From assembly GCF_003387075.1 (NCBI RefSeq), contig NZ_QUMQ01000001.1, positions 6,386,001-6,450,000 on the forward strand: 64,000 nucleotides of DNA. Direction: 5' to 3'. Both the position numbers and the translations under genes were made by a program. Origin of the DNA: Asanoa ferruginea. Lineage in GTDB: Bacteria > Actinomycetota > Actinomycetes > Mycobacteriales > Micromonosporaceae. Positions 1 through 64,000 of the stretch are shown here, in pieces. Every line of letters starts with the position of its first letter. Position 1 is the stretch's first letter. A model generated the notes under the pieces. That model saw only the letters and a program-made list of their open reading frames with translations, made no database searches and was not told the DNA's origin.

Positions 1-2
1 GG

Positions 3-671
3 CAACACGAGCTGCAATACCGGGTGCCGGTGGCAACCGCCCGGGCCGAGGCGGCCTGGCTCGCCGGTCGCGGCGCCGATGTCGACGAGGCGACCCGCGA
101 CCTGCTGGCCGACGCCGTCGCGCGCCGGGCGCCGTGGGTCGTGGGGGAGCTGGCGTGGTTGCGCCGGCTGGCCGGCCACGACGAGCCGGTCACCGGGGTG
201 GCCGAGCCGTATCTGTCGCAGCTCACCGGCGACCCGACCGCCGCCGCCACGCGTTGGGAGAAGCTGGGCTGCCCCTACGACGCCGCCCTCGCGCTGCTCG
301 GCCCTGGGGACGAAGGCGGCGAGGGCGACGAGAGCGACCTACGTCGGGCGCTGGCCGAGTTCCAGCGGCTCGGCGCCCGGCCCGCCGCCGCGATCGCCGC
401 ACGCCGGTTGCGCGAGCACGGCGCCCGCGGCCTGCCCAGGGGCCCGCGCCCGCAGACGGCCCGCAACCCGGTCAGCCTGACCCGGCGGGAGGTCGAGGTG
501 CTCGCGCTGGTGCGGGAGGGTTCGTCCAATGCGGACATCGCCGCGCGGCTGTTCCTGTCGGAGCGGACCGTCCACCACCACGTCTCGGCGATCCTGCGCA
601 AGCTCGGCGTCAGCAGCCGCACCCAGGCGATCTCCGAGTCGGCGCGGCTAGGCATCGGCACGCCAACCTAG
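3..671 (+). CDS. LuxR-family regulator, C-terminal part (5' end outside window)
   Basis: The frame is open from the window edge with no stop before the GTG at 24, so the true start lies upstream. The last 65 or so residues form a LuxR/NarL helix-turn-helix, beginning LTRREVEVLALV with SNADIAARLFLSERTVHHHVS as the recognition region. The preceding alanine-rich helical segment resembles the TPR-like tail of LAL-type ATPase regulators. The missing N-terminus probably carries the P-loop domain (inference). Its target cannot be told from this fragment. The stop is TAG. Confidence 0.85.
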   Translation, partial: QHELQYRVPVATARAEAAWLAGRGADVDEATRDLLADAVARRAPWVVGELAWLRRLAGHDEPVTGVAEPYLSQLTGDPTAAATRWEKLGCPYDAALALLGPGDEGGEGDESDLRRALAEFQRLGARPAAAIAARRLREHGARGLPRGPRPQTARNPVSLTRREVEVLALVREGSSNADIAARLFLSERTVHHHVSAILRKLGVSSRTQAISESARLGIGTPT

Positions 672-770
672 GCACCGCCACCAAGCCAACCTGGGCAATT
701 CCTCGGGTCCGCCGTCGCAACCCTTTTCCTACCGTGACAGGCAGTTGATGCCACACCGGGAGGAACGACC

Positions 771-1043
771 ATGCCGAGATACATCGTCGAGCGCACCTTC
801 GACAGCGGCCTGCACATCCCCGTCGACCAGGCGGGCGCGGAGACCTGCCTCGCGGTCGTCGGCCGCAACGCCGAGGAGGGCGTGACCTGGATCCATTCCT
901 ATGTCACGAGCGACAAGAGCAAGACCTTCTGCGTGTACGACGCCCCGACGCCGGAAGCCGTCCGCCGCACCGCGGAGCGCAACGCGCTGCCGGTCGACCG
1001 GATCAGCGAAGTCAGCGTCCTCGACCCCTACTTCTACCGATGA
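771..1043 (+). CDS. DUF4242 (SCO4226-like) small protein
   Basis: This 90-residue protein begins MPRYIVERTF and contains the WIHSYVTSDKSKTFCVYDAPTPEAVR pattern (here residues about 43-67) typical of DUF4242. Streptomyces SCO4226 of this family is a nickel-binding ferredoxin-like-fold protein; metal binding here is inferred from family only. A strong ribosome site (GGGAGGA) lies 7 bases before the ATG. The stop overlaps the start of the next lipoprotein gene by 4 nt, so the two are translationally coupled. Confidence 0.85.
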   Translation: MPRYIVERTFDSGLHIPVDQAGAETCLAVVGRNAEEGVTWIHSYVTSDKSKTFCVYDAPTPEAVRRTAERNALPVDRISEVSVLDPYFYR

Positions 1044-1678
1044 GCCCGCGCCGGATGCTGGCGGCGGCCGCCGTGCTGGCCCTCGTCACCGCATGCGCAC
1101 CATCCACATCAGACAAGCCGGCCACCATGCCGGAGCACGCGACCACGGCACCCTCCGCCGACGCCAGCCCGGAGCTGGCCGCCGCGCTGGGAAAGGCACG
1201 GGCGGCGACCGCGAAGTATGTCGCCGACCTCGGCGCGGCCGAGGCCGACGGCTACCACATCATCACCAAGATGATGCCCGGGATGGGCTACCACTACCTG
1301 AACCCGGCGGTCACCGGCTTCGACGTCACCAGGCCGGCGATCCTGGTCTACGTCAAGGACGGCACCGACTGGCAACTCGGCGCGCTCGAATGGGTCTGGC
1401 CCGAGCAACCCGGCACGCCACCGCTCGACGGCGCGACCTACGGCTCGTTCGACGCGGCGTGCCATTACCAGGACGGCACCTTCGTGCCGGCGGCCGCGGA
1501 GAAAGACTGCGCCAAGGCCAGCGACGGCGGGTCGCCGTTCACCTTCTGGCACCCGACGCTGGTGACCATGCACGTCTGGCTCTGGTTCCACAACCCGGCC
1601 GGGCTCTTCCACGGCACCAACCCGCTGGTGTCGACGTCGGTCGACCACCCGAGCCGGTTCGAGCAACGCACCGGCTGA
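1040..1678 (+). CDS. putative lipoprotein of unknown function
   Basis: This 212-residue protein has a short basic N-terminus, a hydrophobic stretch and a lipobox VTAC with Cys19, predicting a membrane-anchored lipoprotein exported through Sec. The mature part has a Ser/Thr/Pro/Ala linker to about residue 45, then a compact domain with HIITKMMPGMGYHY and TFWHPTLVTMHVWLW, rich in His, Trp and Met. Those residues could bind metal or haem, but I do not recognise the family. The 4-nt overlap with the DUF4242 gene suggests a joint role. Confidence 0.8.
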   Translation: MSPRRMLAAAAVLALVTACAPSTSDKPATMPEHATTAPSADASPELAAALGKARAATAKYVADLGAAEADGYHIITKMMPGMGYHYLNPAVTGFDVTRPAILVYVKDGTDWQLGALEWVWPEQPGTPPLDGATYGSFDAACHYQDGTFVPAAAEKDCAKASDGGSPFTFWHPTLVTMHVWLWFHNPAGLFHGTNPLVSTSVDHPSRFEQRTG

Positions 1679-1685
1679 CGTGCGA

Positions 1686-1721
1686 TCGCGAGCCGCGACA
1701 CGGAGCGGTCGCGGCTCGCGA
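1686..1721. terminator. hairpin between convergent genes
   Basis: A perfect 14-bp stem (TCGCGAGCCGCGAC at 1686-1699 with its complement at 1708-1721) closes an 8-nt loop. It sits exactly between the stop codons of the lipoprotein gene and the VOC gene, so it can terminate both strands. There is no U-tract. Confidence 0.65.
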
Positions 1722-2177
1722 CTAGTCCCAGGTGCGACCCGGCAGGCGTTGGGTGATCTCCTGGATCAGGAACTCGTTGCCGTCGGGGTCGGCGAACGAC
1801 GCGTAGGTGAAGTAGGAGCGGTTCTGCGGGTCGCGGCCCGGCTCGAAGCCGGCGCCGTCGCGGTGGAAGAGGTCGCTGACCTCGACGCCGCGGCTGAGCA
1901 GGTCGTCGCGCGCCGCGTCGAGGTCGTCGACGGTCAACTCGATGCGCGGGATCCGGCCGGGCTCGAGATCGGTGGCGCCGGTGCCGAACTGGATCGAAGC
2001 GGCCGAGTGTGGCGGGGTGAGCTGCACCGCGCGCACGTCGTCGCTGAGCTCGACGTCGACGTCGAGCCGCCACCCGAGGTTCTGGTAGAAGGCCTTCGAT
2101 CGGTCCACATCGGACACCGGGAGGGTGATGACCTCCAGCCGCATGTCGACGTTTCCGGTCTGCTGCTTGGCGTTCAT
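1722..2177 (-). CDS. VOC/glyoxalase-fold protein
   Basis: The 151-residue protein carries one VOC module pair: MRLEVITLPVSDVDRSKAFYQ near the start and YASFADPDGNEFLIQEI near the end, with a central IELTVDDLDAARDDLLSRGVEV. Such proteins include glyoxalases, dioxygenases and antibiotic-binding proteins; substrate is not predictable. I chose the ATG at 2177 because AAGGAAGGGG precedes it, and residues upstream look non-coding. It stands alone on the minus strand after acdS. Confidence 0.85.
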   Translation of the reverse strand: MNAKQQTGNVDMRLEVITLPVSDVDRSKAFYQNLGWRLDVDVELSDDVRAVQLTPPHSAASIQFGTGATDLEPGRIPRIELTVDDLDAARDDLLSRGVEVSDLFHRDGAGFEPGRDPQNRSYFTYASFADPDGNEFLIQEITQRLPGRTWD

Positions 2178-2250
2178 GGCCGACCCCTTCCTTTCGACCG
2201 ACGCTACGCCGCCGCGGCCGGCACGGTGATACGCCTGTGCCGGATGCGGC

Positions 2251-3258
2251 TCAGTTGAACACAGTGCTGTAGGCGTTGAGCGCGGGCTGGCCGCCGAGGT
2301 GGGCGTAGAGCACGTGCGAGTCCTTCGGGATGTCACCGGAGCGGACGAGGTCGATCAGCGCGGCCATCGACTTGCCCTCATACACCGGGTCGAGGATCAC
2401 CCCTTCGAGCCGTCCGGTGAGCCGGATCGCGTCCACGGTGGACTCGACCGGAATGCCGTAGAGGTCGCCGGCCCAGCCTTCGAGGACCACGATCTCGTCG
2501 GCGCGCAGGTCGCGACCCAACCCGATCAGCTCGGCCGTGCCGCGCGCGATCTTCTCCACCTGGGCCCGGGTCTCGTCGATCTTCGCGGACCCGTCGATGC
2601 CCAGCACCCGCCGTGGCCGGTCCTGACCGGCGAACCCGGCGATCATCCCGGCCTGGGTGCTGCCGGTGACGCTGCACACGACGATCGTGTCGAAGAAGAT
2701 GCCCAGCTCCTGCTCCTGGCGCCGCACCTCAGCGGCCCAGTTGGCGAAGCCGAGACCGCCCAGCCGGTGGTCGGAGGCGCCGGCGGGGATCGCGTAGGGC
2801 ACGCCGCCCGCGGCCCGCACGTCGTCGAGCGCCTGGTGCCAACTGTCCTTGAAGCCGATGCCGAAACCGTCGGAACCCAGGCGTACGTCGGCGCCCATGA
2901 TCCGCGACAGCAGGATGTTGCCCACCTGGTCGTTGACCGGATCCGGCCAGTCGACCCACCTCTCCTGCACCAGCACCGCTTTCAGCCCGGCCCGGGCCGC
3001 GACCGCCGCCACCTGCCGCGTGTGGTTGGACTGGATACCGCCGATGCTGACCAGCGTGTCCGCGCCCTGGGCGAGCGCGTCCGGCAGCAGGTATTCGAGC
3101 TTGCGGGTCTTGTTGCCGCCGTACGCCAGACCGCTGTTGCAGTCTTCCCGCTTGGCCCAGATCCGCGCGCCGCCGAGGTGGTCGCTCAACCGATCGAGCG
3201 GGTGCACCGGGCTGGGCCCGAACAGCAGCGGGTAACGCTCGAACGCGTCGAGGGACAT
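2251..3258 (-). CDS. acdS: 1-aminocyclopropane-1-carboxylate deaminase
   Basis: A PLP enzyme that cleaves ACC, the plant ethylene precursor, to 2-oxobutyrate and ammonia. The 335-residue length matches characterised enzymes (about 338). PLP-binding Lys50 lies in [11 protein letters not shown], Ser77 in IQSNHTRQ and Tyr293 in DPVYEGK. Glu294 and Leu321, the positions that separate true ACC deaminases from D-cysteine desulfhydrases, are both present. It starts 2 nt after the GntR stop, so the two form an operon. The start is the ATG before SLDAFERYP. Confidence 0.93.
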
Positions 3259-3260
3259 GG

Positions 3261-3923
3261 TCACTCTCCAGGGGTCTCGAGCAGGGGTGCCAGGGTCTGC
3301 CAGTTGGTGCGGGTGGCGGCGACCGCGCCGTCGACGTCGCCGGCCGCGCACAGGGCGATGATGCGGTCGTGCTGAGCGACCGAGCCCCGGCCGCTCAGCG
3401 AGGCGAAGCGCAAGCGTTCGAGCCGGCGCAGCAGGGGAGTGAACTGGTCCAGCACGGTGCGCACGGCCCCGTTGGCGCACGCCGTGACCGCGACACCGTG
3501 GAACTCGTCGTCGGCGGCGATGGCGGCGTCGACGTCGTTGGCCCGCAGGGCGGCGGCGAAGCGGTTGTTGGCCGCGCGCATGGCGTCGAGTTCGGCGGCC
3601 GACAGGTTGGGCAACGCCTCCCGCACCGCGAGTTCGTGCATCGCTGAGGTCACCGACTGGGCCGCCCGCACCGCTCGCACGTCCAACGGGCTGACCATCG
3701 TGTAGCGGCCGGGTTTGGTGCGCACCAGGCCGGCCTCGTCGAGGCGGGCCAACGCCTCCCGCACGGGCGTGCGGCTGATGCCGAGCCAGCGCGCCAGATC
3801 GGCGTCGTTGAGCCGTTCACCAGGCGTGAGCGTGCCGTCGACGATGGCGTCGCGGATCGCCCGGTAGGCGTCGTCACGCAGCAGCGACCGTCCAACGACG
3901 CCGGCAGTCTCCGGAACTGGCAT
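3261..3923 (-). CDS. GntR/FCD-family repressor of acdS
   Basis: The 220-residue protein has an N-terminal winged helix (about 12-78; [21 protein letters not shown] is the recognition segment) followed by an all-helical FCD effector domain with the metal-site pattern of Asp/His residues ([17 protein letters not shown]). It is first in the GntR-acdS operon and should control ACC degradation. The gene appears to be leaderless: no ribosome site precedes the ATG, and promoter plus operator abut it directly. Confidence 0.88.
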
Positions 3924-3959
3924 GCAATATATTGCACGTTGCCTGATGCGCCGTGTCAA
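3923..3959 (-). promoter_or_regulatory. leaderless promoter with overlapping palindromic operator (GntR-acdS)
   Basis: Read on the minus strand: a perfect -35 TTGACA (3954-3959), 17 bases, -10 TGCAAT (3931-3936), with transcription start expected at the ATG of the GntR gene. A perfect 14-bp palindrome TGCAATATATTGCA (3923-3936) covers the -10 and the start, the expected place for an autorepressor operator of FadR/GntR type. Confidence 0.65.
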
Positions 3960-4034
3960 GAAAGAGTTGGACGGGATGCTGCCCGGGCTTGTAGTTTGCG
4001 GCTGACCGTGACACCACCCGAGGAGGTGAGACCC

Positions 4035-4094
4035 ATGAACGCTGGATCGATGTGGGTGCTCCCCCTCCCCGTCACGACCGGGCGATCGACCTAG
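4035..4094 (+). CDS. 19-residue leader ORF upstream of the monooxygenase
   Basis: An ATG preceded by a strong AGGAGGTGAG ribosome site (5-nt spacing from GGTGAG) opens a 19-codon frame, MNAGSMWVLPLPVTTGRST, ending in TAG at 4092-4094. The next gene starts 48 nt later. It is too short to call by homology. It could be a translated leader peptide controlling the monooxygenase, or the remnant of an older start. Confidence 0.4.
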   Translation: MNAGSMWVLPLPVTTGRST

Positions 4095-5555
<1,461 letters not shown>

Positions 5556-5567
5556 ACGACCAAGGTT

Positions 5568-5595
5568 CCGGCCGGGGGCGCGGGCCCCCGGCCGG
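5568..5595. terminator. GC hairpin between convergent genes
   Basis: A perfect 12-bp stem (CCGGCCGGGGGC with its complement) around a GCGG loop sits between the monooxygenase stop and the tautomerase stop. It can act in both directions; there is no U-tract. Confidence 0.65.
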
Positions 5596-5600
5596 CTCAC

Positions 5601-5840
5601 CTACTTTTCCGCTTGTTCGCGTTGTTGCGCCCGGAACTGCTCGACGGGCAGCCCGCCCACGCCCCAGTTCTCGGTCTCGACTTCCTCGATCACGACGAAG
5701 GTGCGGTCCATCGGCTTGTGCAACACGTCGAGCAGCAGTTTGCTGACGCCGGCGATGAGCTTGGCCTTCTCTTCGGGGGTCGCCGCATCGGTGCCGGGTG
5801 TGGTGCCCTCGCGGGTGATCTGGATGGTGACGATTGGCAT
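5601..5840 (-). CDS. 4-oxalocrotonate tautomerase-family protein
   Basis: A 79-residue protein starting MPIVTIQ, so Pro1 after Met removal is the expected catalytic base. The TPEEKAKLIAGVSKLLLDVL helix and the VVIEEVETENWGVGG segment fit the tautomerase fold. It follows the SDR gene by 21 nt on the same strand, so the two are probably one transcript under the divergent TetR. Confidence 0.88.
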   Translation of the reverse strand: MPIVTIQITREGTTPGTDAATPEEKAKLIAGVSKLLLDVLHKPMDRTFVVIEEVETENWGVGGLPVEQFRAQQREQAEK

Positions 5841-5861
5841 CGCTAGGGTCCTTCCCTTCGG

Positions 5862-6578
5862 TCAGTGGCCGGCGTTCTGGCCGCCGTCGACGTGCAGGAT
5901 CTCGCCGGTGACGAACGGCGCCGACTCGAGGTAGAGCACGGCGTCGACGATGTCGCTGGTCTCGCCCATCCGGCCGACCGGGTGCAGGCCGTCGAACGTC
6001 GGGTGATACTCGACCGGGTGCATCGGGGTCTTGATGATGCCAGGTGCGACGGCGTTGACGCGTACGCCGCGGGTCGCGTACTCGATGGCCATTGACTTGG
6101 TGGCGGAGCTCAGGCCGCCCTTGGTCAGCGACGCGAGCACCGACGGCACATTGGAGTTGGGCTGGTCCACGAAGCTCGTGGTGATGTTGACGACGTGGCC
6201 GGCGCCGCTGGCCAGCAGGTGCGGCAGCGCCCGCCGGGTCAGGTGGAAGAACCCGGCCAGGTTGATGCCGGTGACCAGGTCGTAGTCCTCGTCGGTGTAG
6301 TCGGTGAACGGCTTGGCGACGAAAACCCCGGCGTTGTTCACGAGTGTGTCGATCCGGCCGAACCGCTCCAGTGCGGCCGCCACCACCCGCTCGGCGGTGT
6401 CGGCCTCGGCGATGTCGCCGCGCACCGTGACGACCTCCGGGTCGCCCGCGTCCGTGATCGAGCGCGAGGTGGCCACGACGCCGTAGCCGAGCTTGCGGTA
6501 GGCCTCGACCAGGCCGGCCCCGATGCCCTGAGAAGCACCGGTGATCACAGCGACCTTCTGTCCGTTATTGGCGTTCAT
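5862..6578 (-). CDS. SDR-family oxidoreductase lacking the catalytic tyrosine
   Basis: A 238-residue classical-size SDR: cofactor loop TGASQGIG (13-20), NNAG (81-84), and Ser in NITTSFV near 135. Lys153 of the YxxxK site is present, but the tyrosine position is Ala149 (LASLTKGGL). Standard dehydrogenase chemistry is therefore doubtful; related actinobacterial sequences with the same ASLTKGG appear to form their own group (memory). It lies divergent from a TetR gene with two operators between them, so it is the likely controlled target. Confidence 0.85.
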   Translation of the reverse strand: MNANNGQKVAVITGASQGIGAGLVEAYRKLGYGVVATSRSITDAGDPEVVTVRGDIAEADTAERVVAAALERFGRIDTLVNNAGVFVAKPFTDYTDEDYDLVTGINLAGFFHLTRRALPHLLASGAGHVVNITTSFVDQPNSNVPSVLASLTKGGLSSATKSMAIEYATRGVRVNAVAPGIIKTPMHPVEYHPTFDGLHPVGRMGETSDIVDAVLYLESAPFVTGEILHVDGGQNAGH

Positions 6579-6605
6579 GAGTAGTTCTCCTCCTGATTTC
6601 GTCGC

Positions 6606-6647
6606 TAGACGACTGGTCGACTATCAAACTAGACGACCGGTCGTGTA
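6606..6647. promoter_or_regulatory. tandem TetR-type operators
   Basis: Two similar 18-bp sites, TAGACGACTGGTCGACTA (6606-6623) and TAGACGACCGGTCGTGTA (6630-6647), lie 24 bp apart between the SDR and TetR starts. The second contains the perfect palindrome ACGACCGGTCGT. They fit operators through which the TetR controls itself and the SDR-tautomerase unit. Confidence 0.7.
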
Positions 6648-6658
6648 TTCTCCAAGGC

Positions 6659-7270
6659 ATGGGACGTACGAGTGACGCGCGAAACAAGATCCTCGAAGCC
6701 GCGCGAACGCTGTTCGAGCAGCGCGGCTATTCGGCGCTGGGCGTGGCCGAGATCTGCGCGGCCGCCGGCGTGCCCAAGGGCAGCTTCTACTACTTCTTCG
6801 AGTCGAAGCAGGCACTCGCGCTGACCGTGATCGACGACCACTGGGCCGCGCAGCGGGCGCAGTGGGAGGCGGTGCTGCGCGCCGACGGCGATCCGCTGGA
6901 GCGGTTGCGCGACCTGTTCGCGGCCACCGAAGACGTGCAGCAGAGCGCCAAGCGCGACTCCGGCCGGGTGGTCGGTTGCCTGTTCGGCAACCTCGCGCTC
7001 GAGGTCAGCAACCAGGCCGAGGAGATCCGCGCCCGGTTGCAGGAGATCTTCGACGCCCAGATCGACCTGATCGAGCAGGTGGTGCTCGAGGCGAAGGAGC
7101 GTGGCGAGGCCGGCGCCGACGTCGACGCCCGCGACGCCGCACGGTCCATCGTGGCCCAGATCGAGGGCCGGGTGCTGCTCGCCAAGCTGCTCAACGACCC
7201 GGCACAGCTCGACACCCTGTGGCGCAACGCCCTCGACCTGCTCCAGGCGCGGTCACCCGCCGCGCGCTGA
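6659..7270 (+). CDS. TetR-family repressor
   Basis: This 203-residue protein has the TetR N-terminal helix-turn-helix at about 10-55 (LGVAEICAAAGVPKGSFYYFFESKQAL) and a helical ligand domain of the TetR_C type with a VVGCLFGNLALEVS segment. It is transcribed divergently from the SDR gene across the paired operators, so it probably represses SDR-tautomerase and itself. The inducer is unknown, perhaps a reactive aldehyde or quinone (speculative). Confidence 0.9.
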   Translation: MGRTSDARNKILEAARTLFEQRGYSALGVAEICAAAGVPKGSFYYFFESKQALALTVIDDHWAAQRAQWEAVLRADGDPLERLRDLFAATEDVQQSAKRDSGRVVGCLFGNLALEVSNQAEEIRARLQEIFDAQIDLIEQVVLEAKERGEAGADVDARDAARSIVAQIEGRVLLAKLLNDPAQLDTLWRNALDLLQARSPAAR

Positions 7271-7342
7271 TCGTGGACGATTCGTCAAGCAGCGGGGACG
7301 CACGATCAAGCACCGGCGGCCGCCCGCGGCAACGCTTGCACG

Positions 7343-8536
7343 GTGACTGTTACCTCTGATCTCCGCCGGCCGCTGGCCGGCGTCGCGCCGCGCCCCGCCC
7401 GGTCCCCGTGGTTCGCCGTGGCCGCCGTCGGGTTCGGCATCTTCGCGCTCGTCACCACCGAGTTCCTCCCGGCCAGCCTGCTGCCCCGGATCGCCGCCGA
7501 CATGGGCGTCAGCGAGGGCGTCGCCGGCCAGGCGGTGACCGCGACGGCGATCATGGGAGCGATCACCGCGCCGACGATCGCGATGGTGGTGCCGCGCCTC
7601 GACCGCCGGCTGCTGCTCGTCCTGCTGACCGGCCTGGCGTTCGTCTCCAACGCGCTGGTCGCGGTCGCACCCTGGTACCCCCTGCTGCTGGTCGCCCGGC
7701 TGCTCCTCGGCATCGCGATCGCCGGCTACTGGGCGATGGCGCTCGCCGTCGTCGGCCGGCTGGTCAGCGCCGACAAGCTCGGCCGGGCGATGACCGTGGT
7801 CAACCTCGGCGTCTCGCTGGCGACCGTCACCGCGGTTCCGGTCGGCACCTACCTCGGCGAGGCCTGGGGTTGGCGCCCGGTGTTCTGGCTGGCCGGCGCT
7901 GTGGCCGTGGTCGCCCTCGGGCTGCTGCTGCTCTGGCTTCCGTCGGTCGCGCCGTCCGGTGCTCCGCCGCTGCGCGCCCTGGTCGACACGGCCCGCGGCC
8001 GCACGATGATCCTCGGCATGGTCGCCGTGCTGCTCGTCGCGGGCGGCCACTTCGCCGCGTTCACCTACGTGCGGCCGGCGGCCGAGCGGGTGCCCGGCAT
8101 CACACCCGGCTCGCTCGCGCTGCTGCTGACCATCTTCGGCGTCGCGGCCTTCGTGGGCACCATGGTCGCCGGCCCGCTCGCCGACCGCCGGCTCCGCATC
8201 GGCGTCCTGGTCGCGCCGCTGCTGATCGGCGCCGCCGTCATCGGATTCGCGCTGCTGTCCGGCTCCTACGCGGCGGTCGTCGTCGCGGTCGCCGCCTGGG
8301 GTCTCGCGTTCGGCGGCCTGCCGACGCTGGTGCTGACCTGGGTGGCCCGGGTCGAGCCGAACCGCCTGGAGCCGGCCGGCAGCCTCGCCACGGCGATGTT
8401 CCAGGTCGCGATCGCGACCGGTGCCGCCGTCGGCGGGGTCCTCGTCGACGCCTTCGACGTGCGGGTCACGCTGGTCGCCGCCGGCATCGCCGCGATCGCC
8501 GGCGGCGCGCTCTTCACCAGCGCCAAGCGGTTCTGA
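7343..8536 (+). CDS. MFS transporter, DHA1 type
   Basis: A 397-residue, 12-helix major facilitator beginning with a GTG start. The first helix carries GFGIFALVTTEFLPASLLPRIA, typical of the AraJ/NepI/YdhP sugar-nucleoside-drug efflux branch. Helices pair as six plus six around the loop near residues 200-220. Substrate is unknown. The last codons (TSAKRF and TGA) are the first, degenerate unit of the 60-bp array downstream. Confidence 0.88.
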   Translation: MTVTSDLRRPLAGVAPRPARSPWFAVAAVGFGIFALVTTEFLPASLLPRIAADMGVSEGVAGQAVTATAIMGAITAPTIAMVVPRLDRRLLLVLLTGLAFVSNALVAVAPWYPLLLVARLLLGIAIAGYWAMALAVVGRLVSADKLGRAMTVVNLGVSLATVTAVPVGTYLGEAWGWRPVFWLAGAVAVVALGLLLLWLPSVAPSGAPPLRALVDTARGRTMILGMVAVLLVAGGHFAAFTYVRPAAERVPGITPGSLALLLTIFGVAAFVGTMVAGPLADRRLRIGVLVAPLLIGAAVIGFALLSGSYAAVVVAVAAWGLAFGGLPTLVLTWVARVEPNRLEPAGSLATAMFQVAIATGAAVGGVLVDAFDVRVTLVAAGIAAIAGGALFTSAKRF

Positions 8537-8770
8537 CCCCGTCGGTGTCAGCCGGTGGCGTGCGCTTCGCCAGCGCCCGGGCGGTTCTGACCGGGTCGGT
8601 GTCCGCCGCCACCGGTGGCCTGGGCTTCGCCAGCGCCCGGGCGGTTCTGACCGGGTCGGTGTCCGCCGCCACCGGTGGCCTGGGCTTCGCCAGCGCCCGG
8701 GCGGTTCTGACCCCGTCGGTGTCCACCACCACTGGTGGTGCGCGCCTGATCAGCGCTCGACGGTTGTGGT
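8513..8770. repeat. 60-bp tandem array seeded by the MFS gene 3' end
   Basis: Units start at 8513 (53 bp), 8566, 8626 and 8686 (60 bp each), with a degenerate fifth from 8746. The units at 8566 and 8626 are almost identical. The first includes the MFS stop codon; the last covers the AraC stop. Each unit holds a CCACCGGTGG-type palindrome. The array lies between convergent genes and is open in several frames, encoding a 20-residue period; I do not think it is translated. Confidence 0.9.
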
Positions 8771-9604
8771 CCCGGTGCTGTCGGTGTGTCGCCAGCGGGT
8801 CGGCGGCACACCGGCATGCCGGCGGAAGGCCCGGCTGAACGCGGCCTCGGACCCGTAGCCGAGCCGCACCGCCACCTCGGCGACGGTGATCCGGTCGGTG
8901 AGCAGTCGTTTGGCGTGCTCCATCCGGATCCGGGCGAGATACCGCACCGGCGTGTCGCCCACCACGTCCCGGAACCGCTTGGCGAACGCCGAGCGCGACA
9001 CCAGCGCGATCCGGGCGAGTTCCTCGACCGTCCAGGGCGAGCCGGGTGCGTCGTGGATGGCGCCCAGCGCCCGGGCGATGTCGGTGTCCCGCAGCGGCAC
9101 CGACAGCAGCGGCAGGCTGCCACACCCCGACTCCACCCAGTGCCGGATCGCGGCCGCGGTGACCACGTTGGCGAGCTGCGAGATCACAGACCGTGACCCC
9201 GGGCGTACGCCGCACGCCTCACCGGCCATCCCGTCGATCAGCGCGGCGATCACCGGCTCGCGCGAGGTGAAGCAGCAGGCGATCAGGGTGTCCGGCAGCA
9301 CCCCGATGACCTGGGCCGCGGTCGGCGACCCGACCTCCAGGTGCCCGGTGTGCAAAACGGTCTCACCGCGCGCCTCCAGCGCGTGCGCGCCACCGCGCGG
9401 CATCAGCAGGAAGTCGCCGGTGTTGAGCGTCGCGGCGGTCGGGCCGCGCACGTCGAGACCGCCCTGCGCCACGAAGTAGAAGCGCATTCCGGCACCGTGC
9501 GCGGCCCGCCGCTCACCCCCCGGCAAGGTCTCCTTGCGGTAGTCACCCACCGACCACCGAAGGCGCTCGAGCACGTCACTGAGATCGTCGATAGCCAGCG
9601 TCAC
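8750..9604 (-). CDS. AraC-family regulator with cupin sensor
   Basis: A 284-residue protein. The N-terminal half is cupin-like, with GDFLLMPRGGAHAL. The C-terminal 100 residues form the double helix-turn-helix of AraC/XylS (WTVEELARIALVSRSAFAKRFRDVVGDTPVRYLARIRMEHAKRLL, then RLGYGSEAAFSRAFRRHAG). AraC proteins of this cupin_6 subtype often control a neighbouring oxidoreductase or exporter; the convergent MFS gene is a candidate target. The reading frame ends inside the repeat array. Confidence 0.88.
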   Translation of the reverse strand: MTLAIDDLSDVLERLRWSVGDYRKETLPGGERRAAHGAGMRFYFVAQGGLDVRGPTAATLNTGDFLLMPRGGAHALEARGETVLHTGHLEVGSPTAAQVIGVLPDTLIACCFTSREPVIAALIDGMAGEACGVRPGSRSVISQLANVVTAAAIRHWVESGCGSLPLLSVPLRDTDIARALGAIHDAPGSPWTVEELARIALVSRSAFAKRFRDVVGDTPVRYLARIRMEHAKRLLTDRITVAEVAVRLGYGSEAAFSRAFRRHAGVPPTRWRHTDSTGTTTVER

Positions 9605-9614
9605 AGCAGGTCAA

Positions 9615-9634
9615 GCACCGCTGAACGGCGGTGC
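9615..9634 (-). terminator. hairpin downstream of the methyltransferase
   Basis: A 7-bp stem GCACCGC/GCGGTGC with loop TGAACG lies between the methyltransferase stop and the AraC start. Outer CAGCAG (9604-9609) and CTGCTG (9643-9648) can extend it. It probably ends the methyltransferase transcript. Confidence 0.45.
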
Positions 9635-9648
9635 ATTCCCAGCTGCTG

Positions 9649-10704
9649 TCAGGGGCGGGCCTCGTACACCAGGTTGAACGGGGTTTCGGCCACGCGCTGG
9701 AAGCGGGTGAAGCCGGCCTCGGTGACGACGCGGCGGATGGCCGCCTCGCCGGCCTGTGCGCCCAGGGCGTAGCCGCCGTCCTGGGACAGCGCGTTGGGCA
9801 CGCAGAGGAACGTGGAGAACGAGTAGTAGACCCGGCCGACGGGGTTGAGGTTGTCGTTGACGGTGTCGCCGGCGAAGGGTTCGACGATCATCCAGGTGCC
9901 GTCGGTGGCCAGCGACTCGCGGACGTGCCGCGCCGCGCCGACCGGGTCGCCCATGTCGTGGATCGCGTCGAACGTGGTGACCAGGTCGTAGGGGCCGCCG
10001 CCGAAGCTCTGCGCGGTCGCAGCCTCGAACGACACCCGGTCGCCGACGCCCGCGTCCGCGGCCTTCTTGCGTGCCTCCGCGATCGATCCCTCGTGATAGT
10101 CGGAGCCGGTGAACCGCGACGCCGGGAACGCGCGGGCCATCAGCAGGGTCGACGCGCCGTGGCCGCAGCCGATGTCGGCGACGCTCGCGCCGGCCCGCAG
10201 CTTGGCCTCGACGTCGCCCAGCGCGGGCAGCCACGACGTGGTCAGGTTGGCCAGGTAACCCGGGCGGAAGAACCGCTCGCAGCCCTCGAACACGTCGGCG
10301 TCGTGCTCGTGCCAGCCCACCCCGTCGCCGCTGCGGACGGCCGCGGTGATCCGGGGTTCGGCCCGCAGTGCGCCGAGCGCGAGTTGGAACGCGCCGGGCA
10401 TGAAGACCGGGCCGTCGGGGTCGGTGAGCGCGAAGGCCTGCTCGTCGGTGAGCGAGTAGGTGTCGGTCGCCGCGTCGTACTCGACGTAGCCGCCGGCCGC
10501 CTGGCCGCGCAGCCACTCGTCGACGTAGCGCGCGTCGGTTCCGGTCGCGGTCGCCAGCTCCGCCGGGGTGCTCGGCGTGGCGGCGAGGGCGCGGTAGAGG
10601 CCCAGCCGCTCGCCGACCACGACGTTGCCGGCGGCCATCGTCGCGCCGAGATCACCGACGAACCGGCCCAGGAACGCCATCAGCCGGTCGTTGTCCACAG
10701 CCAT
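9649..10704 (-). CDS. class I SAM-dependent methyltransferase with N-terminal winged helix
   Basis: This 351-residue protein has an N-terminal helical/winged-helix region (about 1-100, TPAELATATGTDARYVDEWLRGQAAGGYVE) as in mycobacterial Rv2258c-type enzymes. A Rossmann methyltransferase core follows, with motif I VADIGCGHGAST near residue 170 and TTFDAIHDMGDP as the post-motif. The substrate is unknown, probably a small molecule. AAGGAGGAGAA before the ATG fixes the start. It is divergent from the hydrolase-glycosyltransferase fusion. Confidence 0.88.
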   Translation of the reverse strand: MAVDNDRLMAFLGRFVGDLGATMAAGNVVVGERLGLYRALAATPSTPAELATATGTDARYVDEWLRGQAAGGYVEYDAATDTYSLTDEQAFALTDPDGPVFMPGAFQLALGALRAEPRITAAVRSGDGVGWHEHDADVFEGCERFFRPGYLANLTTSWLPALGDVEAKLRAGASVADIGCGHGASTLLMARAFPASRFTGSDYHEGSIAEARKKAADAGVGDRVSFEAATAQSFGGGPYDLVTTFDAIHDMGDPVGAARHVRESLATDGTWMIVEPFAGDTVNDNLNPVGRVYYSFSTFLCVPNALSQDGGYALGAQAGEAAIRRVVTEAGFTRFQRVAETPFNLVYEARP

Positions 10705-10746
10705 TTCTCCTCCTTGATTCGTTTCTTGCGACCCTCCTCGGCGGCG

Positions 10747-10774
10747 TTGCAGGCTGCTTGCAACCACATTGCAA
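10747..10774. promoter_or_regulatory. three TTGCA direct repeats on an 11-bp period
   Basis: TTGCA occurs at 10747, 10758 and 10769, exactly one helical turn apart, in the divergent region between the methyltransferase and the fusion gene. The last two copies extend to TTGCAAC. Such phasing fits a cooperatively bound regulator site; none is known for this locus. Confidence 0.35.
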
Positions 10775-10796
10775 CGGCGGCGGGCAGGCTGAGGAG

Positions 10797-12908
10797 ATGC
10801 GGGCACGACAACCAGACATCGAGGGGTACGTCAAACGCGACGGCGTCCGGATCGGTTATGAGGTCTTCGACCCGGGCGACGCGGCGGCACCGACGGTCGT
10901 GCTACTGCCGGCCTGGTCGATCGTGCATTCCCGACATTGGAAGATGCAGGTTCCCTACCTGGCCCGGCAGTTCCGCGTCGTCACCTTCGACCCGCCCGGC
11001 AACGGCCGCTCCGACCGGCCGACCGAGCCCACCGCCTACGGCGACGAGGCCCAGTTGAACTACCTGACCGCGGTGCTCGACGCGGTCGACGCCGACCGGG
11101 TCGTGGTCGCCGGGGTCAGTCGCGGCGGCTGGCGCTCGCTGGTCGCCGCCGCCCGCATCCCCGAGCGCGTGCTCGGCGCCGTGGCGATCGCGCCGCTCGG
11201 GCCGTTCCTCGGCTCGCTGCCGCCGCACCGGGTCGGCCACGACTTCGAGGTGGTCCGCGACAGCTACGAGGGGTGGCAGCGGTTCAACCGGCACTCCTGG
11301 CTGGCCGACCTGCCGGGCTTCGCCGAGTTCTTCTTCACCGAGGTGATCAGCGAGCCGCACTCGACCAAGCAGATCGAAGACGCGATCGGCTGGGCCCGCG
11401 GCACCACGCCGGAGTCGCTCATCGCGGCGGAACTGGCCGACCTGTGCGTGCACGACACCGCGGAGACCGAGGCCCTGCTGCGCACGATCGACCGGCCCGC
11501 GCTGGTCATCCGGGGCAGCGGCGACCGGTGCCGGTCACAGCGCGAGATGGCGCGGGCCGCCGAGTTGAGCGGCGCCCGCGACGTGCTGCTCGACGGCGGC
11601 GGCCACCTGCCGCACATCCGTGAGCCGGTGGTGGTCAATCGGTTGCTCCGCGACTTCGTCCAGCAGGCGGCCGGCACCACCAGACCACCGGCCCGCTGGA
11701 CCCGGCCGCTGGACCGGCCGCGCCGGGTGCTCTACCTGTCGTCGCCGCTCGGGCTCGGCCACGTCGAGCGTGACGCCGCGATCGTCGACGCGCTGCGCCG
11801 GCAACGGCCCGGCGTGCAGGTCGACTGGCTGGCCCAACACCCGGTCACGGAGGTGCTCGCCCGCCGCGGCGAACGGGTGCATCCGGCGTCGGCGCACCTG
11901 GTCACCGAGTCGGCGCACATCGAGAGCGAGGCCGGCGAGCACGACCTGCACGCGTTCCAGGCGATCCGGCGGATGGACGAGATCCTGATCGCCAACTTCA
12001 TGGTGTTCGCCGACCTGGTCGAGCACGACAACTACGACCTGTGGGTCGGCGACGAGGCCTGGGAGCTCGACTACTTCCTGCACGAGAACCCGGAGCTGAA
12101 GCGTTCGGCGTACGCCTGGCTGACCGATTTTGTCGGTTGGTTGCCGATGGGTGCCGGCGACGAGGCGCTTACCGCCGACTACAACGCGGAGATGGTCGAG
12201 CAGATCGCCCGCTTCCCGCGGTTGCGCGACCGGGCCGTCTTCGTCGGGAATCCGGACGATCTCGTCGACGACCCGCTCGGCCCCGGCCTGCCGAGCGTTC
12301 GGGACTGGACGGTCGACCATTACGCGTTCAGTGGCTACGTCTGCGACTTCGCGCCGGTCTCCGACGACGAGCGGGCCGGGCTGCGGGCCTCACTTGGTTG
12401 GGGTGCCGACGAGCAGGTGTGCGTGGTCACCGTCGGCGGCTCCGGCGTGGGCGGCGACCTGCTGCACCGGGTGGTCGACGCGTTCCCGGCGGCCAGGCGG
12501 GCCGTGCCGGGGCTGCGGCTGGTCGTCGTCGTGGGGCCGCGGCTCGATCCGGCGCGGATCCCTTCCCGCGACGGGCTCGAGGTGCACGGGTATGTGCATC
12601 AGCTGCATCGCTTGCTCGCCGCCTGCGATCTGGCCATCACCCACGGTGGCCTGACCACCACGATGACGCTGACCGCCCACCGGCGGCCGTTCCTCTATGT
12701 GCCGCTGCGCAACCACTTCGAGCAGAACCGGCACGTGCGGCACCGGCTGGACGCCTACCGGGCCGGCCGTTGCGTCGACTATGGACAGACTGACCCGGAC
12801 AGCCTGGCGGCGCTGATCGCGGCCGAGATCGGCAGGGCGGTGGACTACCGCCCGGTGGAGACCGACGGGGCCGAGCGCGCGGCGGCCCTGCTGGCTGAGC
12901 TGTTCTGA
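10797..12908 (+). CDS. alpha/beta-hydrolase fused to a GT28-like glycosyltransferase
   Basis: About 703 residues in two domains. Residues 1-290 are an alpha/beta hydrolase with nucleophile Ser108 in GVSRGGW, oxyanion-side LLPAWS near 38 and a final DGGGHLPHIREP carrying the histidine. After a short RPPARWTRPL linker, residues about 305-703 start RRVLYLSSPLGLGHVERD, a MurG/macrolide-type GT-B fold. It ends with the nucleotide-sugar region ITHGGLTTTMTLTAHRRPFLYVPLRNHFEQNRHV. I prefer the ATG at 10797 (GAGGAG adjacent) over the TTG at 10758. The joint substrate is unknown. Confidence 0.85.
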   Translation: MRARQPDIEGYVKRDGVRIGYEVFDPGDAAAPTVVLLPAWSIVHSRHWKMQVPYLARQFRVVTFDPPGNGRSDRPTEPTAYGDEAQLNYLTAVLDAVDADRVVVAGVSRGGWRSLVAAARIPERVLGAVAIAPLGPFLGSLPPHRVGHDFEVVRDSYEGWQRFNRHSWLADLPGFAEFFFTEVISEPHSTKQIEDAIGWARGTTPESLIAAELADLCVHDTAETEALLRTIDRPALVIRGSGDRCRSQREMARAAELSGARDVLLDGGGHLPHIREPVVVNRLLRDFVQQAAGTTRPPARWTRPLDRPRRVLYLSSPLGLGHVERDAAIVDALRRQRPGVQVDWLAQHPVTEVLARRGERVHPASAHLVTESAHIESEAGEHDLHAFQAIRRMDEILIANFMVFADLVEHDNYDLWVGDEAWELDYFLHENPELKRSAYAWLTDFVGWLPMGAGDEALTADYNAEMVEQIARFPRLRDRAVFVGNPDDLVDDPLGPGLPSVRDWTVDHYAFSGYVCDFAPVSDDERAGLRASLGWGADEQVCVVTVGGSGVGGDLLHRVVDAFPAARRAVPGLRLVVVVGPRLDPARIPSRDGLEVHGYVHQLHRLLAACDLAITHGGLTTTMTLTAHRRPFLYVPLRNHFEQNRHVRHRLDAYRAGRCVDYGQTDPDSLAALIAAEIGRAVDYRPVETDGAERAAALLAELF

Positions 12909-12925
12909 CGAGCTCGGGCGCCGCG

Positions 12926-13090
12926 CGCCAGGGCGCTGGCCCGCCTGGCGGTGCCCCGCCTGGCGGTGCCCCGCCTGGCGGTGCCCCGCCTGGCGGTGCC
13001 CCGCCTGGCGGTGCCCCGCCTGGCGCTGGCCCGCCTGGCGCTGGCCCGCCTGGGGGCTGGCTCACCTGGGCGCTGGCCGCCTGGGCGGCC
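12926..13090. repeat. 15-bp tandem array between convergent genes
   Basis: The unit CCGCCTGGCGGTGCC is repeated identically five times (12941-13015) and flanked by diverged units to about 13090. It lies between the fusion gene stop and the BTAD regulator stop. Antisense translation would give a GGAPP repeat, but there is no convincing start or codon signal. Each unit is itself a short inverted repeat (CCGCC/GGCGG), so transcripts would form serial hairpins. Confidence 0.9.
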
Positions 13091-13141
13091 GGCTGCCGGC
13101 GTCCCCTTGAACCCGGCGCACGATGATCGACAGGACCCGGC

Positions 13142-16100
13142 CTAGGCGGTGACCTGCTCGGTTAGGACCGTCTGTGCGGCAACAGCCTGGGCGGCGACCG
13201 CGCGCGCGGTGGCCAGCGGTGCGACCCAGCCGGTGCGCGCACCCGCGGCGAGCAATGGTTCGAGCACCCGCACCGCACGCCCCGGCTCGCCCTGTGCCAA
13301 CCAGGCCCGGGCCACCGAGGTGTAGGCGTCCGCGCCGTAGAGCCAGGCCGCGCCCGGCGGCGCCGCGATCGCGCGCACCAGCGCGTCGGCCTCGTCGAGT
13401 AGGACCCGGTCGCCGGTCGCCTCGGCCAGCGGGGCGAGGCAGCGTAGCCGGTAGGACACCGTGCGGTGCGAGTCGGCGCGGGCGAGGCCGCGTTCCAGCA
13501 CCGGGATGGCGGCCGCCGGCTCGCCGTATTCGATGAGCGCGGTGCCGTGCAGCGCGTCGACCGCCGTCGCGAACCAGGCGTGTGAGTCCATCATGGAGGA
13601 GCGATGGGCCAGTTCCAACGCGTCGTCGCGGCGGCCGTCCAGGCGGGCGATCCAGCCCAGGTGGGCGACATACCAGGCGGTGTAGCTCTGGTAGCCGCTG
13701 TGCGCGTTGATCGTCATGGCCTCGTCGACCCGGGCCGCCGCCTCGGCCCAGCGGCCGGCGGCCAGCAGCGGGAACGCCGACTCGAACCGGCACCACTGGA
13801 GGAGCAGCAGGTCGCCGACCCGGCGTACCAGCGGCTCCAACTCGACCAGCACCGCTGACAGCTCAGCCACTTCGCCGAGGTAGGCGTACGCCGTCTTCAA
13901 GCCGTCGAGCGCGGCCGCGAGCGCCGTGTCGCCGGCGCCCCGGGCGGCCTCCCGCGCCCGCCGGCCGTAGGCCAGGGCGTCCCCGAAGCGCAACTGGTTG
14001 CTGCTCAGCACGGCGAGCCAGCCGAGCAGCTCGGCCTCGGCGCCCCGGTCGCCCAACTGCTCGGCCAGCGCGAGCGCGGCCCGCATGTGCCCGATGCCGG
14101 CCTCGAACGGTTTGCCGACCCCGGACCACGCCGGCCCGCCCAACTCCCGCAGGGCCGCCATCTCGGCGCGGCGGTCGCCGGTCGAGCGGCTGAGCCGCAG
14201 CGCGTCGCCGGCGTCGGTGAGCGCGGGGTCGAACCGGAACATCGTGTCGCGTACCCGGGCCCGGGAAAGCAGGGCGCTCGTCTTCAGCTCGACGTCGGCA
14301 CACCGGTCGGCCGCCGCGATCGCGTTGCCCAGCAGGGCCTCGGCGTCGGCCGCGGCGTAGCGCGCGGCGGCCCGGCGTCCGGCCGCCAGCCAGGCCCGGC
14401 CGGCCCGGCGGTCGTCGCCGGCGGCCTGCGCGTGCCGGGCCACCGCCTCCGGGTTGTCGGCCAGCAGGTCGGCCGCCCGCAGGTGGTGCGCCAGCCGGGT
14501 CGGCTGCGGCGTCGCGTCGTAGAGCACCTCCTGGACCAGGTCGTTGGCGAACTCGTAGGCCCGACCGGCCACAATGGTCAGTCGGGTGTCCAGCACCCGT
14601 TCGCAGCGCAGGGTCGCCTCCTCGACGCCGACGCCGAGCAAACCGGCGACCGTGGCGGGAGCGAACGACGGCCCGAGCACGGCGGCGGCCCGGAGGAGCT
14701 CGCGCACGCCTTCCCCAGCTGCGGCCACCCGGGCCAGCACGCTCGCGCGCAGCGACTCGGGCACGCCGGTGTCGCCGGCCGCGAGCGACCGCAGCGTCTC
14801 CACGACGAAGAGCGTGTGCCCGCGGGTACGCCGGGCGATCTCGGCGACGCGCGCGTCCTGGCCGGCGGCGTGGGCCAGGCGGGCGATGGCGGGCTCGTCG
14901 AGCGGCCCGAGCGGCATCGTCACCGCCACGCCGCCGAGCGTCGACAGCGCCCAGCGGCCCTCGACCGCCCGCACGGTCGCGACGACCAGCAGCCGCGCGC
15001 CGGTCGCGTGCCGGGCCAGGTAGTGCAGCAGCTCCACGGTGGCCGTGCCGGCGTGCTGGAGGTCGTCGACCACCACCAGCAGCGGGCGCGACCTCGACAG
15101 GCGGCGCAGGAAGAAGGTCACCGCGTCGTACGCCCGGCGGCGCTCGGCTTCCGGACTGCCGCGACCGGCCGGCGGTGCGCCGAGCACGGCGGCGGCCTCC
15201 GGCACCAGGGCGGCGAGCGCGGCGGCCCGGTCGGCGGCGGCGGCCCGGACCAGGTCGGCCGGCGTCGCGGTGACCAGCTCGGTGATCGCCTCGACCACCG
15301 GCTGGAGGAACAGCGACCGCTCGGCGTCGTAGCAGCGGACCGTCACCGCGGTCCCCGGAGTAGCGCGGGCGAGCCGGGCCACCTCGTCGGCGAGCCGGGT
15401 CTTGCCGATGCCCGGTTCGCCGGCGAGCAGCACCACCCGCGACCGGCCCGCGGTCGCGTCCCGCCAGGCGCCGGCCAGCTCGGCGGTCTGCGCCTCCCGG
15501 CCGACCAGGCCACTCTCGGCCGGCGGGGGTGGTGGTGCGGCCGCGTCCGCGGCTACCGGGCCGCCGCGGAGCACCGCCACGTGCAGGTCCCGGGTCGCGG
15601 GGGAGGGGTCGACGCCGAGTTCCTCGGCGAACAGCGCGCGGAGACGCTCGTAGACGGCCAGGGCGCGGGCCGGCTCACCCAGCGCGTCGTGGGCGCGCAT
15701 GAGAGCGCGCGCGGCGTCCTCGTCGAACGGGTCGGCCCGCAGCGCCGCGGCGGCCGCGTCGCGGGCGCGCGCCGGCTGCCCGGCGGCCAGCGCGGCCGCG
15801 GCGATCGCCTGGCGGGCCCGGCGCAGCCAGCCGTCCTGGTCGGCGCGCACGGCGGCGGCCCAGTCAGCGACCGGCTCATCGGTGAGCGCGGGCGCGGCAC
15901 CCAACACGGCCTCGGCCCGGGCGGCAGCCTCCAGCGCCGTAGTAGGCCCAGTCCGGACGGTGGTCCCCAGCGCGGCGGCAGCTAAGGACCGGGTGGCGGT
16001 CTCCAGCGCGGCGGCAGGCTCAGCCGCCGAGGCGGCGGCTAGCGCGGCGGCCGGCTCGGCCGCGAGTAAGGCCTCCGCCGAGACCACCAGGCGTGCGGCG

Positions 16101-16405
16101 TCGTGCAGGTCGACGGTGACGCTCTCGTGCAGGCGGTAGCCGCCGCGGCCGCCCTCGACCACGTCCGCGCCGAGTGCCCCGCGGACCCGGCTGACCAGGG
16201 TGGCGACGTTGTCGGCGGGCCGGCGGGGCGGGTCGGCCGGCCACAGCACCTCGACGATCCGGTCGACGGTGACCGCCCGGCGTTCGGCCGCCAGCAGCGC
16301 GAGCAGGGTGCGGGCCTTGCGGCTGCCGACCTCGGCGTCGGTGAGTAGCCGCTCGTCGCGCACCACGGCGAACGGTCCCACGAGCCGGATGCCCGTCTGC
16401 CCCAC
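13142..16405 (-). CDS. BTAD/SARP-type regulator with AAA ATPase and TPR region
   Basis: A 1087-residue AfsR-like regulator. An OmpR-type winged helix occupies about 8-95 ([28 protein letters not shown]). A BTAD domain follows, interrupted by an Ala-rich insert near 105-175. The ATPase starts near 300 ([16 protein letters not shown]) with Walker A GEPGIGKT and Walker [13 protein letters not shown]. The last 450 residues are helical TPR-like repeats. Such proteins activate secondary metabolism or uptake clusters, but no biosynthetic cluster is nearby. The divergent neighbour is the clpP pair. Confidence 0.88.
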
Positions 16406-16485
16406 GCCGTCTTGCTACGCCCCGGGGCCGGGCCGGTCAATCCTTCGCGCGGCAATCCGACCGTTTCCGCGCAGCGCTGAACTTC

Positions 16486-16500
16486 TCTGCTGCCAGCAGA
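16486..16500. promoter_or_regulatory. PopR-like box upstream of the clpP pair
   Basis: A perfect inverted repeat TCTGCTG-C-CAGCAGA, 74 bp before the first clpP start. It matches the Streptomyces PopR target as I recall it (TCTGCC-N3-GGCAGA) except for the innermost arm base. A PopR-like regulator is encoded just after the pair. Confidence 0.6.
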
Positions 16501-16573
16501 TTCACCTGGTGGTCGCGGCGCCGCCGTCCGCATCGTGGGGCTACCGGACCGACGGACACCCAAGGAGATTCCC

Positions 16574-17179
16574 ATGCAGAGCTTGACGAGCGGGCCGCCG
16601 CTCGACGACCAGTTGGCCACCCGGCTGCTGCACCAGCGCATCATCGTGCTCGGTGCCGAGGTCGACGACCCGATCGCCAACCGGCTGTGCGCGCAACTGC
16701 TGTTGCTCTCGGCCGAGGACCCGCGCGCCGATATCGCGCTCTACATCAACTCGCCCGGTGGCTCGGTCAGCGCGGGCCTCGCGATCTACGACACGATGAA
16801 CATGATTCCCAACGACGTGCGTACGGTCGCCATGGGTCTGGCCGGCAGCATGGCCCAGTTCCTGCTCTGTGCGGGCACCGCGGGCAAGCGGTTCAGCCTG
16901 CCGCACGCCCAGGTGCTCATGCACCAGGGGTCCGCCGGGTTCGGCGGGACGGCCGCCGACATCGAGATCTACGCCGGCCAGCTCGAACGCGTCGGTCGTA
17001 CCCTCGTCGAACTGATCTCCCACCACACCGGCCAGCCGGTCGAGACGGTCGACCGCGACAGCGGGCGGGACCGGTGGTTCAGCGCGGCGGAGGCGCTCGA
17101 CTATGGCATGGTCGACCACGTCGTGAGCCAGGTCGACGACGTGCGTCCGGCGGTCTCCCGCCAGCCGGTGGGGTTGTGA
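16574..17179 (+). CDS. clpP: ATP-dependent Clp protease proteolytic subunit, paralogue 1
   Basis: A 201-residue serine peptidase that forms heptameric rings and degrades substrates fed by ClpX/ClpC. Triad Ser92 (GLAGSMAQ), His117 (VLMHQGS) and Asp162 ([11 protein letters not shown]) is complete; [10 protein letters not shown] is intact. The ATG at 16574 follows AAGGAGA. A second clpP starts 2 nt after its stop. The pair with a PopR-like gene corresponds to the accessory clpP3-clpP4 operon of Streptomyces rather than the main clpP1-clpP2-clpX locus, since clpX is absent. Confidence 0.93.
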
Positions 17180-17181
17180 CC

Positions 17182-17796
17182 ATGACTCAATACACGATCC
17201 CGACGGTGATCGAGCGGACCTCGACGGGTGAGCGCGCGTTCGACATCTACTCGCGACTGCTCGCCGAGCGGATCATCTTCCTCGGCACCGAGATCGACGA
17301 CGGCGTGGCCAACGTGGTGATGGCTCAGTTGCTGCACCTTGAGTCGGCGAGCCCCGACATGGAGATCGGGCTCTACATCAACTCGCCGGGCGGCTCGTTC
17401 AGCGCGCTGACCGCCATCTACGACACGATGCGGTTCATCCGGCCGAACGTGGCGACGTTCTGCCTCGGTCAGGCGTCGTCGGCCGCCGCGGTGCTGCTCG
17501 CGGCCGGCACGCCGGGCAAGCGCGCAGTGCTCCGGCACGCCAAGGTGACGCTGCACCAGCCGTCGAGCCAGGCCCGCGGGACGCTGCCCGACCTCGCCGT
17601 GCAGGCGAAGGAGGTCAGCAAGATCCGCGCGGAGATGGAGGAGATCCTGTCGGAGCTCAGCGGCCACCCGACCGGGAAGATCCGCGCCGACATCGACCGC
17701 AACCTGACGTTCTCGGCGGACGAGGCGGTCGCCTACGGCCTGGCCGACCACGTGGTGCGGAGCCGGAAGTCGACGCCGCTGGCCCGGGTGGGCTGA
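17182..17796 (+). CDS. clpP: ATP-dependent Clp protease proteolytic subunit, paralogue 2
   Basis: A 204-residue ClpP whose triad is Ser100 (GQASSAAAV), His125 (TLHQPS) and Asp172 ([13 protein letters not shown]). The active-site segment GQASSAAAV differs from the usual GxAASMG. Translation is almost coupled to the first clpP. Two different ClpP subunits normally assemble as a mixed barrel in actinobacteria. The stop codon abuts the stop of the convergent PopR-like gene with no spacer. Confidence 0.93.
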
Positions 17797-18120
17797 TCAG
17801 GCGGCGATCATCAGCCGCACCTCGCCGGCGGCGCCCGTGGACGGGGGGCGGGCGCCGCGGGCGTCGGCGAGTCGGATGACCGGCGCCACGGGCGACATCT
17901 CGCGACCCGCCGCGATCAGCAGCGCGTGGAGATCGACCTCGAGCGCACCGCAGATGGCCGCGAGGACCTCCGAGGAGGCTTCCTTGCGGCCCCGCTCGAC
18001 CTCGGACAGGTATTGCGTGGAGACCCGCGCCCGCTGCGCCACGTCGGCCAGCGTGCGGCCCTGCCGGAGCCGGGCCCGGCGCAACAGCAGGCCGAAGACG
18101 TCGCGGAGAAGCTGGCTCAT
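17797..18120 (-). CDS. popR: XRE-family regulator, PopR/ClgR type
   Basis: A 107-residue protein with one helix-turn-helix at about 15-70 ([35 protein letters not shown]), the pattern of ClgR and PopR. It ends in Ala-Ala (MIAA), the terminal signal through which Streptomyces PopR and ClgR are degraded by ClpP1P2. It lies tail-to-tail with the clpP pair, and a PopR-like box precedes that operon. It is thus a likely activator of the accessory ClpP when the main protease is limiting (inference). Confidence 0.8.
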
Positions 18121-18182
18121 GGCCCGACCCTAGGGCCTGCCGACCCGCTGGCGGCAGTCGTTTCGCGGCCAGCGTAGCGGGG

Positions 18183-18833
18183 TCACGCCGCGTGCAGGCC
18201 GTGCTCGTAGGCGTAGCGGACCGCCTGGGCCCGGTCGCGCGCACCGATCTTCGCGAACAGCCGGTTGACATGCGACTTGACGGTCACCTCGGTGACGAAC
18301 AGACGCTCGGCGATCTCGCGGTTGGACAGACCGGCGGCGATCAGCCCGAGCACCTCGGCCTCGCGGGCGGTCAGCCCGTCCGGGAGCGGACCGCCGGCGG
18401 GAGGAGCGGGAGGGCTGCTGGCGGCCGCGACCAGGCGCTGTTGCACGGTCGCGTCCAGCACGGACTGTCCGGCCGCCGCCGCCCGCACGGCCTGCGCGAT
18501 CTGCACCCGGCCGGCGTCCTTGGTCAGGTAGCCGAGGGCACCGGCCCGCAGGGCGGAAAGAATGTGCTCATCATCGGCGTACGTCGTGAGCACCACCACC
18601 CGGGTCGCCGGGTGGGCGGCGGTGATGGCGGCGGTCGCTGAGACCCCGTCGCGGCGGGGCATGTGCAGGTCCATCAGCACCACGTCGGGCGCGTGTGCCG
18701 CGACCAGCGCGACCGCCTCGTCGCCGTCGGCCGCCTCACCGACCACGTCGATGTCGTCGTGCAGGCCCAGCAGCGTCGCGAGCCCCTCGCGGACCGCCGT
18801 CTGGTCGTCGGCGACGACGACGGTGATGGTCAC
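18183..18833 (-). CDS. NarL/LuxR-type response regulator
   Basis: A 216-residue response regulator with receiver domain 1-120, phosphoacceptor Asp55 (VVLMDLHMPRRDG), Thr/Lys switch residues (VVLTTYADD, YLTKDA), and a LuxR helix-turn-helix from about 152 (LTAREAEVLGLIAAGLSNREIAERLFVTEVTVKSHVNRLF). Its start overlaps the kinase stop by 4 nt. It should activate genes in response to the upstream sensor; target unknown. Confidence 0.93.
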   Translation of the reverse strand: MTITVVVADDQTAVREGLATLLGLHDDIDVVGEAADGDEAVALVAAHAPDVVLMDLHMPRRDGVSATAAITAAHPATRVVVLTTYADDEHILSALRAGALGYLTKDAGRVQIAQAVRAAAAGQSVLDATVQQRLVAAASSPPAPPAGGPLPDGLTAREAEVLGLIAAGLSNREIAERLFVTEVTVKSHVNRLFAKIGARDRAQAVRYAYEHGLHAA

Positions 18834-19981
18834 CCGGGCATCCTCACATCCACCCGCCAGCCGTCGCCGTCGGGGGCCGCCGTCATCGAGCCGCCGCCGA
18901 GCTCGGCGCGTTCGCGCAGCCCGGTCAGCCCGTAACCGCTGGACAGGCCGGTCAACGACGGGCCATGCGCGCCGTGGTTGGCGACCGTCAGGCGCACCTC
19001 ACCGTCCGCGTAGTCGAGCACGATCGCCACCGCGCTGCCGGGCGCGTGTTTGCGGACGTTGGTCAACGACTCCTGTGCCGACCGGTAGAGCGCCAGCCCG
19101 GTCTCCGGGGCGACCGCGCGGGGCTCGCCGCGGACCGTCACCGCCGCCTCCGCGCCCAGGTCGGTCCGGTAACCGTCGGCCAGTTCCGAAACCAGCTCGG
19201 GCAAGGGGAGTTCGTCGCCGCGCAGCGCGCTGACCGCCCGCCGGGTCTCGGTGAGCCCGTCGCGGGCGAGCCGGCCGGCGCGGTCGACAATCACCGCCGC
19301 GTCGGCCGGGCGTTCCCGCTCGAGCAGCGCGGCCGCGGTCTCGAGCTGCACCGAGAGCGCCGACAGCGAGTGGGCGAGCACGTCGTGGATCTCGCGGGCC
19401 ACCCGGGCCCGTTCGGCCAGCGCCTCCGACCGCGCCTGTTCCTGCCGGGCCAGCTGGGTCTCGGCGGCCAGCAGGCGGTCCTGTTCGGTCCGCTCGTCGC
19501 GCTGCCGCCGCACGAGCGCCACCAGCATGAGCAGGAGCTGCCCGGCGGTCCAGATCAGGATCACCTCGGCGCCGGCGTGCCGCACCCCGAGCACGATTGC
19601 CAGGCCCGCCGCCTGCGCGACGGCCACCGCGGCCGCCACCGGGAACCGCATCGTGTTGACCGCGACCACGGCCGCCACGAGCAGGTAACACGGGCCGAGG
19701 TTCTGACCGGCGCCGCTCGCGACCAGACCGGCGGCACCGCACAGCGCGATGCAGGCGGCAACCGCACGGGAGTTGTGCCGCACCAGCGCACTGCTGGCCC
19801 AGGCCCCGCCACCGACGATCATGGACACCACCACGACCAGCCAGCGCCCGGAGAGGACCGGGGTCGGGAGGGTCTGCGCCATGCCGACGGTCAGCACCAG
19901 CAGGACGATCAGGCTGCGGGTGCGCTGCCACCGGGGGAACGCGACGTCGCGGGCGATCAGCACGGATCCAGTTTGCGTCAC
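18830..19981 (-). CDS. histidine kinase, HisKA_3 family
   Basis: A 383-residue sensor kinase. Roughly five or six membrane segments occupy residues 20-155 with very short loops, so the signal is probably sensed in the membrane. A coiled region (160-190) leads to the HisKA_3 dimer domain with phospho-His199 in REIHDVLAHSLSALSVQLE. The ATPase domain has a modified N-box (YRSAQESLTNVRKHA) and a GYGLTGLRERAELGGG G-box. It overlaps both neighbours by 4 nt. Confidence 0.92.
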   Translation of the reverse strand: MTQTGSVLIARDVAFPRWQRTRSLIVLLVLTVGMAQTLPTPVLSGRWLVVVVSMIVGGGAWASSALVRHNSRAVAACIALCGAAGLVASGAGQNLGPCYLLVAAVVAVNTMRFPVAAAVAVAQAAGLAIVLGVRHAGAEVILIWTAGQLLLMLVALVRRQRDERTEQDRLLAAETQLARQEQARSEALAERARVAREIHDVLAHSLSALSVQLETAAALLERERPADAAVIVDRAGRLARDGLTETRRAVSALRGDELPLPELVSELADGYRTDLGAEAAVTVRGEPRAVAPETGLALYRSAQESLTNVRKHAPGSAVAIVLDYADGEVRLTVANHGAHGPSLTGLSSGYGLTGLRERAELGGGSMTAAPDGDGWRVDVRMPG

Positions 19982-20457
19982 GACAGGCGCGCCGTCGCCC
20001 GCCGTGCACCGAGCACCGCGGCCTCACCGAGCAGGCTCAGGCCCAACATCAACGGCAGGGCAGCCGCGAGCAGGGAGGTGTCGGCGCCGACCACCCCGCC
20101 GATGGAGAGCTGGAGCACCCGCAGCAGGATCAGCCCGACCCAGACCACCACTGTGATCCAGGTGTAGCGGTACCAGAGTTGTCCCTCGCGCGGGTAGAGC
20201 CTCACCGTCAGGCCGCGGACCAGACCGCCGCCGAGCGCGAGGAGCGCGCCGAGGACCAGCAGGCCGACGTCTGTCCCGTACGCGTGGAGTGTCCCGTTGA
20301 AGCCCTGGGCGAGCGAGTTGATCCCCCAGATCGTCAGCACGAGGGGCAGGAGCGCGAGCCGGCGCCCATCGACCGGCATGCCGGCAAGCCGCCGGACCAG
20401 CACGAACACGATCACGACGAGGGCGACGAGCACAGAGGTGAGGTTCATGCGACTCAC
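19978..20457 (-). CDS. five-helix membrane protein preceding the kinase
   Basis: A 159-residue hydrophobic protein with about five membrane segments, resembling DUF1453/CcdC-like proteins. The GTG at 20457 and the in-frame ATG at 20448 are both possible starts. It is first in a three-gene coupled operon with the kinase and response regulator, so it may be an accessory sensor or the output membrane protein. Function is not established. Confidence 0.78.
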   Translation of the reverse strand: MSRMNLTSVLVALVVIVFVLVRRLAGMPVDGRRLALLPLVLTIWGINSLAQGFNGTLHAYGTDVGLLVLGALLALGGGLVRGLTVRLYPREGQLWYRYTWITVVVWVGLILLRVLQLSIGGVVGADTSLLAAALPLMLGLSLLGEAAVLGARRATARLS

Positions 20458-20552
20458 GCTAGAAATCCGGCCGCGCGAGCACCGCCACCCACGGGTGGAA
20501 CTCGGGCCCCGCCGGGTGGAAATCGGGGCTACACACCCGGCGCGGCTGCGCG

Positions 20553-20580
20553 TTGCGCGGCCGGTCCAACGTGCTAAAGT
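20553..20580 (+). promoter_or_regulatory. probable promoter of the cold-shock gene
   Basis: TTGCGC (20553-20558), 16 bases, TAAAGT (20575-20580) is a reasonable sigma-70-type promoter. Initiation near 20587 would give a leader of about 145 nt containing two hairpins. Confidence 0.45.
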
Positions 20581-20614
20581 GCCGGTATTGCGGTTTCATG
20601 TTCATACCTTGCAG

Positions 20615-20644
20615 ACGCCCGGGTATCTAGCCACGGGCGTTTTT
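20615..20644 (+). terminator. intrinsic terminator-like hairpin in the cold-shock leader
   Basis: Stem ACGCCCG (20615-20621) with CGGGCGT (20634-20640), extended by GG/CC inside, followed by five T (20640-20644). This is the only hairpin in the window with a proper U-tract, and it lies inside the presumed 5' leader, not after a gene. A second stem CCCGC/GCGGG (20695-20709) sits just before the ribosome site. Premature termination relieved by cold or by CSP itself is possible. Confidence 0.6.
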
Positions 20645-20732
20645 GCGTTGCGCCGGTCCGCCGGTCGGGTTATATGAATGCGGCAATTCCGGGCCCCGCA
20701 CGGTGCGGGACCCAATTCGAAAGGTACGAGAA

Positions 20733-20936
20733 ATGACTGTAGGCACCGTTAAGTGGTTCAACGCTGACAAGGGGTTTGGCTTCATCGCTCAGGATGGTGG
20801 TGGCCCCGACGTGTTCGCCCACTTCTCGGCCATCGCAGCCAGCGGCTTCCGGTCGCTGGAGGAGAACCAGCGCGTGGAGTTCGACGTCGAGCAGGGCCAG
20901 AAGGGCCCGCAGGCGGCCAACATCCGCGTCATCTGA
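20733..20936 (+). CDS. cold-shock protein
   Basis: A 67-residue single cold-shock domain. It begins [18 protein letters not shown] with RNP1 KGFGFI and RNP2 VFAHFSAI, so it binds single-stranded RNA or DNA and acts as an RNA chaperone. The ATG at 20733 is set by AAAGG and by the canonical N-terminus. The upstream in-frame ATG at 20643 lies in the leader. The CSP name letter cannot be assigned from sequence alone. Confidence 0.95.
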
Positions 20937-20987
20937 GCCATCTGAGCTACCGGGCCCGGGCGTTGCCCGGAAACAGCGGGGATTGAT

Positions 20988-21635
20988 ATGGATGGTCTCC
21001 GACTCACCTCGGCGCGACTTGTCCCAGAGGTGAAACTGTTCCTGGCCGAGGATCCAACGATCTTCTGGGCCCGACTCGAAGCCCAGGCGGGGCATAACTT
21101 ACCTGCCCCGTTCTGGGCGACGGCGTGGGGCGGCGGCCAAGCCGTCGCCCGTTACGTCCTCGACGCACCCGAAACGGTCGCTGGCCGGCGAGTTCTCGAT
21201 CTCGGTTCGGGATCGGGGCTGGTCGCGATCGCTGCGGCCATGGCGGGCGCGTCCGCGGTCGTTGCCAACGACATCGACCCGTACGCGCCCGCGGCCATTC
21301 GCGCCAACGCCCGCGCGAATGGCGTACACGTCGTTCCGGAGTTGACGGATCTTCTCGACCTGTCGCCGGACGAAGCCCGGGGCATCCAGGCCGACGTGGT
21401 GCTGGCCGGCGATGCCTTCTACAGCGACCAACTCGCCGATCGCGTTCTCCGGTTCCTGCTCGACGCCGCGCGCCGCGACGCCGTGGTGCTCGTCGGTGAT
21501 CCGGGGCGCGGTCGGATCCCCTCCGGAGATTGGCAGGTCGTCATGACGTACCCGGTGTCGACCATGGCCGGGGAAGACTCCCTTCTCAGTGACGCCAGTG
21601 TCCTCACGCCCCGTGAGCCAGGACGGCGGCCATGA
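20988..21635 (+). CDS. class I methyltransferase, METTL20/ETFB-lysine type
   Basis: This 215-residue protein carries LPAPFWATAWGGGQAVARYVLD and motif I RVLDLGSGSGLVAIAAA, then NDIDPYAPAAIRANARANG. The pattern is shared by ETF-beta lysine methyltransferase-like and nicotinamide N-methyltransferase-like proteins; target specificity is open. It follows the cold-shock gene and is coupled to a 72-residue ORF by an ATGA overlap. Confidence 0.88.
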   Translation: MDGLRLTSARLVPEVKLFLAEDPTIFWARLEAQAGHNLPAPFWATAWGGGQAVARYVLDAPETVAGRRVLDLGSGSGLVAIAAAMAGASAVVANDIDPYAPAAIRANARANGVHVVPELTDLLDLSPDEARGIQADVVLAGDAFYSDQLADRVLRFLLDAARRDAVVLVGDPGRGRIPSGDWQVVMTYPVSTMAGEDSLLSDASVLTPREPGRRP

Positions 21636-21850
21636 TGGTGCTCTTCCTCGGCGGCCCCTGGCACGACCAGCGACACGACGTCACACCGACCCGGCTGTCC
21701 GCGGGTCGGCTACCACTGCACTTCGCCGTCCCTACTTTCGACGGCGTTCGACCCCGCCACGTGAACTACACGAGGCGATACGTGCGTTCCGCCGGCGACC
21801 GGTTCCCGGTCTACGTCTCGGCCGACTACCAGGGCCCGGCGCGCGCCTGA
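21632..21850 (+). CDS. small hypothetical protein
   Basis: A 72-residue protein beginning MMVLFLGGPWHDQRHDV, overlapping the methyltransferase stop by 4 nt. The GGPWHDQR start resembles small GGPxDGR proteins common in actinobacteria and their phages. It ends just before a strong terminator hairpin. No function is known. Confidence 0.6.
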   Translation: MMVLFLGGPWHDQRHDVTPTRLSAGRLPLHFAVPTFDGVRPRHVNYTRRYVRSAGDRFPVYVSADYQGPARA

Positions 21851-21860
21851 ACGACAAACA

Positions 21861-21896
21861 CGATGCCCCGTCCCGCACTCGCGGGGCGGGGCATCG
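21861..21896. terminator. 16-bp bidirectional terminator hairpin
   Basis: CGATGCCCCGTCCCGC (21861-21876) pairs with its complement at 21881-21896 (one G-T pair) around an ACTC loop. It lies between the small ORF and the convergent sialidase gene. Confidence 0.8.
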
Positions 21897-21908
21897 CGTT
21901 GTCGTCGG

Positions 21909-23048
21909 TCAATAGTCGCGCTTCTCCGTGTAGACACCGACGATCGCGGCCAGATGCGGGTCGGACGTGATGGTGAAGAACCGCCCCGGCTTCAGCTCGA
22001 CGCTCGACGGGTTGGCCTGGTCGGTCGTCGCCGGTCCATGGATCGCGGCGTCGTAGATGAGGATGTCGCGCTTCGCGTCGATAGTGCGCTCGGGGTGTTC
22101 GAGGATCCGCCCGACGGTCGGCCGGCCCGGCCCGAAGGTGCCCGACAGATCGCCGTAGGTCAGCAGCACGTCGCCGTTCTTCAGCACCAGTTGGTGGTGC
22201 GACGAGGCCGGCAGCCCGGTGGACACCGGCGTCGTCCAGGTGCGGCCCCGGTCGTAGGACCGGGAGAGATAGGCGATATTGATCGAGGTACGGATGATCG
22301 ACAGCAGCGAGCCGTCCTTGAGCAGGCTCAGGTTGGGCTCCTGGAAGTCGAACGTGTCGGCCTTCCCGATGACCGACTCGTTCTCCCTGGGCCAGGTCCG
22401 CCCGCCGTCCGTCGACCGGACCACCGTCGCCGGGCCGGTGCCGCCCTCGGGCAGCTTGCCGTAGAGCGGCACGAGCAGGTCGTGGTTGGGCAGTTCGAGA
22501 ATCGGGCCGTGCGTCGCGGCGTGGCCGGCGTAGTAGGCACCGACAACCACAGTGGACGGTCCTTCCATCGCGGTGCCGACCTCGGTCGGCTCCGTCCACG
22601 TAGCACCGTTGTCGCCGGACCGGGTGACGAACGTGCCGACCAGCGTCACCGGCGACCCGGGGTAGCCGGTCCAGTCGGTGCGGAAGAAGTTCATCAGCAC
22701 GGTGCCGTCATGTGTCTGCATGAGCTTCGGGTCACGGTCGTCGATCGGGGTGTCGATGGCGACCCGCGGCGTGCTCCAGGTGTGGCCCTGGTCGCGGCTC
22801 TGCACGACCATGATGCGGCCGTCCTGGTCGATGTGCGCGACGGATTCGCGGTAGGCGACCAGGAGCCGACCGTCTCTCAGCTTGATCATGTCACCGAAGA
22901 ACGCGCGCTTGCCGCTCTCGGCGGGCGCGACGATGACCGGGTCGGTTGGTGTTCCAGATCCTGCTGCCGCGGCGGCGGCCGGTGTCGCGGCCAGGGCCGC
23001 GATCGGGACGGTGAGCGCCACCAGGGCGCGACGGAGTGCACGACGCAC
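21909..23048 (-). CDS. secreted exo-sialidase-like BNR protein
   Basis: About 379 residues with a twin-Arg-containing basic start and hydrophobic signal (VALTVPIAALAATPAAAAAAG), predicted secreted. A six-bladed propeller carries four Asp-box motifs: SRDQGHTWS, SGDNGATWT, STDGGRTWP and SYDRGRTWT. An early FFGDMIKLRDGRLLVAYRES resembles the FRIP region. It belongs to the GH33-type sialidase family; activity on sialic acid is inferred. I chose the GTG at 23048, 8 nt after GGGAG; an ATG at 23066 lacks a ribosome site. Confidence 0.85.
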   Translation of the reverse strand: MRRALRRALVALTVPIAALAATPAAAAAAGSGTPTDPVIVAPAESGKRAFFGDMIKLRDGRLLVAYRESVAHIDQDGRIMVVQSRDQGHTWSTPRVAIDTPIDDRDPKLMQTHDGTVLMNFFRTDWTGYPGSPVTLVGTFVTRSGDNGATWTEPTEVGTAMEGPSTVVVGAYYAGHAATHGPILELPNHDLLVPLYGKLPEGGTGPATVVRSTDGGRTWPRENESVIGKADTFDFQEPNLSLLKDGSLLSIIRTSINIAYLSRSYDRGRTWTTPVSTGLPASSHHQLVLKNGDVLLTYGDLSGTFGPGRPTVGRILEHPERTIDAKRDILIYDAAIHGPATTDQANPSSVELKPGRFFTITSDPHLAAIVGVYTEKRDY

Positions 23049-23095
23049 AAGAACCACTCCCAGCATGGAATCGGCGGGGTTCGGCGGTCGGCCCG

Positions 23096-23124
23096 AAGCT
23101 ACTTGGAACGCCATTCCATGTCAA
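23096..23124 (-). promoter_or_regulatory. sialidase promoter with operator in the spacer
   Basis: On the minus strand: TTGACA (23119-23124), 17 bases, TAGCTT (23096-23101). The spacer is almost filled by the inverted repeat TGGAA-N5-TTCCA (23104-23118), a typical repressor-binding position. Confidence 0.55.
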
Positions 23125-23140
23125 TGAATGAGTGTCTACA

Positions 23141-23737
23141 TCAGACAGTCGGCGGCGGGAACGGCAGCGCGTGGGCGCCTTCCGGGCGCAGGCCGTCGAA
23201 GATGATGGCCAGGTAGCGCCGCCACAGGTCGGGCGGGGCGTCCGGCACGTAGCTGATGACGTAGTTGGGCGCGCACATCAGCAGGATGACGTCGGCGCCG
23301 GTGACGTCGGCCCGCACGGCGCCGCCGGCGCGGGCCCGGTCGACGAGCCGGTGGACGAGGTCGAACATCCGGGCCCGGGCCGCGACCACCTCCGGGTTGA
23401 GGTCGCCGGCCTCCTGGAGGAACGACAGGTCGCGTTGCTGCCGCCGCGCCGCGGCGACGGTGAGGAACTCGAGCAGCGCCGCGCCCGGGTCGGGCGCCGC
23501 GAGCAACTCCTCGCCGGCGGTGGTGAGCTCGTCGATCCGGTCGAGGACGATCGCGGCCAGCAGGTCGTCTTTGGTGGGGAAGTGGCGGAACACGGTGCCC
23601 TTGCCGAGCCCGGCCCGGCGGGCGATGTCGGCGACGGACGCGTCCAGACCACGCTCCGCGAACTCGTCGGCCGCGGCGGCGAGCAGCAGCCGCCGATTGC
23701 GCGACGCGTCGGCGCGCAACGGACGGGTCGAGGTCAT
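23141..23737 (-). CDS. TetR-family repressor
   Basis: A 198-residue TetR protein. The helix-turn-helix lies near residues 30-52 (ASVADIARRAGLGKGTVFRHFPTKDDLL), followed by the helical domain with LSFLQEAGDLNPEV. The ATG at 23737 follows AGGGTG. It is divergent from a quinone-oxidoreductase-like gene with two nearly identical operators between them, a classic repressor-target pair. Confidence 0.9.
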   Translation of the reverse strand: MTSTRPLRADASRNRRLLLAAAADEFAERGLDASVADIARRAGLGKGTVFRHFPTKDDLLAAIVLDRIDELTTAGEELLAAPDPGAALLEFLTVAAARRQQRDLSFLQEAGDLNPEVVAARARMFDLVHRLVDRARAGGAVRADVTGADVILLMCAPNYVISYVPDAPPDLWRRYLAIIFDGLRPEGAHALPFPPPTV

Positions 23738-23756
23738 GACGATCACCCTAGCAAAG

Positions 23757-23804
23757 TTGACCGCCCGGTCCGCTTATGGTTAACCTGACCACCCGGTCCG
23801 TTTA
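23757..23804. promoter_or_regulatory. tandem TetR operators
   Basis: Two sites 28 bp apart share GACCNCCCGGTCCGNTTA: 23757-23776 and 23785-23804. Each holds a GACC/GGTC inverted repeat. They occupy most of the 80-bp divergent region between the TetR and oxidoreductase starts. Confidence 0.7.
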
Positions 23805-23817
23805 GTGGAGGCAGCGC

Positions 23818-24795
23818 ATGAAGGCGGTTATCGCGGCCGAGTACGGCCCACCCGAGACCTACACCGTGGCCGAGGTGCCCGTTCCCCGACCGGGGCCGGG
23901 GCAGATCCAGGTCCGGATCGCCGCGGCCTCGATCAACCCGGCCGACGTCCGGCTGCCCAGCGGCGTCTTTCACGACGTCGCCCCGCTCGAGTTCCCGCAC
24001 GTGCCGGGCAACGACTTCGCCGGCACGGTCAGCGAGGTCGGCGCCGGCGTGACCGCCTTCCAGGTGGGCGACGAGATCTTCGGCCAGGCCGTGCCGCGGG
24101 CGCTGCGGGGGATGGCCGGAGCGACCCGCCCGTCGCTGAGCACCGGCTCACTGGCCGAGTACGCGGTCTTCGAGGCGGACACCCCGTTCCTGGCACACCG
24201 CCCGGCCGGCCTCGGCGTCGAGGAGGCCGCCGCCCTGCCCACGATCGGTCTGGCCGCCCGCGCGCTGATGGCAACGGCCGAGGTGCGGGCCGGTGAGACC
24301 GCACTGGTCGTCGGCGCGACCGGCGGCGTCGGCACGGCCCTGGTCCCGCTGCTCGCCGCCGCGAAGGCCCGGGTGATCGCCACCGCGACCGCCGCCGACG
24401 GCGAGATCCTGCGGGCGCTCGGCGCCGACGAGCTCATCGGGTACGCCGAGTCCGCGTACCCCCGTGGTGTCGATGTGGCCTTCAATCTGGTCCTGCCCAG
24501 CGACGAACTCACCGGAGTCGCCGCCGCGGTCCGCCCCGGCGGGCGCCTGCTGACCATCACCTATCCGGTGCCGCGGCAGGAGTGGATCGGCCGTGCCGAT
24601 GTCGCGCTGCGTTTCGTGCTCGACATGGACGGTGCGCTCGGGGGGATGCGCGAGGTCGCCGAACTGGCGGACCCACCGGTGATCGGCCGCCGCTACACGC
24701 TCGACCAGGGGGCACAGGCCTGTGTCGACTTCGCCCGCCGGCACACGACCGGCAAGCTGGTCGTCACGATCCGGCCCGATGGGCAAGGGTCTTGA
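23818..24795 (+). CDS. NADPH:quinone-reductase-like MDR oxidoreductase
   Basis: A 325-residue medium-chain reductase without the zinc ligands of alcohol dehydrogenases. The N-terminal GroES-like domain runs to about 120; the Rossmann fold has ALVVGATGGVGTALVPLLAA near 165, a GxGxxG variant that prefers NADPH. GGAGG precedes the ATG. The divergent TetR and operators point to induction by an electrophile or quinone. Its 3' end overlaps the convergent membrane hydrolase gene by 32 bp. Confidence 0.88.
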   Translation: MKAVIAAEYGPPETYTVAEVPVPRPGPGQIQVRIAAASINPADVRLPSGVFHDVAPLEFPHVPGNDFAGTVSEVGAGVTAFQVGDEIFGQAVPRALRGMAGATRPSLSTGSLAEYAVFEADTPFLAHRPAGLGVEEAAALPTIGLAARALMATAEVRAGETALVVGATGGVGTALVPLLAAAKARVIATATAADGEILRALGADELIGYAESAYPRGVDVAFNLVLPSDELTGVAAAVRPGGRLLTITYPVPRQEWIGRADVALRFVLDMDGALGGMREVAELADPPVIGRRYTLDQGAQACVDFARRHTTGKLVVTIRPDGQGS

Positions 24796-27112
24796 CCAGG
24801 CGGTCGTGCGCCTCGACGAACGCCGGGTCGCGCAGATAGCTGCCGTGCCCGCTCACCTGCGGGTCGACGTCGTGCAGGGCCGCGTCGGGCGGGTCCGGCG
24901 CGAGCACGTCGACGCCGTCGAGCGCGGTCCCGGTCGGGCTCGGGCAGACGGCACCGCCGATCGGGTCGGTGACGCGGTAGAGGTTGGTCCAGCGGGTGCC
25001 CTCCTCGTCGGTCAGCGAGCCGGCGAGCTTGATGGAGGCCTCGGGGTCGAAGAACGCCGGGAAGAACGGCGCGATCAGCCGGGTCAGCGGGCAGGCCGAG
25101 GTGAGCAGCGCGATGTGCTCCGTCGACTCCGGGCGAAGGTTGCGCACCGCCATCGCCGCCAGCACGCTGCCGTGACTGTGCGCGGCCAGCAGCACCGGCA
25201 CGCCCTGGCCGGTCAGCGTGGTGACCCGGCGGACGATGTCGGCGACCGCGCGCGGGCCGTGTGAGGGCGCGGCGAACGGGTGCGCGGCCCGCGGCCAGAA
25301 CGTCGCCATCGCGTAGACCGCGCTGACCAGCCGGCGGCCGGGCGTGGTGTTGCCGGCCCGGGCCACGGTCAGCACGAGAACCAGCGCGATCAGGCCGATC
25401 GACCAGGCGCCGAGGTTGGTCAGCGTGCTCTGGTTGGGCAGCAGCGCGGCCGGGCCGCGACCGAGCGCGCTGTAGCCGACGCCCACGACCGACAGCACGG
25501 TGATCGGCACGAACACCACCAGCGCCAGCCCCGGCACCGACTCGAAGAGTTGGCCGCGGGCGTGCGCGTGGTCGAGATACTCGGCGCGCTCGGGATGCCG
25601 GCGGCGGAGCAGCGGGTCACGCCCGTCGGTCATCCGCCGGCCGGTGCCGAGCACCACGTGCCAGCGCACCGCGCCGAAGGCCACCGCGATCAGCGTCGCA
25701 CCCATCGCGACGGCGAAGACCAGACCGGCCCATTCATAGGGGTACGGCGGTGCGGGTAGCCACGACCGCCCGGCGCCCGAGGTCTCCAGCTCGCCGATCG
25801 ACAGGGCCGCGAAGTAGAGCAGGCTGGCCGCCTCGGCGACGGCGAGCATCGTGGCGACCGTGGCCACGATCGGGGCGGCGAACCCGCGCCAGGCGAGCCG
25901 GTGTGAGCTGCGCCGGGCGATCCAGCACAGCGGGATGGTGGCCAGGCCGAGCCCGAGCAGCAGCGCCACCTGGATCACGGAGAGCGTGGCGACCCCGGTC
26001 GCGAACCCGGGCAGCGCACCGGTCGACGGGGCCGCCACGCGCCGCGGGCCGACGGCGTACGCCAGGCTGGTGATGGTCACCGCCACCGTGCTCCACGCGC
26101 TGACCCGCACGCCGACGTTGATCCTCGGCGCGGCGGCGTGCGCCCCCCTGCGGAACCGCGCGACGCCGGCCTCGATCCGGTCGGCGAGCCGGCTGTGCAC
26201 CCGCGCGCCGGCCGCCAACCGGCGCGACCGCATCATCCGCAGCACCGCCGGGCCGTTGCGCACCGCGCGCACCTCCGCGATGGCGACGGGCAACGGCGCC
26301 ACGGTGCCGAGCAGTCCGGCGAGCAGCGCCACCGCCAGCACGCACAGCAACAGCGCGCCGAATATCCACCATGGACGGCCGGCGGCCCGGTCGAGCCGCA
26401 GGATCGGATAGACCAGCAGCGCGTCGACCACCACCATGCCGACGATGATGTGCACGGCACGCAGCCGGCGCACCCAGTCGCGGCCGCGCCAGAACCGGGC
26501 CGCGGTCAGCTCGTCGGGCGCCAACTCGATCTCGGCCCGCCGCTCGTAGCGCCGCCAGGTGCGGTAGCTCGCGGCCCAGAGCACGATCAGCACCAGCAGG
26601 GGCACCAGCGCGCCGAGCGCCAACCGGTTGTAGGCGTTGAACCGCAGCTCGCCGACGAGGTTGAACGGCTCCGGCCACGAACCGGCACAGCCACTGTCGA
26701 CGCTGAGGCACTGCCAGGCGACCAGGTCCATCGTCACGCCGGCCACACCGAGCATCAGCGTCGCGGTGAGCGTCAACGCGACCAACCGGCAGGCGGTGCC
26801 GATCAGACCGTCGGCGATCCACGACATCACGCCGCGGGGCCGGGCCGGGCGGGCCCAGTAGGCGAGGTTGGTCAACGTGAACGGCAGCAGCAACAGCCAC
26901 AACGCCCGGGCGGTCGCGGTGCTGCGCAGGCCCCACAGGTAGGCCTCCGGGGTGTTGGTCTCCGGCCGATGGACCCGCCACCGCCAGAACTCACCGCGCG
27001 CCGCGAGGTCGTCGACCTGCTCGACCGGCTGGGCGCCGAGCACGGCCTCGGCCTCCGGGAAGTCGACGCCCGGAACCCGCAGGGACACCACTCGCGCCGG
27101 CGCGTCAGCCAT
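24764..27112 (-). CDS. polytopic membrane protein with C-terminal serine-hydrolase domain
   Basis: A 782-residue protein with about 11 membrane helices over residues 60-600 and a cytosolic-looking C-terminal domain from about 610. That domain has the nucleophile-elbow pattern AAHSHGS (Ser646), then Asp716 (RVTDPIGG) and His756 (SGHGSYL), in the spacing expected of an alpha/beta-hydrolase triad. I do not recognise a named family. The ATG at 27112 was chosen because the long upstream extension reads like antisense of the cupin gene. Confidence 0.78.
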   Translation of the reverse strand: MADAPARVVSLRVPGVDFPEAEAVLGAQPVEQVDDLAARGEFWRWRVHRPETNTPEAYLWGLRSTATARALWLLLLPFTLTNLAYWARPARPRGVMSWIADGLIGTACRLVALTLTATLMLGVAGVTMDLVAWQCLSVDSGCAGSWPEPFNLVGELRFNAYNRLALGALVPLLVLIVLWAASYRTWRRYERRAEIELAPDELTAARFWRGRDWVRRLRAVHIIVGMVVVDALLVYPILRLDRAAGRPWWIFGALLLCVLAVALLAGLLGTVAPLPVAIAEVRAVRNGPAVLRMMRSRRLAAGARVHSRLADRIEAGVARFRRGAHAAAPRINVGVRVSAWSTVAVTITSLAYAVGPRRVAAPSTGALPGFATGVATLSVIQVALLLGLGLATIPLCWIARRSSHRLAWRGFAAPIVATVATMLAVAEAASLLYFAALSIGELETSGAGRSWLPAPPYPYEWAGLVFAVAMGATLIAVAFGAVRWHVVLGTGRRMTDGRDPLLRRRHPERAEYLDHAHARGQLFESVPGLALVVFVPITVLSVVGVGYSALGRGPAALLPNQSTLTNLGAWSIGLIALVLVLTVARAGNTTPGRRLVSAVYAMATFWPRAAHPFAAPSHGPRAVADIVRRVTTLTGQGVPVLLAAHSHGSVLAAMAVRNLRPESTEHIALLTSACPLTRLIAPFFPAFFDPEASIKLAGSLTDEEGTRWTNLYRVTDPIGGAVCPSPTGTALDGVDVLAPDPPDAALHDVDPQVSGHGSYLRDPAFVEAHDRLVKTLAHRAGS

Positions 27113-27172
27113 CGTCCCACGGTATCGACGAATGTCCACCGCGGCCGACCCCCGCCGTGGTAGAAGATCCCC

Positions 27173-27679
27173 ATGACAGCATCGGATCCGCCACCGCTGA
27201 CGGTCGTCCAACCGGGCGGGGGCCAGGCCGGCGAGCTCGGCTCGATCGGCGTCCACTTCAAGCTGTGGGGCCACGACACGGGCGGCGCCCTGGCGGTGGT
27301 CGAGCACCCGTTCCCGGTCGGCGCGCTGGTCCCACCACACCTGCACACGCGGGAAGACGAATACTCGATCGTCACGGAAGGCGAGATCGGCTTCCGCTCC
27401 GGCGACCGCGAGGTGGTGCTCGGCGCGGGCGGCTACATCACCAAGCCCCGCGGCGAGCTGCACGCGATGTGGAACGCGGGCGCCGTCCCGGCCCGGATGA
27501 TCGAGATCATCAGCCCGGCCGGCTTCGAACACTTCTTCCGCGAGGTGGCCGAGATGATCGCGGCGGGCCCGGTGGCCGAGGGCGACGGCGACGACCTGAC
27601 CGAGCGCTACGGCCTGAGCTTCGGCCAACCCGACTGGCTCCAGGACGTTATCGACCGCTACGGCCTGACGCCGAGCTGA
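27173..27679 (+). CDS. cupin-domain protein
   Basis: This 168-residue protein has a single cupin barrel at about 50-120: [21 protein letters not shown] (metal-ligand HxH-x4-E pattern) and [16 protein letters not shown] (second motif with His). Quercetinase-like and dioxygenase-like proteins share this form, but the reaction is unknown. The DHA2 exporter gene starts 8 nt after its stop, so the two are probably co-transcribed. Confidence 0.87.
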
Positions 27680-27686
27680 CGCCGGC

Positions 27687-29141
27687 GTGTCCCGTCCGAA
27701 CAGAACGACCGGGATCCTGGCGCTGCTCGGGTTCGCGATGCTGACCGTCTCGCTCGACCAATACATCGTGGTCGTGGCGCTGCCGGAGATCGGCCGGGGA
27801 CTCGGCTACTCACCGCAGACGCTGCAAGCGGTGATCAGTGCCTACGCGGTGGCCTCGGCGGGTTTCCTGCTGCTCGGTGGCCGTGCCTGTGACCTGCTCG
27901 GGCGCCGGCGGGTGCTGGTCGCAGGTCTCACGCTCTACGCCGCCGGCTCGCTCGTCGGCGGCCTGGCGTCGACTCCCACGGTGCTGCTCGTCGCGCGCGC
28001 CGTCCAGGGCCTCGGCGGAGCCCTGGTCTTCCCCGCGACCCTGTCGCTGATCAACACCACCTTCCCGGAAGGCCCGCAGCGCAACCGGGCGGTGGCGGTC
28101 TGGGGCGGCACCGGCGCGGCCGGCCTGGTGATTGGTGTGCTGCTCGGCGGCGTGCTCACCCAGACGCTGGGTTGGGAGTCGGTGTTCTTCGTCAACGTGC
28201 CGCTGGCCGGGCTCGCCCTGCTGCTGGCGTTCGTGCTCACTCCCGCCGACGGCCCCCGGGAGGGCGGGCGCAGGTTCGACCTGCCCGGTGCGCTCACTGT
28301 CGCGCTCGGCATCACGCTGCTCGTCTTCGCCCTCGTGCAGGGTCCGAACCTCGGCTGGGGTTCGCCCGGCATCGTGGTGAGCGCGGTCGGCGCCGTGCTC
28401 GCGCTGGCCGCCTTCGCGGTCATCGAACGGCGCAGTCGCGACCCGCTCGTCCCCCCACGGCTGCTCGCGAACCGCAACCTCGCCACCGCCGCGGCGATGG
28501 CCTTCCTCTTCTGGGCGACGTTCGGCTCGGTGCTCTACTTCCTGACCCTCTACTTCCAGGAGGTACGCGGGTACGACGCCCTGCGGACCGGCGTCGGGTT
28601 CCTGATCCCGACCGCTGTGGTGGTGTCCGGCTCGATCCTGTCCGGCCGGGTAGTGACCCGGTGGGGCCTGCGGCCCACGCTGGTCGTGGCGCTCACCATC
28701 GGCGCGCTCGGTGCGCTGGCGCTCGGCCTGGCGATGTCGCCGGACGGCTCCTACCCCGCGCTGATCCCAGGTTTGATCCTGATCAGCGTGGGTGACGGCG
28801 TCGCGTTCACGGCGATCTTCATCGCGGCCGGGACCGGCGTCGACGACCGCGAGCAGGGCGTCGCCTCCGGCATCGCCTCGACCAGCACCTCGATCGGCGC
28901 CGCGGTGGGCCTCGCGCTGCTCGTGCTGGTGTCGGCCGCCGGCACCGGCGGGCTGGCCGGTGAGTCGCTGCGCGCCGAGACCGCCAACGGCCTGAGCACG
29001 GCGGTGCTGGTGATCGCCGGCGGGATCGCGGCGACGGCGCTGCTCGCGCTCAACCTCCGACCGGACCCGGCGAGGCGCGCGGAGCCGCCGTGCCCCCGCG
29101 GCCTCGTGACGGCACGGCTGGACCTGGGCCAGCGCTCCTGA
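27687..29141 (+). CDS. MFS multidrug exporter, DHA2 (14-helix) type
   Basis: A 484-residue transporter with about 14 membrane helices. The first carries [20 protein letters not shown] and the motif A loop is [14 protein letters not shown]. Motif C appears as [30 protein letters not shown]2 exporters expel drugs and dyes or secondary metabolites by proton antiport. A GTG start without a clear ribosome site suggests coupling to the cupin gene. Confidence 0.9.
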
Positions 29142-29160
29142 CCGCGCTATGCCTGTCCGC

Positions 29161-29799
29161 TCACGACAGCCGCACCGTCACCCCGCCGGAGAAGGGGGAG
29201 TCGTGCAGTTCGATCGTGGTCAGCTTGGTCCCCTTCGGAACGTCGTACACCAGGGTGCCGTTGATGCGGTTCCCGGGGTTGATCTCCTCGAGGAAGACGT
29301 CGGTGCCGTCGTTGGCGTAGAGCGCCGCGGCGCTGTCGTGCGAGAACTCGGTGCCGTCGCCGTCGAACGCCTTCTGCGACGAGCCGTCGAACAGCTGCGC
29401 CTTGTTGCCGATGTTGCGGACGGTCACATCGACGAGGCAGAACACGCCCTGCGCCTCCTGCTTGAGCAGTTCGGGCCCGATCGTGGCCGCGCCACACTTG
29501 ACCTTGGAGACCTTGAACTCGAACTTGCCGTCGCGGGCGGCCTGGTTGAGGCCGGGCGCGGCCTTGGTGTTTCCCTCGGCGACGGCCGCCGTGTCCGTGG
29601 CCGGCTCGTCGTCGCCGCCGGAGTTCAACGCGGCGATCCCGACACCGCCGCAGCAGAGCGCGAGCAGGGCGACGCCACCGACGATCCACGGAGTCTTGCG
29701 GCGCTTCTTCACGGGTGGCTGACCGAAATGCGGCACGCCCCCGGACGGCGGGAACCCCGACCCGTAGTTGGGCGGCGGTTGCGGCGGCTGGTAGGTCAC
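29161..29799 (-). CDS. membrane-anchored DUF4352-like protein
   Basis: About 212 residues: a Pro/Gly-rich cytoplasmic N-terminus (TYQPPQPPPNYGSGF), a KKRRK stop and a membrane helix (TPWIVGGVALLALCCGGVGIAAL). The extracellular domain from about 75 has FKVSKVKCG, VFCLVDVTVRNIGNKAQLF and ELHDSPFSGGVTVRL, the DUF4352 (telomeric-repeat-like immunoglobulin) pattern. I start it at the GTG at 29799; an ATG at 29838 is possible. Function unknown. Confidence 0.78.
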   Translation of the reverse strand: MTYQPPQPPPNYGSGFPPSGGVPHFGQPPVKKRRKTPWIVGGVALLALCCGGVGIAALNSGGDDEPATDTAAVAEGNTKAAPGLNQAARDGKFEFKVSKVKCGAATIGPELLKQEAQGVFCLVDVTVRNIGNKAQLFDGSSQKAFDGDGTEFSHDSAAALYANDGTDVFLEEINPGNRINGTLVYDVPKGTKLTTIELHDSPFSGGVTVRLS

Positions 29800-29915
29800 A
29801 GTCGCTATGAAACAGGGTGAACCGCCCGAAGCCGGCATCGAAACGCGGATACCCCGCGTCCGATGACCGGGACGACCTGATCGGGCTAATCCTCCAAGGT
29901 GGATACTGCGGTGCT

Positions 29916-30860
29916 ATGAAGGCGCTGGTGTACGACGCCTACGGGCCTCCCGACGTGTTGCGGTTCGAAGAGGTCGACCGGCCGGTGCCCCGGGCCGACG
30001 AGGTGCTCGTCCAGGTGCACGCGGTCTCGGTCAACGCCTCCGACTGGGAGACCCTGGTGGGCAGCCCCGCCTACTCCCGGATCGGTGGTCTGCGGCGACC
30101 GAGGATCCGCACCCTGGGTTCCGACATCGCCGGCCGGGTCGAGGCGGTCGGCCCAGACGTCACCCGGCTCAAGGTGGGTGACGAGGTGTTCGGCGACAAC
30201 CTCGACCGCAAGGGCGGCTTCGCCGAGTATGCGATCGCCCGCGAGAAGGTTCTCGCCGTCAAGCCGCCCGGGTTGTCGTTCGAGGAGGCGTCGGCCATGC
30301 CGCAGTCGGCGGTCATCGCGCTCCAGGGCATCCGCGGCGCGGTGCGGCCCGGCCAGCACGTGCTGATCAACGGGGCCGGCGGTGGCACGGGCGCCTACGC
30401 CATCCAGCTCGCGAAGCTCGACGGCGCCGAGGTGACCGGTGTCGACAACGCCGCCAAGCTCGACTTCATGCGTGCGGTCGGTGCCGAACACGTCGTCGAC
30501 TACACCCGCACCGACTTCACCCGCGCCGGGAAACGCTACGACCTCGTGCTCGACCTCGCCGGTCACCACTCGGTGCTGGCGCACCGGCGGGCCCTGGCCC
30601 GGCGCGGCCGTTACCGGTGGGTCGGTGGTTCGGTCGGCACGCTCTTCCAGGTGCTGATCGCCGGGCCGCTGGTCGGTGGGCAACGGCTGCTCGTCGTGCG
30701 CCCCAACACCACCGACCTGCTCACCATGGCGTCGCTCTGCACGGCCGGCACCCTGGTCACCCACATCGACCGGCGGTTCCCGCTCGACGAGACGCCCGCC
30801 GCCCTGCGGCACGTGGGGGAGGGGCGGGCGCTCGGCAAAGTGGTCGTTACGGTGCGATGA
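29916..30860 (+). CDS. NAD(P)-dependent MDR alcohol dehydrogenase/quinone reductase
   Basis: A 314-residue zinc-free MDR protein. It starts MKALVYDAYGPPDVLRFEEVDRP, with VNASDWETLVGSPAYSRI as the active-site segment and HVLINGAGGGTGAYAIQLAKL as the nucleotide loop near 150. Related proteins reduce quinones or enones. Weak AAGGTGG lies 13 nt before the ATG. It converges on the DUF4389 gene with a 14-bp overlap. Confidence 0.86.
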   Translation: MKALVYDAYGPPDVLRFEEVDRPVPRADEVLVQVHAVSVNASDWETLVGSPAYSRIGGLRRPRIRTLGSDIAGRVEAVGPDVTRLKVGDEVFGDNLDRKGGFAEYAIAREKVLAVKPPGLSFEEASAMPQSAVIALQGIRGAVRPGQHVLINGAGGGTGAYAIQLAKLDGAEVTGVDNAAKLDFMRAVGAEHVVDYTRTDFTRAGKRYDLVLDLAGHHSVLAHRRALARRGRYRWVGGSVGTLFQVLIAGPLVGGQRLLVVRPNTTDLLTMASLCTAGTLVTHIDRRFPLDETPAALRHVGEGRALGKVVVTVR

Positions 30861-31530
30861 CCTCGCTGCCCGGGTCGGTGCCACCGGTGTCCAGCCGGAA
30901 CGGCGGGTAGGCGTCGGTCATCAGCGCCGTGTAGGCATACACCCGCAGGACCCAGCGGTTGAGGCCGAGGATGAAGTCGTAGAGGCCGCGCGGGTAGGTG
31001 CCGGTGACGGCGAGTATCACGGCCGCGATGAGGACCAGCAGGCCGATCAGGCCACCGGCCGTCCAGGAAAAGCCCTGGGTGTCGTCGCGGAACGCGAACC
31101 AACTGCCGCCGCCCACGAGGATGCCGACGATGATCAGGTGTGGCAGGGCGAGCAGCCACCACTTGACCAGCACCAGGCCGCGGGAGAGGTGTTCGGGGTA
31201 GGGCACCCGCAGGGTGGCCGGGTAGTCGGGCGCGTCGTCCAATGTGAACGGTGGATATTGGTCGGTGCCCAGCGCGCCGTAGGAGTAGTAGTTGACCCGC
31301 CAGGTCCAGCGGAGCACGCCGAGGTTGAAGTCGAACATCGGCCTGGGGTAGCGGCCGGTGAACAGGATCGCGAAGAAGGCGACCACCGACACCACGAAGA
31401 ACGCGAACCAGAGGAAGATCAGGATCACGAAGTGTGGGATGGCCAGGAGCCATTTGATCAGCCACAGCCAGCGGGACAGGTGTGGCTCGAAGCGTGCGTC
31501 GACACGTACCGGATAGGTGGTCGCGGTCAT
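30847..31530 (-). CDS. DUF4389 membrane protein (duplicated domain)
   Basis: A 227-residue protein made of two similar halves. Each has a hydrophobic hairpin preceded by a K-W segment (LIKWLLAIPHFVIL; LVKWWLLALPHLIIV) and followed by TGRYPRPMFDFNLGVLRW or TGTYPRGLYDFILGLNRW, with PYxPPF nearby. This is the DUF4389 layout. Function is unknown. Two CCTTA-type operator palindromes lie 23-56 bp upstream. Confidence 0.86.
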   Translation of the reverse strand: MTATTYPVRVDARFEPHLSRWLWLIKWLLAIPHFVILIFLWFAFFVVSVVAFFAILFTGRYPRPMFDFNLGVLRWTWRVNYYSYGALGTDQYPPFTLDDAPDYPATLRVPYPEHLSRGLVLVKWWLLALPHLIIVGILVGGGSWFAFRDDTQGFSWTAGGLIGLLVLIAAVILAVTGTYPRGLYDFILGLNRWVLRVYAYTALMTDAYPPFRLDTGGTDPGSEVIAP

Positions 31531-31552
31531 GACCGGGTACCTCCATGATCAG

Positions 31553-31586
31553 CCTTATGCCGTAAGGTCCGCCCTACGCCATAAGG
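31553..31586. promoter_or_regulatory. two tandem CCTTA/TAAGG operator-like palindromes
   Basis: CCTTATGCCGTAAGG (31553-31567) and CCCTACGCCATAAGG (31572-31586) agree at 12 of 15 positions and are 19 bp apart, between the divergent DUF4389 and glycosyltransferase starts. They look like TetR-type sites, but no regulator gene is adjacent. Confidence 0.55.
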
Positions 31587-31627
31587 TAGCCGTACGGTGC
31601 GAGGCGTCAACCCATTGAGAGAGACAG

Positions 31628-32638
31628 ATGAAGGTCGCCTTGCTCGGCCCGGTCGCGTGGCGGACACCGCCCATCCACTACGGGCCGTGGGAGCAGGTGA
31701 CCGGTCTCCTCGCCGACGGTCTGGTCCGGCGCGGCATCGACGTGACCCTGTTCGCCACCCTCGACTCGGTCACCACGGCCACATTGGACGGTGTGTGCGC
31801 GCGGGGCTACGCCGACGATCCGACCGTCGACGGCCGGGTGTGGGAAGCGCTGCACGTCGCGCACGCGCTGGCCCGTTCGGCGGAGTTCGACGTGGTGCAC
31901 AACCACCTCGACTGGCTTCCGCTGGCCTTCGCCGACCAGTTCCAGGCCCCGCTGCTCACCACCGTGCACGGTTTCTCCGGCCCGGGAATCCTGCCCGCCT
32001 ACGAGCGGGCCCGCTCGGCCTATGTCTCCATCTCCGACAGCGACCGGGTCGCCGGACTCGACTACGTCGCCACCGTCTACCACGGTGTCGACCTGGCCGG
32101 TCTGCCGTTCTCTCCGGCCGGCGGGCCCGGGCTGGTGACCTTCGGCCGGATCCATCCCGACAAGGGCGTGCACACGGCCATCGAGATAGCCCGCCGCGCC
32201 GGCCGGCCCCTGACGATCTGCGGGATCGTCCAGGACGAGGGCTACTTCGCCGAGCGCGTCGCGCCGCACATCGACGGCGAGCGGGTCGTGTTCCTCGGCC
32301 CGCTCGGCCCGCGACGGCGCGCCGAGGTCCTCGGCTCCGCCGCCGCCCTGTTGCACCCGATCGACTTCGACGAGCCGTTCGGCCTCTCGGTGGTCGAGTC
32401 GATGGCCTGCGGCACGCCCGTCGTCGCTTACCGACGGGGCTCGATGCCGGAGGTGATCGACGAAGGCGTCACCGGGTTCGTCGTCGACACGGTCGATCAG
32501 GCGGTCGCGGCCGTCGGGCGGCTCGGTGACGTCGACCGTGTCGGGTGTCACACCCGCGCCCGCGAGCGGTTCGGCGCCGACCGTATGGTGGCCGACTACC
32601 TGCGCGTCTACCGCGATCTGGTCGCCCGTTCAGGCTGA
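31628..32638 (+). CDS. GT4-family glycosyltransferase
   Basis: A 336-residue GT-B enzyme starting MKVALLGPVAWRTPPIHYGPWEQ. The acceptor domain has VVHNHLDWLPLAF; the donor domain has GRIHPDKGVHTAIEIA and the retaining-GT E-x7-E motif in DEPFGLSVVESMACGTPVV. Nucleotide-sugar donors such as GDP-mannose are typical. It leads a run with a second GT4, a toroid-like protein and GH130, which suggests assembly or recycling of a mannose-containing oligosaccharide (inference). Confidence 0.9.
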   Translation: MKVALLGPVAWRTPPIHYGPWEQVTGLLADGLVRRGIDVTLFATLDSVTTATLDGVCARGYADDPTVDGRVWEALHVAHALARSAEFDVVHNHLDWLPLAFADQFQAPLLTTVHGFSGPGILPAYERARSAYVSISDSDRVAGLDYVATVYHGVDLAGLPFSPAGGPGLVTFGRIHPDKGVHTAIEIARRAGRPLTICGIVQDEGYFAERVAPHIDGERVVFLGPLGPRRRAEVLGSAAALLHPIDFDEPFGLSVVESMACGTPVVAYRRGSMPEVIDEGVTGFVVDTVDQAVAAVGRLGDVDRVGCHTRARERFGADRMVADYLRVYRDLVARSG

Positions 32639-32644
32639 CCTGCT

Positions 32645-32660
32645 ACGGTTGGACAACCGT
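32645..32660. promoter_or_regulatory. 16-bp inverted repeat after the first glycosyltransferase
   Basis: ACGGTTG-GA-CAACCGT, a perfect 7-bp-arm repeat 6 nt past the stop, within the 196-bp gap before the next glycosyltransferase. The 2-nt centre is too tight for an RNA hairpin, so an operator is more likely. Nothing else stands out in the gap apart from a weak AGAGGC ribosome site before 32835. Confidence 0.4.
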
Positions 32661-32834
32661 CGATTCTCGAAGGATCTGGCGCAGGTTCGCGGTCGGCCCT
32701 ATCCCGTCAAGGCGCGGTGGTCGCTCCCGGGCTCGTCCCGCCCCGTCACACACACGCTGGCCGGTGGGCACTTGTTCCCGCGTGAGGTCGCCACCGCGTC
32801 GCGGCTCGGCCGATGACGGAGAGGCACCCCTTTC

Positions 32835-33977
32835 ATGGTTCGCAGCTACGGCTTTCTCAGCACGCACCCGCCGACCCACTGCGGGCTGGCGACCTTCAAC
32901 TCCTCGCTGGTCTCGCATCTCGGTGACGTCCGGACGGGGGTTGTCCGCATCGTCTCGGATGCCGATGACCTGCGACCCGGCCCGGCGGTCGTGCACACCT
33001 GGCCGATGCGGGCCGCCAACGGCTGGCGGGAGGCCGCCGACGCGTTGAGCGCGTTCGACGTCGCCGTCGTCCAACACGAGTACGGCATCTTCCCCGGCGT
33101 CGACGGGCGTGACGTGGTTCCCCTGCTGCTCCGGCTCACCGTGCCGAGCATCGTCGTGCTGCACACCGTGCTGGCCAAGCCGACGCCCGGGCAGAAGCTC
33201 GTCCTGGAGCGGGTCGTCGCCGCCGCGGACGCCATCGTGACGATGACCGGCACCGCCCGCGACCGCCTGGTGAACGGCTACGTCGTCGACCCGGGCAAGG
33301 TGACCGTCATCCCGCACGGCGCCCCCGTCTTCGCCGACAGCGGCCAGCCGGCACCGCGCCAACCGAACCATCTGTTGACCTGGGGGCTGCTCGGTCCGGG
33401 CAAGGGGATCGAGTGGGCGCTGCGGTCGCTGGCGAGCCTGCGCGACCTCGACCCGGCTCCGACCTACACCGTGGCCGGCCGGACGCACCCCAAGGTGCTC
33501 GAGTTGCACGGTGACGCCTACCGCGCCGGCCTCTACCAACTCGGCGCGCAACTCGGCGTCTCGAGCCTGGTCCGCTACGAGTCGGCCTACCACGATGCCG
33601 ACGCGCTGGCCCGGCTGATCCGCTCCGCCGACGTGGTGGTCCTTCCCTACGACTCCGTCGAGCAGGTCACCTCCGGCGTCCTCGTCGAAGCGGTGACCGC
33701 CGGGGTTCCGGTCGTCGCCACCCGCTTCCCGCACGCGGTCGAACTCCTGACCCGCGGGCCGGGGCTGCTCGTGCCGCACCGCGACCCGAAGGCGCTGGCC
33801 GCCGCCATCCGCCGGATCCTGACCGAGCCGGGCCTGGCCGCCACGTTGACCGGTGCACGCCGCCGGACGAGTCAGCCGGTGCTGTGGCCCGCGGTCGCGC
33901 AACGCTATGCGGCGCTCGCGGACGGTCTGGTCGAGCGCCGCGGCCTGGTCCCGGTCGCCGCGATCGCGGCCGCATGA
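32835..33977 (+). CDS. GT4-family glycosyltransferase
   Basis: A 380-residue GT-B protein: GFLSTHPPTHCGLATFNSSLV at the start, VVQHEYGIFPGVDG in the N-domain, and LLTWGLLGPGKGIEWALRSLASL plus VVVLPYDSVEQVTSGVLVEAVTAGVPVVAT in the donor domain. The last replaces the E-x7-E with an E/E pattern. It overlaps the following gene by 4 nt (ATGA), so the two products are made together. Confidence 0.88.
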   Translation: MVRSYGFLSTHPPTHCGLATFNSSLVSHLGDVRTGVVRIVSDADDLRPGPAVVHTWPMRAANGWREAADALSAFDVAVVQHEYGIFPGVDGRDVVPLLLRLTVPSIVVLHTVLAKPTPGQKLVLERVVAAADAIVTMTGTARDRLVNGYVVDPGKVTVIPHGAPVFADSGQPAPRQPNHLLTWGLLGPGKGIEWALRSLASLRDLDPAPTYTVAGRTHPKVLELHGDAYRAGLYQLGAQLGVSSLVRYESAYHDADALARLIRSADVVVLPYDSVEQVTSGVLVEAVTAGVPVVATRFPHAVELLTRGPGLLVPHRDPKALAAAIRRILTEPGLAATLTGARRRTSQPVLWPAVAQRYAALADGLVERRGLVPVAAIAAA

Positions 33978-34990
33978 CCGCGACCGGCGTCGTGGTCGAG
34001 CCGGACTTCGCACACCTGATCCGGCTGACCGACGACACCGGCCTGTTCGAGCATGCCCGGCACGCGATCGTCCGCCGGCAACACGGCTACTGCACCGACG
34101 ACGTCGCGCGCGGCCTCGTCGTCGTCACCCGGGAACCGGCACCGTCGATCGCGCTGGCCCGCCTCGCCGAGTGCTACCTGTCGTTCCTCACCCATGCGCA
34201 GGACGGCGCGGGGGCGTTCCACAACCGGCTCGGCCACGACCGGCGCTGGTCCGACGCGCCGGGGCTCGGCGACTGGTGGGGGCGCGCCCTGTGGGGTCTT
34301 GGCACGGCCGCGGCCCGCAGCCGGTTGCCGTGGGTACGCGACGACGCCCGCGCCGCGTTCGCCCTCGGCGCGACCCGGCGCAGCCCGGCCCCGCGCGCGA
34401 TGGCCTTCGCCGGCCTCGGTGCCGCCGAGGTGCTGCGTGCCGATCCCGGAGACGCCGCCGCGGCCGCGTTGCTGACCGACGCCGCCGCCGCGGTGGGTGT
34501 GTGCGGCGAAGACCCGTCCTGGCCGTGGCCCGACGACCGGCTGACCTACGCCAACGCCGCGCTGGCCGAGGTGGTCATCGCCGCCGGTGACCTTGGCGAC
34601 GACGACCGGATGCTGGCCACCGGGCTGCGGATGCTGCGCTGGCTGCACGGCGCACAACTGGTCGACGGCCAGCTCTCGGTCGTTCCCGCCGCCGGCTGGC
34701 GCAAGGGCGCGGCCCGGGCCCGGTATGACCAGCAACCCATCGAGGTCACCGCCCTCGCCGACGCCTGCGCCACGGCCGCCGCCGCCACCGGCGACCCATC
34801 CTGGCAGGCCGGCGTACGCCAGGCCGTCGACTGGTTCCTGGGCGCCAACGACGCCGGCACGCCGATGTGGGATCCGGCCACCGGCGGTGGCTACGACGGG
34901 CTGACGCCGGAGGGTCCCAACCTCAACCAGGGCGCCGAGTCGACGCTGGCCCTCATCGCCACCCTGCAACACGCGCGGCGGTTGGCGTGA
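33974..34990 (+). CDS. glycosyltransferase-associated (alpha/alpha)-toroid protein
   Basis: A 338-residue protein of repeated helical hairpins with conserved aromatic/His/Asp patches: HGYCTDDVARGLVV, GAFHNRLGHDRRW, SWPWPDDRLTYANAAL, YDQQPIEVTALADAC and NLNQGAESTLALIA. These resemble sugar-processing toroid proteins (glucosidase or epimerase fold). It is often annotated vaguely as glycosyltransferase, but it lacks a GT fold. It is coupled at both ends by 4-nt overlaps to GT4 and GH130, so they act in one pathway. Confidence 0.8.
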   Translation: MTATGVVVEPDFAHLIRLTDDTGLFEHARHAIVRRQHGYCTDDVARGLVVVTREPAPSIALARLAECYLSFLTHAQDGAGAFHNRLGHDRRWSDAPGLGDWWGRALWGLGTAAARSRLPWVRDDARAAFALGATRRSPAPRAMAFAGLGAAEVLRADPGDAAAAALLTDAAAAVGVCGEDPSWPWPDDRLTYANAALAEVVIAAGDLGDDDRMLATGLRMLRWLHGAQLVDGQLSVVPAAGWRKGAARARYDQQPIEVTALADACATAAAATGDPSWQAGVRQAVDWFLGANDAGTPMWDPATGGGYDGLTPEGPNLNQGAESTLALIATLQHARRLA

Positions 34991-36459
34991 CGGAGCCACT
35001 GGTCACCCGGCTGCACACGATCCTGGCCCCCGATCCCGCGCGGGTCATCGTCAAGCTCTTCGTGCCCGGCGAGGACGCGGCGCTCGTGCGGACCCGTGCC
35101 GGCGCCATCATCCAGCGCGTCGCCGCGCTCGATGAGGAGGAGACGGCCACCCTTCTCAAGGAGGCGCTGGCGCGCTTCGGCAGCCGCCACCGCGACCTCG
35201 AAGGGACCTTCCAGCACCATTACAGCCTCGTCCGCCACCGGGTGACACCCACCACGGACCTGTCACCGACCGCGCGCCTTCTGGTCGGCGCGTATTTCAG
35301 CCACGAGTACGCCGTCGAGGCCGCCGCGCTGTGCAATCCGTCCATCGTGGAGCATCCCGACCAGTCGGGTCTGGGCGTCGGGCAGCGGCGGGTCGCCGTG
35401 AGCCTGCGCCAGATCGGCGAGGGTCACCTGTCGTCGATCGGGTTCGCCACCGCCGTTGTCGGGCCGGGCGGCCGGATCAGCGTCGGCGGCCGGTCGGGTC
35501 CGCTGGTCGCCGACAGCCACACCACCGCCTGGCACCGCCGCGACCTGCTCGCCGCCGGGCTCGCCGAGGCCGGCTGGGACAACGAGGTCTCGGCCACCGT
35601 CCTCGGGTCGTTGCCGGAGGTCTTCGACGATGACGGTTTCGAACGGGCGCTGAGCGGGCTTCCGGCCGACCTCCTGTCCCGGCCGACCGCACCGGGCACC
35701 CTCGAGCAGTTGCGCCGGACGAACACCGCCAGCCAGGCCAGGACCTTCCCGGAAGACGTGCCACTGGAGCGCCGGGTGTTGTGGCCGTCCACCTCGGCCG
35801 AGAGCAACGGCATGGAGGACGCCCGGTTCGTCAGGTTCGTCGACGACGACGGCGTCCGGTCCTACCGCGCTACCTACACGGCGTACGACGGACGCCATAT
35901 CTCCGCCCGCATGCTCGTCAGCGACGACCTGCGCGACTTCCAGATGACACCGATGTATGGGCCCGGCGCGGCCAACAAAGGCATCGCGCTGTTCCCGCGT
36001 CGGGTGGGCGGCAGAGACGTCGCCCTGTGCCGGGCCGACGGGGAGACCATCGGCCTCAGCACCCTCGACGCGACGAACCGGTGGCAGCGACCCGTGCCGC
36101 TGCACGTTCCCGCGCGCGGCTGGGAGCTGATCCAGGTCGGCAACTGCGGCTCGCCGATCGAGACCGAGGCCGGCTGGCTGGTGCTCACCCACGGGGTCGG
36201 GCCGATGCGCCGCTATGCGATCGGCGCGCTCCTGCTCGATCGGGAGCACCCGGAACGCGTCATCGGCACGCTGCCGGGACCGTTGCTCGAACCCGACGAC
36301 TCCGAACGGGACGGCTATGTGCCCAACGTCGTCTACTCCTGCGGCAGCCTGCTGCACGACGGCACGTTGTGGCTGCCCTACGGCGTCGGCGACGCCCGCG
36401 TCGCCTTCGCCACCGTCGACGTCGGCGCGCTCATCGCCGCCATGACCGAACCGAGCTGA
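34987..36459 (+). CDS. GH130-family glycoside phosphorylase/hydrolase
   Basis: A 490-residue protein with GTG start overlapping the previous stop. The five-bladed propeller of GH130 is recognisable from NGMEDARF (274-281), GPGAANKGIALFPR (325-338) and the GNCGSPIETEAGWLVLTHGVGP segment. An extra 150-residue N-terminal part also holds FSHEYAVEAAALCNPSIV. GH130 enzymes act on beta-mannosides by phosphorolysis or hydrolysis; which applies here is not visible. Confidence 0.88.
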   Translation: MTEPLVTRLHTILAPDPARVIVKLFVPGEDAALVRTRAGAIIQRVAALDEEETATLLKEALARFGSRHRDLEGTFQHHYSLVRHRVTPTTDLSPTARLLVGAYFSHEYAVEAAALCNPSIVEHPDQSGLGVGQRRVAVSLRQIGEGHLSSIGFATAVVGPGGRISVGGRSGPLVADSHTTAWHRRDLLAAGLAEAGWDNEVSATVLGSLPEVFDDDGFERALSGLPADLLSRPTAPGTLEQLRRTNTASQARTFPEDVPLERRVLWPSTSAESNGMEDARFVRFVDDDGVRSYRATYTAYDGRHISARMLVSDDLRDFQMTPMYGPGAANKGIALFPRRVGGRDVALCRADGETIGLSTLDATNRWQRPVPLHVPARGWELIQVGNCGSPIETEAGWLVLTHGVGPMRRYAIGALLLDREHPERVIGTLPGPLLEPDDSERDGYVPNVVYSCGSLLHDGTLWLPYGVGDARVAFATVDVGALIAAMTEPS

Positions 36460-36464
36460 CGCCG

Positions 36465-36641
36465 TCAGTCGCGCTTCTCGGCCGGGGTCAGCGTCGACAG
36501 GTCGATGTCGAGCATCTTGAGCAGTGCGCTGTTGATGTGGGTGTCGACGACCTCCGGAAGGGTGCGGTCGACCCAGTCGGCCCGGTCGCTCTGGCCACGT
36601 GACCGGAGCAGCGCGGTGATGTCTGCCCTGTTGATCTGCAC
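36465..36641 (-). CDS. 58-residue small protein downstream of the peroxidase
   Basis: A GTG start 8 nt after GGGAG opens a 58-codon frame, MQINRADITALLRSRGQSDR at the start and LSTLTPAEKRD at the end. Composition is coding-like (G/C third positions) and helical, with DWVDRTLPEVVDTHINSALL. It lies 50 nt after the haem peroxidase stop on the same strand and is tail-to-tail with GH130. No family is recognised; co-expression with the peroxidase is likely. Confidence 0.65.
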   Translation of the reverse strand: MQINRADITALLRSRGQSDRADWVDRTLPEVVDTHINSALLKMLDIDLSTLTPAEKRD

Positions 36642-36691
36642 CGGGTGGCTCCCTGCTGTTGGAATGCTTGGAGCGTACGCCTAATGACCGG

Positions 36692-38125
36692 CTAGCTCCG
36701 CCGGGTGACGTCGAAGGTGAACAGGTCAGCCAGGTCGAACCCCGGGCCGGTGGACGGCAGCGTCGGCTCCCAGTCGGGTTCCCCGCTCAGGTAGCTCGCC
36801 GAGTCGGCGCGCAGCAGCCCGATCAGCACCTCCGCCACGATCTGACCGCCGACCGGGCCGAGGCGGTCACCGCCACCTCGGTATTCGGCCTCCTTGAGGA
36901 TGTAGAACCACAGCGGCGTGCCGTTGGGCCAGGGCTGGTCGAGCTCGTCGGGCGTCAGCGGCGGCACGCCGAGCAGCCGGGCGACGTCTTCGCCGCTTGG
37001 CAGGCCGGTGGTCCCGCCGCGGAGCAGGTCGCGGACCGCCAGCGAACGGTAGGCGGCCTCGTCGACCGCCCCGGTCACCTGTTCGGGTAGCCCGATCAGG
37101 CTGGTCGCGAGCCGGCCGTCGAGGCGCTTGGCCCGTTGCGCGCGCGGACGGCCGGGCACGTCGAAGATCTGCGCGAGGTCGAGCCGCCGGTTGGACGGCA
37201 GCGGGCCGAAGCCGACGAGGTCGGGGAACAGCGGCACCGCCGGCCCGCCCTCGACCAACTGGTAGGTGTGCCGGATCTGACCATGGCCGTAGCGGTAGGC
37301 CGCGTCGGCGAACTCCAGCGGGATGTAGGCCTCGCCCGGCTTGGGCGCGAACCACCTGCCGCCGTCGGCGAGCACCTGCTCGACCAACGGCGTGCCGACC
37401 AGCCGGGGCAGGAAGTCGCGGACCACGATCCACTGGTAGTGCCAGGTGAGCGTGCTGCGCGCCTCGTCGAAGACGTCGGCCTCGGCCACCCCGACGGCAC
37501 GGAGCAGGTCGACGATCCGGTTGTGGGCACGCAGCAACGCGATGTGCAGGCTCAGCGAGAACACGTGCACGTCGTTGCGCGGGTCGCCGATCAGGGCCAC
37601 GCCCTGCTGGTTGCGCGGCACGTCGAAGCCGTCCTGGCCGAGCAGGAACTTGGCCGGATCGCTCAGGTCGAACAGATAGGGACAGCCGATCGGGCCGTCC
37701 GAATAGATCATTTCCAGGTTGAGCATCGGTGCCCGGGCGTTGCGCAACGTCTCGGGGCTCGCGCCGGCACCGATCGGCGACCGGTCGGCGGTGATGTCGT
37801 GCGCGATGATCTGCCCGAAGAACGGCCAGCCGGCCGCCTCCGTGGCGTCGTCTCCGCCCGGGGCCATCTCGTCGAGCGCGACCGCCGCGTCGCAGACCCC
37901 GCCGTCGCCGCCGGCGCGCATCAGCAGTTGGGGATCGGTGCCCAGCGGCGACAGGCCAGGGAACATCCGCCCGTAGCGGGCGGGACCGGTGGGCCGGTCG
38001 ACAGCGCGGGTGGGGGCGAGGCAGTGATCGCGGGCGGCCGCGTGACTGCCGTGCGGGTGTCCATGACTTCTGTCGACCTGTCCAGCGTATGCCCGCCGGG
38101 TCGGGTCGCCGGTGGGGTTGTTCAT
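36692..38125 (-). CDS. animal-type haem peroxidase
   Basis: A 477-residue bacterial member of the cyclooxygenase-peroxidase superfamily. Distal His109 is in FFGQIIAHDIT and proximal His281 in YRYGHGQIRHTY; the HVFSLSLHIALLRAHNRI helix and LTWHYQWIVVRDFLP are also characteristic. There is no signal peptide; the N-terminus is His-rich. It may oxidise fatty acids or halides. GGAGG precedes the ATG. An ECF41-type promoter element lies 80 nt upstream, linking it to the nearby sigma factor. Confidence 0.88.
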   Translation of the reverse strand: MNNPTGDPTRRAYAGQVDRSHGHPHGSHAAARDHCLAPTRAVDRPTGPARYGRMFPGLSPLGTDPQLLMRAGGDGGVCDAAVALDEMAPGGDDATEAAGWPFFGQIIAHDITADRSPIGAGASPETLRNARAPMLNLEMIYSDGPIGCPYLFDLSDPAKFLLGQDGFDVPRNQQGVALIGDPRNDVHVFSLSLHIALLRAHNRIVDLLRAVGVAEADVFDEARSTLTWHYQWIVVRDFLPRLVGTPLVEQVLADGGRWFAPKPGEAYIPLEFADAAYRYGHGQIRHTYQLVEGGPAVPLFPDLVGFGPLPSNRRLDLAQIFDVPGRPRAQRAKRLDGRLATSLIGLPEQVTGAVDEAAYRSLAVRDLLRGGTTGLPSGEDVARLLGVPPLTPDELDQPWPNGTPLWFYILKEAEYRGGGDRLGPVGGQIVAEVLIGLLRADSASYLSGEPDWEPTLPSTGPGFDLADLFTFDVTRRS

Positions 38126-38204
38126 CTGTCCTCCGTGCGTGACGTAAGTGAAACCTGTTGCGGCCCGTGCGCTGTGCGGCCGCGCCGTTGCGGGTACCCG
38201 CTAA

Positions 38205-38231
38205 GACCAGTCAGCCACCCAGGTTGTGACA
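38205..38231 (-). promoter_or_regulatory. ECF41-type promoter of the haem peroxidase
   Basis: On the minus strand: TGTCACA (38225-38231), exactly 16 bases, GGTC (38205-38208) followed by TT. It directs transcription to the haem peroxidase, whose ATG is 80 nt downstream. It is one of four identical-spacing elements around the sigma gene. Confidence 0.7.
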
Positions 38232-38245
38232 GGTCTCCGGGCATC

Positions 38246-38272
38246 CGTCACACGGAGCGGTGCTACCCGGTC
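38246..38272 (+). promoter_or_regulatory. ECF41-type promoter of the NmrA-like gene
   Basis: CGTCACA (38246-38252), 16 bases, GGTC (38269-38272) then TA. The first base differs from the other three elements. It points at the NmrA-like gene 42 nt downstream and is back-to-back with the peroxidase promoter, 14 bp apart. Confidence 0.6.
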
Positions 38273-38314
38273 TAAGAGGGTGAACGGAAATGCCGAACCT
38301 GGAAGGTTGAACAC

Positions 38315-39049
38315 ATGAAGATCGCAGTCATTGGCGGTACGGGCCTGATCGGCTCGCAGGTCGTGAAGATCCTCAACACCGGTGGGCACGAAGCGGTGCC
38401 GCTGTCCCCGTCGAACGGTGTCGACCTGCTCTCCGGCAAGGGTCTGGCCGAAGGCCTGGCCGGCGCCGATGTCGTCGTCAACCTGAGCAACTCGCCGACC
38501 TTCGACGAGGCCTCCCCGGCGTTCTTCCAGACGACGATGGACAACCTGCTGGCCGCGGCCGAGGACGCCGGTGTCGGCCACGCCGTCATCCTGTCCATCG
38601 TCGGTGCCGAGCTGGTGCCGGAGCTCGTCTACTACCAGGCCAAGGTGCTCCAGGAAGACATCCTGAAGGCCGGCCCGGTGCCCTACTCGATCGTGCGGGC
38701 CACGCAGTTCTTCGAGTTCACCGAGACGACGCTGTCCTGGACCTCCGACGAGAACACCGTGCGGCTGCCGGCCACGCTGATCCAGCCGATGGCCGCTTCC
38801 GACGTGGCGAAGGCCGTTGCCGACGTCATCGTGGGCAAGCCCTTGCAGGGCACTCGCGACGTGGCCGGGCCCGAGGTGTTCACGCTCGACGAGCTGGGCC
38901 GGATCACCCTCGCGGCCAAGGGCGACAAGCGCACCGTGGTGGTCGACGACACCGCCGGGATGTTCGCCGCCGTGCACGGTGACGCGATCATCGCCAAGGA
39001 CGGCGCCGTGATCGCCAAGACCACCTACCGGGACTGGCTCGCCCGCTGA
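38315..39049 (+). CDS. NmrA-like NAD(P)-binding protein
   Basis: A 244-residue atypical SDR with IAVIGGTGLIGSQVVKIL as the dinucleotide loop at 3-20. No YxxxK pair is evident, as in NmrA/quinone-reductase QOR2 relatives, and VYYQAKVLQEDILKAGPVPYSIVRATQFFEF is typical of that group. It may be a redox sensor or reductase. GAAGG precedes the ATG. It is divergent from the haem peroxidase and shares the ECF41-type promoter element. Confidence 0.88.
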   Translation: MKIAVIGGTGLIGSQVVKILNTGGHEAVPLSPSNGVDLLSGKGLAEGLAGADVVVNLSNSPTFDEASPAFFQTTMDNLLAAAEDAGVGHAVILSIVGAELVPELVYYQAKVLQEDILKAGPVPYSIVRATQFFEFTETTLSWTSDENTVRLPATLIQPMAASDVAKAVADVIVGKPLQGTRDVAGPEVFTLDELGRITLAAKGDKRTVVVDDTAGMFAAVHGDAIIAKDGAVIAKTTYRDWLAR

Positions 39050-39060
39050 CGGTCAAACCG

Positions 39061-39093
39061 GAGGCCCGCACGACCGACGGTCGTGCGGGCCTC
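39061..39093. terminator. 15-bp terminator hairpin
   Basis: GAGGCCCGCACGACC with its exact complement around a GAC loop, between the NmrA-like stop and the XRE regulator stop; a short TTC follows. It is probably bidirectional. Confidence 0.8.
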
Positions 39094-39094
39094 T

Positions 39095-39937
39095 TCAGGC
39101 CGACTCGTAGATCCGCTGCCCGCCGATGACCGACAGCAGCTCCAGCCGCTCGTAGCTGGCCGTGCCCGGCGAGGCGGTGTAGACCACCAGTTGCTGTGAC
39201 TGGTCGGGGTCGACCAGCCGCTGGCAGTCGAGCTCCAGCAGCCCGACCTGCGGGTGCTGGAGCCGGATCGGTCCGCAGTAGGTGCCGGCCACCGGATGCC
39301 CTTCCCAGAGGCCGGCGAACTCCGGGCTTGCGTCGAGCAAAGAATCCACAATGGATGAAGCCCGGGAACCCTTACCATCACGGGTGTACGAGGCGTGCAG
39401 GTCCGCGACGATCAGCCGGCCCTGCTCCGCCCGGTCCTCCTCGGGGTAGATCAGCCGCGTCGCGGGATCGGTGAACCAGCGGTAGTGCATGCTCCGCGCC
39501 AGTCCGGTGTGGACGCTCGCGTCGCCGAGCAACGCCACCGCCAGCCGAGTTTGCAGCATCGTCTCGCCGAGGTGCGAGACCACCTGCGCGGCGCTGTCCC
39601 GCAACCCGTCGAAGATCCGCAGCATCCCCGGATTGAGGTGGCCGGAAGAACCGGAGCGCGGTGTCGCGTACCCGCCGAGCTGGAAGAGGTGGTCGCGCTC
39701 CTCGAGCGAGAGCCGCAGGCCCCGGGCGAGGGCGCCGAGCATCTGTTCGGAGGGGTGCGGCCCACGCGGCTGCTCGAGCCGGCTGTAATAGTCGATCGAC
39801 ATGTCGCTGAGCACCGCGACCTCTTCCCGGCGCAGGCCCCTGGTCCGCCGCCGCTGCCCGCGCGGCAGCCCCACGTCTTCGGGTTGCAGCGCCTCCCGCC
39901 GGGTGCGCAGGTATTCAGCCAGCCGAGCGCGGTCCAT
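39095..39937 (-). CDS. XRE regulator with MmyB-like ligand-binding domain
   Basis: This 280-residue protein has an N-terminal helix-turn-helix (about 5-85, [34 protein letters not shown]). A PAS-like MmyB domain follows (about 105-275) with [18 protein letters not shown] and the closing [11 protein letters not shown]. MmyB-type regulators in Streptomyces sense small molecules, possibly fatty acids, and control a neighbouring SDR. Here the SDR lies immediately upstream and overlaps it by 23 bp. Confidence 0.9.
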
Positions 39938-40886
39938 CGTGGATTCCTTCCAGAACTGACTCGAGGCCGGCGGCCCGCAGCGAGTAGTCCCACAGCCGGG
40001 CCGCCTCGGCCTCGTCGCGGGCCGAGCGGTAGACCGGCAGCTCGGTCGGCGCACCGGTGAACTGGCCGATGCCGTCGGGGCCGTAGAGCCGGCCGCCCTG
40101 CGCCTGCGGGCTGGTGGCCGCGTAGAGGATGGGCAGCAGGCCCTGGTCGACGCCGTGCACCAGGACGCCCCACCTGGCCAGCCGGGTCATGATCTTCTCG
40201 TGCGGCGCGGGCTTGGCCCGGCCGAGGTTGGGGCCGGCGGCATACAGGCCGGTCAAGGTGGTGCCGGGGTGCGCCGCGTTGCTGACGATGCCCCAGCCGC
40301 CGGCCCGGCTGCGCCGGTCGAGTTCGAGGGCGAAGAACAGGTTCGCGAGCTTCGACTGCCCGTACGCCCGGACGCCCGAGTATTTCCGCTCGCCCTGCGG
40401 GTCGGCCCAGTTGAGCTTGGCCTGCCGGGCGGCACTGCTGGTGACCGTCGTCACCCGGGCCTGGCCGTCGCGCAAGAGCGGCAGCAGCCGGGTGGTGAGC
40501 GCGACGTGGCCGAGATAGTTGGTGCCGAACTGGAGTTCGTGGCCGTCCACCGTGGTGTGCCGGGTGGCGGGCGCCATCACTCCGGCGTTGTTGATCAGGA
40601 TGTTGATCGGCCGGCCCTCGGCGATCAGACCGTCGGCGAGCGTGGCCACCGACGACAGCGAGGCCAGGTCGAGGGTGCGGAGGGAGACGTGTGCGCCGGG
40701 CACCTCGGTGCGGATGCGGCGCAGGACGGCCTCGCCCTTCTCGATGTCGCGGACGGCGAGCAGCACCTCCGCTCCGGCGGCGGCCAGCGCGGTGGCCAGG
40801 CCCAGGCCCAGCCCGCCGCTCGCCCCGGTCACCAGGGCGAGCCGCCCGGCCAGGTCGGGTGCCGCGAACGTCGTCATCTTCTTCAC
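39915..40886 (-). CDS. SDR-family oxidoreductase (retinol-dehydrogenase-like)
   Basis: A 323-residue SDR of the long WWOX/retinol-dehydrogenase style. Cofactor loop [18 protein letters not shown], catalytic Ser in TVTSSAAR and YGQSK (intact Tyr and Lys), then [12 protein letters not shown]. The GTG at 40886 follows TTGGAG. It is the first gene of a pair with the MmyB-type XRE regulator. No ECF41-type element is found upstream, so it is outside that regulon. Confidence 0.88.
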
Positions 40887-40965
40887 AACAACTCCAAGGT
40901 CAGCGATGTTTCTTCAACGCTGACGCGGTGGGGGTCGGACAACCATGTTCCGTTGATACAAGGCT

Positions 40966-41331
40966 TCAGCGGCGGTGCCAGCCGGTCAGCTTGGCCGGGT
41001 TGAGCACGATCCACAGGACGGCGACCCGGGCGCCGGTCGACTTGACGGCGATCACGGCGAGCGCCTGACCGCCGCGGCGCAGGGCCAGCCCGGCCCGGCC
41101 GTTGACCGCCTCGATGGTCAACTCGGTGCCGGGTCGCCCGCACAGCAGGTCGGCCACGAGCGCGGCGACGTCGGTGGCGCCGTGGATCGGGGCGAGCGCG
41201 GCCGGCACTGCGCCGCCGCCATCACACACGGCGATGGCGTCGGCTTCGAGGGCGGTCCGGAGCGCGGTGGGGTCGCCTAGCCGGCAGGCGTCGGCCAACC
41301 CGCGCACGGCACTGTCATGCCGATCGAGCAT
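40966..41331 (-). CDS. free-standing ECF41 C-terminal-domain-like (SnoaL/NTF2) protein
   Basis: A 121-residue NTF2-fold protein that aligns with the last 115 residues of the ECF41 sigma encoded 1.4 kb away. ACRLGDPTALRTALEADAIAVCDGGG matches AARSGDLAALERLFAPDVASVSDGNG, and VLWIVLNPAKLTGW matches VLWMMNQAKISAL. The DGGG and NPxKL signatures of the ECF41 regulatory domain are both kept. Its start lies inside the NDH-2 gene (17-bp overlap). A detached regulator or ligand binder is likely (inference). Confidence 0.8.
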   Translation of the reverse strand: MLDRHDSAVRGLADACRLGDPTALRTALEADAIAVCDGGGAVPAALAPIHGATDVAALVADLLCGRPGTELTIEAVNGRAGLALRRGGQALAVIAVKSTGARVAVLWIVLNPAKLTGWHRR

Positions 41332-42655
41332 GGTCAGCGGCCGCTGGCTCGCCTCCGGTGACGAACGCCCGGCGCGGGTCCTGCACCGAGGCCAGCGAGA
41401 CGATGTCGCGGCCGAACACCGCGGCGGTCAGCCAGACGGCCAGCACCCGGGCCTTGCGCTCCCAGCTCGGCACGGCCAGGACGTGGTAGCCCCGGTGCAT
41501 CAGCCAGGCCGGCAGGCCCTTGATGACGATGCCCTTGTATTGGAAGATGCCGCGGCCGAGGCCCAGCGTGGCGACCGTGCCGAGGCTGTGGTGCAGGTAT
41601 TGCTTCGGCTCCCGGCCGCGCAGGCTCCCCACGATGTTCTTCGCGAGCAGCTTGCCCTGCCGCACCGCGTGCTGCGCGTTGGGCACCGTCGCGACGCCGG
41701 GCCGGCCGGCGGCCAGGTCGGGCACCGCCGCGTCGTCGCCCGCGCCCCAGGCGTCGGGGATCGCCTCGCTGTCGGTGCCCACCCGCAGGTCGGCCCGCAC
41801 GACGAGCATCCCGCGCGCGTCGATGGGCAGGTCGGTGTGGTTGCGCACCATCGGGTTGACGGCGTTGCCGACGGTCCACACGATCAGGTCTGAGTCGAAC
41901 TCCTGGCCGTCGGAGAGCACCACGTGGCCGTCGGTCGCGGAGACGAGTTGGGCGTTGAGGTGCACCTGCGCGCCCCGTTTCTCCAGCGAGCGCACCACCC
42001 ACTGCCCGGGCTTGTCGGTCACCTCCGGCAGGATCCGCCCGCGCGCCTCCACCAGGTGGAAGCGCACGTCGGCGGGGGAGAGCTCGGGGTAGAGCCTGGT
42101 CAGCGCGGTCGCCAGCGACAGCAGTTCGCCGAAGCCCTCGACGCCGGAGAACCCGCCGCCGACGAACGTCACGGTGAGCAGCTTCTCCCGCTGCGGGCCG
42201 GGCGCCAGCGTCGAGGCCCGGTCGAAGTTGGTCAGCAGCCGGTCGCGGATCGCGACCGCCTCCTCGACGTGCTTCATCCCGATCGCCGACTCGGCGATGC
42301 CGGGCACGCCGAGCTGGCGGGTCACCGCGCCGGCCGTGACCGCGATGATGTCGTAGGCCAGGGCGAACTCCGGGCCCTCGGCGGGCTGGATCGTGGCGGT
42401 GCGGTGGGCGTGGTCGACGTGGACGACCGAACCCGAGATGAGCGTGGTCTTGCGCAGGTGCCGGCGCTGCGAGACGGCGGCGTGCCGGGCCTCGACCGAG
42501 CCGGCCAGCACTTCCGGAAGAAACGGCTGATAGGTCATGTATGGCCGCGGGTCGACCACGACGACCCGCGCCTCGTCACGGCGGAGCTTCTTCTCCAGCT
42601 TCCAGGCCGTGTAGAACCCGGCATAGCCGCCGCCGACCACCAGAATCGTGCGCAT
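41315..42655 (-). CDS. type II NADH:quinone oxidoreductase-like flavoprotein
   Basis: A 446-residue single-polypeptide NDH-2 family protein: FAD motif VVGGGYAGFYTAWKL at 5-19, NAD-binding motif VTFVGGGFSGVEGFGEL near 170, and the C-terminal FAD segment WGAGDDAAVPD near 310. A C-terminal amphipathic tail with AVFGRDIVSLA fits membrane association. It would pass electrons from NADH to quinone without proton pumping. It follows an ECF41-type promoter element and overlaps the NTF2-like gene. Confidence 0.9.
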   Translation of the reverse strand: MRTILVVGGGYAGFYTAWKLEKKLRRDEARVVVVDPRPYMTYQPFLPEVLAGSVEARHAAVSQRRHLRKTTLISGSVVHVDHAHRTATIQPAEGPEFALAYDIIAVTAGAVTRQLGVPGIAESAIGMKHVEEAVAIRDRLLTNFDRASTLAPGPQREKLLTVTFVGGGFSGVEGFGELLSLATALTRLYPELSPADVRFHLVEARGRILPEVTDKPGQWVVRSLEKRGAQVHLNAQLVSATDGHVVLSDGQEFDSDLIVWTVGNAVNPMVRNHTDLPIDARGMLVVRADLRVGTDSEAIPDAWGAGDDAAVPDLAAGRPGVATVPNAQHAVRQGKLLAKNIVGSLRGREPKQYLHHSLGTVATLGLGRGIFQYKGIVIKGLPAWLMHRGYHVLAVPSWERKARVLAVWLTAAVFGRDIVSLASVQDPRRAFVTGGEPAAADHARSA

Positions 42656-42688
42656 GTGGTCCTCCGTTTCCTCGCAGTCGCCAGCTAT

Positions 42689-42715
42689 GACCGGGCAGCA
42701 CGCCGTTTTGTGACA
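42689..42715 (-). promoter_or_regulatory. ECF41-type promoter of the NDH-2 gene
   Basis: On the minus strand: TGTCACA (42709-42715), exactly 16 bases, GGTC (42689-42692) followed by AT. It lies 34 nt before the NDH-2 ATG and starts only 2 bp past the sigma gene stop, so the dehydrogenase has its own promoter. Confidence 0.72.
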
Positions 42716-42716
42716 C

Positions 42717-43613
42717 TCACGAGAGCGCGCTGATCTTCGCCTGGTTCATCATCCACAGCACCTTATCGATGCCGTCGGCCGAGGTGGTGACCGTGAGCAC
42801 CGCTTCCACCGCGCCGTCACGGTAGAGCAGGGCCGAGGTCTGGCCGTTGGTGTCGGCCCACCGGACCTCGATGCCCTCCCAGTACCAGGTGATCGCGGCC
42901 AGATACTTGGCGACGCGCTCGACACCGACCACCGGCCGGCGGGAGACCTTCGCCGCGCCGTTGCCGTCGGAAACGCTGGCCACGTCGGGTGCGAAGAGCC
43001 GTTCGAGGGCCGCCAGGTCGCCGGAGCGGGCGGCGGTGATGAACGTGGTCAGCAGTTCGCGCTGGGCTGCCGTGCTCACCGGGGTGCGCTTCTCGCTGGT
43101 CACGGATTTGCGGGCCCGGCTGACCAGTTGGCGCACGGCTGGCTCGGTGGACTGCAGGATGTCGGCGATCTGCCCATACGGGTAGTCGAAGGCCTCGCGG
43201 AGGACGTACGCCGCGCGCTCGTTGGGTGTCAGCTTTTCCATCAGCAGCAGGGCCGCGAACTCGAGGGCCTCGCCGCGCTCCGCGCCCAGATAGGGATCGG
43301 CGCTCGTGTCGACCGGCTCGGGCAGCCACGGCCCGATGTAGGTCTCGCGGCGTGACCGGGCGGACTGGAGCGAGTTGATGGCCAGCCGGGTCGTCGTGGT
43401 GGCCAGGAAGGCGGCCGGGTTGACGACCACGCTGCGGTCGGTCGTCTGCCAGCGCACCCACACGTCTTGCACCAGGTCTTCAGCTTCGGTCGCGCTGCTC
43501 AGCATTCGGTAGGCGATCCCGAACAACCGCGGCCGCACGCTCGTGAAGATCGCGGCGGCTGCCTCGAGATCATCGGCCCCAGCGGGCTCGACATTCACCC
43601 CGGAATCGGTCAT
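42717..43613 (-). CDS. ECF41-group (SigJ-like) sigma factor with fused NTF2 domain
   Basis: A 298-residue ECF sigma factor. Region 2 runs FTSVRPRLFGIAYRMLSSATEAEDLVQDVWVRWQ; the ECF41 linker signature WLPEP is present; region 4 has LTPNERAAYVLREAFDYPYGQIADILQSTEPAVRQLVSRARK. The C-terminal SnoaL-like domain (about 185-298) carries DGNG and NQAKI in place of the usual DGGGK and NPDKL. ECF41 factors lack a classical anti-sigma and are controlled by this domain. No matching promoter element precedes its own gene. Confidence 0.92.
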   Translation of the reverse strand: MTDSGVNVEPAGADDLEAAAAIFTSVRPRLFGIAYRMLSSATEAEDLVQDVWVRWQTTDRSVVVNPAAFLATTTTRLAINSLQSARSRRETYIGPWLPEPVDTSADPYLGAERGEALEFAALLLMEKLTPNERAAYVLREAFDYPYGQIADILQSTEPAVRQLVSRARKSVTSEKRTPVSTAAQRELLTTFITAARSGDLAALERLFAPDVASVSDGNGAAKVSRRPVVGVERVAKYLAAITWYWEGIEVRWADTNGQTSALLYRDGAVEAVLTVTTSADGIDKVLWMMNQAKISALS

Positions 43614-43698
43614 CACACGCCCCCATCCGGTTACACCGCAGCCGTTCCAGTCACCATCCTCGGCCGAACCCCCGGCAAATACCAACATCGCACGGGAC

Positions 43699-43725
43699 TG
43701 TCACAGAATCCGGGGCTGTCCGGTC
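43699..43725 (+). promoter_or_regulatory. ECF41-type promoter of the alpha/beta hydrolase
   Basis: TGTCACA (43699-43705), exactly 16 bases, GGTC (43722-43725) followed by TT, 46 nt before the hydrolase ATG. It lies in the divergent region with the sigma gene but points away from it. Confidence 0.72.
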
Positions 43726-43770
43726 TTCGCTGGTGACCGCAACTGATGGCAAACCGCGAGGAGCAGAACC

Positions 43771-44496
43771 ATGACCGAGCAGAAGCCGACCGTCGTCCTC
43801 GTCCACGGCGCGTTCGCCGAGTCCGCGAGCTGGACCGGTGTCGTCGAACGGCTGCGGGCGCAGTCCGTCGACGTCGTCGCCGTGGCCAACCCGCTGCGCA
43901 GCCTGCCGGGCGACGCCGCCTACGTCCGCGACGTGCTGGCCACCATCGACGGGCCGGTCGTGCTGGTCGGCCACTCCTACGGCGGCATGGTGATCACCGA
44001 GGCCGCCGCCGGCTCCGACCAGGTGGCCGGGCTGGTCTACGTCTGCGCGTTCGCGCCCGCACAGGGCGAGTCCGCGTTCGACCTGTCGGGCAAGTTCCCC
44101 GGCAGCACCCTCGGCGCGGCGCTGGCCGCCTACCCGGTGACCACCGGCGGCAACGAGTTCGCCATCCGCCCCGAGTTGTTCCACCACCAGTTCGCCGCCG
44201 ACGTGACCGCCGAGCAGGCCGCCGTGATGAGCGCGACCCAGCGCCCGGTCACCCAGGACGCGCTGACCGCGGGCCTGCCGACCAGCACGCCGGCCTGGAC
44301 GTCGATCCCGTCGTGGTTCGTCTTCAGCGACCAGGACCTCAACATCCCGGTCGCCCTGCACCGCTTCATGGCCGACCGCGCCGCGGCCAAGGGCGTCGCC
44401 GAGCTGGCGGGGGCCTCGCACGCGCTCTCCGTCTCCGAGCCCGAGGCCGTGACGGCGTCGATCCTCGACGCGGTGCGCGCGGTGTCACCGCGCTAA
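43771..44496 (+). CDS. alpha/beta hydrolase
   Basis: A 241-residue hydrolase of the EstC/hydroxynitrile-lyase-like type: VVLVHGAFAESASW oxyanion segment, nucleophile Ser in LVGHSYGGMVI (near residue 72), acid in WFVFSDQDLNIP and His in GASHALSVSEP. GAGGAG precedes the ATG. It is divergent from the ECF41 sigma gene and carries the same promoter element as NDH-2. The substrate, probably an ester or lactone, is unknown. Its end overlaps the phosphoesterase stop by 4 nt. Confidence 0.9.
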   Translation: MTEQKPTVVLVHGAFAESASWTGVVERLRAQSVDVVAVANPLRSLPGDAAYVRDVLATIDGPVVLVGHSYGGMVITEAAAGSDQVAGLVYVCAFAPAQGESAFDLSGKFPGSTLGAALAAYPVTTGGNEFAIRPELFHHQFAADVTAEQAAVMSATQRPVTQDALTAGLPTSTPAWTSIPSWFVFSDQDLNIPVALHRFMADRAAAKGVAELAGASHALSVSEPEAVTASILDAVRAVSPR

Positions 44497-45389
44497 AGCT
44501 TGAACTCGCTTCGCATCGAGGTGGCGGTGGCGGCGCAGCCGAGCAGCGGCAGCCGCAGGAGCTCCTCGGTGGTGCGCAGGATCGAGCACAGCGTGTAGGG
44601 CTGGGTCGCGTGCACACCGTTCGTCTTCGGCGAGATGACGATGGTGGGGATGTGGTTGTCGGTCGTGGTTCCCTCGTCCCAGGTGACGATCACGACCAGC
44701 CGCCCGGCCGTGTAGTCGGGGCCGGCGAGGATCCGCGGCAGCCACTGGCTCAGCCACTCGTCGCCGGACGCGACGAGCCGGTCCGGGCAGGGCGGCGCGC
44801 CGTGCATGTCATGACAGGCGTCGGGCGAGACGAAGGCGTACGCCGGAAGGTTTCCGCTCGTGACGTCGTCGTGCAGTGCGCCGCTGGTGAGGTCGCCGAG
44901 CGGGACGTGCCAGCGGCGGCAGTTGGCCGCCTCCCGGGTGTAGTAGGCGGCGGGCGTGTGCCGCACCAGGTAGCGGCCGTCGGCCGAGTTGGTGGAAGCG
45001 CAGGTGCCGGGCGCGGAGTCGGCGTAGTTACGCCACTCCCGCCCGGCCCGCGCGACCTGGGTGAGCACGTTGTCGGAGTCGATCGGGTGCGCCGCCGGGT
45101 CGGCGTCGTCGCAGATTCCGTGAGTGCTGCCGCTGGTCATCAGCAGGTAGGCCGCCAATGACGGGCACTGCGGCGGATAGCCGGCGTCCATGTTGGCGGC
45201 CGAGCCATATCGCTCCGCGAGCATGCTGATGTAGGGCGCGTCGGGGTTGCCGATCACCCGGTCGTAGGTCTCGTTCTCCTCCGCGATGACCAGCACCTTG
45301 GTGTCGGTCTGGACCTTCTGGGAAGCGCATCCGGCCGTCGCGAGCACGGCGGCGAGCACCGCCGTGATCGCCGTCAGTCGTCTGCGCAT
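44493..45389 (-). CDS. phosphoesterase-family lipoprotein
   Basis: A 298-residue exported lipoprotein: signal MRRRLTAITAVLAAVLATAGC with lipobox ATAGC. The mature part begins KVLVIAEENETYDRVIG, the EENxTYD metal site of AcpA/phospholipase-C-type phosphoesterases, with VTWDEGTTTDNHIPTIVISPKTNG further on. It would hydrolyse phosphoesters on the cell surface; related proteins are often acid phosphatases. It follows the DHFR-like gene by 4 nt. Confidence 0.88.
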   Translation of the reverse strand: MRRRLTAITAVLAAVLATAGCASQKVQTDTKVLVIAEENETYDRVIGNPDAPYISMLAERYGSAANMDAGYPPQCPSLAAYLLMTSGSTHGICDDADPAAHPIDSDNVLTQVARAGREWRNYADSAPGTCASTNSADGRYLVRHTPAAYYTREAANCRRWHVPLGDLTSGALHDDVTSGNLPAYAFVSPDACHDMHGAPPCPDRLVASGDEWLSQWLPRILAGPDYTAGRLVVIVTWDEGTTTDNHIPTIVISPKTNGVHATQPYTLCSILRTTEELLRLPLLGCAATATSMRSEFKL

Positions 45390-45393
45390 CCAC

Positions 45394-45972
45394 TCAGCCG
45401 TTCGCGGTGTAGGCCCCGATGATCACGCCGGTGTCCGTCGTCGTGCAGTCCGTGAGCTCGAAGGCCGAGTCCGAGTCGGTGAACAGCCTACGGCCGGTGC
45501 CCAGCACCAGCGGGTGGATGAGCAGCAGAAACTCGTCGACGAGGCGGTTACGCAGCAGCGAGCGGGCCAGCACCCCACTGCCCATGACGATCAGGTTCTC
45601 GGCGCGCTCCTCCTTCAGCCGGGCGACCGCGGTGGCGGCGTCGCCTTTGAGCAGCACGGAGTTTTCCCAGGGGAGCGGCTCGGCCAGCGTGGTCGAGGCG
45701 ACATATTTCGTGGCCCGGGTTAGCGCGTCGGTGAACGGGTTCGGCCCCTGCTTGGGCCAGAAGTCGGCGAACTGGACGTAGGTCGTCCGCCCGGCCAGCA
45801 GCGACCACGGCCCCGCCATGTATCGGCCCATCGCCTGTTGCATCTTCGGATCCTGACGGCTGGTCGCCCAGCCACCGTGCCGGAAGCCGTCGCGGGTGTC
45901 CTCGTCGGCACCGCCGGGACCCTGCATGACCCCGTCGAGCGTCAGGTGTTCGATCGCGATGACCTTGCCCAT
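45394..45972 (-). CDS. dihydrofolate-reductase-family protein (RibD C-terminal type)
   Basis: A 192-residue RibD_C/DHFR-fold protein: IAIEHLTLDGVMQGPGG at the start, GRTTYVQFADFWP and VMGSGVLARSLLRNRLVDEFLLLIHPLVLGTGRRLF, which is the NADPH-site signature of YwjB/YyaP-like reductases. It is not the folate-pathway DHFR. It is the first gene of a pair with the phosphoesterase. Confidence 0.88.
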   Translation of the reverse strand: MGKVIAIEHLTLDGVMQGPGGADEDTRDGFRHGGWATSRQDPKMQQAMGRYMAGPWSLLAGRTTYVQFADFWPKQGPNPFTDALTRATKYVASTTLAEPLPWENSVLLKGDAATAVARLKEERAENLIVMGSGVLARSLLRNRLVDEFLLLIHPLVLGTGRRLFTDSDSAFELTDCTTTDTGVIIGAYTANG

Positions 45973-46050
45973 GGTCAGCTCTCCTCGTCGTCGTGTGGGT
46001 GTTCCTCCACCTACACGAACGACCGGACGGCGATTCGACAGCGGGCGGCG

Positions 46051-46260
46051 CTATTGCCGGCGGACGTCGATCATCAGCGCGATCCCGAACGCCACGGCGA
46101 TCACGACCGCGGTCAACGGCACGGCGATGCCGATGAACACGCCGGTGCTGATCACGGCGAGGCCCGCGGCCAGGGAGAGCAGTGCGGCGAGCGCGATCTT
46201 CCAGTCGTCGCCGATGATGAAGTCGTAGATGAAGCGGTAGACACCGCGCAACACGTTCAT
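46051..46260 (-). CDS. small two-helix membrane protein
   Basis: A 69-residue protein beginning MNVLRGVYRFIYDFIIGDDWKIA, with two membrane helices (LAALLSLAAGLAVIS and AVPLTAVVIAVAFGIALM) and a basic end. Its start overlaps the stop of the larger membrane gene by 4 nt, so both are made together. Function unknown. Confidence 0.8.
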   Translation of the reverse strand: MNVLRGVYRFIYDFIIGDDWKIALAALLSLAAGLAVISTGVFIGIAVPLTAVVIAVAFGIALMIDVRRQ

Positions 46261-47060
46261 GCCGGACTCTCCAGGTGGACGCGGTCGGGTGCGGCGGGCG
46301 GGCGCCGCCGCACGCGGGGCAGGATCGCGACCAGCACGCGCGACCACAGCAGCCAGCCGGCCAGGATCGCCGCGAGCGCCCAGTCGCCGCCCGGCCACTC
46401 CAGGCTGGCACCCCCGTGCAACACGCCGAGCCCTTCGACCGCCCAGAACGTGCCATAGGTGGTCAGCAGCAGCCCGACGGCGTATTTGAGGGCGTTCTCC
46501 GGCACGGCGGACAGCGGGCGGGCCACGACACCGCCGATCCCGGCGACCACCACGCCCGCGCAGACCGCGGCGGCCGCGGCGACCGGCACGTCACCGGCGT
46601 TGAGGCCGAAGGTCACGACGATGAACACCACCTCTACGCCCTCGAGGAACACGCCCTTGAAGGAGACCACGAAGCCGAAAGCGTCGAGGCCGAACCGGGT
46701 TCGATGGCCGGCCACGGTGGCGGCCGCGGTCTGCGCGGCGAACGCCGAGTCTTCGTCATGGCGCGCCTTGAGCCCCGCGCTGCGCAGGATCGCCTTGCGC
46801 AACCACTGGAGCCCGAATATCAGCAGCAGCGTGCCCACCACGAGTTGCAGCACCGTGCGCGGCAGCCAGGTCGCGAGCGAGTAGCCGACGACCGCGCTGA
46901 ACCCGACCAGCGCGACGACCGCGGCGGCGGTGCCGGCCATGGCCGAGCGCCAACCGCGGGTCAGCGCCATCGCGAGCACGATGGTGAGCGCCTCGACGAA
47001 CTCGACGAACGCCGCGACGAAGGTGGCCGAGGCCAGGCCCCAGACCGCGTGGCCGCCCAT
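46257..47060 (-). CDS. COG4280-like multispanning membrane protein
   Basis: A 267-residue protein with about seven membrane helices arranged as two related halves. Each carries an acidic membrane motif: FVAAFVEFVEALTIVLAMAL near residue 15 and FKGVFLEGVEVVFIVVTFGL near 145. Internal acidic repeats of this sort occur in metal or cation transporters (iron permease FTR1, UPF0016), so ion transport is a reasonable guess. The ATG at 47060 follows GGGAGGTGG. Confidence 0.82.
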   Translation of the reverse strand: MGGHAVWGLASATFVAAFVEFVEALTIVLAMALTRGWRSAMAGTAAAVVALVGFSAVVGYSLATWLPRTVLQLVVGTLLLIFGLQWLRKAILRSAGLKARHDEDSAFAAQTAAATVAGHRTRFGLDAFGFVVSFKGVFLEGVEVVFIVVTFGLNAGDVPVAAAAAVCAGVVVAGIGGVVARPLSAVPENALKYAVGLLLTTYGTFWAVEGLGVLHGGASLEWPGGDWALAAILAGWLLWSRVLVAILPRVRRRPPAAPDRVHLESPA

Positions 47061-47111
47061 CCGCCCACCTCCCTCGGCTTGCACCTACAACTTATAGGAG
47101 GTCGGCCGGGG

Positions 47112-47561
47112 TCAGCCTTCGGACTGGCGCCGCCAGGTCCACGCGGGCACCTCGCGGATCGGGTGCAGGTCGGCGTCGGTCTCGGCCAGCGAGTTCTGCT
47201 GCGCCACGTGGGCGCCGAACTCGACGTGCTCGCGGACCGCGGCCCGGAAGTCGGCGTCGTCGGGCAACCCCGCTTCGTCGATGGCTTCGAGGTAGGCCGC
47301 GACGAACCGCTCCCGCTGGGCGTCGGTGATCTTCAGGTGGCGGTGGACGTCGATGAGGTAGGCGAAGCCGAGCGCGGTGGAGAAGCGGTCGGGGCCGCCG
47401 AAGGACTCGGCGGTGAACCAGGTCAGGTGGTCGACGTGGTGGGGCTGCCGGACGGGGAACACCTCGCGCAGCACGGGATCGGCCAGGGCTTTGGCGTAGA
47501 ACAGCTCTTCCAGGCGGTGCAGCGCCTCGTCCCCGCCGGCGAACTCGTAGAGCGTCGTCAT
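47112..47561 (-). CDS. truncated haemoglobin, group II (trHbO-like)
   Basis: A 149-residue globin: MTTLYEFAGGDEALHRLEELFYAKALADPVLREVF (helices A-B), the HHVDHLTWFTAESFGG segment and proximal His in LIDVHRHLKITDAQRERFV. Truncated globins bind oxygen or nitric oxide and often pair with oxidative-stress functions. The ATG at 47561 is the canonical start. It is divergent from the RHH-like regulator, with a palindrome between them. Confidence 0.9.
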   Translation of the reverse strand: MTTLYEFAGGDEALHRLEELFYAKALADPVLREVFPVRQPHHVDHLTWFTAESFGGPDRFSTALGFAYLIDVHRHLKITDAQRERFVAAYLEAIDEAGLPDDADFRAAVREHVEFGAHVAQQNSLAETDADLHPIREVPAWTWRRQSEG

Positions 47562-47588
47562 CGCCCCGAACCCTATCGAACGCCCCCC

Positions 47589-47610
47589 GTTACCGTGGTA
47601 CCTTGGTAAC
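47589..47610. promoter_or_regulatory. 22-bp palindrome touching the RHH gene start
   Basis: GTTACC-N10-GGTAAC with a central GGTACC, ending one base before the ATG at 47611. It covers the likely -10 (TACCTT) of a leaderless transcript and lies 28 bp from the globin start. It is an obvious operator, probably for the small protein it precedes. Confidence 0.65.
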
Positions 47611-47856
47611 ATGCCGAACGTGGAACGCACGCAGACCGGGCTCCGGATCGAGCGCAACACCCTCAAGGTGCTCAAGGCGCTCGCCGAATATCTCGATCTG
47701 TCCCTTGGCGACCTGGTGGAGGGCATGGCGCTGCACGCCTTCGAGGGCAAGCTGCCGTTCACGCCGGAAACCCTGACCAAGATCGATCAACTGAAGCAGG
47801 TGTACGACCTGCGCCTCACCGCGGCCGACGCGCACAAACTCGAGGAGCGGCAATGA
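47611..47856 (+). CDS. small RHH-like DNA-binding protein
   Basis: An 81-residue protein beginning MPNVERTQTGLRIERNTLKVLKALAEYLDLSLGDLVEGMALHAFEG: a beta-strand followed by two helices, as in ribbon-helix-helix repressors. No toxin is coupled to it; instead the SRPBCC gene overlaps it by 4 nt. The palindrome at its start suggests autoregulation and perhaps control of the divergent globin. Confidence 0.72.
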   Translation: MPNVERTQTGLRIERNTLKVLKALAEYLDLSLGDLVEGMALHAFEGKLPFTPETLTKIDQLKQVYDLRLTAADAHKLEERQ

Positions 47857-48296
47857 CCGAACGACGTCGCACGGCGACGGGCACCTTCACCATCGCGTTC
47901 CCGCCGCACGAGGCGTTCCGGCTGTTCACGGCGACCGGCGAGCGCGACTGGGCGCCCGGCTGGGACCCGCACTTCCCGGCGGCCACGACCGACGACACCG
48001 ACCCCGGCACGGTCTTCGTCACCGACGCACACCACCACACCACGACCTGGGTGGTCGTCGAGCGCGACGAGGGCCGGCTGCTCCGTTACGCCCGCCTGCT
48101 TCCGGGCGTGACGGCGGGGACGGTCACGGTGGTCCTGCGCGCAGCCGGCGACGGGTCAGCGGTGACGGTGACCTACGACCTCACCGCGCTCACCGACGAA
48201 GCCGCCCGTGACCTGGACGGCTTCGTCACCGGCTTCGCGGCCTATCTCGAGTCGTGGCAGCGGGCCATCGGTCAGCTCAGCCGACCAGGTCGTTAG
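47853..48296 (+). CDS. SRPBCC-fold protein
   Basis: A 147-residue START-like protein: TGTFTIAFPPHEAFRLFTATGERDWAPGWDPHF, then VVVERDEGRLLRYARLLPG and TVTYDLTALTDEAARDL. This hydrophobic-cavity fold binds lipids or polyketides, or acts as an ATPase activator (AHSA1). It is coupled to the RHH-like gene. Its last 20 bp overlap the 3' end of the convergent beta-mannosidase gene. Confidence 0.86.
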   Translation: MTERRRTATGTFTIAFPPHEAFRLFTATGERDWAPGWDPHFPAATTDDTDPGTVFVTDAHHHTTTWVVVERDEGRLLRYARLLPGVTAGTVTVVLRAAGDGSAVTVTYDLTALTDEAARDLDGFVTGFAAYLESWQRAIGQLSRPGR

Positions 48297-50709
48297 CGCT
48301 CCGCAGCACGGGATGGGTGATCAGGGCCGCGACATCGAGCGGCTCCGGCGTGCTGACCCGGAAGGTCACCTCCTCGCCGGGCAGCAGCGTCACCATGCCG
48401 TCGTCGACCCGTGCGTCGGGATGCAGGTGGTCGACCAGCAGCGTCAGGTCTTTGACCAGTGCGCCGGCCCGCACCACCACGGCGTAGCCGCCGGCGGCCG
48501 GCCGCACCGAGGCCTCGACCGCGTCGGCGGCCAGGTCGAGCACCGGGTCCTCGACGAAATACCAGAAGGCCCGCTCGCCCGTGCCGAGGGTGACGACCAC
48601 GAACTCGCCGGCCGGGTCGTCGGGAGCGAACACGTCGGCTGCCAGCGCGACCGTGGCCGCACCGCGCGGCGGCACGCTCAACTCCGCCGCGCACGACGCG
48701 AGCGGCTTGCCGTCAAGGGTCATCCGCACCGCGTGCGCGGCCGTCCGCCACGCCTCGGCGTGGTCATTGTGGACGGTCAGCGCCGCCGGGCGCACCGAGG
48801 CGAAGCGGTCGGCGAACACGGCGCGGAGGGCGTGCCAGAGCGGCTTGCGGATGCCGCGCGAGTCGACCGCCGACCACGACACCACCGGCCAGCAGTCGTT
48901 GAGCTGCCACAGGACGGCGCCGGTGTTGAGCGGGAACAGCGAGCGGAAATGGGTGATGCCGAAGCGGATGGCGCGGGCCTGGTTGAGCTGGGTCGCCCAG
49001 TGCCAGTCGACGAACTCGGCCGGGATCAGCAGATGGTCGCCGAGCCCGCGTTCCAGTTTTCCGTTGCCGTCGACGGCCTTCTGGTGCACGAGCATCTGCG
49101 GCCCGTGCGGCGAGGCGGGGGAGTCGTGCACCACCGCGCGCAGGGTGGAGATGGCCGGCGGGCCCTGGAAGCCGAACTCGGCGACGAACCGGGGCCGGTG
49201 GTTCGCGTACACCGTGTAGTCGTCGGTGTTCCACACGTCCCAGATGTGCATCGTCCCGTTGGACTCGTCGTTGGGATGCAGGTAGGGATCGATCGACGAC
49301 GGGCTGCCGGGTGAGTAGGGCGTGCCGGGCGCGAGTTCGGCGACGATCCGCGGGAACAGCTCGGTGTAGTAGCCGTCACCCCAGGTCGCGCCGCGGAGCT
49401 GGGCCCGCCAGCCCCAGGACGCGTACCCCCAGAGGTTTTCGTTTCCGCCGTTGAACAGGGCCAGGCTGGCGTGCCCGGCGAGCCGCGCGACCGCCTCGCG
49501 GGCCTCGGCCTCGACCTCGCCGGCCAGCGGCTCCTCCTCGGCGTAGGCCGCGCAGGCCAGCAGGAAGTCCTGCCAGACGAGGAGGCCCTTCGTGTCGCAG
49601 GCGGCGTAGAAGTCTTCGGACTCGTAGACGCCGCCACCCCAGACCCGCAGCAGGTTGACGTTGGCCTCGACGGCGTCGTCGAGCGCGCGGTCGAGGTCGG
49701 CCGCGGTGATGCTCGGCAGGTAGGAGCTGTTCGGGATCCAGTTGACGCCGCGGACGTAGACGTCGCTGCCGTTGACGGCCAACCGGAACGGGTTGCCGAC
49801 CTCGTCGGGCGTCGTGTCGAGCGTGACGCTGCGGAAGCCGACCCGGGCCGACCGCCGGTCGAGCACGGTCCCGTCAGCGACGAGTTCCAGCTCGACGTCG
49901 TAGAGCGGCTGATCGCCGTGGCCGCGCGGCCACCAGGGCGCGGCGTCGGGCACGGCCAGCGTCAGGTGCGCGCGGTCGCCCGACACCGCTGCCGTTCCGG
50001 CGGCGCCGCCGACCCGCACCCGGACCGTGAGGTCGGTCGCGCCGGCCGTCTCGACCTCGACGTGCAGGTCGAGTCCACAACCCTCGGTGGCCGTGTAGGA
50101 CGTCAGCGGCCGCAGCACGGCGATGCGGGCGGCCGACCAGCTCTCGACCGCGATCGACCGCCAGATCCCGGCGGTGACGATCTCCGGACCCCAGTCCCAG
50201 CCGAAGTGGTAGGCCGGCTTGCGGATCGCGTTGAACGGATGCGCGCGGTCGACCAGCGGCCGCGGCCCGAGCACCGCCGCCGCTTCCCGCGCCGTGCGCG
50301 CGGCCGACGCGAACACGATCCGCAGCTCGTTGACGCCGGCCCGCAACACGTCGCCGACGTCGAAGCGGTAGGTCCGGTGGTGGTTGGCCGTCCGGGCCAC
50401 CTCGACGTCGTTGAGCCAGATGGTCGCGACCGTGTCGAGGCCCTCGGCCACCAGGTCGTGCCGGTCGTGTTCACCCGGGTCGAACGTGAACGACCGCCGG
50501 TATTCCCAGTCGGTCCAGCCGATCCAGGTGAGCGCGGGCTCGTTGGTCGCATCGAACGGGTCCGGGATCAGGCCGGCGGCGAGCAGGTCGGTGTGCACCA
50601 CGCCGGGCACCGTTGCCGGAACGCCCGCGCGCAGGTCGTCGGCGAGCTCCGCCGGGACGGGCCCGGCGCCGGCGTGCAGCGTCCAGGTGCCGTCGAGTAG
50701 TCGCATCAT
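48277..50709 (-). CDS. GH2-family beta-mannosidase
   Basis: An 810-residue GH2 enzyme: jelly-roll sugar-binding domain about 1-190, Ig-like domain 200-305, TIM barrel from about 310. Acid/base Glu424 is in FNGGNENLWGY and nucleophile Glu511 in FVAEFGFQGPP. The CNDCW-like LNDCWPVVSWSAVD and HFGWDWGP patterns are typical of beta-mannosidases. No signal peptide, so it works in the cytoplasm on imported oligosaccharides. The ATG at 50709 follows GGGGAG and overlaps the upstream glycosidase by 4 nt. Confidence 0.9.
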   Translation of the reverse strand: MMRLLDGTWTLHAGAGPVPAELADDLRAGVPATVPGVVHTDLLAAGLIPDPFDATNEPALTWIGWTDWEYRRSFTFDPGEHDRHDLVAEGLDTVATIWLNDVEVARTANHHRTYRFDVGDVLRAGVNELRIVFASAARTAREAAAVLGPRPLVDRAHPFNAIRKPAYHFGWDWGPEIVTAGIWRSIAVESWSAARIAVLRPLTSYTATEGCGLDLHVEVETAGATDLTVRVRVGGAAGTAAVSGDRAHLTLAVPDAAPWWPRGHGDQPLYDVELELVADGTVLDRRSARVGFRSVTLDTTPDEVGNPFRLAVNGSDVYVRGVNWIPNSSYLPSITAADLDRALDDAVEANVNLLRVWGGGVYESEDFYAACDTKGLLVWQDFLLACAAYAEEEPLAGEVEAEAREAVARLAGHASLALFNGGNENLWGYASWGWRAQLRGATWGDGYYTELFPRIVAELAPGTPYSPGSPSSIDPYLHPNDESNGTMHIWDVWNTDDYTVYANHRPRFVAEFGFQGPPAISTLRAVVHDSPASPHGPQMLVHQKAVDGNGKLERGLGDHLLIPAEFVDWHWATQLNQARAIRFGITHFRSLFPLNTGAVLWQLNDCWPVVSWSAVDSRGIRKPLWHALRAVFADRFASVRPAALTVHNDHAEAWRTAAHAVRMTLDGKPLASCAAELSVPPRGAATVALAADVFAPDDPAGEFVVVTLGTGERAFWYFVEDPVLDLAADAVEASVRPAAGGYAVVVRAGALVKDLTLLVDHLHPDARVDDGMVTLLPGEEVTFRVSTPEPLDVAALITHPVLRSANDLVG

Positions 50710-52673
50710 GACGCGCTCCCCACCGTGACCACACCGTCGACGGCCGCGACCGGCTGACCGTCGACCGTGACCGTGAAACCGTCGGGCCTGCACGCGACGT
50801 CGATGACCCGGCCGCGGAACCGCAGCCCGCGCAGCGTGACCGTGCCGGGTGCCGGCGGCGGCGCGATGACCAGGCTGCCGTCGGCCTGCGGCCGCACGCC
50901 GGCGAGCCCGAGCAGGATGGCCTCGGCGCCGGCCAGCCCGGCGATGACGTTGGCCCGGCGGCCGACCGGTGGTGCGGCGGGCCGGTCGGAGTAGTGCTCC
51001 TGCGGGAAGTACGGATAGTGCTCGCCCATCCACAGCAGCCGGGACAGCACGGTCCAGGCCAGCTCGTGCTCGCCGCGCTCCCACAGGGTCAGGGCGAGCT
51101 GCGGTGCCTCGCCGGTGTAGGCGCCGGCGCCGGACCAGTCGGTGTCGCCGACCTCGTAGTGCCGCTCGTCCTCGGCGCTGACGCTGCTCACCCCGTAGGC
51201 GCCGAGGAACGCGCCCGGCCGCACCTGGGCGATCAGCTCGGCAGCCATCTCCGGGGTGCAGGCGCCGGCGCGGAGGGCGTCGAAGGCCTGCACCGAGTAC
51301 GCCAGCTCGGTGTGCCCGTCCGGATAGCGGCTGCGGAACCACTTCGCGTCGGGATCCCAGAGCTGCTCGGCGATCGCGGTGCGGATCCGGGCGGCGGTGG
51401 CCCGCAACTCGTCGACCGGCAGCGCCGCGCCGGCGGCCTCGGCCAGCGTGGCCAGCGCCTCGAGGTAGGCGGCGCGCTCGGCGTTCGGGCTCGCCACCAC
51501 GTGCTCCCAGCCGGCGCCGCGCATCTCCAGCAGGTTGTGCTGGGTGCCGTAGTCGCGCAGCTCGCCGGCCGCCGGGAAGCGGGCGTCGAGGGTGGCGACC
51601 GCGTCGTGCAGCCGCTCGACCAGGCCCGGCGCCAGCCCGCGCTGGCTGGCCACCGCGGTCGCCAGGGTGACCAGCGACCAGCCGCTGTAGGCGTAGGCGA
51701 CGCCCAGCCCGGTGCCGTCGGGCGCGATCGCGTAGTGCCGGGTCAGGTCGGCCTTCAGCATCGCTTCGAGCAACTCGGTCGCGGTGTCGCCGAGCATCAG
51801 CGTGAGCAGGTGCGGCGCGTAGCCGCCGGTGTCCCACATGTAGGCGCACAGCGCGCCACCGTCCACACCGGACGTGGCGACGAACGGGTTGGTGATGAAG
51901 GCGGGGTTGTCCCAGAGGCAGACCAGCCCGCTGGCCAGGCTCCGGTGCCAGTAGTCGGCCAACCCGGGGATGTCGGTCTCGAGCCGGGGGAGCGCGTCGA
52001 GCGCGGTGGCCAGCCGCCGGTCCCACCGCTCGCTGGCCAGGCCCGCGGCATCCGGCGCGACACGCCCGTCGCCCAGCGCCACGGTCAGCGTGTACTCCGC
52101 CCGGCCACCCGCCGGCACCAGCTTGGACAGGTCGTCGTGCGCCAGCGTGAGCGGCTCGTCGCCGGTCGGCGACGGCGGCATCCAGCCCCACTCGGCCAGC
52201 GGCACCCGGCCCGGCCGCCCGGTCGTCAGCGCGGGCCGCAGCGTCACCGAGGCGGGCTGGTCGGCCCGGTTCTCGACGGTGACCTCGAGGACGTAGCCGC
52301 CGACGCCGTGCAGGGGAGTCAGGCGGCTCGACACGCCGAGCGAGACCAGGTGACCGTCGTCGTACTGGTGGAACGTGCCGTGCCGGTCCACCCGGTCCGG
52401 TCGCCAGGTGCCGCCGGCGGCGAGCAGGCCGAGGCCGAAGCCGGCGATGCCGGGCCGGACGCCGTCGCTGACCTCGCGGCCGTCGACGTCGAAGGTGAGG
52501 GTGAGCGCGCTGTCCGGTGCCGCGTAGGGCGGCGCGAAGCAACCGCCGACCCCGCAGACCGTGCCGGCCCGGGCGACGACCGACGTCCAGCCGCTGGTGA
52601 CCCAGACGTTGGCGGGCGCCATGTGCGCGCGGAGGTCGAACGAGAAATCGTGCAGTGAATAGCCTGCGGGCAT
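50706..52673 (-). CDS. (alpha/alpha)6-barrel glycoside hydrolase
   Basis: A 655-residue protein. The N-terminal beta-sandwich (about 1-230) is followed by a toroid with WHRSLASGLVCLWDNPAFITNP, YMWDTGGYAPHLLTLMLGD, WDPDAKWFRSRYPDG and FLGAYGVSSVSAEDERHYEVGDTDWSGAGAY. The last resembles MGH1-like or GH63-type enzymes. The exact family and bond are unclear. It starts the glycosidase-beta-mannosidase operon, divergent from LacI. Confidence 0.82.
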   Translation of the reverse strand: MPAGYSLHDFSFDLRAHMAPANVWVTSGWTSVVARAGTVCGVGGCFAPPYAAPDSALTLTFDVDGREVSDGVRPGIAGFGLGLLAAGGTWRPDRVDRHGTFHQYDDGHLVSLGVSSRLTPLHGVGGYVLEVTVENRADQPASVTLRPALTTGRPGRVPLAEWGWMPPSPTGDEPLTLAHDDLSKLVPAGGRAEYTLTVALGDGRVAPDAAGLASERWDRRLATALDALPRLETDIPGLADYWHRSLASGLVCLWDNPAFITNPFVATSGVDGGALCAYMWDTGGYAPHLLTLMLGDTATELLEAMLKADLTRHYAIAPDGTGLGVAYAYSGWSLVTLATAVASQRGLAPGLVERLHDAVATLDARFPAAGELRDYGTQHNLLEMRGAGWEHVVASPNAERAAYLEALATLAEAAGAALPVDELRATAARIRTAIAEQLWDPDAKWFRSRYPDGHTELAYSVQAFDALRAGACTPEMAAELIAQVRPGAFLGAYGVSSVSAEDERHYEVGDTDWSGAGAYTGEAPQLALTLWERGEHELAWTVLSRLLWMGEHYPYFPQEHYSDRPAAPPVGRRANVIAGLAGAEAILLGLAGVRPQADGSLVIAPPPAPGTVTLRGLRFRGRVIDVACRPDGFTVTVDGQPVAAVDGVVTVGSAS

Positions 52674-52838
52674 GCCGGTTCCTCAGGTGTCCGTGTGCGG
52701 ATGAGATGCGAAGCGAGGCACCAACGGCGACCGGCGAGGCCCGTAACGACTCGGTGCGCCGAGCCTGCCATTTCCTTGTGGCGCTGTGCAAATGCCCGCC
52801 CGGCATCCGGCCGGTTACGGGATTGTTTCGCGGAGGCA

Positions 52839-52894
52839 TTGCGGTTGGACCGGTCCACTGCTAGCGTCCGGCACAGGCGTTGGACCGCTCCAAC
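52839..52894 (+). promoter_or_regulatory. LacI promoter with two LacI operators
   Basis: TTGCGG (52839-52844), 17 bases, TAGCGT (52862-52867). Perfect palindrome TGGACCGGTCCA (52846-52857) fills the spacer; GTTGGACCGCTCCAAC (52879-52894) lies just after the expected start, 35 bp centre to centre. A weaker TGGAGCGACCCA occurs at 52951. The rest of the 318-bp gap to the glycosidase holds no other clear element. Confidence 0.7.
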
Positions 52895-52991
52895 GCGACC
52901 GGCGAATTGCGATCACTTGGTGTCTCCCGCGGCGGAGGCGCGTACCACAATGGAGCGACCCAGTTCATCGCTGCCACCACGGAGGACCGAC

Positions 52992-54095
52992 ATGCCCAAG
53001 CTGACGATTCGCGACATCGCGCAGCTTGCCGGGTTGTCCAAGAGCACGGTCTCACTCGTGCTCAACAACAGCCCGAAGGTCGACCCGGCCACTCGCGACC
53101 GGGTCCTCGAAGTGATGCGCAGCCACAACTACACCCCGAGCACCGCCGCGACGGCGTTGGCGAAGGGACGCACACCGTTCATCGGGATGATCGTGCCGGG
53201 CCTGACCTGGCACATGGTCGCCGCCGTCAACTGGGGCGTCGCGTCGGTGATAGAGCAGTCGCCGTACGAGATCATCCTCTACACCAGCACCAACGAGAAG
53301 GACTACTCGTCGCTCGTGGAGCGGATCAGGGCATCCGGGTTGTCGGCCGGCCTACTGGTCGTCACCCACGACCAGCCGCTCGATCCGCTGGAGAAGCTGC
53401 ACCGGGCGGGCCTGCCGGTGGTGCTGGTCAACACCCTCGGCACGCCGTCGACCCTGCCGTCCGTGCAGGCCGACAACTACGAGGGGACCCGCACCGCGCT
53501 GCGCCACCTGGCCGAGCTCGGACACACCAGGATCGCCTGCGTGCAGGGCCTGATGGCCTACGAGTGCTGCCAGGAGCGCTACCGCGGCTATCTCGACGGG
53601 CTGTCCAATGCCGGGATCGAGGCCGATCCGGAGCTGACCGTCGACGGCAGCTTCCACCCGCCGACGATCCGGGAGCGGGTGACCGAGTTGCTCGCCCGGC
53701 GCGACCGGCCCACCGCGATCGTCGCGCAGAACGACAACACCGCGTACGCGGTCATGCAGGCGGTGATCGACTGCGGCCTGCGCGTGCCGCAGGACGTCTC
53801 CGTCGTCGGCTTCGACGACATCGCCTCGTCGGCGGACACCCATCCGCCGTTGACCACGGTGCGGCAACCCTTCCCCGAGATGGGTAAGGCCGCCGCACGG
53901 CTGCTGCTGGAGACGATCGACGGTGCCACCGGCGACGCCGGGCCCGTGCGGATGTCGACCAGCCTGATCGTCCGCGAGAGCACCGCCCGCGCGGCGAAGA
54001 AGCCCTTCCGCAAGGCCCGACCGCCGGCCGCCGGCCCCGACGCCGCACCACGCACGTGGAGCGGGCTCGGCCCCAACGTCAGCAGAACCTCCTAG
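52992..54095 (+). CDS. LacI-family repressor of the glycan locus
   Basis: A 367-residue LacI/GalR protein. The helix-turn-helix (TIRDIAQLAGLSKSTVSLVLNNSPKVDPATRDRV) and hinge helix (YTPSTAATALAKG) are followed by a periplasmic-binding-like sugar domain. GGAGGA precedes the ATG. It sits between the two glycosidase genes and the GH10-ABC operon, with operators at its own promoter. The inducer is probably an oligosaccharide released by the secreted enzyme. The C-terminal tail beyond residue 335 is unusually basic. Confidence 0.92.
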   Translation: MPKLTIRDIAQLAGLSKSTVSLVLNNSPKVDPATRDRVLEVMRSHNYTPSTAATALAKGRTPFIGMIVPGLTWHMVAAVNWGVASVIEQSPYEIILYTSTNEKDYSSLVERIRASGLSAGLLVVTHDQPLDPLEKLHRAGLPVVLVNTLGTPSTLPSVQADNYEGTRTALRHLAELGHTRIACVQGLMAYECCQERYRGYLDGLSNAGIEADPELTVDGSFHPPTIRERVTELLARRDRPTAIVAQNDNTAYAVMQAVIDCGLRVPQDVSVVGFDDIASSADTHPPLTTVRQPFPEMGKAAARLLLETIDGATGDAGPVRMSTSLIVRESTARAAKKPFRKARPPAAGPDAAPRTWSGLGPNVSRTS

Positions 54096-54107
54096 CAACC
54101 ACCCCCA

Positions 54108-54152
54108 CTTCACCAGCTGCTCTGTCGACAAGGGACAGAGGGCCTGGTGAAG
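54108..54152 (+). promoter_or_regulatory. two-tier hairpin between LacI and the GH10 gene
   Basis: CTTCACCAG pairs with CTGGTGAAG (outer 9 bp); inside, CTCTGTC pairs with GACAGAG around a GACAAGG loop. It starts 12 nt after the LacI stop and ends 34 nt before the GH10 start. It lacks a U-tract, so it may be a partial terminator or a 5' stabiliser for the enzyme mRNA. Confidence 0.5.
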
Positions 54153-54186
54153 CGCTGCCACCGTCGCCCCCGGAAAGGCATCGCTC

Positions 54187-57100
54187 ATGACACCGCACAG
54201 AAAGCTCGGCACCGTCTTCATCGCCGCCACCCTGCTGAGCACGGCCCTCGTGCTGGTCGCCGGCCCGGCGAGCGCCGCCGCGCCGGTCGAGGTCATGCCC
54301 GCCGACGCACTTGCCGCCTTCAACCAATTCAAGGGCGAACCCGCGCCGCAGGTGCGGATCCTCCCGGTGACCCACCCCGACTTCAGCAGCGCGCTGGAGA
54401 TCACCACCACGTCGGCACCGACCAGCTCCGGCCTCGACGGCGAATACGAGATCGCCCTGGGCGCCGAGATCGGCGGCGCGGTCAAGAAGGGCGACGCGGC
54501 GGTGGCCAGCTTCTGGGCCCGCAGCGTCACGCCGGTCGCCGGCAGCGACTCGGGCCAGGCGACGTTCATCTTCGAGCGCGACGGCGGCAGCTACACGAAG
54601 TCGGCCAACGCGCCGCTGAAGCTCGGCGCGCAGTGGCAGCGGTTCATGTTCCCGTTCCGGATGGCCGAGGACTACGCACCGGGTGACGCCCACTTCCAGT
54701 TCTGGCTGGGCTACGGGCCGCAGGTGTTGCAGGTCGCCGGCGTCTCGGTGCTCGACTACGGCCAGGGCGACCCGGCCGGGTTCCCCGCCGTCACCTACGC
54801 CGGCCGGGAGAGCACCGCGGCGTGGCGCACCGCCGCCGCGGCCCGGATCGACCAGTTTCGCAAGGGCGACCTCACGGTCGACGTCGTCGACGCCGCGGGC
54901 CACCCGGTGCCCGGCGCCGACGTCAAGGTCGCGATGCAGGACCACGACTTCGACTTCGGCACCGCCGCTTCGGCGCCGTGGCTGGTGTCGGACTCGCCGG
55001 ACGGCGCCAAATACCGTGACGTGGTCGCGAAGGACTTCAACTCCGTCGCGCTCGGCAACGACCTGAAGTGGAACTACTGGGAGGACCAGGCCACCCGGAC
55101 CAACAACACGCTGCCGGCGCTCGAGTGGCTCAAGGAGCAGGGCCACACCGTGCACGGGCACAACCTGGTCTGGGGCTCGTGGGGCCTCATGCCGCCCGAC
55201 GTGCGCACGCTGGCCGGCGACCCGGCCGCGCTGCGGGCCCGGATCGACGGGCACGTCACCGACGAGGTCAGCGCGCTGAAGGGCATCGCCGACGAGTGGG
55301 ACGTGGTCAACGAGCCCTACTCGGAGCACAACGTCACCGACATCCTCGGCTCGGCGGAGATCGGCCGCTGGTTCGAGCTGGCGCGGCAGGCCGACCCCGA
55401 CGCGCTGCTCTACCTCAACGAGTACGACCTCATCGAGGACAACGGCTGGAACCTGCGCAAGCAGAAATACATCCACGACCTGCTCGCCGACCTGCTCGCG
55501 CAGGGCGCCCCGGTCGACGTGCTCGGCATCCAGGGCCACTTCAGCGGCCTGCAACTCACGCCGCCCGCCGACCTGCCCGCGCTCTTCGACCAATACAGCA
55601 GCCTCGGCCTGCCGCTCGAGATCACCGAGTTCGACGTGGCGACCGACGACGAGCAGTTGCAGGCCGACTACACCCGCGACTTCCTCACGATGGCCTTCAG
55701 CCAGCCGTCGATCACCGGCGTGAGCAGCTTCGGCTTCTGGGAGCCCAACATCTGGAACCCGCTGGTGGCGTTCTACCGGCCGGACTGGACCCCGAAGCCC
55801 AACCTGCTCGCCCTCCGCGACCTGGTCTTCAAGCAGTGGTGGACCAACGCGACCGGCAAGACGGCGACCGACGGCCGCTATGCCGTTCGCGGGTTCCAGG
55901 GCCACTACCTGGTGACCGTGACCGTCAACGGCGTCGCCAAGCAGGTCGAGGTCGACATGCCGACGAACGCGGGCGCCTCGGTGAAGGTGGTCGCCGACGG
56001 CATCGGCACCACCGTGCGCACCGACCTGGGCAGCACGATCGTGGCCGGCGGCTTCGAGCACGGCACCAACGGCTGGACGCCGCTGGCACCCGGCGCGGCC
56101 GCGGTCACCGACGCGATTGGCGGGACCGGGGCCGTGCGCACCTCGGCGACCCCCACCAGCGGCAGCGGCCTGCGCCAGCCCGTGCTCGGCCTGACCGGCG
56201 GCAGCAACTACACGCTTGCCGGCTGGGGCCGCTCCAACGGGCCGGACAACCAGTGCTTCATCGGCGTACGCGGTGGGCCCGCGCCCGGCACGACCAGCTT
56301 CCAGCACACGCTGAACTATCGCGACGAGTCGGCGTACACCCAGCAGGTTCTGGCCTTCACCGCGCCGCCGGGAACCGGCTGGGCCGAGGTGTTCCTCTGG
56401 CAGAACCCCGTGCCCGGTGGCCGCACCTGCACCTTCGACGAGGTGTCGCTGACCCCGACCGTCGGCACGCCGCCGGCACCGGTGGCACCGCCGTTCGTCA
56501 CGCCGAAGCTGCCGGGCAACACCAACACGCTCGCCAACGGCGCTGTCGAGGCCGGCACCACCAGCGGCTTCTACTGCCTGGGCGGCTGCGGCGCGCTCTC
56601 GGTGGTGAACAGCCCCGTGCACAGCGGCACCGGCGCGCTCAAGGTGACCGGGCGGTCGGCCAACTGGGTCGGCCCGGCGCAGGGCGTGACGGTCGGGCTC
56701 AACGGCCGCTACGACGCGTCGGCGTGGGTCCGGCTCGCGACACCCGGCACGGCGACCGCCGAGATCCGGCTCAAGGTGTGGACCTCCACCGGTCAGGTGA
56801 CGATCCCGTTCGGCTCGGCCGCGGTGAGCGACACCGGCTGGACGCAGATCCGGGGCAACAACATCCCGGTCTCGTTCACCGGCTCGTTCTCCCGGGCGGA
56901 GTGGTGGATCGACACCACTGCCGGCACGCCCGACCTGCTGGTCGACGACCTGGCGTTCAACGTGCACGCCTCGCCGCCCGCGGGGGTCGACCTGCTGGGC
57001 AACGGTGACGTCGAGACCGCGGGCCCCGGCTGGTATTGCTTCTCGCCCTGCACGTCGAGCGCGGTGACCGCCCCGGTGCACACGGGCCAGCAGGCGCTGC

Positions 57101-57735
57101 GGGCCACCAACCGCACCTACGAGTGGGCCGGGCCGGCGCAGGGCGTGCAGCTCACCAACGGCGCCCGCTACAAGACGACGGCGTGGATCCGGCTCGCCGA
57201 CGGTGCACCGGCCACGACCGCGCTGATCAAGGCCAAGCTCTACTTCACCGACGGCACGACCACCTCGGTGCCGCTCGCCTCCGGCCCGGTCAGCGCGGCC
57301 GGCTGGACCCAGGTCTCCGCCAACGACATCCCGTTGAGCTGGACCAAGACGCTCAGCCGCGCGGAGTGGTGGATCAGCACCACCAGCGGGGCCGACGACC
57401 TCTACGTCGACGACGCCGCCCTGCAACCGGCGGGCGCCGATCGGACCACCTTCGCCCCGGTCGTGCCCCGGGACGTCTGCGTGGTCGACAACCACAACGG
57501 CACGCACACGGCGTACCTCGGCTACAACAACCCGAACGCGTTCGGGCTGCCCGTGCCGATCGGCGCCCGCAACACCTTCGCCACCACCCCCGCTGACCGC
57601 GGTCAACCCGTCGCGTTCCTGCCCTTCCAGCGCCCGCGCCGGGTGGGCGTCCCGTTCGCCGACACGTCCTCGGTGACGTGGCAACTCGGCGGGCAGAACG
57701 CCAGCGCGACCGCCACCACCACCCCTTGTGTCTGA
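54187..57735 (+). CDS. secreted GH10-family glycanase with three C-terminal carbohydrate-binding modules
   Basis: An 1182-residue exported enzyme. Signal peptide 1-30 (LVLVAGPASA); an N-terminal beta-sandwich, 35-200; GH10 barrel about 225-550 with acid/base Glu376 (WDVVNEPY), nucleophile Glu481 (LEITEFD) and HGHNLVWG. CBM4/9-like modules follow near 618-765, 795-925 and 935-1070, then a Cys-starting beta domain with DNHNGTHTAYLGYNNPN. GH10 enzymes cut beta-1,4-xylan; the mannosidases nearby leave the true substrate open. No cell-wall anchor is seen. Confidence 0.88.
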   Translation: MTPHRKLGTVFIAATLLSTALVLVAGPASAAAPVEVMPADALAAFNQFKGEPAPQVRILPVTHPDFSSALEITTTSAPTSSGLDGEYEIALGAEIGGAVKKGDAAVASFWARSVTPVAGSDSGQATFIFERDGGSYTKSANAPLKLGAQWQRFMFPFRMAEDYAPGDAHFQFWLGYGPQVLQVAGVSVLDYGQGDPAGFPAVTYAGRESTAAWRTAAAARIDQFRKGDLTVDVVDAAGHPVPGADVKVAMQDHDFDFGTAASAPWLVSDSPDGAKYRDVVAKDFNSVALGNDLKWNYWEDQATRTNNTLPALEWLKEQGHTVHGHNLVWGSWGLMPPDVRTLAGDPAALRARIDGHVTDEVSALKGIADEWDVVNEPYSEHNVTDILGSAEIGRWFELARQADPDALLYLNEYDLIEDNGWNLRKQKYIHDLLADLLAQGAPVDVLGIQGHFSGLQLTPPADLPALFDQYSSLGLPLEITEFDVATDDEQLQADYTRDFLTMAFSQPSITGVSSFGFWEPNIWNPLVAFYRPDWTPKPNLLALRDLVFKQWWTNATGKTATDGRYAVRGFQGHYLVTVTVNGVAKQVEVDMPTNAGASVKVVADGIGTTVRTDLGSTIVAGGFEHGTNGWTPLAPGAAAVTDAIGGTGAVRTSATPTSGSGLRQPVLGLTGGSNYTLAGWGRSNGPDNQCFIGVRGGPAPGTTSFQHTLNYRDESAYTQQVLAFTAPPGTGWAEVFLWQNPVPGGRTCTFDEVSLTPTVGTPPAPVAPPFVTPKLPGNTNTLANGAVEAGTTSGFYCLGGCGALSVVNSPVHSGTGALKVTGRSANWVGPAQGVTVGLNGRYDASAWVRLATPGTATAEIRLKVWTSTGQVTIPFGSAAVSDTGWTQIRGNNIPVSFTGSFSRAEWWIDTTAGTPDLLVDDLAFNVHASPPAGVDLLGNGDVETAGPGWYCFSPCTSSAVTAPVHTGQQALRATNRTYEWAGPAQGVQLTNGARYKTTAWIRLADGAPATTALIKAKLYFTDGTTTSVPLASGPVSAAGWTQVSANDIPLSWTKTLSRAEWWISTTSGADDLYVDDAALQPAGADRTTFAPVVPRDVCVVDNHNGTHTAYLGYNNPNAFGLPVPIGARNTFATTPADRGQPVAFLPFQRPRRVGVPFADTSSVTWQLGGQNASATATTTPCV

Positions 57736-57757
57736 CTTCGTCCCAGGAGAAGCAACC

Positions 57758-59203
57758 ATGCAACGACGTACGTTGATCAAGGCAGCCGTCGCGGCGGCCT
57801 TCACACCCGCCCTCGCCGCCTGTGGTGGTTCCGACGAGAAGGCGGCGGCCGGATCGCAGCTCGCGAGCTGGGACTGGCTGGTGAGCCAGGCCGACTGGAT
57901 GGACAACGAGATCAAGCTGTTCCAGGCGGCGCACGGCGGCAACACGATCCGGAAGACCACCCAGGTCACCGACAAATACCCGGACCTGTTCGCGCTCGCG
58001 GCCCGCAGCGGCACGGCGCCGGACGTGTTCCAGATCGCGCGTACGCCGACGATCCAGGAGCAGGTCAGCAACGGCTGGCTGCTGCCGCTGGACAAGTGGG
58101 CCACCGAGTCGTGGAAGTCGAAGTTCGGCCCGGGCTGGTTCGGCGAGGGCGGCAACACCTTCGGTGGCAAGACCTACAGCGCGCCGTTCAACGGTGCCGG
58201 CTCCAACCTCCAGCTCTACTGCCACCACGGGCTGTTCAAGCAGGCCGGCCTGGTCAACGGCGACGGCACCCCGCAACTGCCGAAGACCTGGGACGACGTC
58301 ACCCGCGCGGCCGAGGCGATCACCAGCAAGGGCGGCGGCAAGGCGTTCGGCCTAGGCTTCGGCAACTCGCAGGGCGGCGCGCTCTCCTGGTTGACGGAGA
58401 TCTTCACCCGGGGCGCCGGCTCGGTGGGCGGCACGAACAACCTCGACTACCGGGTCGGCAAGTGGACCTACAGCACCGACCGCAACTATGCCGACTTCAT
58501 CAACCTGCTGCTCGACTGGAAGCGGCGCGGGTTCATCTTCCCGACCGCCATGAGCGCCTCCGACGAGCAGGCCCGGGCGTTCTTCGCGCAGGGCAAGTTC
58601 GGCATGATCGTCAACGGGGTGTGGAGCCAGGCGGCCTGGAAGGAGTCGAAGTTCACCGACTACAGCCTCGTCACCCTCCCGTCGCCGACGGCGACGCCGC
58701 AGGGCTACTTCTACTACGGCCAGGGCAGCAGCGCCCGGATGTTCGGCATCTCGGCGAAGACGGCCAACCCGGACGCGGCCTTCGCGTGGCTCGACTGGCT
58801 CTACAGCAAGGACGCGGGGCAGCGCTGGGTGAAGGCGGGCCTGGGCCTGTCGGCGTACGCGGAGAACAACGACCCTTCGCTCGTCGACTTCGCGCCGTTC
58901 GCGCAATACGTGGCGACCTCGACCACCAACCTGCCGGGCCCCGACCCCATCCTGCGCAACCCGGAGCTGGCCAAGGTCAAGGTCGCCGCCGTGAAGCCCG
59001 ACATCAACGACGTGCTCGCGGGCCTCTACACCGGCCAGCTCAAGGACATCGCCGGGGCGCTCTCGGAGCTCGACGGCCGGCTCAACAAGGCCCAGGAGGA
59101 CGGGGTCGCGGCCGCCGCGAAGGCGGGTGCGAAGGTCAGCATGACCGACTACGTCTTCGCCGACTGGGACCCGACGAAGCCTTACGTGGTCAAGCCTTCC
59201 TGA
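57758..59203 (+). CDS. ABC sugar-binding lipoprotein
   Basis: A 481-residue family-1 solute-binding protein. N-terminus MQRRTLIKAAVAAAFTPALAACGG has a twin-Arg pattern and lipobox LAAC, so it may be exported by Tat and lipidated. The mature protein has the usual two-lobe signatures: NTIRKTTQ, APDVFQIARTPTIQEQVSNGWLLPLDKWA and TYSAPFNG. It captures oligosaccharide outside for the two permeases. CAGGAGAAG precedes the ATG. It begins 22 nt after the GH10 stop. Confidence 0.93.
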   Translation: MQRRTLIKAAVAAAFTPALAACGGSDEKAAAGSQLASWDWLVSQADWMDNEIKLFQAAHGGNTIRKTTQVTDKYPDLFALAARSGTAPDVFQIARTPTIQEQVSNGWLLPLDKWATESWKSKFGPGWFGEGGNTFGGKTYSAPFNGAGSNLQLYCHHGLFKQAGLVNGDGTPQLPKTWDDVTRAAEAITSKGGGKAFGLGFGNSQGGALSWLTEIFTRGAGSVGGTNNLDYRVGKWTYSTDRNYADFINLLLDWKRRGFIFPTAMSASDEQARAFFAQGKFGMIVNGVWSQAAWKESKFTDYSLVTLPSPTATPQGYFYYGQGSSARMFGISAKTANPDAAFAWLDWLYSKDAGQRWVKAGLGLSAYAENNDPSLVDFAPFAQYVATSTTNLPGPDPILRNPELAKVKVAAVKPDINDVLAGLYTGQLKDIAGALSELDGRLNKAQEDGVAAAAKAGAKVSMTDYVFADWDPTKPYVVKPS

Positions 59204-59212
59204 CAAAGGGGA

Positions 59213-59238
59213 GCCGCCGGGCCCACCGGCCCGGCGGC
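59213..59238 (+). promoter_or_regulatory. intercistronic hairpin after the binding protein
   Basis: GCCGCCGGGCC pairs perfectly with GGCCCGGCGGC around a CACC loop, 9 nt after the stop. Such hairpins commonly raise binding-protein mRNA over the permease genes that follow. Confidence 0.6.
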
Positions 59239-59267
59239 CCGCTCCACCGACGACAAGGAACACTGAG

Positions 59268-60200
59268 ATGAACGTGCGCCGCGAGTCGCTGGCCGGCCGG
59301 ATGTGGACGGCCCGCTGGTCCTACGCCTACGCGCTGCCGATGCTGGCCCTGCTGCTGGTCTTCATCGTCTACCCGATCGCGGCGTCACTGGGCTACACGC
59401 TCTACAAGTGGAACGGCATCGGGGACCCGACCGACTTCGTCGGCCTCGACAACTTCCGCCGGGTCATCGACGACTCGATCTTCTGGGGCGCGCTCAAGCA
59501 CACGTTCCTCTACGTCGCGATCGTCGTACCCGTGCAGCTTTTCCTGGCTCTCGGTCTGGCCCTGGTGCTCAACCAGAAGAAGCTCAAGTTCGCGTCGTTC
59601 TACCGCACCGTCTTCTTCCTGCCGGTGGTCACGTCGGCGGCGGTCATCGGCGTCGTCATCCAGTTGCTGTTCTCCAACTTCGGCGACGTCATCAACAACA
59701 TCCTGCGCGACCTGCACGTGACGCATGGCTACATCGACTGGCTCGGCGACCCGCGGTTCGCGATGGGCATCATCATCGTGATCGGCATCTGGCACACGCT
59801 CGGCTACAACCTCGTCTACTTCCTGGCCGGCCTGCAGACCATTCCCGAGGATCTGTACGAGGCCGCCAAGCTCGACGGCGCCGGCCGGTTCGCGTCGTTC
59901 CGCTACATCACGGTGCCGATGCTCAGGTCGGTCGGAATCGTCATCGTGCTGCTCGCGCTCGTCGGCTCGTTCCAGGTCTTCGACATGGTGCAGGTGCTCA
60001 CCAACGGCGGCCCCTATTTCGCGACCGAGGTCGTCAACACATACATCTACCACCTGGCATTCGGGGGTACGGGCGACGTCGACCCCGATGTCGGCCTCGC
60101 CTCGGCGGCGTCCTTCTTCTACGGGATCCTGCTGATCGCCCTCTCCGTCGTCCAGGTCGTGGTCCTGCGCTCGCTGGCGCGGCGCCGGGCCGCGAAATAG
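59268..60200 (+). CDS. ABC sugar permease, MalF type
   Basis: A 310-residue inner-membrane permease with six helices: LLLVFIVYPIAASLGYTLY first, and the ATPase-contact EAA loop at EDLYEAAKLDGAGRFASFRYITVPML near residue 205. It forms the translocation pathway with the following MalG-type permease. No ATPase gene is present; a shared ATPase such as MsiK is likely to power it (known for Streptomyces). Confidence 0.93.
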   Translation: MNVRRESLAGRMWTARWSYAYALPMLALLLVFIVYPIAASLGYTLYKWNGIGDPTDFVGLDNFRRVIDDSIFWGALKHTFLYVAIVVPVQLFLALGLALVLNQKKLKFASFYRTVFFLPVVTSAAVIGVVIQLLFSNFGDVINNILRDLHVTHGYIDWLGDPRFAMGIIIVIGIWHTLGYNLVYFLAGLQTIPEDLYEAAKLDGAGRFASFRYITVPMLRSVGIVIVLLALVGSFQVFDMVQVLTNGGPYFATEVVNTYIYHLAFGGTGDVDPDVGLASAASFFYGILLIALSVVQVVVLRSLARRRAAK

Positions 60201-60213
60201 AAGGGTTCCTCGC

Positions 60214-61119
60214 ATGTCGTCCGTCGCCACCACCGTGCCCCCGCTGTCTCGACCCGCGGCGCCCGCTCCTTTGCCCGCCCGCCGCCGTCGTCGCCGACCC
60301 CGCGCCGCGATGGTGATGACCCACGTGGCGCTGGTGGTCAGCGGCCTCGCGTGGATGTATCCGTTCCTGTGGACGCTGGGCAGTTCGCTCAAGGGGACGG
60401 ACGAGTTCTTCGGCCGTGGCCTCAACCCGCTGCCGTCGCAACTGCTGTGGAGCAACTACCAGCAGGCGTGGGAACAGGCGTCGTTCGGCACCTACTTCAT
60501 CAACACCCTGCTGATCACGATCGGCACCTGCGTCGGCACCTTGCTGGTGACGGCGATGGCCGGCTATGTGCTGGCCCGCGCGCCATTCCCGGGCCGGGGC
60601 ATCTTCCTGTTCCTCATCTCGGCGACGCTGTTCCTGCCGCACGGCTACACGATCATCCCGATCTTCGACCTGATGGAGAAGCTGGGCCTGCTCAACTCCC
60701 TCTTCTCGATCATCATCGTGCAGGCCGCCGGCGGCGTGGTCTTCGGGACGTTCCTGTTCATGGGCTATTTCCAGACCATCGACAGCGAGTTGGAAGACGC
60801 GGCGAAGGTGGATGGGGCGAGCTTCCACCAGACCTTCTGGCGCATCATGCTGCCGCTGTCGGGGCCGATGCTGGCGACGGTCGGCCTGTTCACCGCGATC
60901 AGCGCGTGGAACAGCTATTTCATCCCGTTGGTCTTCACGCTGGCCCGCCCGGAGCAACGGACGCTGTCCGTCGGCATGTATGCGTTCATCGGCGAGAACT
61001 CCACACAATGGACGTTGCTTTGTGCAGGATCGATTATCACGCTGGTCCCGATCATCGCCCTGTTCGTGATGCTGCAACGCTTCTTCGTCAACGGCCTAGC
61101 CGGCGCGATCAAGGGGTGA
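60214..61119 (+). CDS. ABC sugar permease, MalG type
   Basis: A 301-residue permease with six helices. The EAA loop is DSELEDAAKVDGASFHQTFWRIMLPLSGP near residue 190, and the C-terminus ends NGLAGAIKG as in most MalG proteins. The N-terminal 35 residues are basic. It closes the GH10-binding protein-permease run and overlaps the convergent VOC gene by 24 bp. Confidence 0.93.
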   Translation: MSSVATTVPPLSRPAAPAPLPARRRRRRPRAAMVMTHVALVVSGLAWMYPFLWTLGSSLKGTDEFFGRGLNPLPSQLLWSNYQQAWEQASFGTYFINTLLITIGTCVGTLLVTAMAGYVLARAPFPGRGIFLFLISATLFLPHGYTIIPIFDLMEKLGLLNSLFSIIIVQAAGGVVFGTFLFMGYFQTIDSELEDAAKVDGASFHQTFWRIMLPLSGPMLATVGLFTAISAWNSYFIPLVFTLARPEQRTLSVGMYAFIGENSTQWTLLCAGSIITLVPIIALFVMLQRFFVNGLAGAIKG

Positions 61120-61500
61120 CCTGTCGCCGACGGACCACTTGTGACCGAAGGGGTCCGTGAAGCCGCCCTGGCGGTGCGTCCCCCACGGCACGACGTGATC
61201 CTCGATCGCCGATCCAGCAGTGGCGCCGGCGGCGAGGGCGCGTTCGATGATGGTGTCGGGGTCGTCCGTGAACATCTCGATGCGGGCGCTCGTGACTCCC
61301 GCCTGGCCGGGACTGGTCTCGGCGGGGTTCTCGGGATTGACCTGGTGCAGGAAGAAGGGTGCGCCGCCGATCTCGAGGCCGGCCACGCCACCGAGGTTCC
61401 ACAGCTCGGTCGCGCCCAGCGCCGCCTTGTACCAGGCAACCGCGGCGTCCGCGTCGGGAACGATGAGCATCACGGAGATCACGTTTGGTTCCTCGGTCAT
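61096..61500 (-). CDS. VOC/glyoxalase-fold protein (PhnB-like)
   Basis: A 134-residue VOC protein: VISVMLIVPDADAAVAWYKAALGATELWNLGG, then ARIEMFTDDPDTIIERALAAGATA and GFTDPFGHKWSVGDRS, as in PhnB/YcbJ-type glyoxalases. Start ATG at 61500 (in-frame GTG at 61506). Its role in the glycan locus, if any, is unclear. Confidence 0.85.
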   Translation of the reverse strand: MTEEPNVISVMLIVPDADAAVAWYKAALGATELWNLGGVAGLEIGGAPFFLHQVNPENPAETSPGQAGVTSARIEMFTDDPDTIIERALAAGATAGSAIEDHVVPWGTHRQGGFTDPFGHKWSVGDRSPLDRAG

Positions 61501-61521
61501 CCCCACAGCATGCCGCTTTCG

Positions 61522-62220
61522 TCAATGACGGTGGGTGTGGTCGGGCTGCGCCGGGTCGGCGGGGTGTTCGGCACCGGGAGCGCGCCGGACGCGGTCGCGA
61601 ACCTGAACATCGAGCCACCGCGCGAACGCCGCCGCGCGCGCGGCGCCGAGCAACTGCGCGGCGAGGTCTTGACCGCCGGTCTCGGCGCTGTCGAGGACCT
61701 CGAGCACGTCTCCACCGACCGTGACGACCGCGCCGGGCGGGGCCGCGAAGACCAGCGGCCCGAGTGCCTCGGCACGCCGCAGCCGATACGGCCGGCCCCC
61801 GTTGACCGGCCGGCCGGCGCGGACATGCCGAACCACCCGGACCTCCTCGGCGGCCAACTCCGGATTGGCCGCCCGGTAGGCGGCAACCTCGGCCGCGCTC
61901 ACCGCGACGCCGGCCGTCACCGCGGCGAAGACGCCCGCCGCGTGTGGCGACCGGGCCAACGCGGCGGCCGCGATGCTGCCCAACGCCACCCGATCCGCGT
62001 CTGCCAGCGGACCCGACGCCGGCAGGCCCCGGCGCGCGGCCTCCGCGGCAAGGACGTCCCGAACAACCAGCACCTGAACCACCCACCGCCGAAGCTGCCG
62101 CCCCTCGGCGGTTTCCGGCGTCGGCAACGCGTGCCCGCCCGGCCCTCGATAGAGCCGACCCAGCTCCGCGGCGACGGCATCCGAATGGATCGGCTCGCCG
62201 TCGACCCACGCCACCGTCAT
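61522..62220 (-). CDS. parvulin/SurA-like protein of unknown function
   Basis: This 232-residue protein begins MTVAWVDGEPIHSDAVAAELGRLYRG, a SurA-N-like start, with a helical middle and a C-terminal PYRLRRAEALGPLVFAAPPGAVVTVG segment that resembles a PpiC-like strand pattern. There is no signal peptide, unlike SurA or PrsA, so it is not a normal secretion foldase. It lies just downstream of the GH38-like gene. The start codon lies within a 62-bp repeat array. Confidence 0.68.
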   Translation of the reverse strand: MTVAWVDGEPIHSDAVAAELGRLYRGPGGHALPTPETAEGRQLRRWVVQVLVVRDVLAAEAARRGLPASGPLADADRVALGSIAAAALARSPHAAGVFAAVTAGVAVSAAEVAAYRAANPELAAEEVRVVRHVRAGRPVNGGRPYRLRRAEALGPLVFAAPPGAVVTVGGDVLEVLDSAETGGQDLAAQLLGAARAAAFARWLDVQVRDRVRRAPGAEHPADPAQPDHTHRH

Positions 62221-62473
62221 ATTTCGACCGCTGGCCGTGGTGGCGCGGTAGTGGCGATCCGGCCGATGCATGCCGCCGTCATGGTTCGACCGCTGGCCGT
62301 GGTGGCGCGGTAGTGGCGATCCGGCCGATGCATGCCGCCGTCATGGTTCGACCGCTGGCCGTGGCGGCGCGGTGGTGGCGACCCTGGCGATCCCTGCCCG
62401 CTGTCATGGTTCGACCGTCCGTGGCGGAATGGTGGTGGCGATTCCGCCGACCCATGCCGCCGTCATGGCTCGA
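62219..62473. repeat. 62-bp tandem array between two same-strand genes
   Basis: Units start at 62219, 62281, 62343, 62406 and 62464 with periods 62, 62, 63 and 58. Copies two and one are almost identical; later copies have diverged. Each begins with ATGGTTCGACC or a close variant, the complement of the GH38-like gene's last codons and stop. The first unit overlaps the parvulin-like start codon. Confidence 0.88.
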
Positions 62474-64000
62474 CCACCAGCCGCACCGGGGCGGTGTAGG
62501 CAACCCGGCCGAACCACATGACCTTGGCCAGTGCCCACCACGTGCCTGGGGTGGCGTCGGTCGGCACGGTTACCCCGAACGACACCGACGCCTTGCCGCC
62601 GGCGTCGAGCGCGAAGCCCTGGGTGTGCGGCGCGAGCATGTCCCAGGTGCCCCACGGGCTGATCACCTGTGCCTCGCCGTGCACGGCATACCCGGCCGGG
62701 TTGGCCAGCGACAACGTGATCGTCGCCCGCTGGCCGGCACGCAGCCGCAGTTCGTCGACGTCGAGTTCGGCCGACAGGGCCGGCCCGGCATCGCCGAGCG
62801 CCAGCACGTCTTCGACCGTGCTGCCGGCATGTTCCAACTGGGCCGTGACGACACCGCCGGCGGCCGCGTCCGGACCGGGCACGAGGTCGACGCCGAACGA
62901 CGTCCAGCCGCCCGGCTCCAAGCGGACCGGCCGCTCGGCCGGGTCAGCCGTCCAGCCGGCGGGAGCTTCGATCCACACCGTCCCGTCGAAGGGACCATCG
63001 ACGAGGTCGCTCGCCACGGTCACCGAAATCGCACCGGACGCCGCGCGGTGGAGGTGCACGCTCACCGGCTGGTTGCCCATCGGCGCGGGACCCTTGTTGT
63101 GTAGCCAGTAGCGGGCGTACACCGGCTGCACCGGCTCGCTCCGTGGCCCGAGTTCGACGGACGACGAGCCAGGCGCTGCGTTGAGCAACCACGTCTCGAT
63201 CTCGAACGGCTCGAGCACCGAAGGGTCACCCGGCCGTGGGCGCTCCACCACGTCGGCCCGGCCGGCAACCGTGAGACCTGGACCCGCCAGCCGAACGGTG
63301 GCGGTCCGGCCGTGTGGCTCGTAGACCCGGGCCGTGACCCCAGCGCGCTCAGCGGCCGGGCGGCCCGACGCGAGGGGATCACCGGTGGCCTTGAGCGCGG
63401 TGAGCACCGCACCCGGCGACACGGTCAACAACGCCGACGAGGCCGGCAACGACCCCGGGTGTGCCTCGGCCACCACAGCGACGAGCGGATGGTTGTAGTC
63501 GTGCGCCCGCGCCGTGATCCCGCCCGCGCGCCAGTCACCGTCGGAGGACGTGAGCGCGTACTCGAACGAGTGGGTCCAATGTTGGAGCGCGAACGGCGAA
63601 CCATCGGGCGCGGTCCGGCGCGGCGGGTCGATCCACACCCCGGTCGGCCAGCCGGTGCACGACCGCAACAGCGACAGGTGCAGCCCGCCGTCGGCGGTGA
63701 CCGCGAACCCGGGAACGCCCCGGTTGAGCACCGCGACAGTCCGGTCCTCGTAGGCCTCCGGCGAGAACGAGCCGGCCACCGGAACCGAGAACTCGGCCAG
63801 GTCGGCGACCAGCGCGGCGACCGCCGCCGCGTCGTCATCCGTCGACGCCACCAGCAGGACGGGCAGGTCGCGCAGGCCGGTGAGGTCGGCGCTCGGTTGC
63901 CAGACCTCGTCCAGCGGCCGCGCGGCGGGCAGCCACATGCGGACGGCGCCGGTGGCGGCGAGTTGCCGGTCGAACGCGGCCGCGTGGTCCGGACCGGCGG
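62463..64000 (-). CDS. alpha-mannosidase-like protein (GH38 C-terminal part; 5' end outside window)
   Basis: The frame is open across the window edge, giving about 512 visible residues of the C-terminal half. FALQHWTHSFEYALTSSDGDWRAGGITARAHDYNHPLVAV is the hallmark of the GH38 C-terminal beta region. A NEW3-like domain (about the last 170 residues, RAGQRATITLSLANPAGYAVHGEAQV) and VRLVVEP close the protein. The catalytic GH38 domain would be outside the window. It probably removes alpha-mannose from the oligosaccharide handled by this locus. Confidence 0.82.
   Translation of the reverse strand, partial: AGPDHAAAFDRQLAATGAVRMWLPAARPLDEVWQPSADLTGLRDLPVLLVASTDDDAAAVAALVADLAEFSVPVAGSFSPEAYEDRTVAVLNRGVPGFAVTADGGLHLSLLRSCTGWPTGVWIDPPRRTAPDGSPFALQHWTHSFEYALTSSDGDWRAGGITARAHDYNHPLVAVVAEAHPGSLPASSALLTVSPGAVLTALKATGDPLASGRPAAERAGVTARVYEPHGRTATVRLAGPGLTVAGRADVVERPRPGDPSVLEPFEIETWLLNAAPGSSSVELGPRSEPVQPVYARYWLHNKGPAPMGNQPVSVHLHRAASGAISVTVASDLVDGPFDGTVWIEAPAGWTADPAERPVRLEPGGWTSFGVDLVPGPDAAAGGVVTAQLEHAGSTVEDVLALGDAGPALSAELDVDELRLRAGQRATITLSLANPAGYAVHGEAQVISPWGTWDMLAPHTQGFALDAGGKASVSFGVTVPTDATPGTWWALAKVMWFGRVAYTAPVRLVVEP

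Follow-up and report, generated by a model that had tools for sequence, protein, structure and literature searches.

The sigma factors of the widespread ECF41 group carry their own regulator, a C-terminal extension. Described members (Ecf41Bli, Ecf41Rsp and SigJ) combine sigma-2, a WLPEP linker, sigma-4 and a SnoaL-like extension, in which the motif DGGG is conserved. A second extension motif, NPDKL, is quoted in the available part of a report on SigG1 (PMC7730460). According to the accessible portion of Wecke et al. 2012 (PMC3426412), ECF41 sigmas have a single COE target, no conserved regulon and no anti-sigma gene; partial truncation of the extension over-activates the sigma, full removal abolishes its activity, and dimers were only guessed. 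Having one COE target is what has been reported for the group, and is no sequence criterion.

Two other systems come close. SigG1 of Streptomyces tsukubaensis (ECF56) also bears a SnoaL domain and, in the available text (PMC7730460), is co-transcribed with and bound by RsfG, a small protein that has no Pfam match. In the NepR-PhyR system (excerpts of PMC8999054), a protein with sigma-like parts serves regulation and not transcription.

The locus described here lies in Asanoa ferruginea (GTDB: Bacteria; Actinomycetota; Actinomycetes; Mycobacteriales; Micromonosporaceae; assembly GCF_003387075.1), within a stretch of 64,000 nt, hereafter the window (contig NZ_QUMQ01000001.1, positions 6,386,001-6,450,000, forward strand). 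It resembles ECF41 systems in sigma architecture, in the -35 element TGTCACA with a 16-bp spacer, and in an oxidoreductase/epimerase-like (NmrA-like) neighbour. Unlike the ECF41 promoter TGTCACA-n16-CGTC, the -10 element here begins with G or T (GGTC/TGTC) and is flanked by a long conserved extension. The NmrA-like gene is COE-like, and five further such promoters precede other genes, so that, set against the available text of PMC3426412, the locus differs in having several dispersed targets and a free regulatory-domain partner. This partner is a difference from the ECF41 systems described in the open-licence literature: no description of a free ECF41 domain was found in the accessible parts of the papers searched, including those of PMC9205884 and PMC11256431. 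The pair also differs from SigG1-RsfG in sigma group and, by description, in that RsfG is not presented as sigma-derived in the available text of PMC7730460; PhyR, as far as the accessible source describes it, mimics a sigma and draws off NepR, whereas here the regulatory extension is kept, not the core.

Table 1. Features of the locus, with positions in the window
Feature	Position	Strand	Basis
Animal-type haem peroxidase (An_peroxidase)	36692..38125	-	Pfam-type domain match
Candidate promoter TGTCACA-N16-GGTC, upstream of haem peroxidase	38205..38231	-	exact motif, shuffle test, gene-start distance
Candidate promoter CGTCACA-N16-GGTC, upstream of NmrA-like gene	38246..38272	+	motif, gene-start distance
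NmrA-like NAD(P)-binding protein	38315..39049	+	domain match
MmyB-like HTH regulator; overlaps SDR gene	39095..39937	-	domain match, relatives' clusters
Short-chain dehydrogenase (SDR), downstream of free domain	39915..40886	-	domain match, relatives
Free-standing ECF41 C-terminal SnoaL-like domain, 121 aa	40966..41331	-	sequence, structure model
NDH-2-like FAD/NAD(P) oxidoreductase (Pyr_redox_2)	41315..42655	-	domain match
Candidate promoter TGTCACA-N16-GGTC, upstream of NDH-2-like gene	42689..42715	-	exact motif, shuffle test
ECF41/SigJ-type sigma factor, 323-aa ORF	42717..43688	-	Pfam, NCBIfam, PDB match
Candidate promoter TGTCACA-N16-GGTC, upstream of alpha/beta hydrolase	43699..43725	+	exact motif, shuffle test
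Alpha/beta hydrolase (Abhydrolase_6)	43771..44496	+	domain match

The sigma factor and its gene neighbourhood

The true start of the sigma probably lies further in, near 43613; most orthologs among the matches listed align from residue 1-40 onward. The best NCBIfam models, SigX4 (TIGR02957; 319 bits, cut-off 323.25) and SigJ (PRK09636; 261.5 bits, cut-off 271), score slightly under their cut-offs, with matches that run through the extension. Pfam recognises r2 (50 bits) and r4_2 (47 bits) over cut-off and SnoaL_2 under it (22 bits, cut-off 27), and in the PDB only SigJ (5xe7, E 1e-47) reaches E ≤ 1e-10. The WLPEP linker is present in 44/44 scored sigmas of the clade, a count that omits two incomplete sequences (L126 and L161). 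With sigma-2, sigma-4, a SnoaL-like extension and this linker, the protein is of ECF41 type, as a preliminary description of the locus had held. Within the extension, the same 44 sigmas carry DGNG (40), DGGG (2), DGDG (1) or no recognisable motif (1). The strict NPxKL end occurs in 16 of them, and the sigma of the window has NQAKI.

The promoter at 42689..42715 directly follows the sigma stop codon and would transcribe the NDH-2-like gene, for whose product NDH-2 serves as a label, together with the free domain, which overlaps the 3' end of that gene by 17 nt. The transcript perhaps also includes the SDR and HTH genes; the SDR gene belongs to the matching cluster in several relatives. The hydrolase promoter is divergent from the sigma gene. 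The free regulatory domain downstream of the NDH-2-like gene had been overlooked in the preliminary description.

Promoter motif and dispersed candidate targets

The motif TGTCACA-N16-GGTC is non-random. It occurs three times in the window, whereas 100 dinucleotide shuffles of it gave 0.04 on average and none reached three; the chance expectation of 0.03 per 64 kb given earlier was correct. A looser pattern (spacing 14-20, [CG]GTC) recovered the same three sites against a mean of 0.65, with three reached in 2 of 100 shuffles; when up to two mismatches were allowed, the window held no excess (13 found, 17.9 expected). The three TGTCACA sites and one CGTCACA site reported in the preliminary description are present, but its coordinates for the peroxidase promoter (38225/38208) were a few bases off, the minus-strand -35 beginning at 38231 and the -10 occupying 38208-38205.

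A genome-wide search, which that description had proposed, returned five exact matches in 9,071,909 bp (one contig) and none in the backward-read control. The wider class NGTCACA-N16-[CG]GTC gave 33 matches against 9 in the control and therefore includes background. Past the -10 of all five exact sites and of the CGTCACA variant there is, at a distance of 32-79 nt, a start codon accompanied by a Shine-Dalgarno-like sequence (peroxidase 79 nt, NmrA-like 42, NDH-2-like 33, hydrolase 45, TMEM175-like 39, second hydrolase 32), which bears out the claim that each motif points at a nearby gene. The idea of a local regulon has to be given up, given that two exact sites lie 0.7 and 0.85 Mb from the locus.

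In related genomes the motif precedes the same genes, within a longer common promoter, TGTCACA-N9-GGCTGYCC[G/T]GTC-nTAGCTGG, in which the columns GTCAC[AG] and [GT]GTC were fixed beforehand by the search; the alignment in relatives, likewise proposed earlier, thus agrees with the motif. Across 46 loci of relatives, all 64 occurrences of TGTCACA-Nx-NGTC have x=16, with none at x=12-15 or 17-24, and 629 permuted heads followed by N16-[GT]GTC average 0.3 occurrences in the same loci (largest 11). Over all loci read, the commonest kind of target is NmrA-like (36/88 sites). Of 58 exact TGTCACA-N16 sites linked to genes, 42 have G as the first -10 base, 16 have T and none has C or A, so the replacement of CGTC by GGTC, correctly noted before, is a trait of the clade. 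A T at this position was already known from TGTT in Bacillus licheniformis (available part of PMC3426412). Six sigma positions, within residues 45-145, distinguish the clade, and none of them could be tied to the -10 base.

The sites follow the sigma across genomes. TGTCACA-N14-CC[GT]GTC, a pattern picked from sigma-linked loci and with many counted sites adjoining the sigma, is present in 72/90 genomes with a sigma ortholog vs 52/264 without (150 and 62 sites; backward control 8 and 21). The association holds within genus g4 (16/19 vs 17/141) and genus g29 (36/38 vs 10/29) and is not seen in genus g12 (1/11 vs 2/11). For TMEM175-like genes away from the sigma, a promoter was found in 12/20 copies from genomes with the sigma and in 1/18 from genomes without, as scored by a profile that contained 8 TMEM175 sites from the promoter alignment. 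The 20 are those of 36 genomes with the gene that have a copy away from the sigma (10 kb off in G138); the 18 come from 19, Asanoa ishikariensis being left out (L086; its copy lies behind a hydrolase gene bearing a site). Eleven of the 12 sites lie within about 100 nt of the gene, and among the sigma-free copies 3/18 have a good site on the opposite strand and one more has an altered head. These comparisons strongly support a promoter and a multi-gene regulon of this sigma. The earlier proposal that one sigma controls a redox set agrees with them, except that the set is dispersed.

Linkage and origin of the free domain

When actinobacterial loci were fetched by the free domain alone (80 retained out of 122), a sigma of the same clade lay within 3 kb in 61/80, with 52 of the 61 domains on the strand of the sigma; in being encoded beside a sigma the domain resembles anti-sigma factors. 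Conversely, the partner occurs in 23/47 loci of clade sigmas vs 0/20 loci of other ECF41 sigmas. Of the 24 genomes that lack it at the clade locus, 3 clearly carry it at another place and G126 is ambiguous, with 150 candidates scored per genome in all but one genome; missing from 24/47 clade loci, the partner is therefore not essential. No promoter of its own was found within 700 nt upstream of the partner domain in 41/80 loci, in some of which it is in an operon with the sigma. The tie between sigma and partner is one of gene linkage and shared promoter, as read from the DNA.

The relatives of the partner form a graded series, from degenerate full-length sigma through sigma-2 remnant plus domain to domain alone. 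The 80 loci comprise 36 domain-only forms, 31 with a sigma-2 remnant, 12 with sigma-2 and sigma-4, and 1 intact sigma. In the first domain tree, which omits three incomplete sigmas and nine others without a found domain start (seven other ECF41, two of the clade), and in a later one, which omits 7 partner loci (near-duplicate or masked) and four paralogs on long branches and keeps just ten clade sigmas (L199 and L208, poorly cut, have no meaningful placement), free domains and sigma-borne domains fall into separate clades, which rules out a recent truncation of the neighbouring sigma. These gene comparisons show the origin of the partner and its linkage to the sigma.

The idea that the free domain compensates for motifs missing from the sigma was also ruled out, given that most clade sigmas retain their own SnoaL-like domain and a near-canonical end, NPxK. 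An intact NPxKL end of the sigma itself is found in 5/25 genomes with the partner vs 11/19 without (one-sided p 0.011, a post hoc comparison whose statistic ignores kinship).

Proposed mechanism and competing readings

Taken together, we consider it probable, at roughly 0.68, that an ECF41-type sigma drives a dispersed regulon and that the partner is a sigma-derived domain that tunes it in trans. The sigma would steer RNA polymerase to the longer promoter and switch on the genes for the NmrA-like protein, the haem peroxidase, the NDH-2-like enzyme, the two hydrolases and the TMEM175-like channel. One target operon also encodes, free-standing, a regulatory domain of the kind that the sigma bears. 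On this reading the partner derives from a second ECF41 sigma whose core, which binds RNA polymerase and DNA, was lost step by step in several lineages, while the SnoaL-like domain with its NPxKL end was kept. It most likely binds the active sigma in trans, at the SnoaL domain or the linker, and tunes it; expressed from the promoter or operon of the sigma itself, it would close a feedback loop, which is probably negative. Here we infer the binding of the partner, the direction of its effect and the signal.

Such a separate-gene extension beside its sigma lets the working of the extension be tested by adding or removing the free domain. The locus would also provide ECF41 with a regulon of several genes whose promoter is readable, and the partner would exemplify the stepwise erosion of a transcription factor to a regulator. 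The chances seem even that such 'headless sigmas' are a regulatory class in Actinomycetota, in which a duplicated ECF41 sigma is repeatedly stripped to its domain and now regulates its sister in trans (for example by SnoaL pairing) under the sister's promoter, while the sister's NPxKL latch decays.

The sign of the loop could be the reverse, with the partner activating the sigma as a conformational co-factor in positive feedback, as the loss of Bacillus and Rhodobacter ECF41 activity on removal of the whole extension might suggest. We find this doubtful: in the available part of the same report (PMC3426412), loss of the end of the extension alone raised activity about 20- and 120-fold, and that end, kept in the partner as NPxKL, is therefore suggested to be inhibitory.

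It is unlikely, if a little less so than the readings that follow, that the regulon is real and the free domain is one more target enzyme, working alongside the NDH-2-like and NmrA-like proteins on a small molecule and having no part in sigma control. Its gene does lie in a redox-enzyme operon, and the SnoaL/NTF2 fold is common among enzymes: in a Foldseek search with the AlphaFold2 model of the domain (pLDDT 93), SigG1 ranked first and SigJ seventh, the ranks between being taken by enzymes and designed proteins that share the fold, and limonene epoxide hydrolase and ketosteroid isomerase were among the matches. In sequence, however, the gene encodes nothing but the SnoaL-like regulatory part from the C-terminus of an ECF41 sigma. 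The SigJ C-terminal domain is the only PDB sequence that the free domain matches below 0.001, searches of Pfam, NCBIfam and PDB gave no enzyme family at E ≤ 0.001, and its nearest sequence relatives are sigma C-terminal domains. Streptomyces partners, one of which gave a second, weak AlphaFold2 model (pLDDT 72, pTM 0.47), still bear degenerate sigma-2 and sigma-4 parts, and in many loci the partner adjoins the sigma with no NDH-2-like gene; both observations argue against an enzyme.

The motif might instead be read by a different sigma, such as a 50-55% paralog or one of ECF56 type, with the neighbouring sigma a bystander. About a dozen ECF41-like sigmas are encoded in the A. ferruginea genome (12 matches at E < 1e-28), GGTC sites also occur near two 50-52% relatives, and A. 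ishikariensis (G001) has partner, motifs and targets with a nearest sigma just 53% identical. We regard this as improbable, given that two paralog loci of the same genome bear CGTC sites instead and that within genera, g12 excepted, this sigma predicts the sites, including those of one unlinked target. A decaying pseudogene of a duplicated sigma, which the gradual loss of sigma parts and the absence of the partner from some lineages might suggest, is very improbable: 12 columns are invariant across 32 partner domain sequences from many genera, dN/dS is below 1 in 12/12 pairs (0.27-0.65), and the domain-only forms, scattered over several positions in the tree, have all retained the same part.

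The promoter and its targets

The preliminary description placed TGTCACA-N16-GGTC three times and CGTCACA-N16-GGTC once in the window, and these sites are present, their positions right to within a few bases. Dinucleotide shuffles gave a chance expectation of 0.04 for the exact motif in the window, and none of 100 shuffles produced three copies. The genome-wide search proposed there found five exact matches in the 9.07-Mb single-contig genome and none for the backward control; for all five, and for the CGTCACA variant, a Shine-Dalgarno-like stretch and a start codon follow, the codon 32-79 nt downstream. A GGTCACA-N16-GGTC stretch elsewhere in the genome, in three identical copies over ~400 bp, is apparently a repeat rather than a set of promoters.

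Table. Positions of the promoter sites and genes discussed (C1, the genome contig)
Feature	Position	Strand	Remark
Free domain ORF	window 40966-41331	-	121 aa
ECF41/SigJ-type sigma factor	window 42717-43688	-	
TGTCACA-N16-GGTC	C1:5741743		before a gene we take to be TMEM175-like
TGTCACA-N16-GGTC	C1:7276111		before, presumably, a second alpha/beta hydrolase gene
GGTCACA-N16-GGTC, three copies	C1:4080329-4080740	-	
TGTCACA-N16-CGTC	C1:5529601	+	locus L194, other ECF41 sigma factor
TGTCACA-N16-CGTC	C1:7067696	-	locus L197, other ECF41 sigma factor

Orthologs of the sigma factor were sought in 354 Micromonosporaceae genomes, and loci of ~20 kb were examined around 44 orthologs from the family, one from another family of the same order (G106), and one partner gene without a sigma gene (L086). 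The comparison with related genomes, also suggested earlier, places the motif before orthologs of the same genes in many of these 46 loci. Together they span 0.90 Mb and hold 64 copies of TGTCACA-Nx-NGTC at x=16 (first -10 base G in 42, T in 20, C in 2 and A in none) and not a single copy at x=10, 12-15 or 17-24. A further 27 matches have x=11, probably due to a conserved CTGTC directly before the -10, and x=8, 9, 25 and 26 account for 11 in total. With N16-[GT]GTC behind 629 permuted heads, the mean count was 0.3 and the maximum 11. At sites with a downstream gene start in 47 loci, window included, the first -10 base is G in 42 and T in 16, and never C or A.

A profile of 88 gene-linked sites from 49 loci extends the promoter to TGTCACA-N9-GGCTGYCC[G/T]GTC-nTAGCTGG, where the CTG upstream of the -10 is kept at 75 (C), 70 (T) and 70 (G) sites and the first G of the downstream GG at 76. 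GCTG repeats 14 bp apart flank the -10 (GCTGYCC-KGTC-nTAGCTGG), a conservation that is long for an ECF promoter. The sites precede NmrA-like (36), NDH-2-like (14), hydrolase (11), TMEM175-like (8), free domain (6), peroxidase (4), second hydrolase (2) and other (7) genes. No protein encoded behind the 88 sites is a sigma factor bearing the ECF41 linker motif WLPEP, so direct self-regulation of the sigma factor is not seen in this set.

Association of the sites with the sigma factor

To be classed as sigma-positive, a genome had to contain an ortholog with 60% identity or more (E ~1e-101 or lower) or, at a contig edge, a fragment with 70% or more. Of the 90 genomes in this class, 72 contain TGTCACA-N14-CC[GT]GTC (150 sites), versus 52 of the 264 others (62 sites); the backward control occurs 8 and 21 times, respectively. 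By genus, the pattern was present in 16/19 sigma-positive versus 17/141 other genomes in g4, 36/38 versus 10/29 in g29 and 6/6 versus 1/5 in g17; genus g12 showed no association (1/11 versus 2/11).

Since the sigma gene and its targets frequently lie side by side and might disappear together, the association was also tested on a distant target, the TMEM175-like gene, 19 of whose 20 copies in sigma-positive genomes lie on another contig or far from the sigma gene (the remaining copy, in genome G138, is 10 kb away). The promoter precedes 12 of these 20 copies, at up to ~100 nt in 11 cases and ~750 nt in one, versus 1 of 18 copies in sigma-negative genomes, where it lies 156 nt before the gene (Fisher p 0.0004; 0.001 when 11 are counted); at one further sigma-negative copy there is a site whose head is altered. 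The opposite strand is not a clean control, because good sites lie there at 8/20 sigma-positive and 3/18 sigma-negative copies, probably belonging to divergent genes.

Asanoa ishikariensis (loci L086 and L215) is hard to reconcile with this association: it carries a cluster with GGTC promoters that comprises the genes for the free domain and for NmrA-like, peroxidase, hydrolase and TMEM175-like proteins, and no close sigma ortholog was found in its genome, the nearest being 53% identical. Two sigma factors of 50-52% have a GGTC site in their own loci, before genes that start like the NmrA-like gene, and therefore the GGTC specificity may be common to a wider sigma group. Two other ECF41 loci of the A. 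ferruginea genome have sites with the canonical CGTC -10, 37 nt (L194) and 40 nt (L197) before ORFs, which suggests that one -10 base separates ECF41 channels within this genome.

The free domain as a proposed partner of the sigma factor

The free domain, which the preliminary description does not mention, has no Pfam match and aligns to positions 165-278 of the SigX4 model and 172-290 of the SigJ model, that is, only to the extension behind sigma-4. All 32 aligned domains, some of them cut from longer proteins, match both models. A profile matched residues 176-298 of SigJ (5xe7) in the PDB with an E value of 3e-13, the next match being at 0.0015. The AlphaFold2 model (pLDDT 93) is SnoaL/NTF2-like, and its fold neighbours are led by SigG1 (7qh5), with SigJ (5xe7) seventh and enzymes and designed proteins between them. 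Given its 17-nt overlap with the NDH-2-like gene, the ORF is probably transcribed from the GGTC promoter of that gene.

Of 120 relatives, 6 have a close homolog (55-71%), and the domain is present in 23 of 47 loci of the sigma clade versus 0 of 20 other ECF41 loci. When named genomes were scanned with the domain alone and the best 80 of 122 relatives kept, 61 of the 80 loci had a clade sigma gene (50% or more) no farther than 3 kb away (52 on the same strand) and 4 had one at a greater distance; in 15 none was found within the locus. The domain has its own promoter within 700 nt upstream in 39 of these 80; in some loci without one, the promoter is followed by an NmrA-like gene and then by sigma factor and partner.

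According to Wecke et al. 2012 (PMC3426412), removing the end of the extension made two ECF41 sigma factors over-active (~20- and 120-fold), removing it entirely made them inactive, and dimers through the extension were raised as a hypothetical idea; a review states that the extension touches the linker and blocks polymerase binding (PMC8999054). A free domain carrying NPxKL, the motif at the extension end, and made alongside the sigma factor could work in trans at the same place. The strict NPxKL is intact in the sigma factor of 5/25 genomes with the partner versus 11/19 without it (one-sided p 0.011, post hoc and uncorrected for kinship). We weakly favour negative feedback of the free domain on the sigma factor. 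Wecke et al. also report that ECF41 has a single target, the COE gene, that no wider regulon is conserved and that an anti-sigma gene is not evident (PMC3426412). A dispersed regulon, a G/T -10 with long extension, and a free domain with a reduction series were not found in the literature passages searched; the main 2021 reclassification lay outside that scope, so a named ECF subgroup for this clade may exist.

Probable origin of the free domain by reduction

The best 80 of 122 relatives comprise 36 domain-only forms, 31 in which a sigma-2 remnant precedes the domain, 12 with degenerate sigma-2 and sigma-4, all from Streptomyces, and one (Agromyces) that is an intact sigma factor with WLPEP. 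The Streptomyces form keeps sigma-4 and a stretch that we take to be regions 2.1-2.2, and has lost the WLPEP linker and a stretch presumably corresponding to region 2.4. In a tree of 118 domains, built on 120 columns with many forks unsupported and only a midpoint root, the Streptomyces form groups with intact sigma factors (100/98), and the sigma-2 and domain-only forms fall outside that group. The domain-only form appears in several places: a large group mainly of Micromonosporaceae and Pseudonocardiaceae (89/98), Kribbella, and Acrocarpospora on the sigma side.

Split genes may account for some of the domain-only calls. Of the 36, 13 were checked, and one of these, L225 (Planotetraspora kaengkrachanensis), has a sigma-2 remnant directly ahead of the domain in another reading frame, the result either of gene splitting or of faulty assembly. 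In 12 of 12 free-domain pairs, dN/dS was 0.27-0.65. The domain-only partners of Acrocarpospora (L275 and L286) seem to retain a sigma-4 tail and branch away from the others, perhaps reflecting a separate decapitation.
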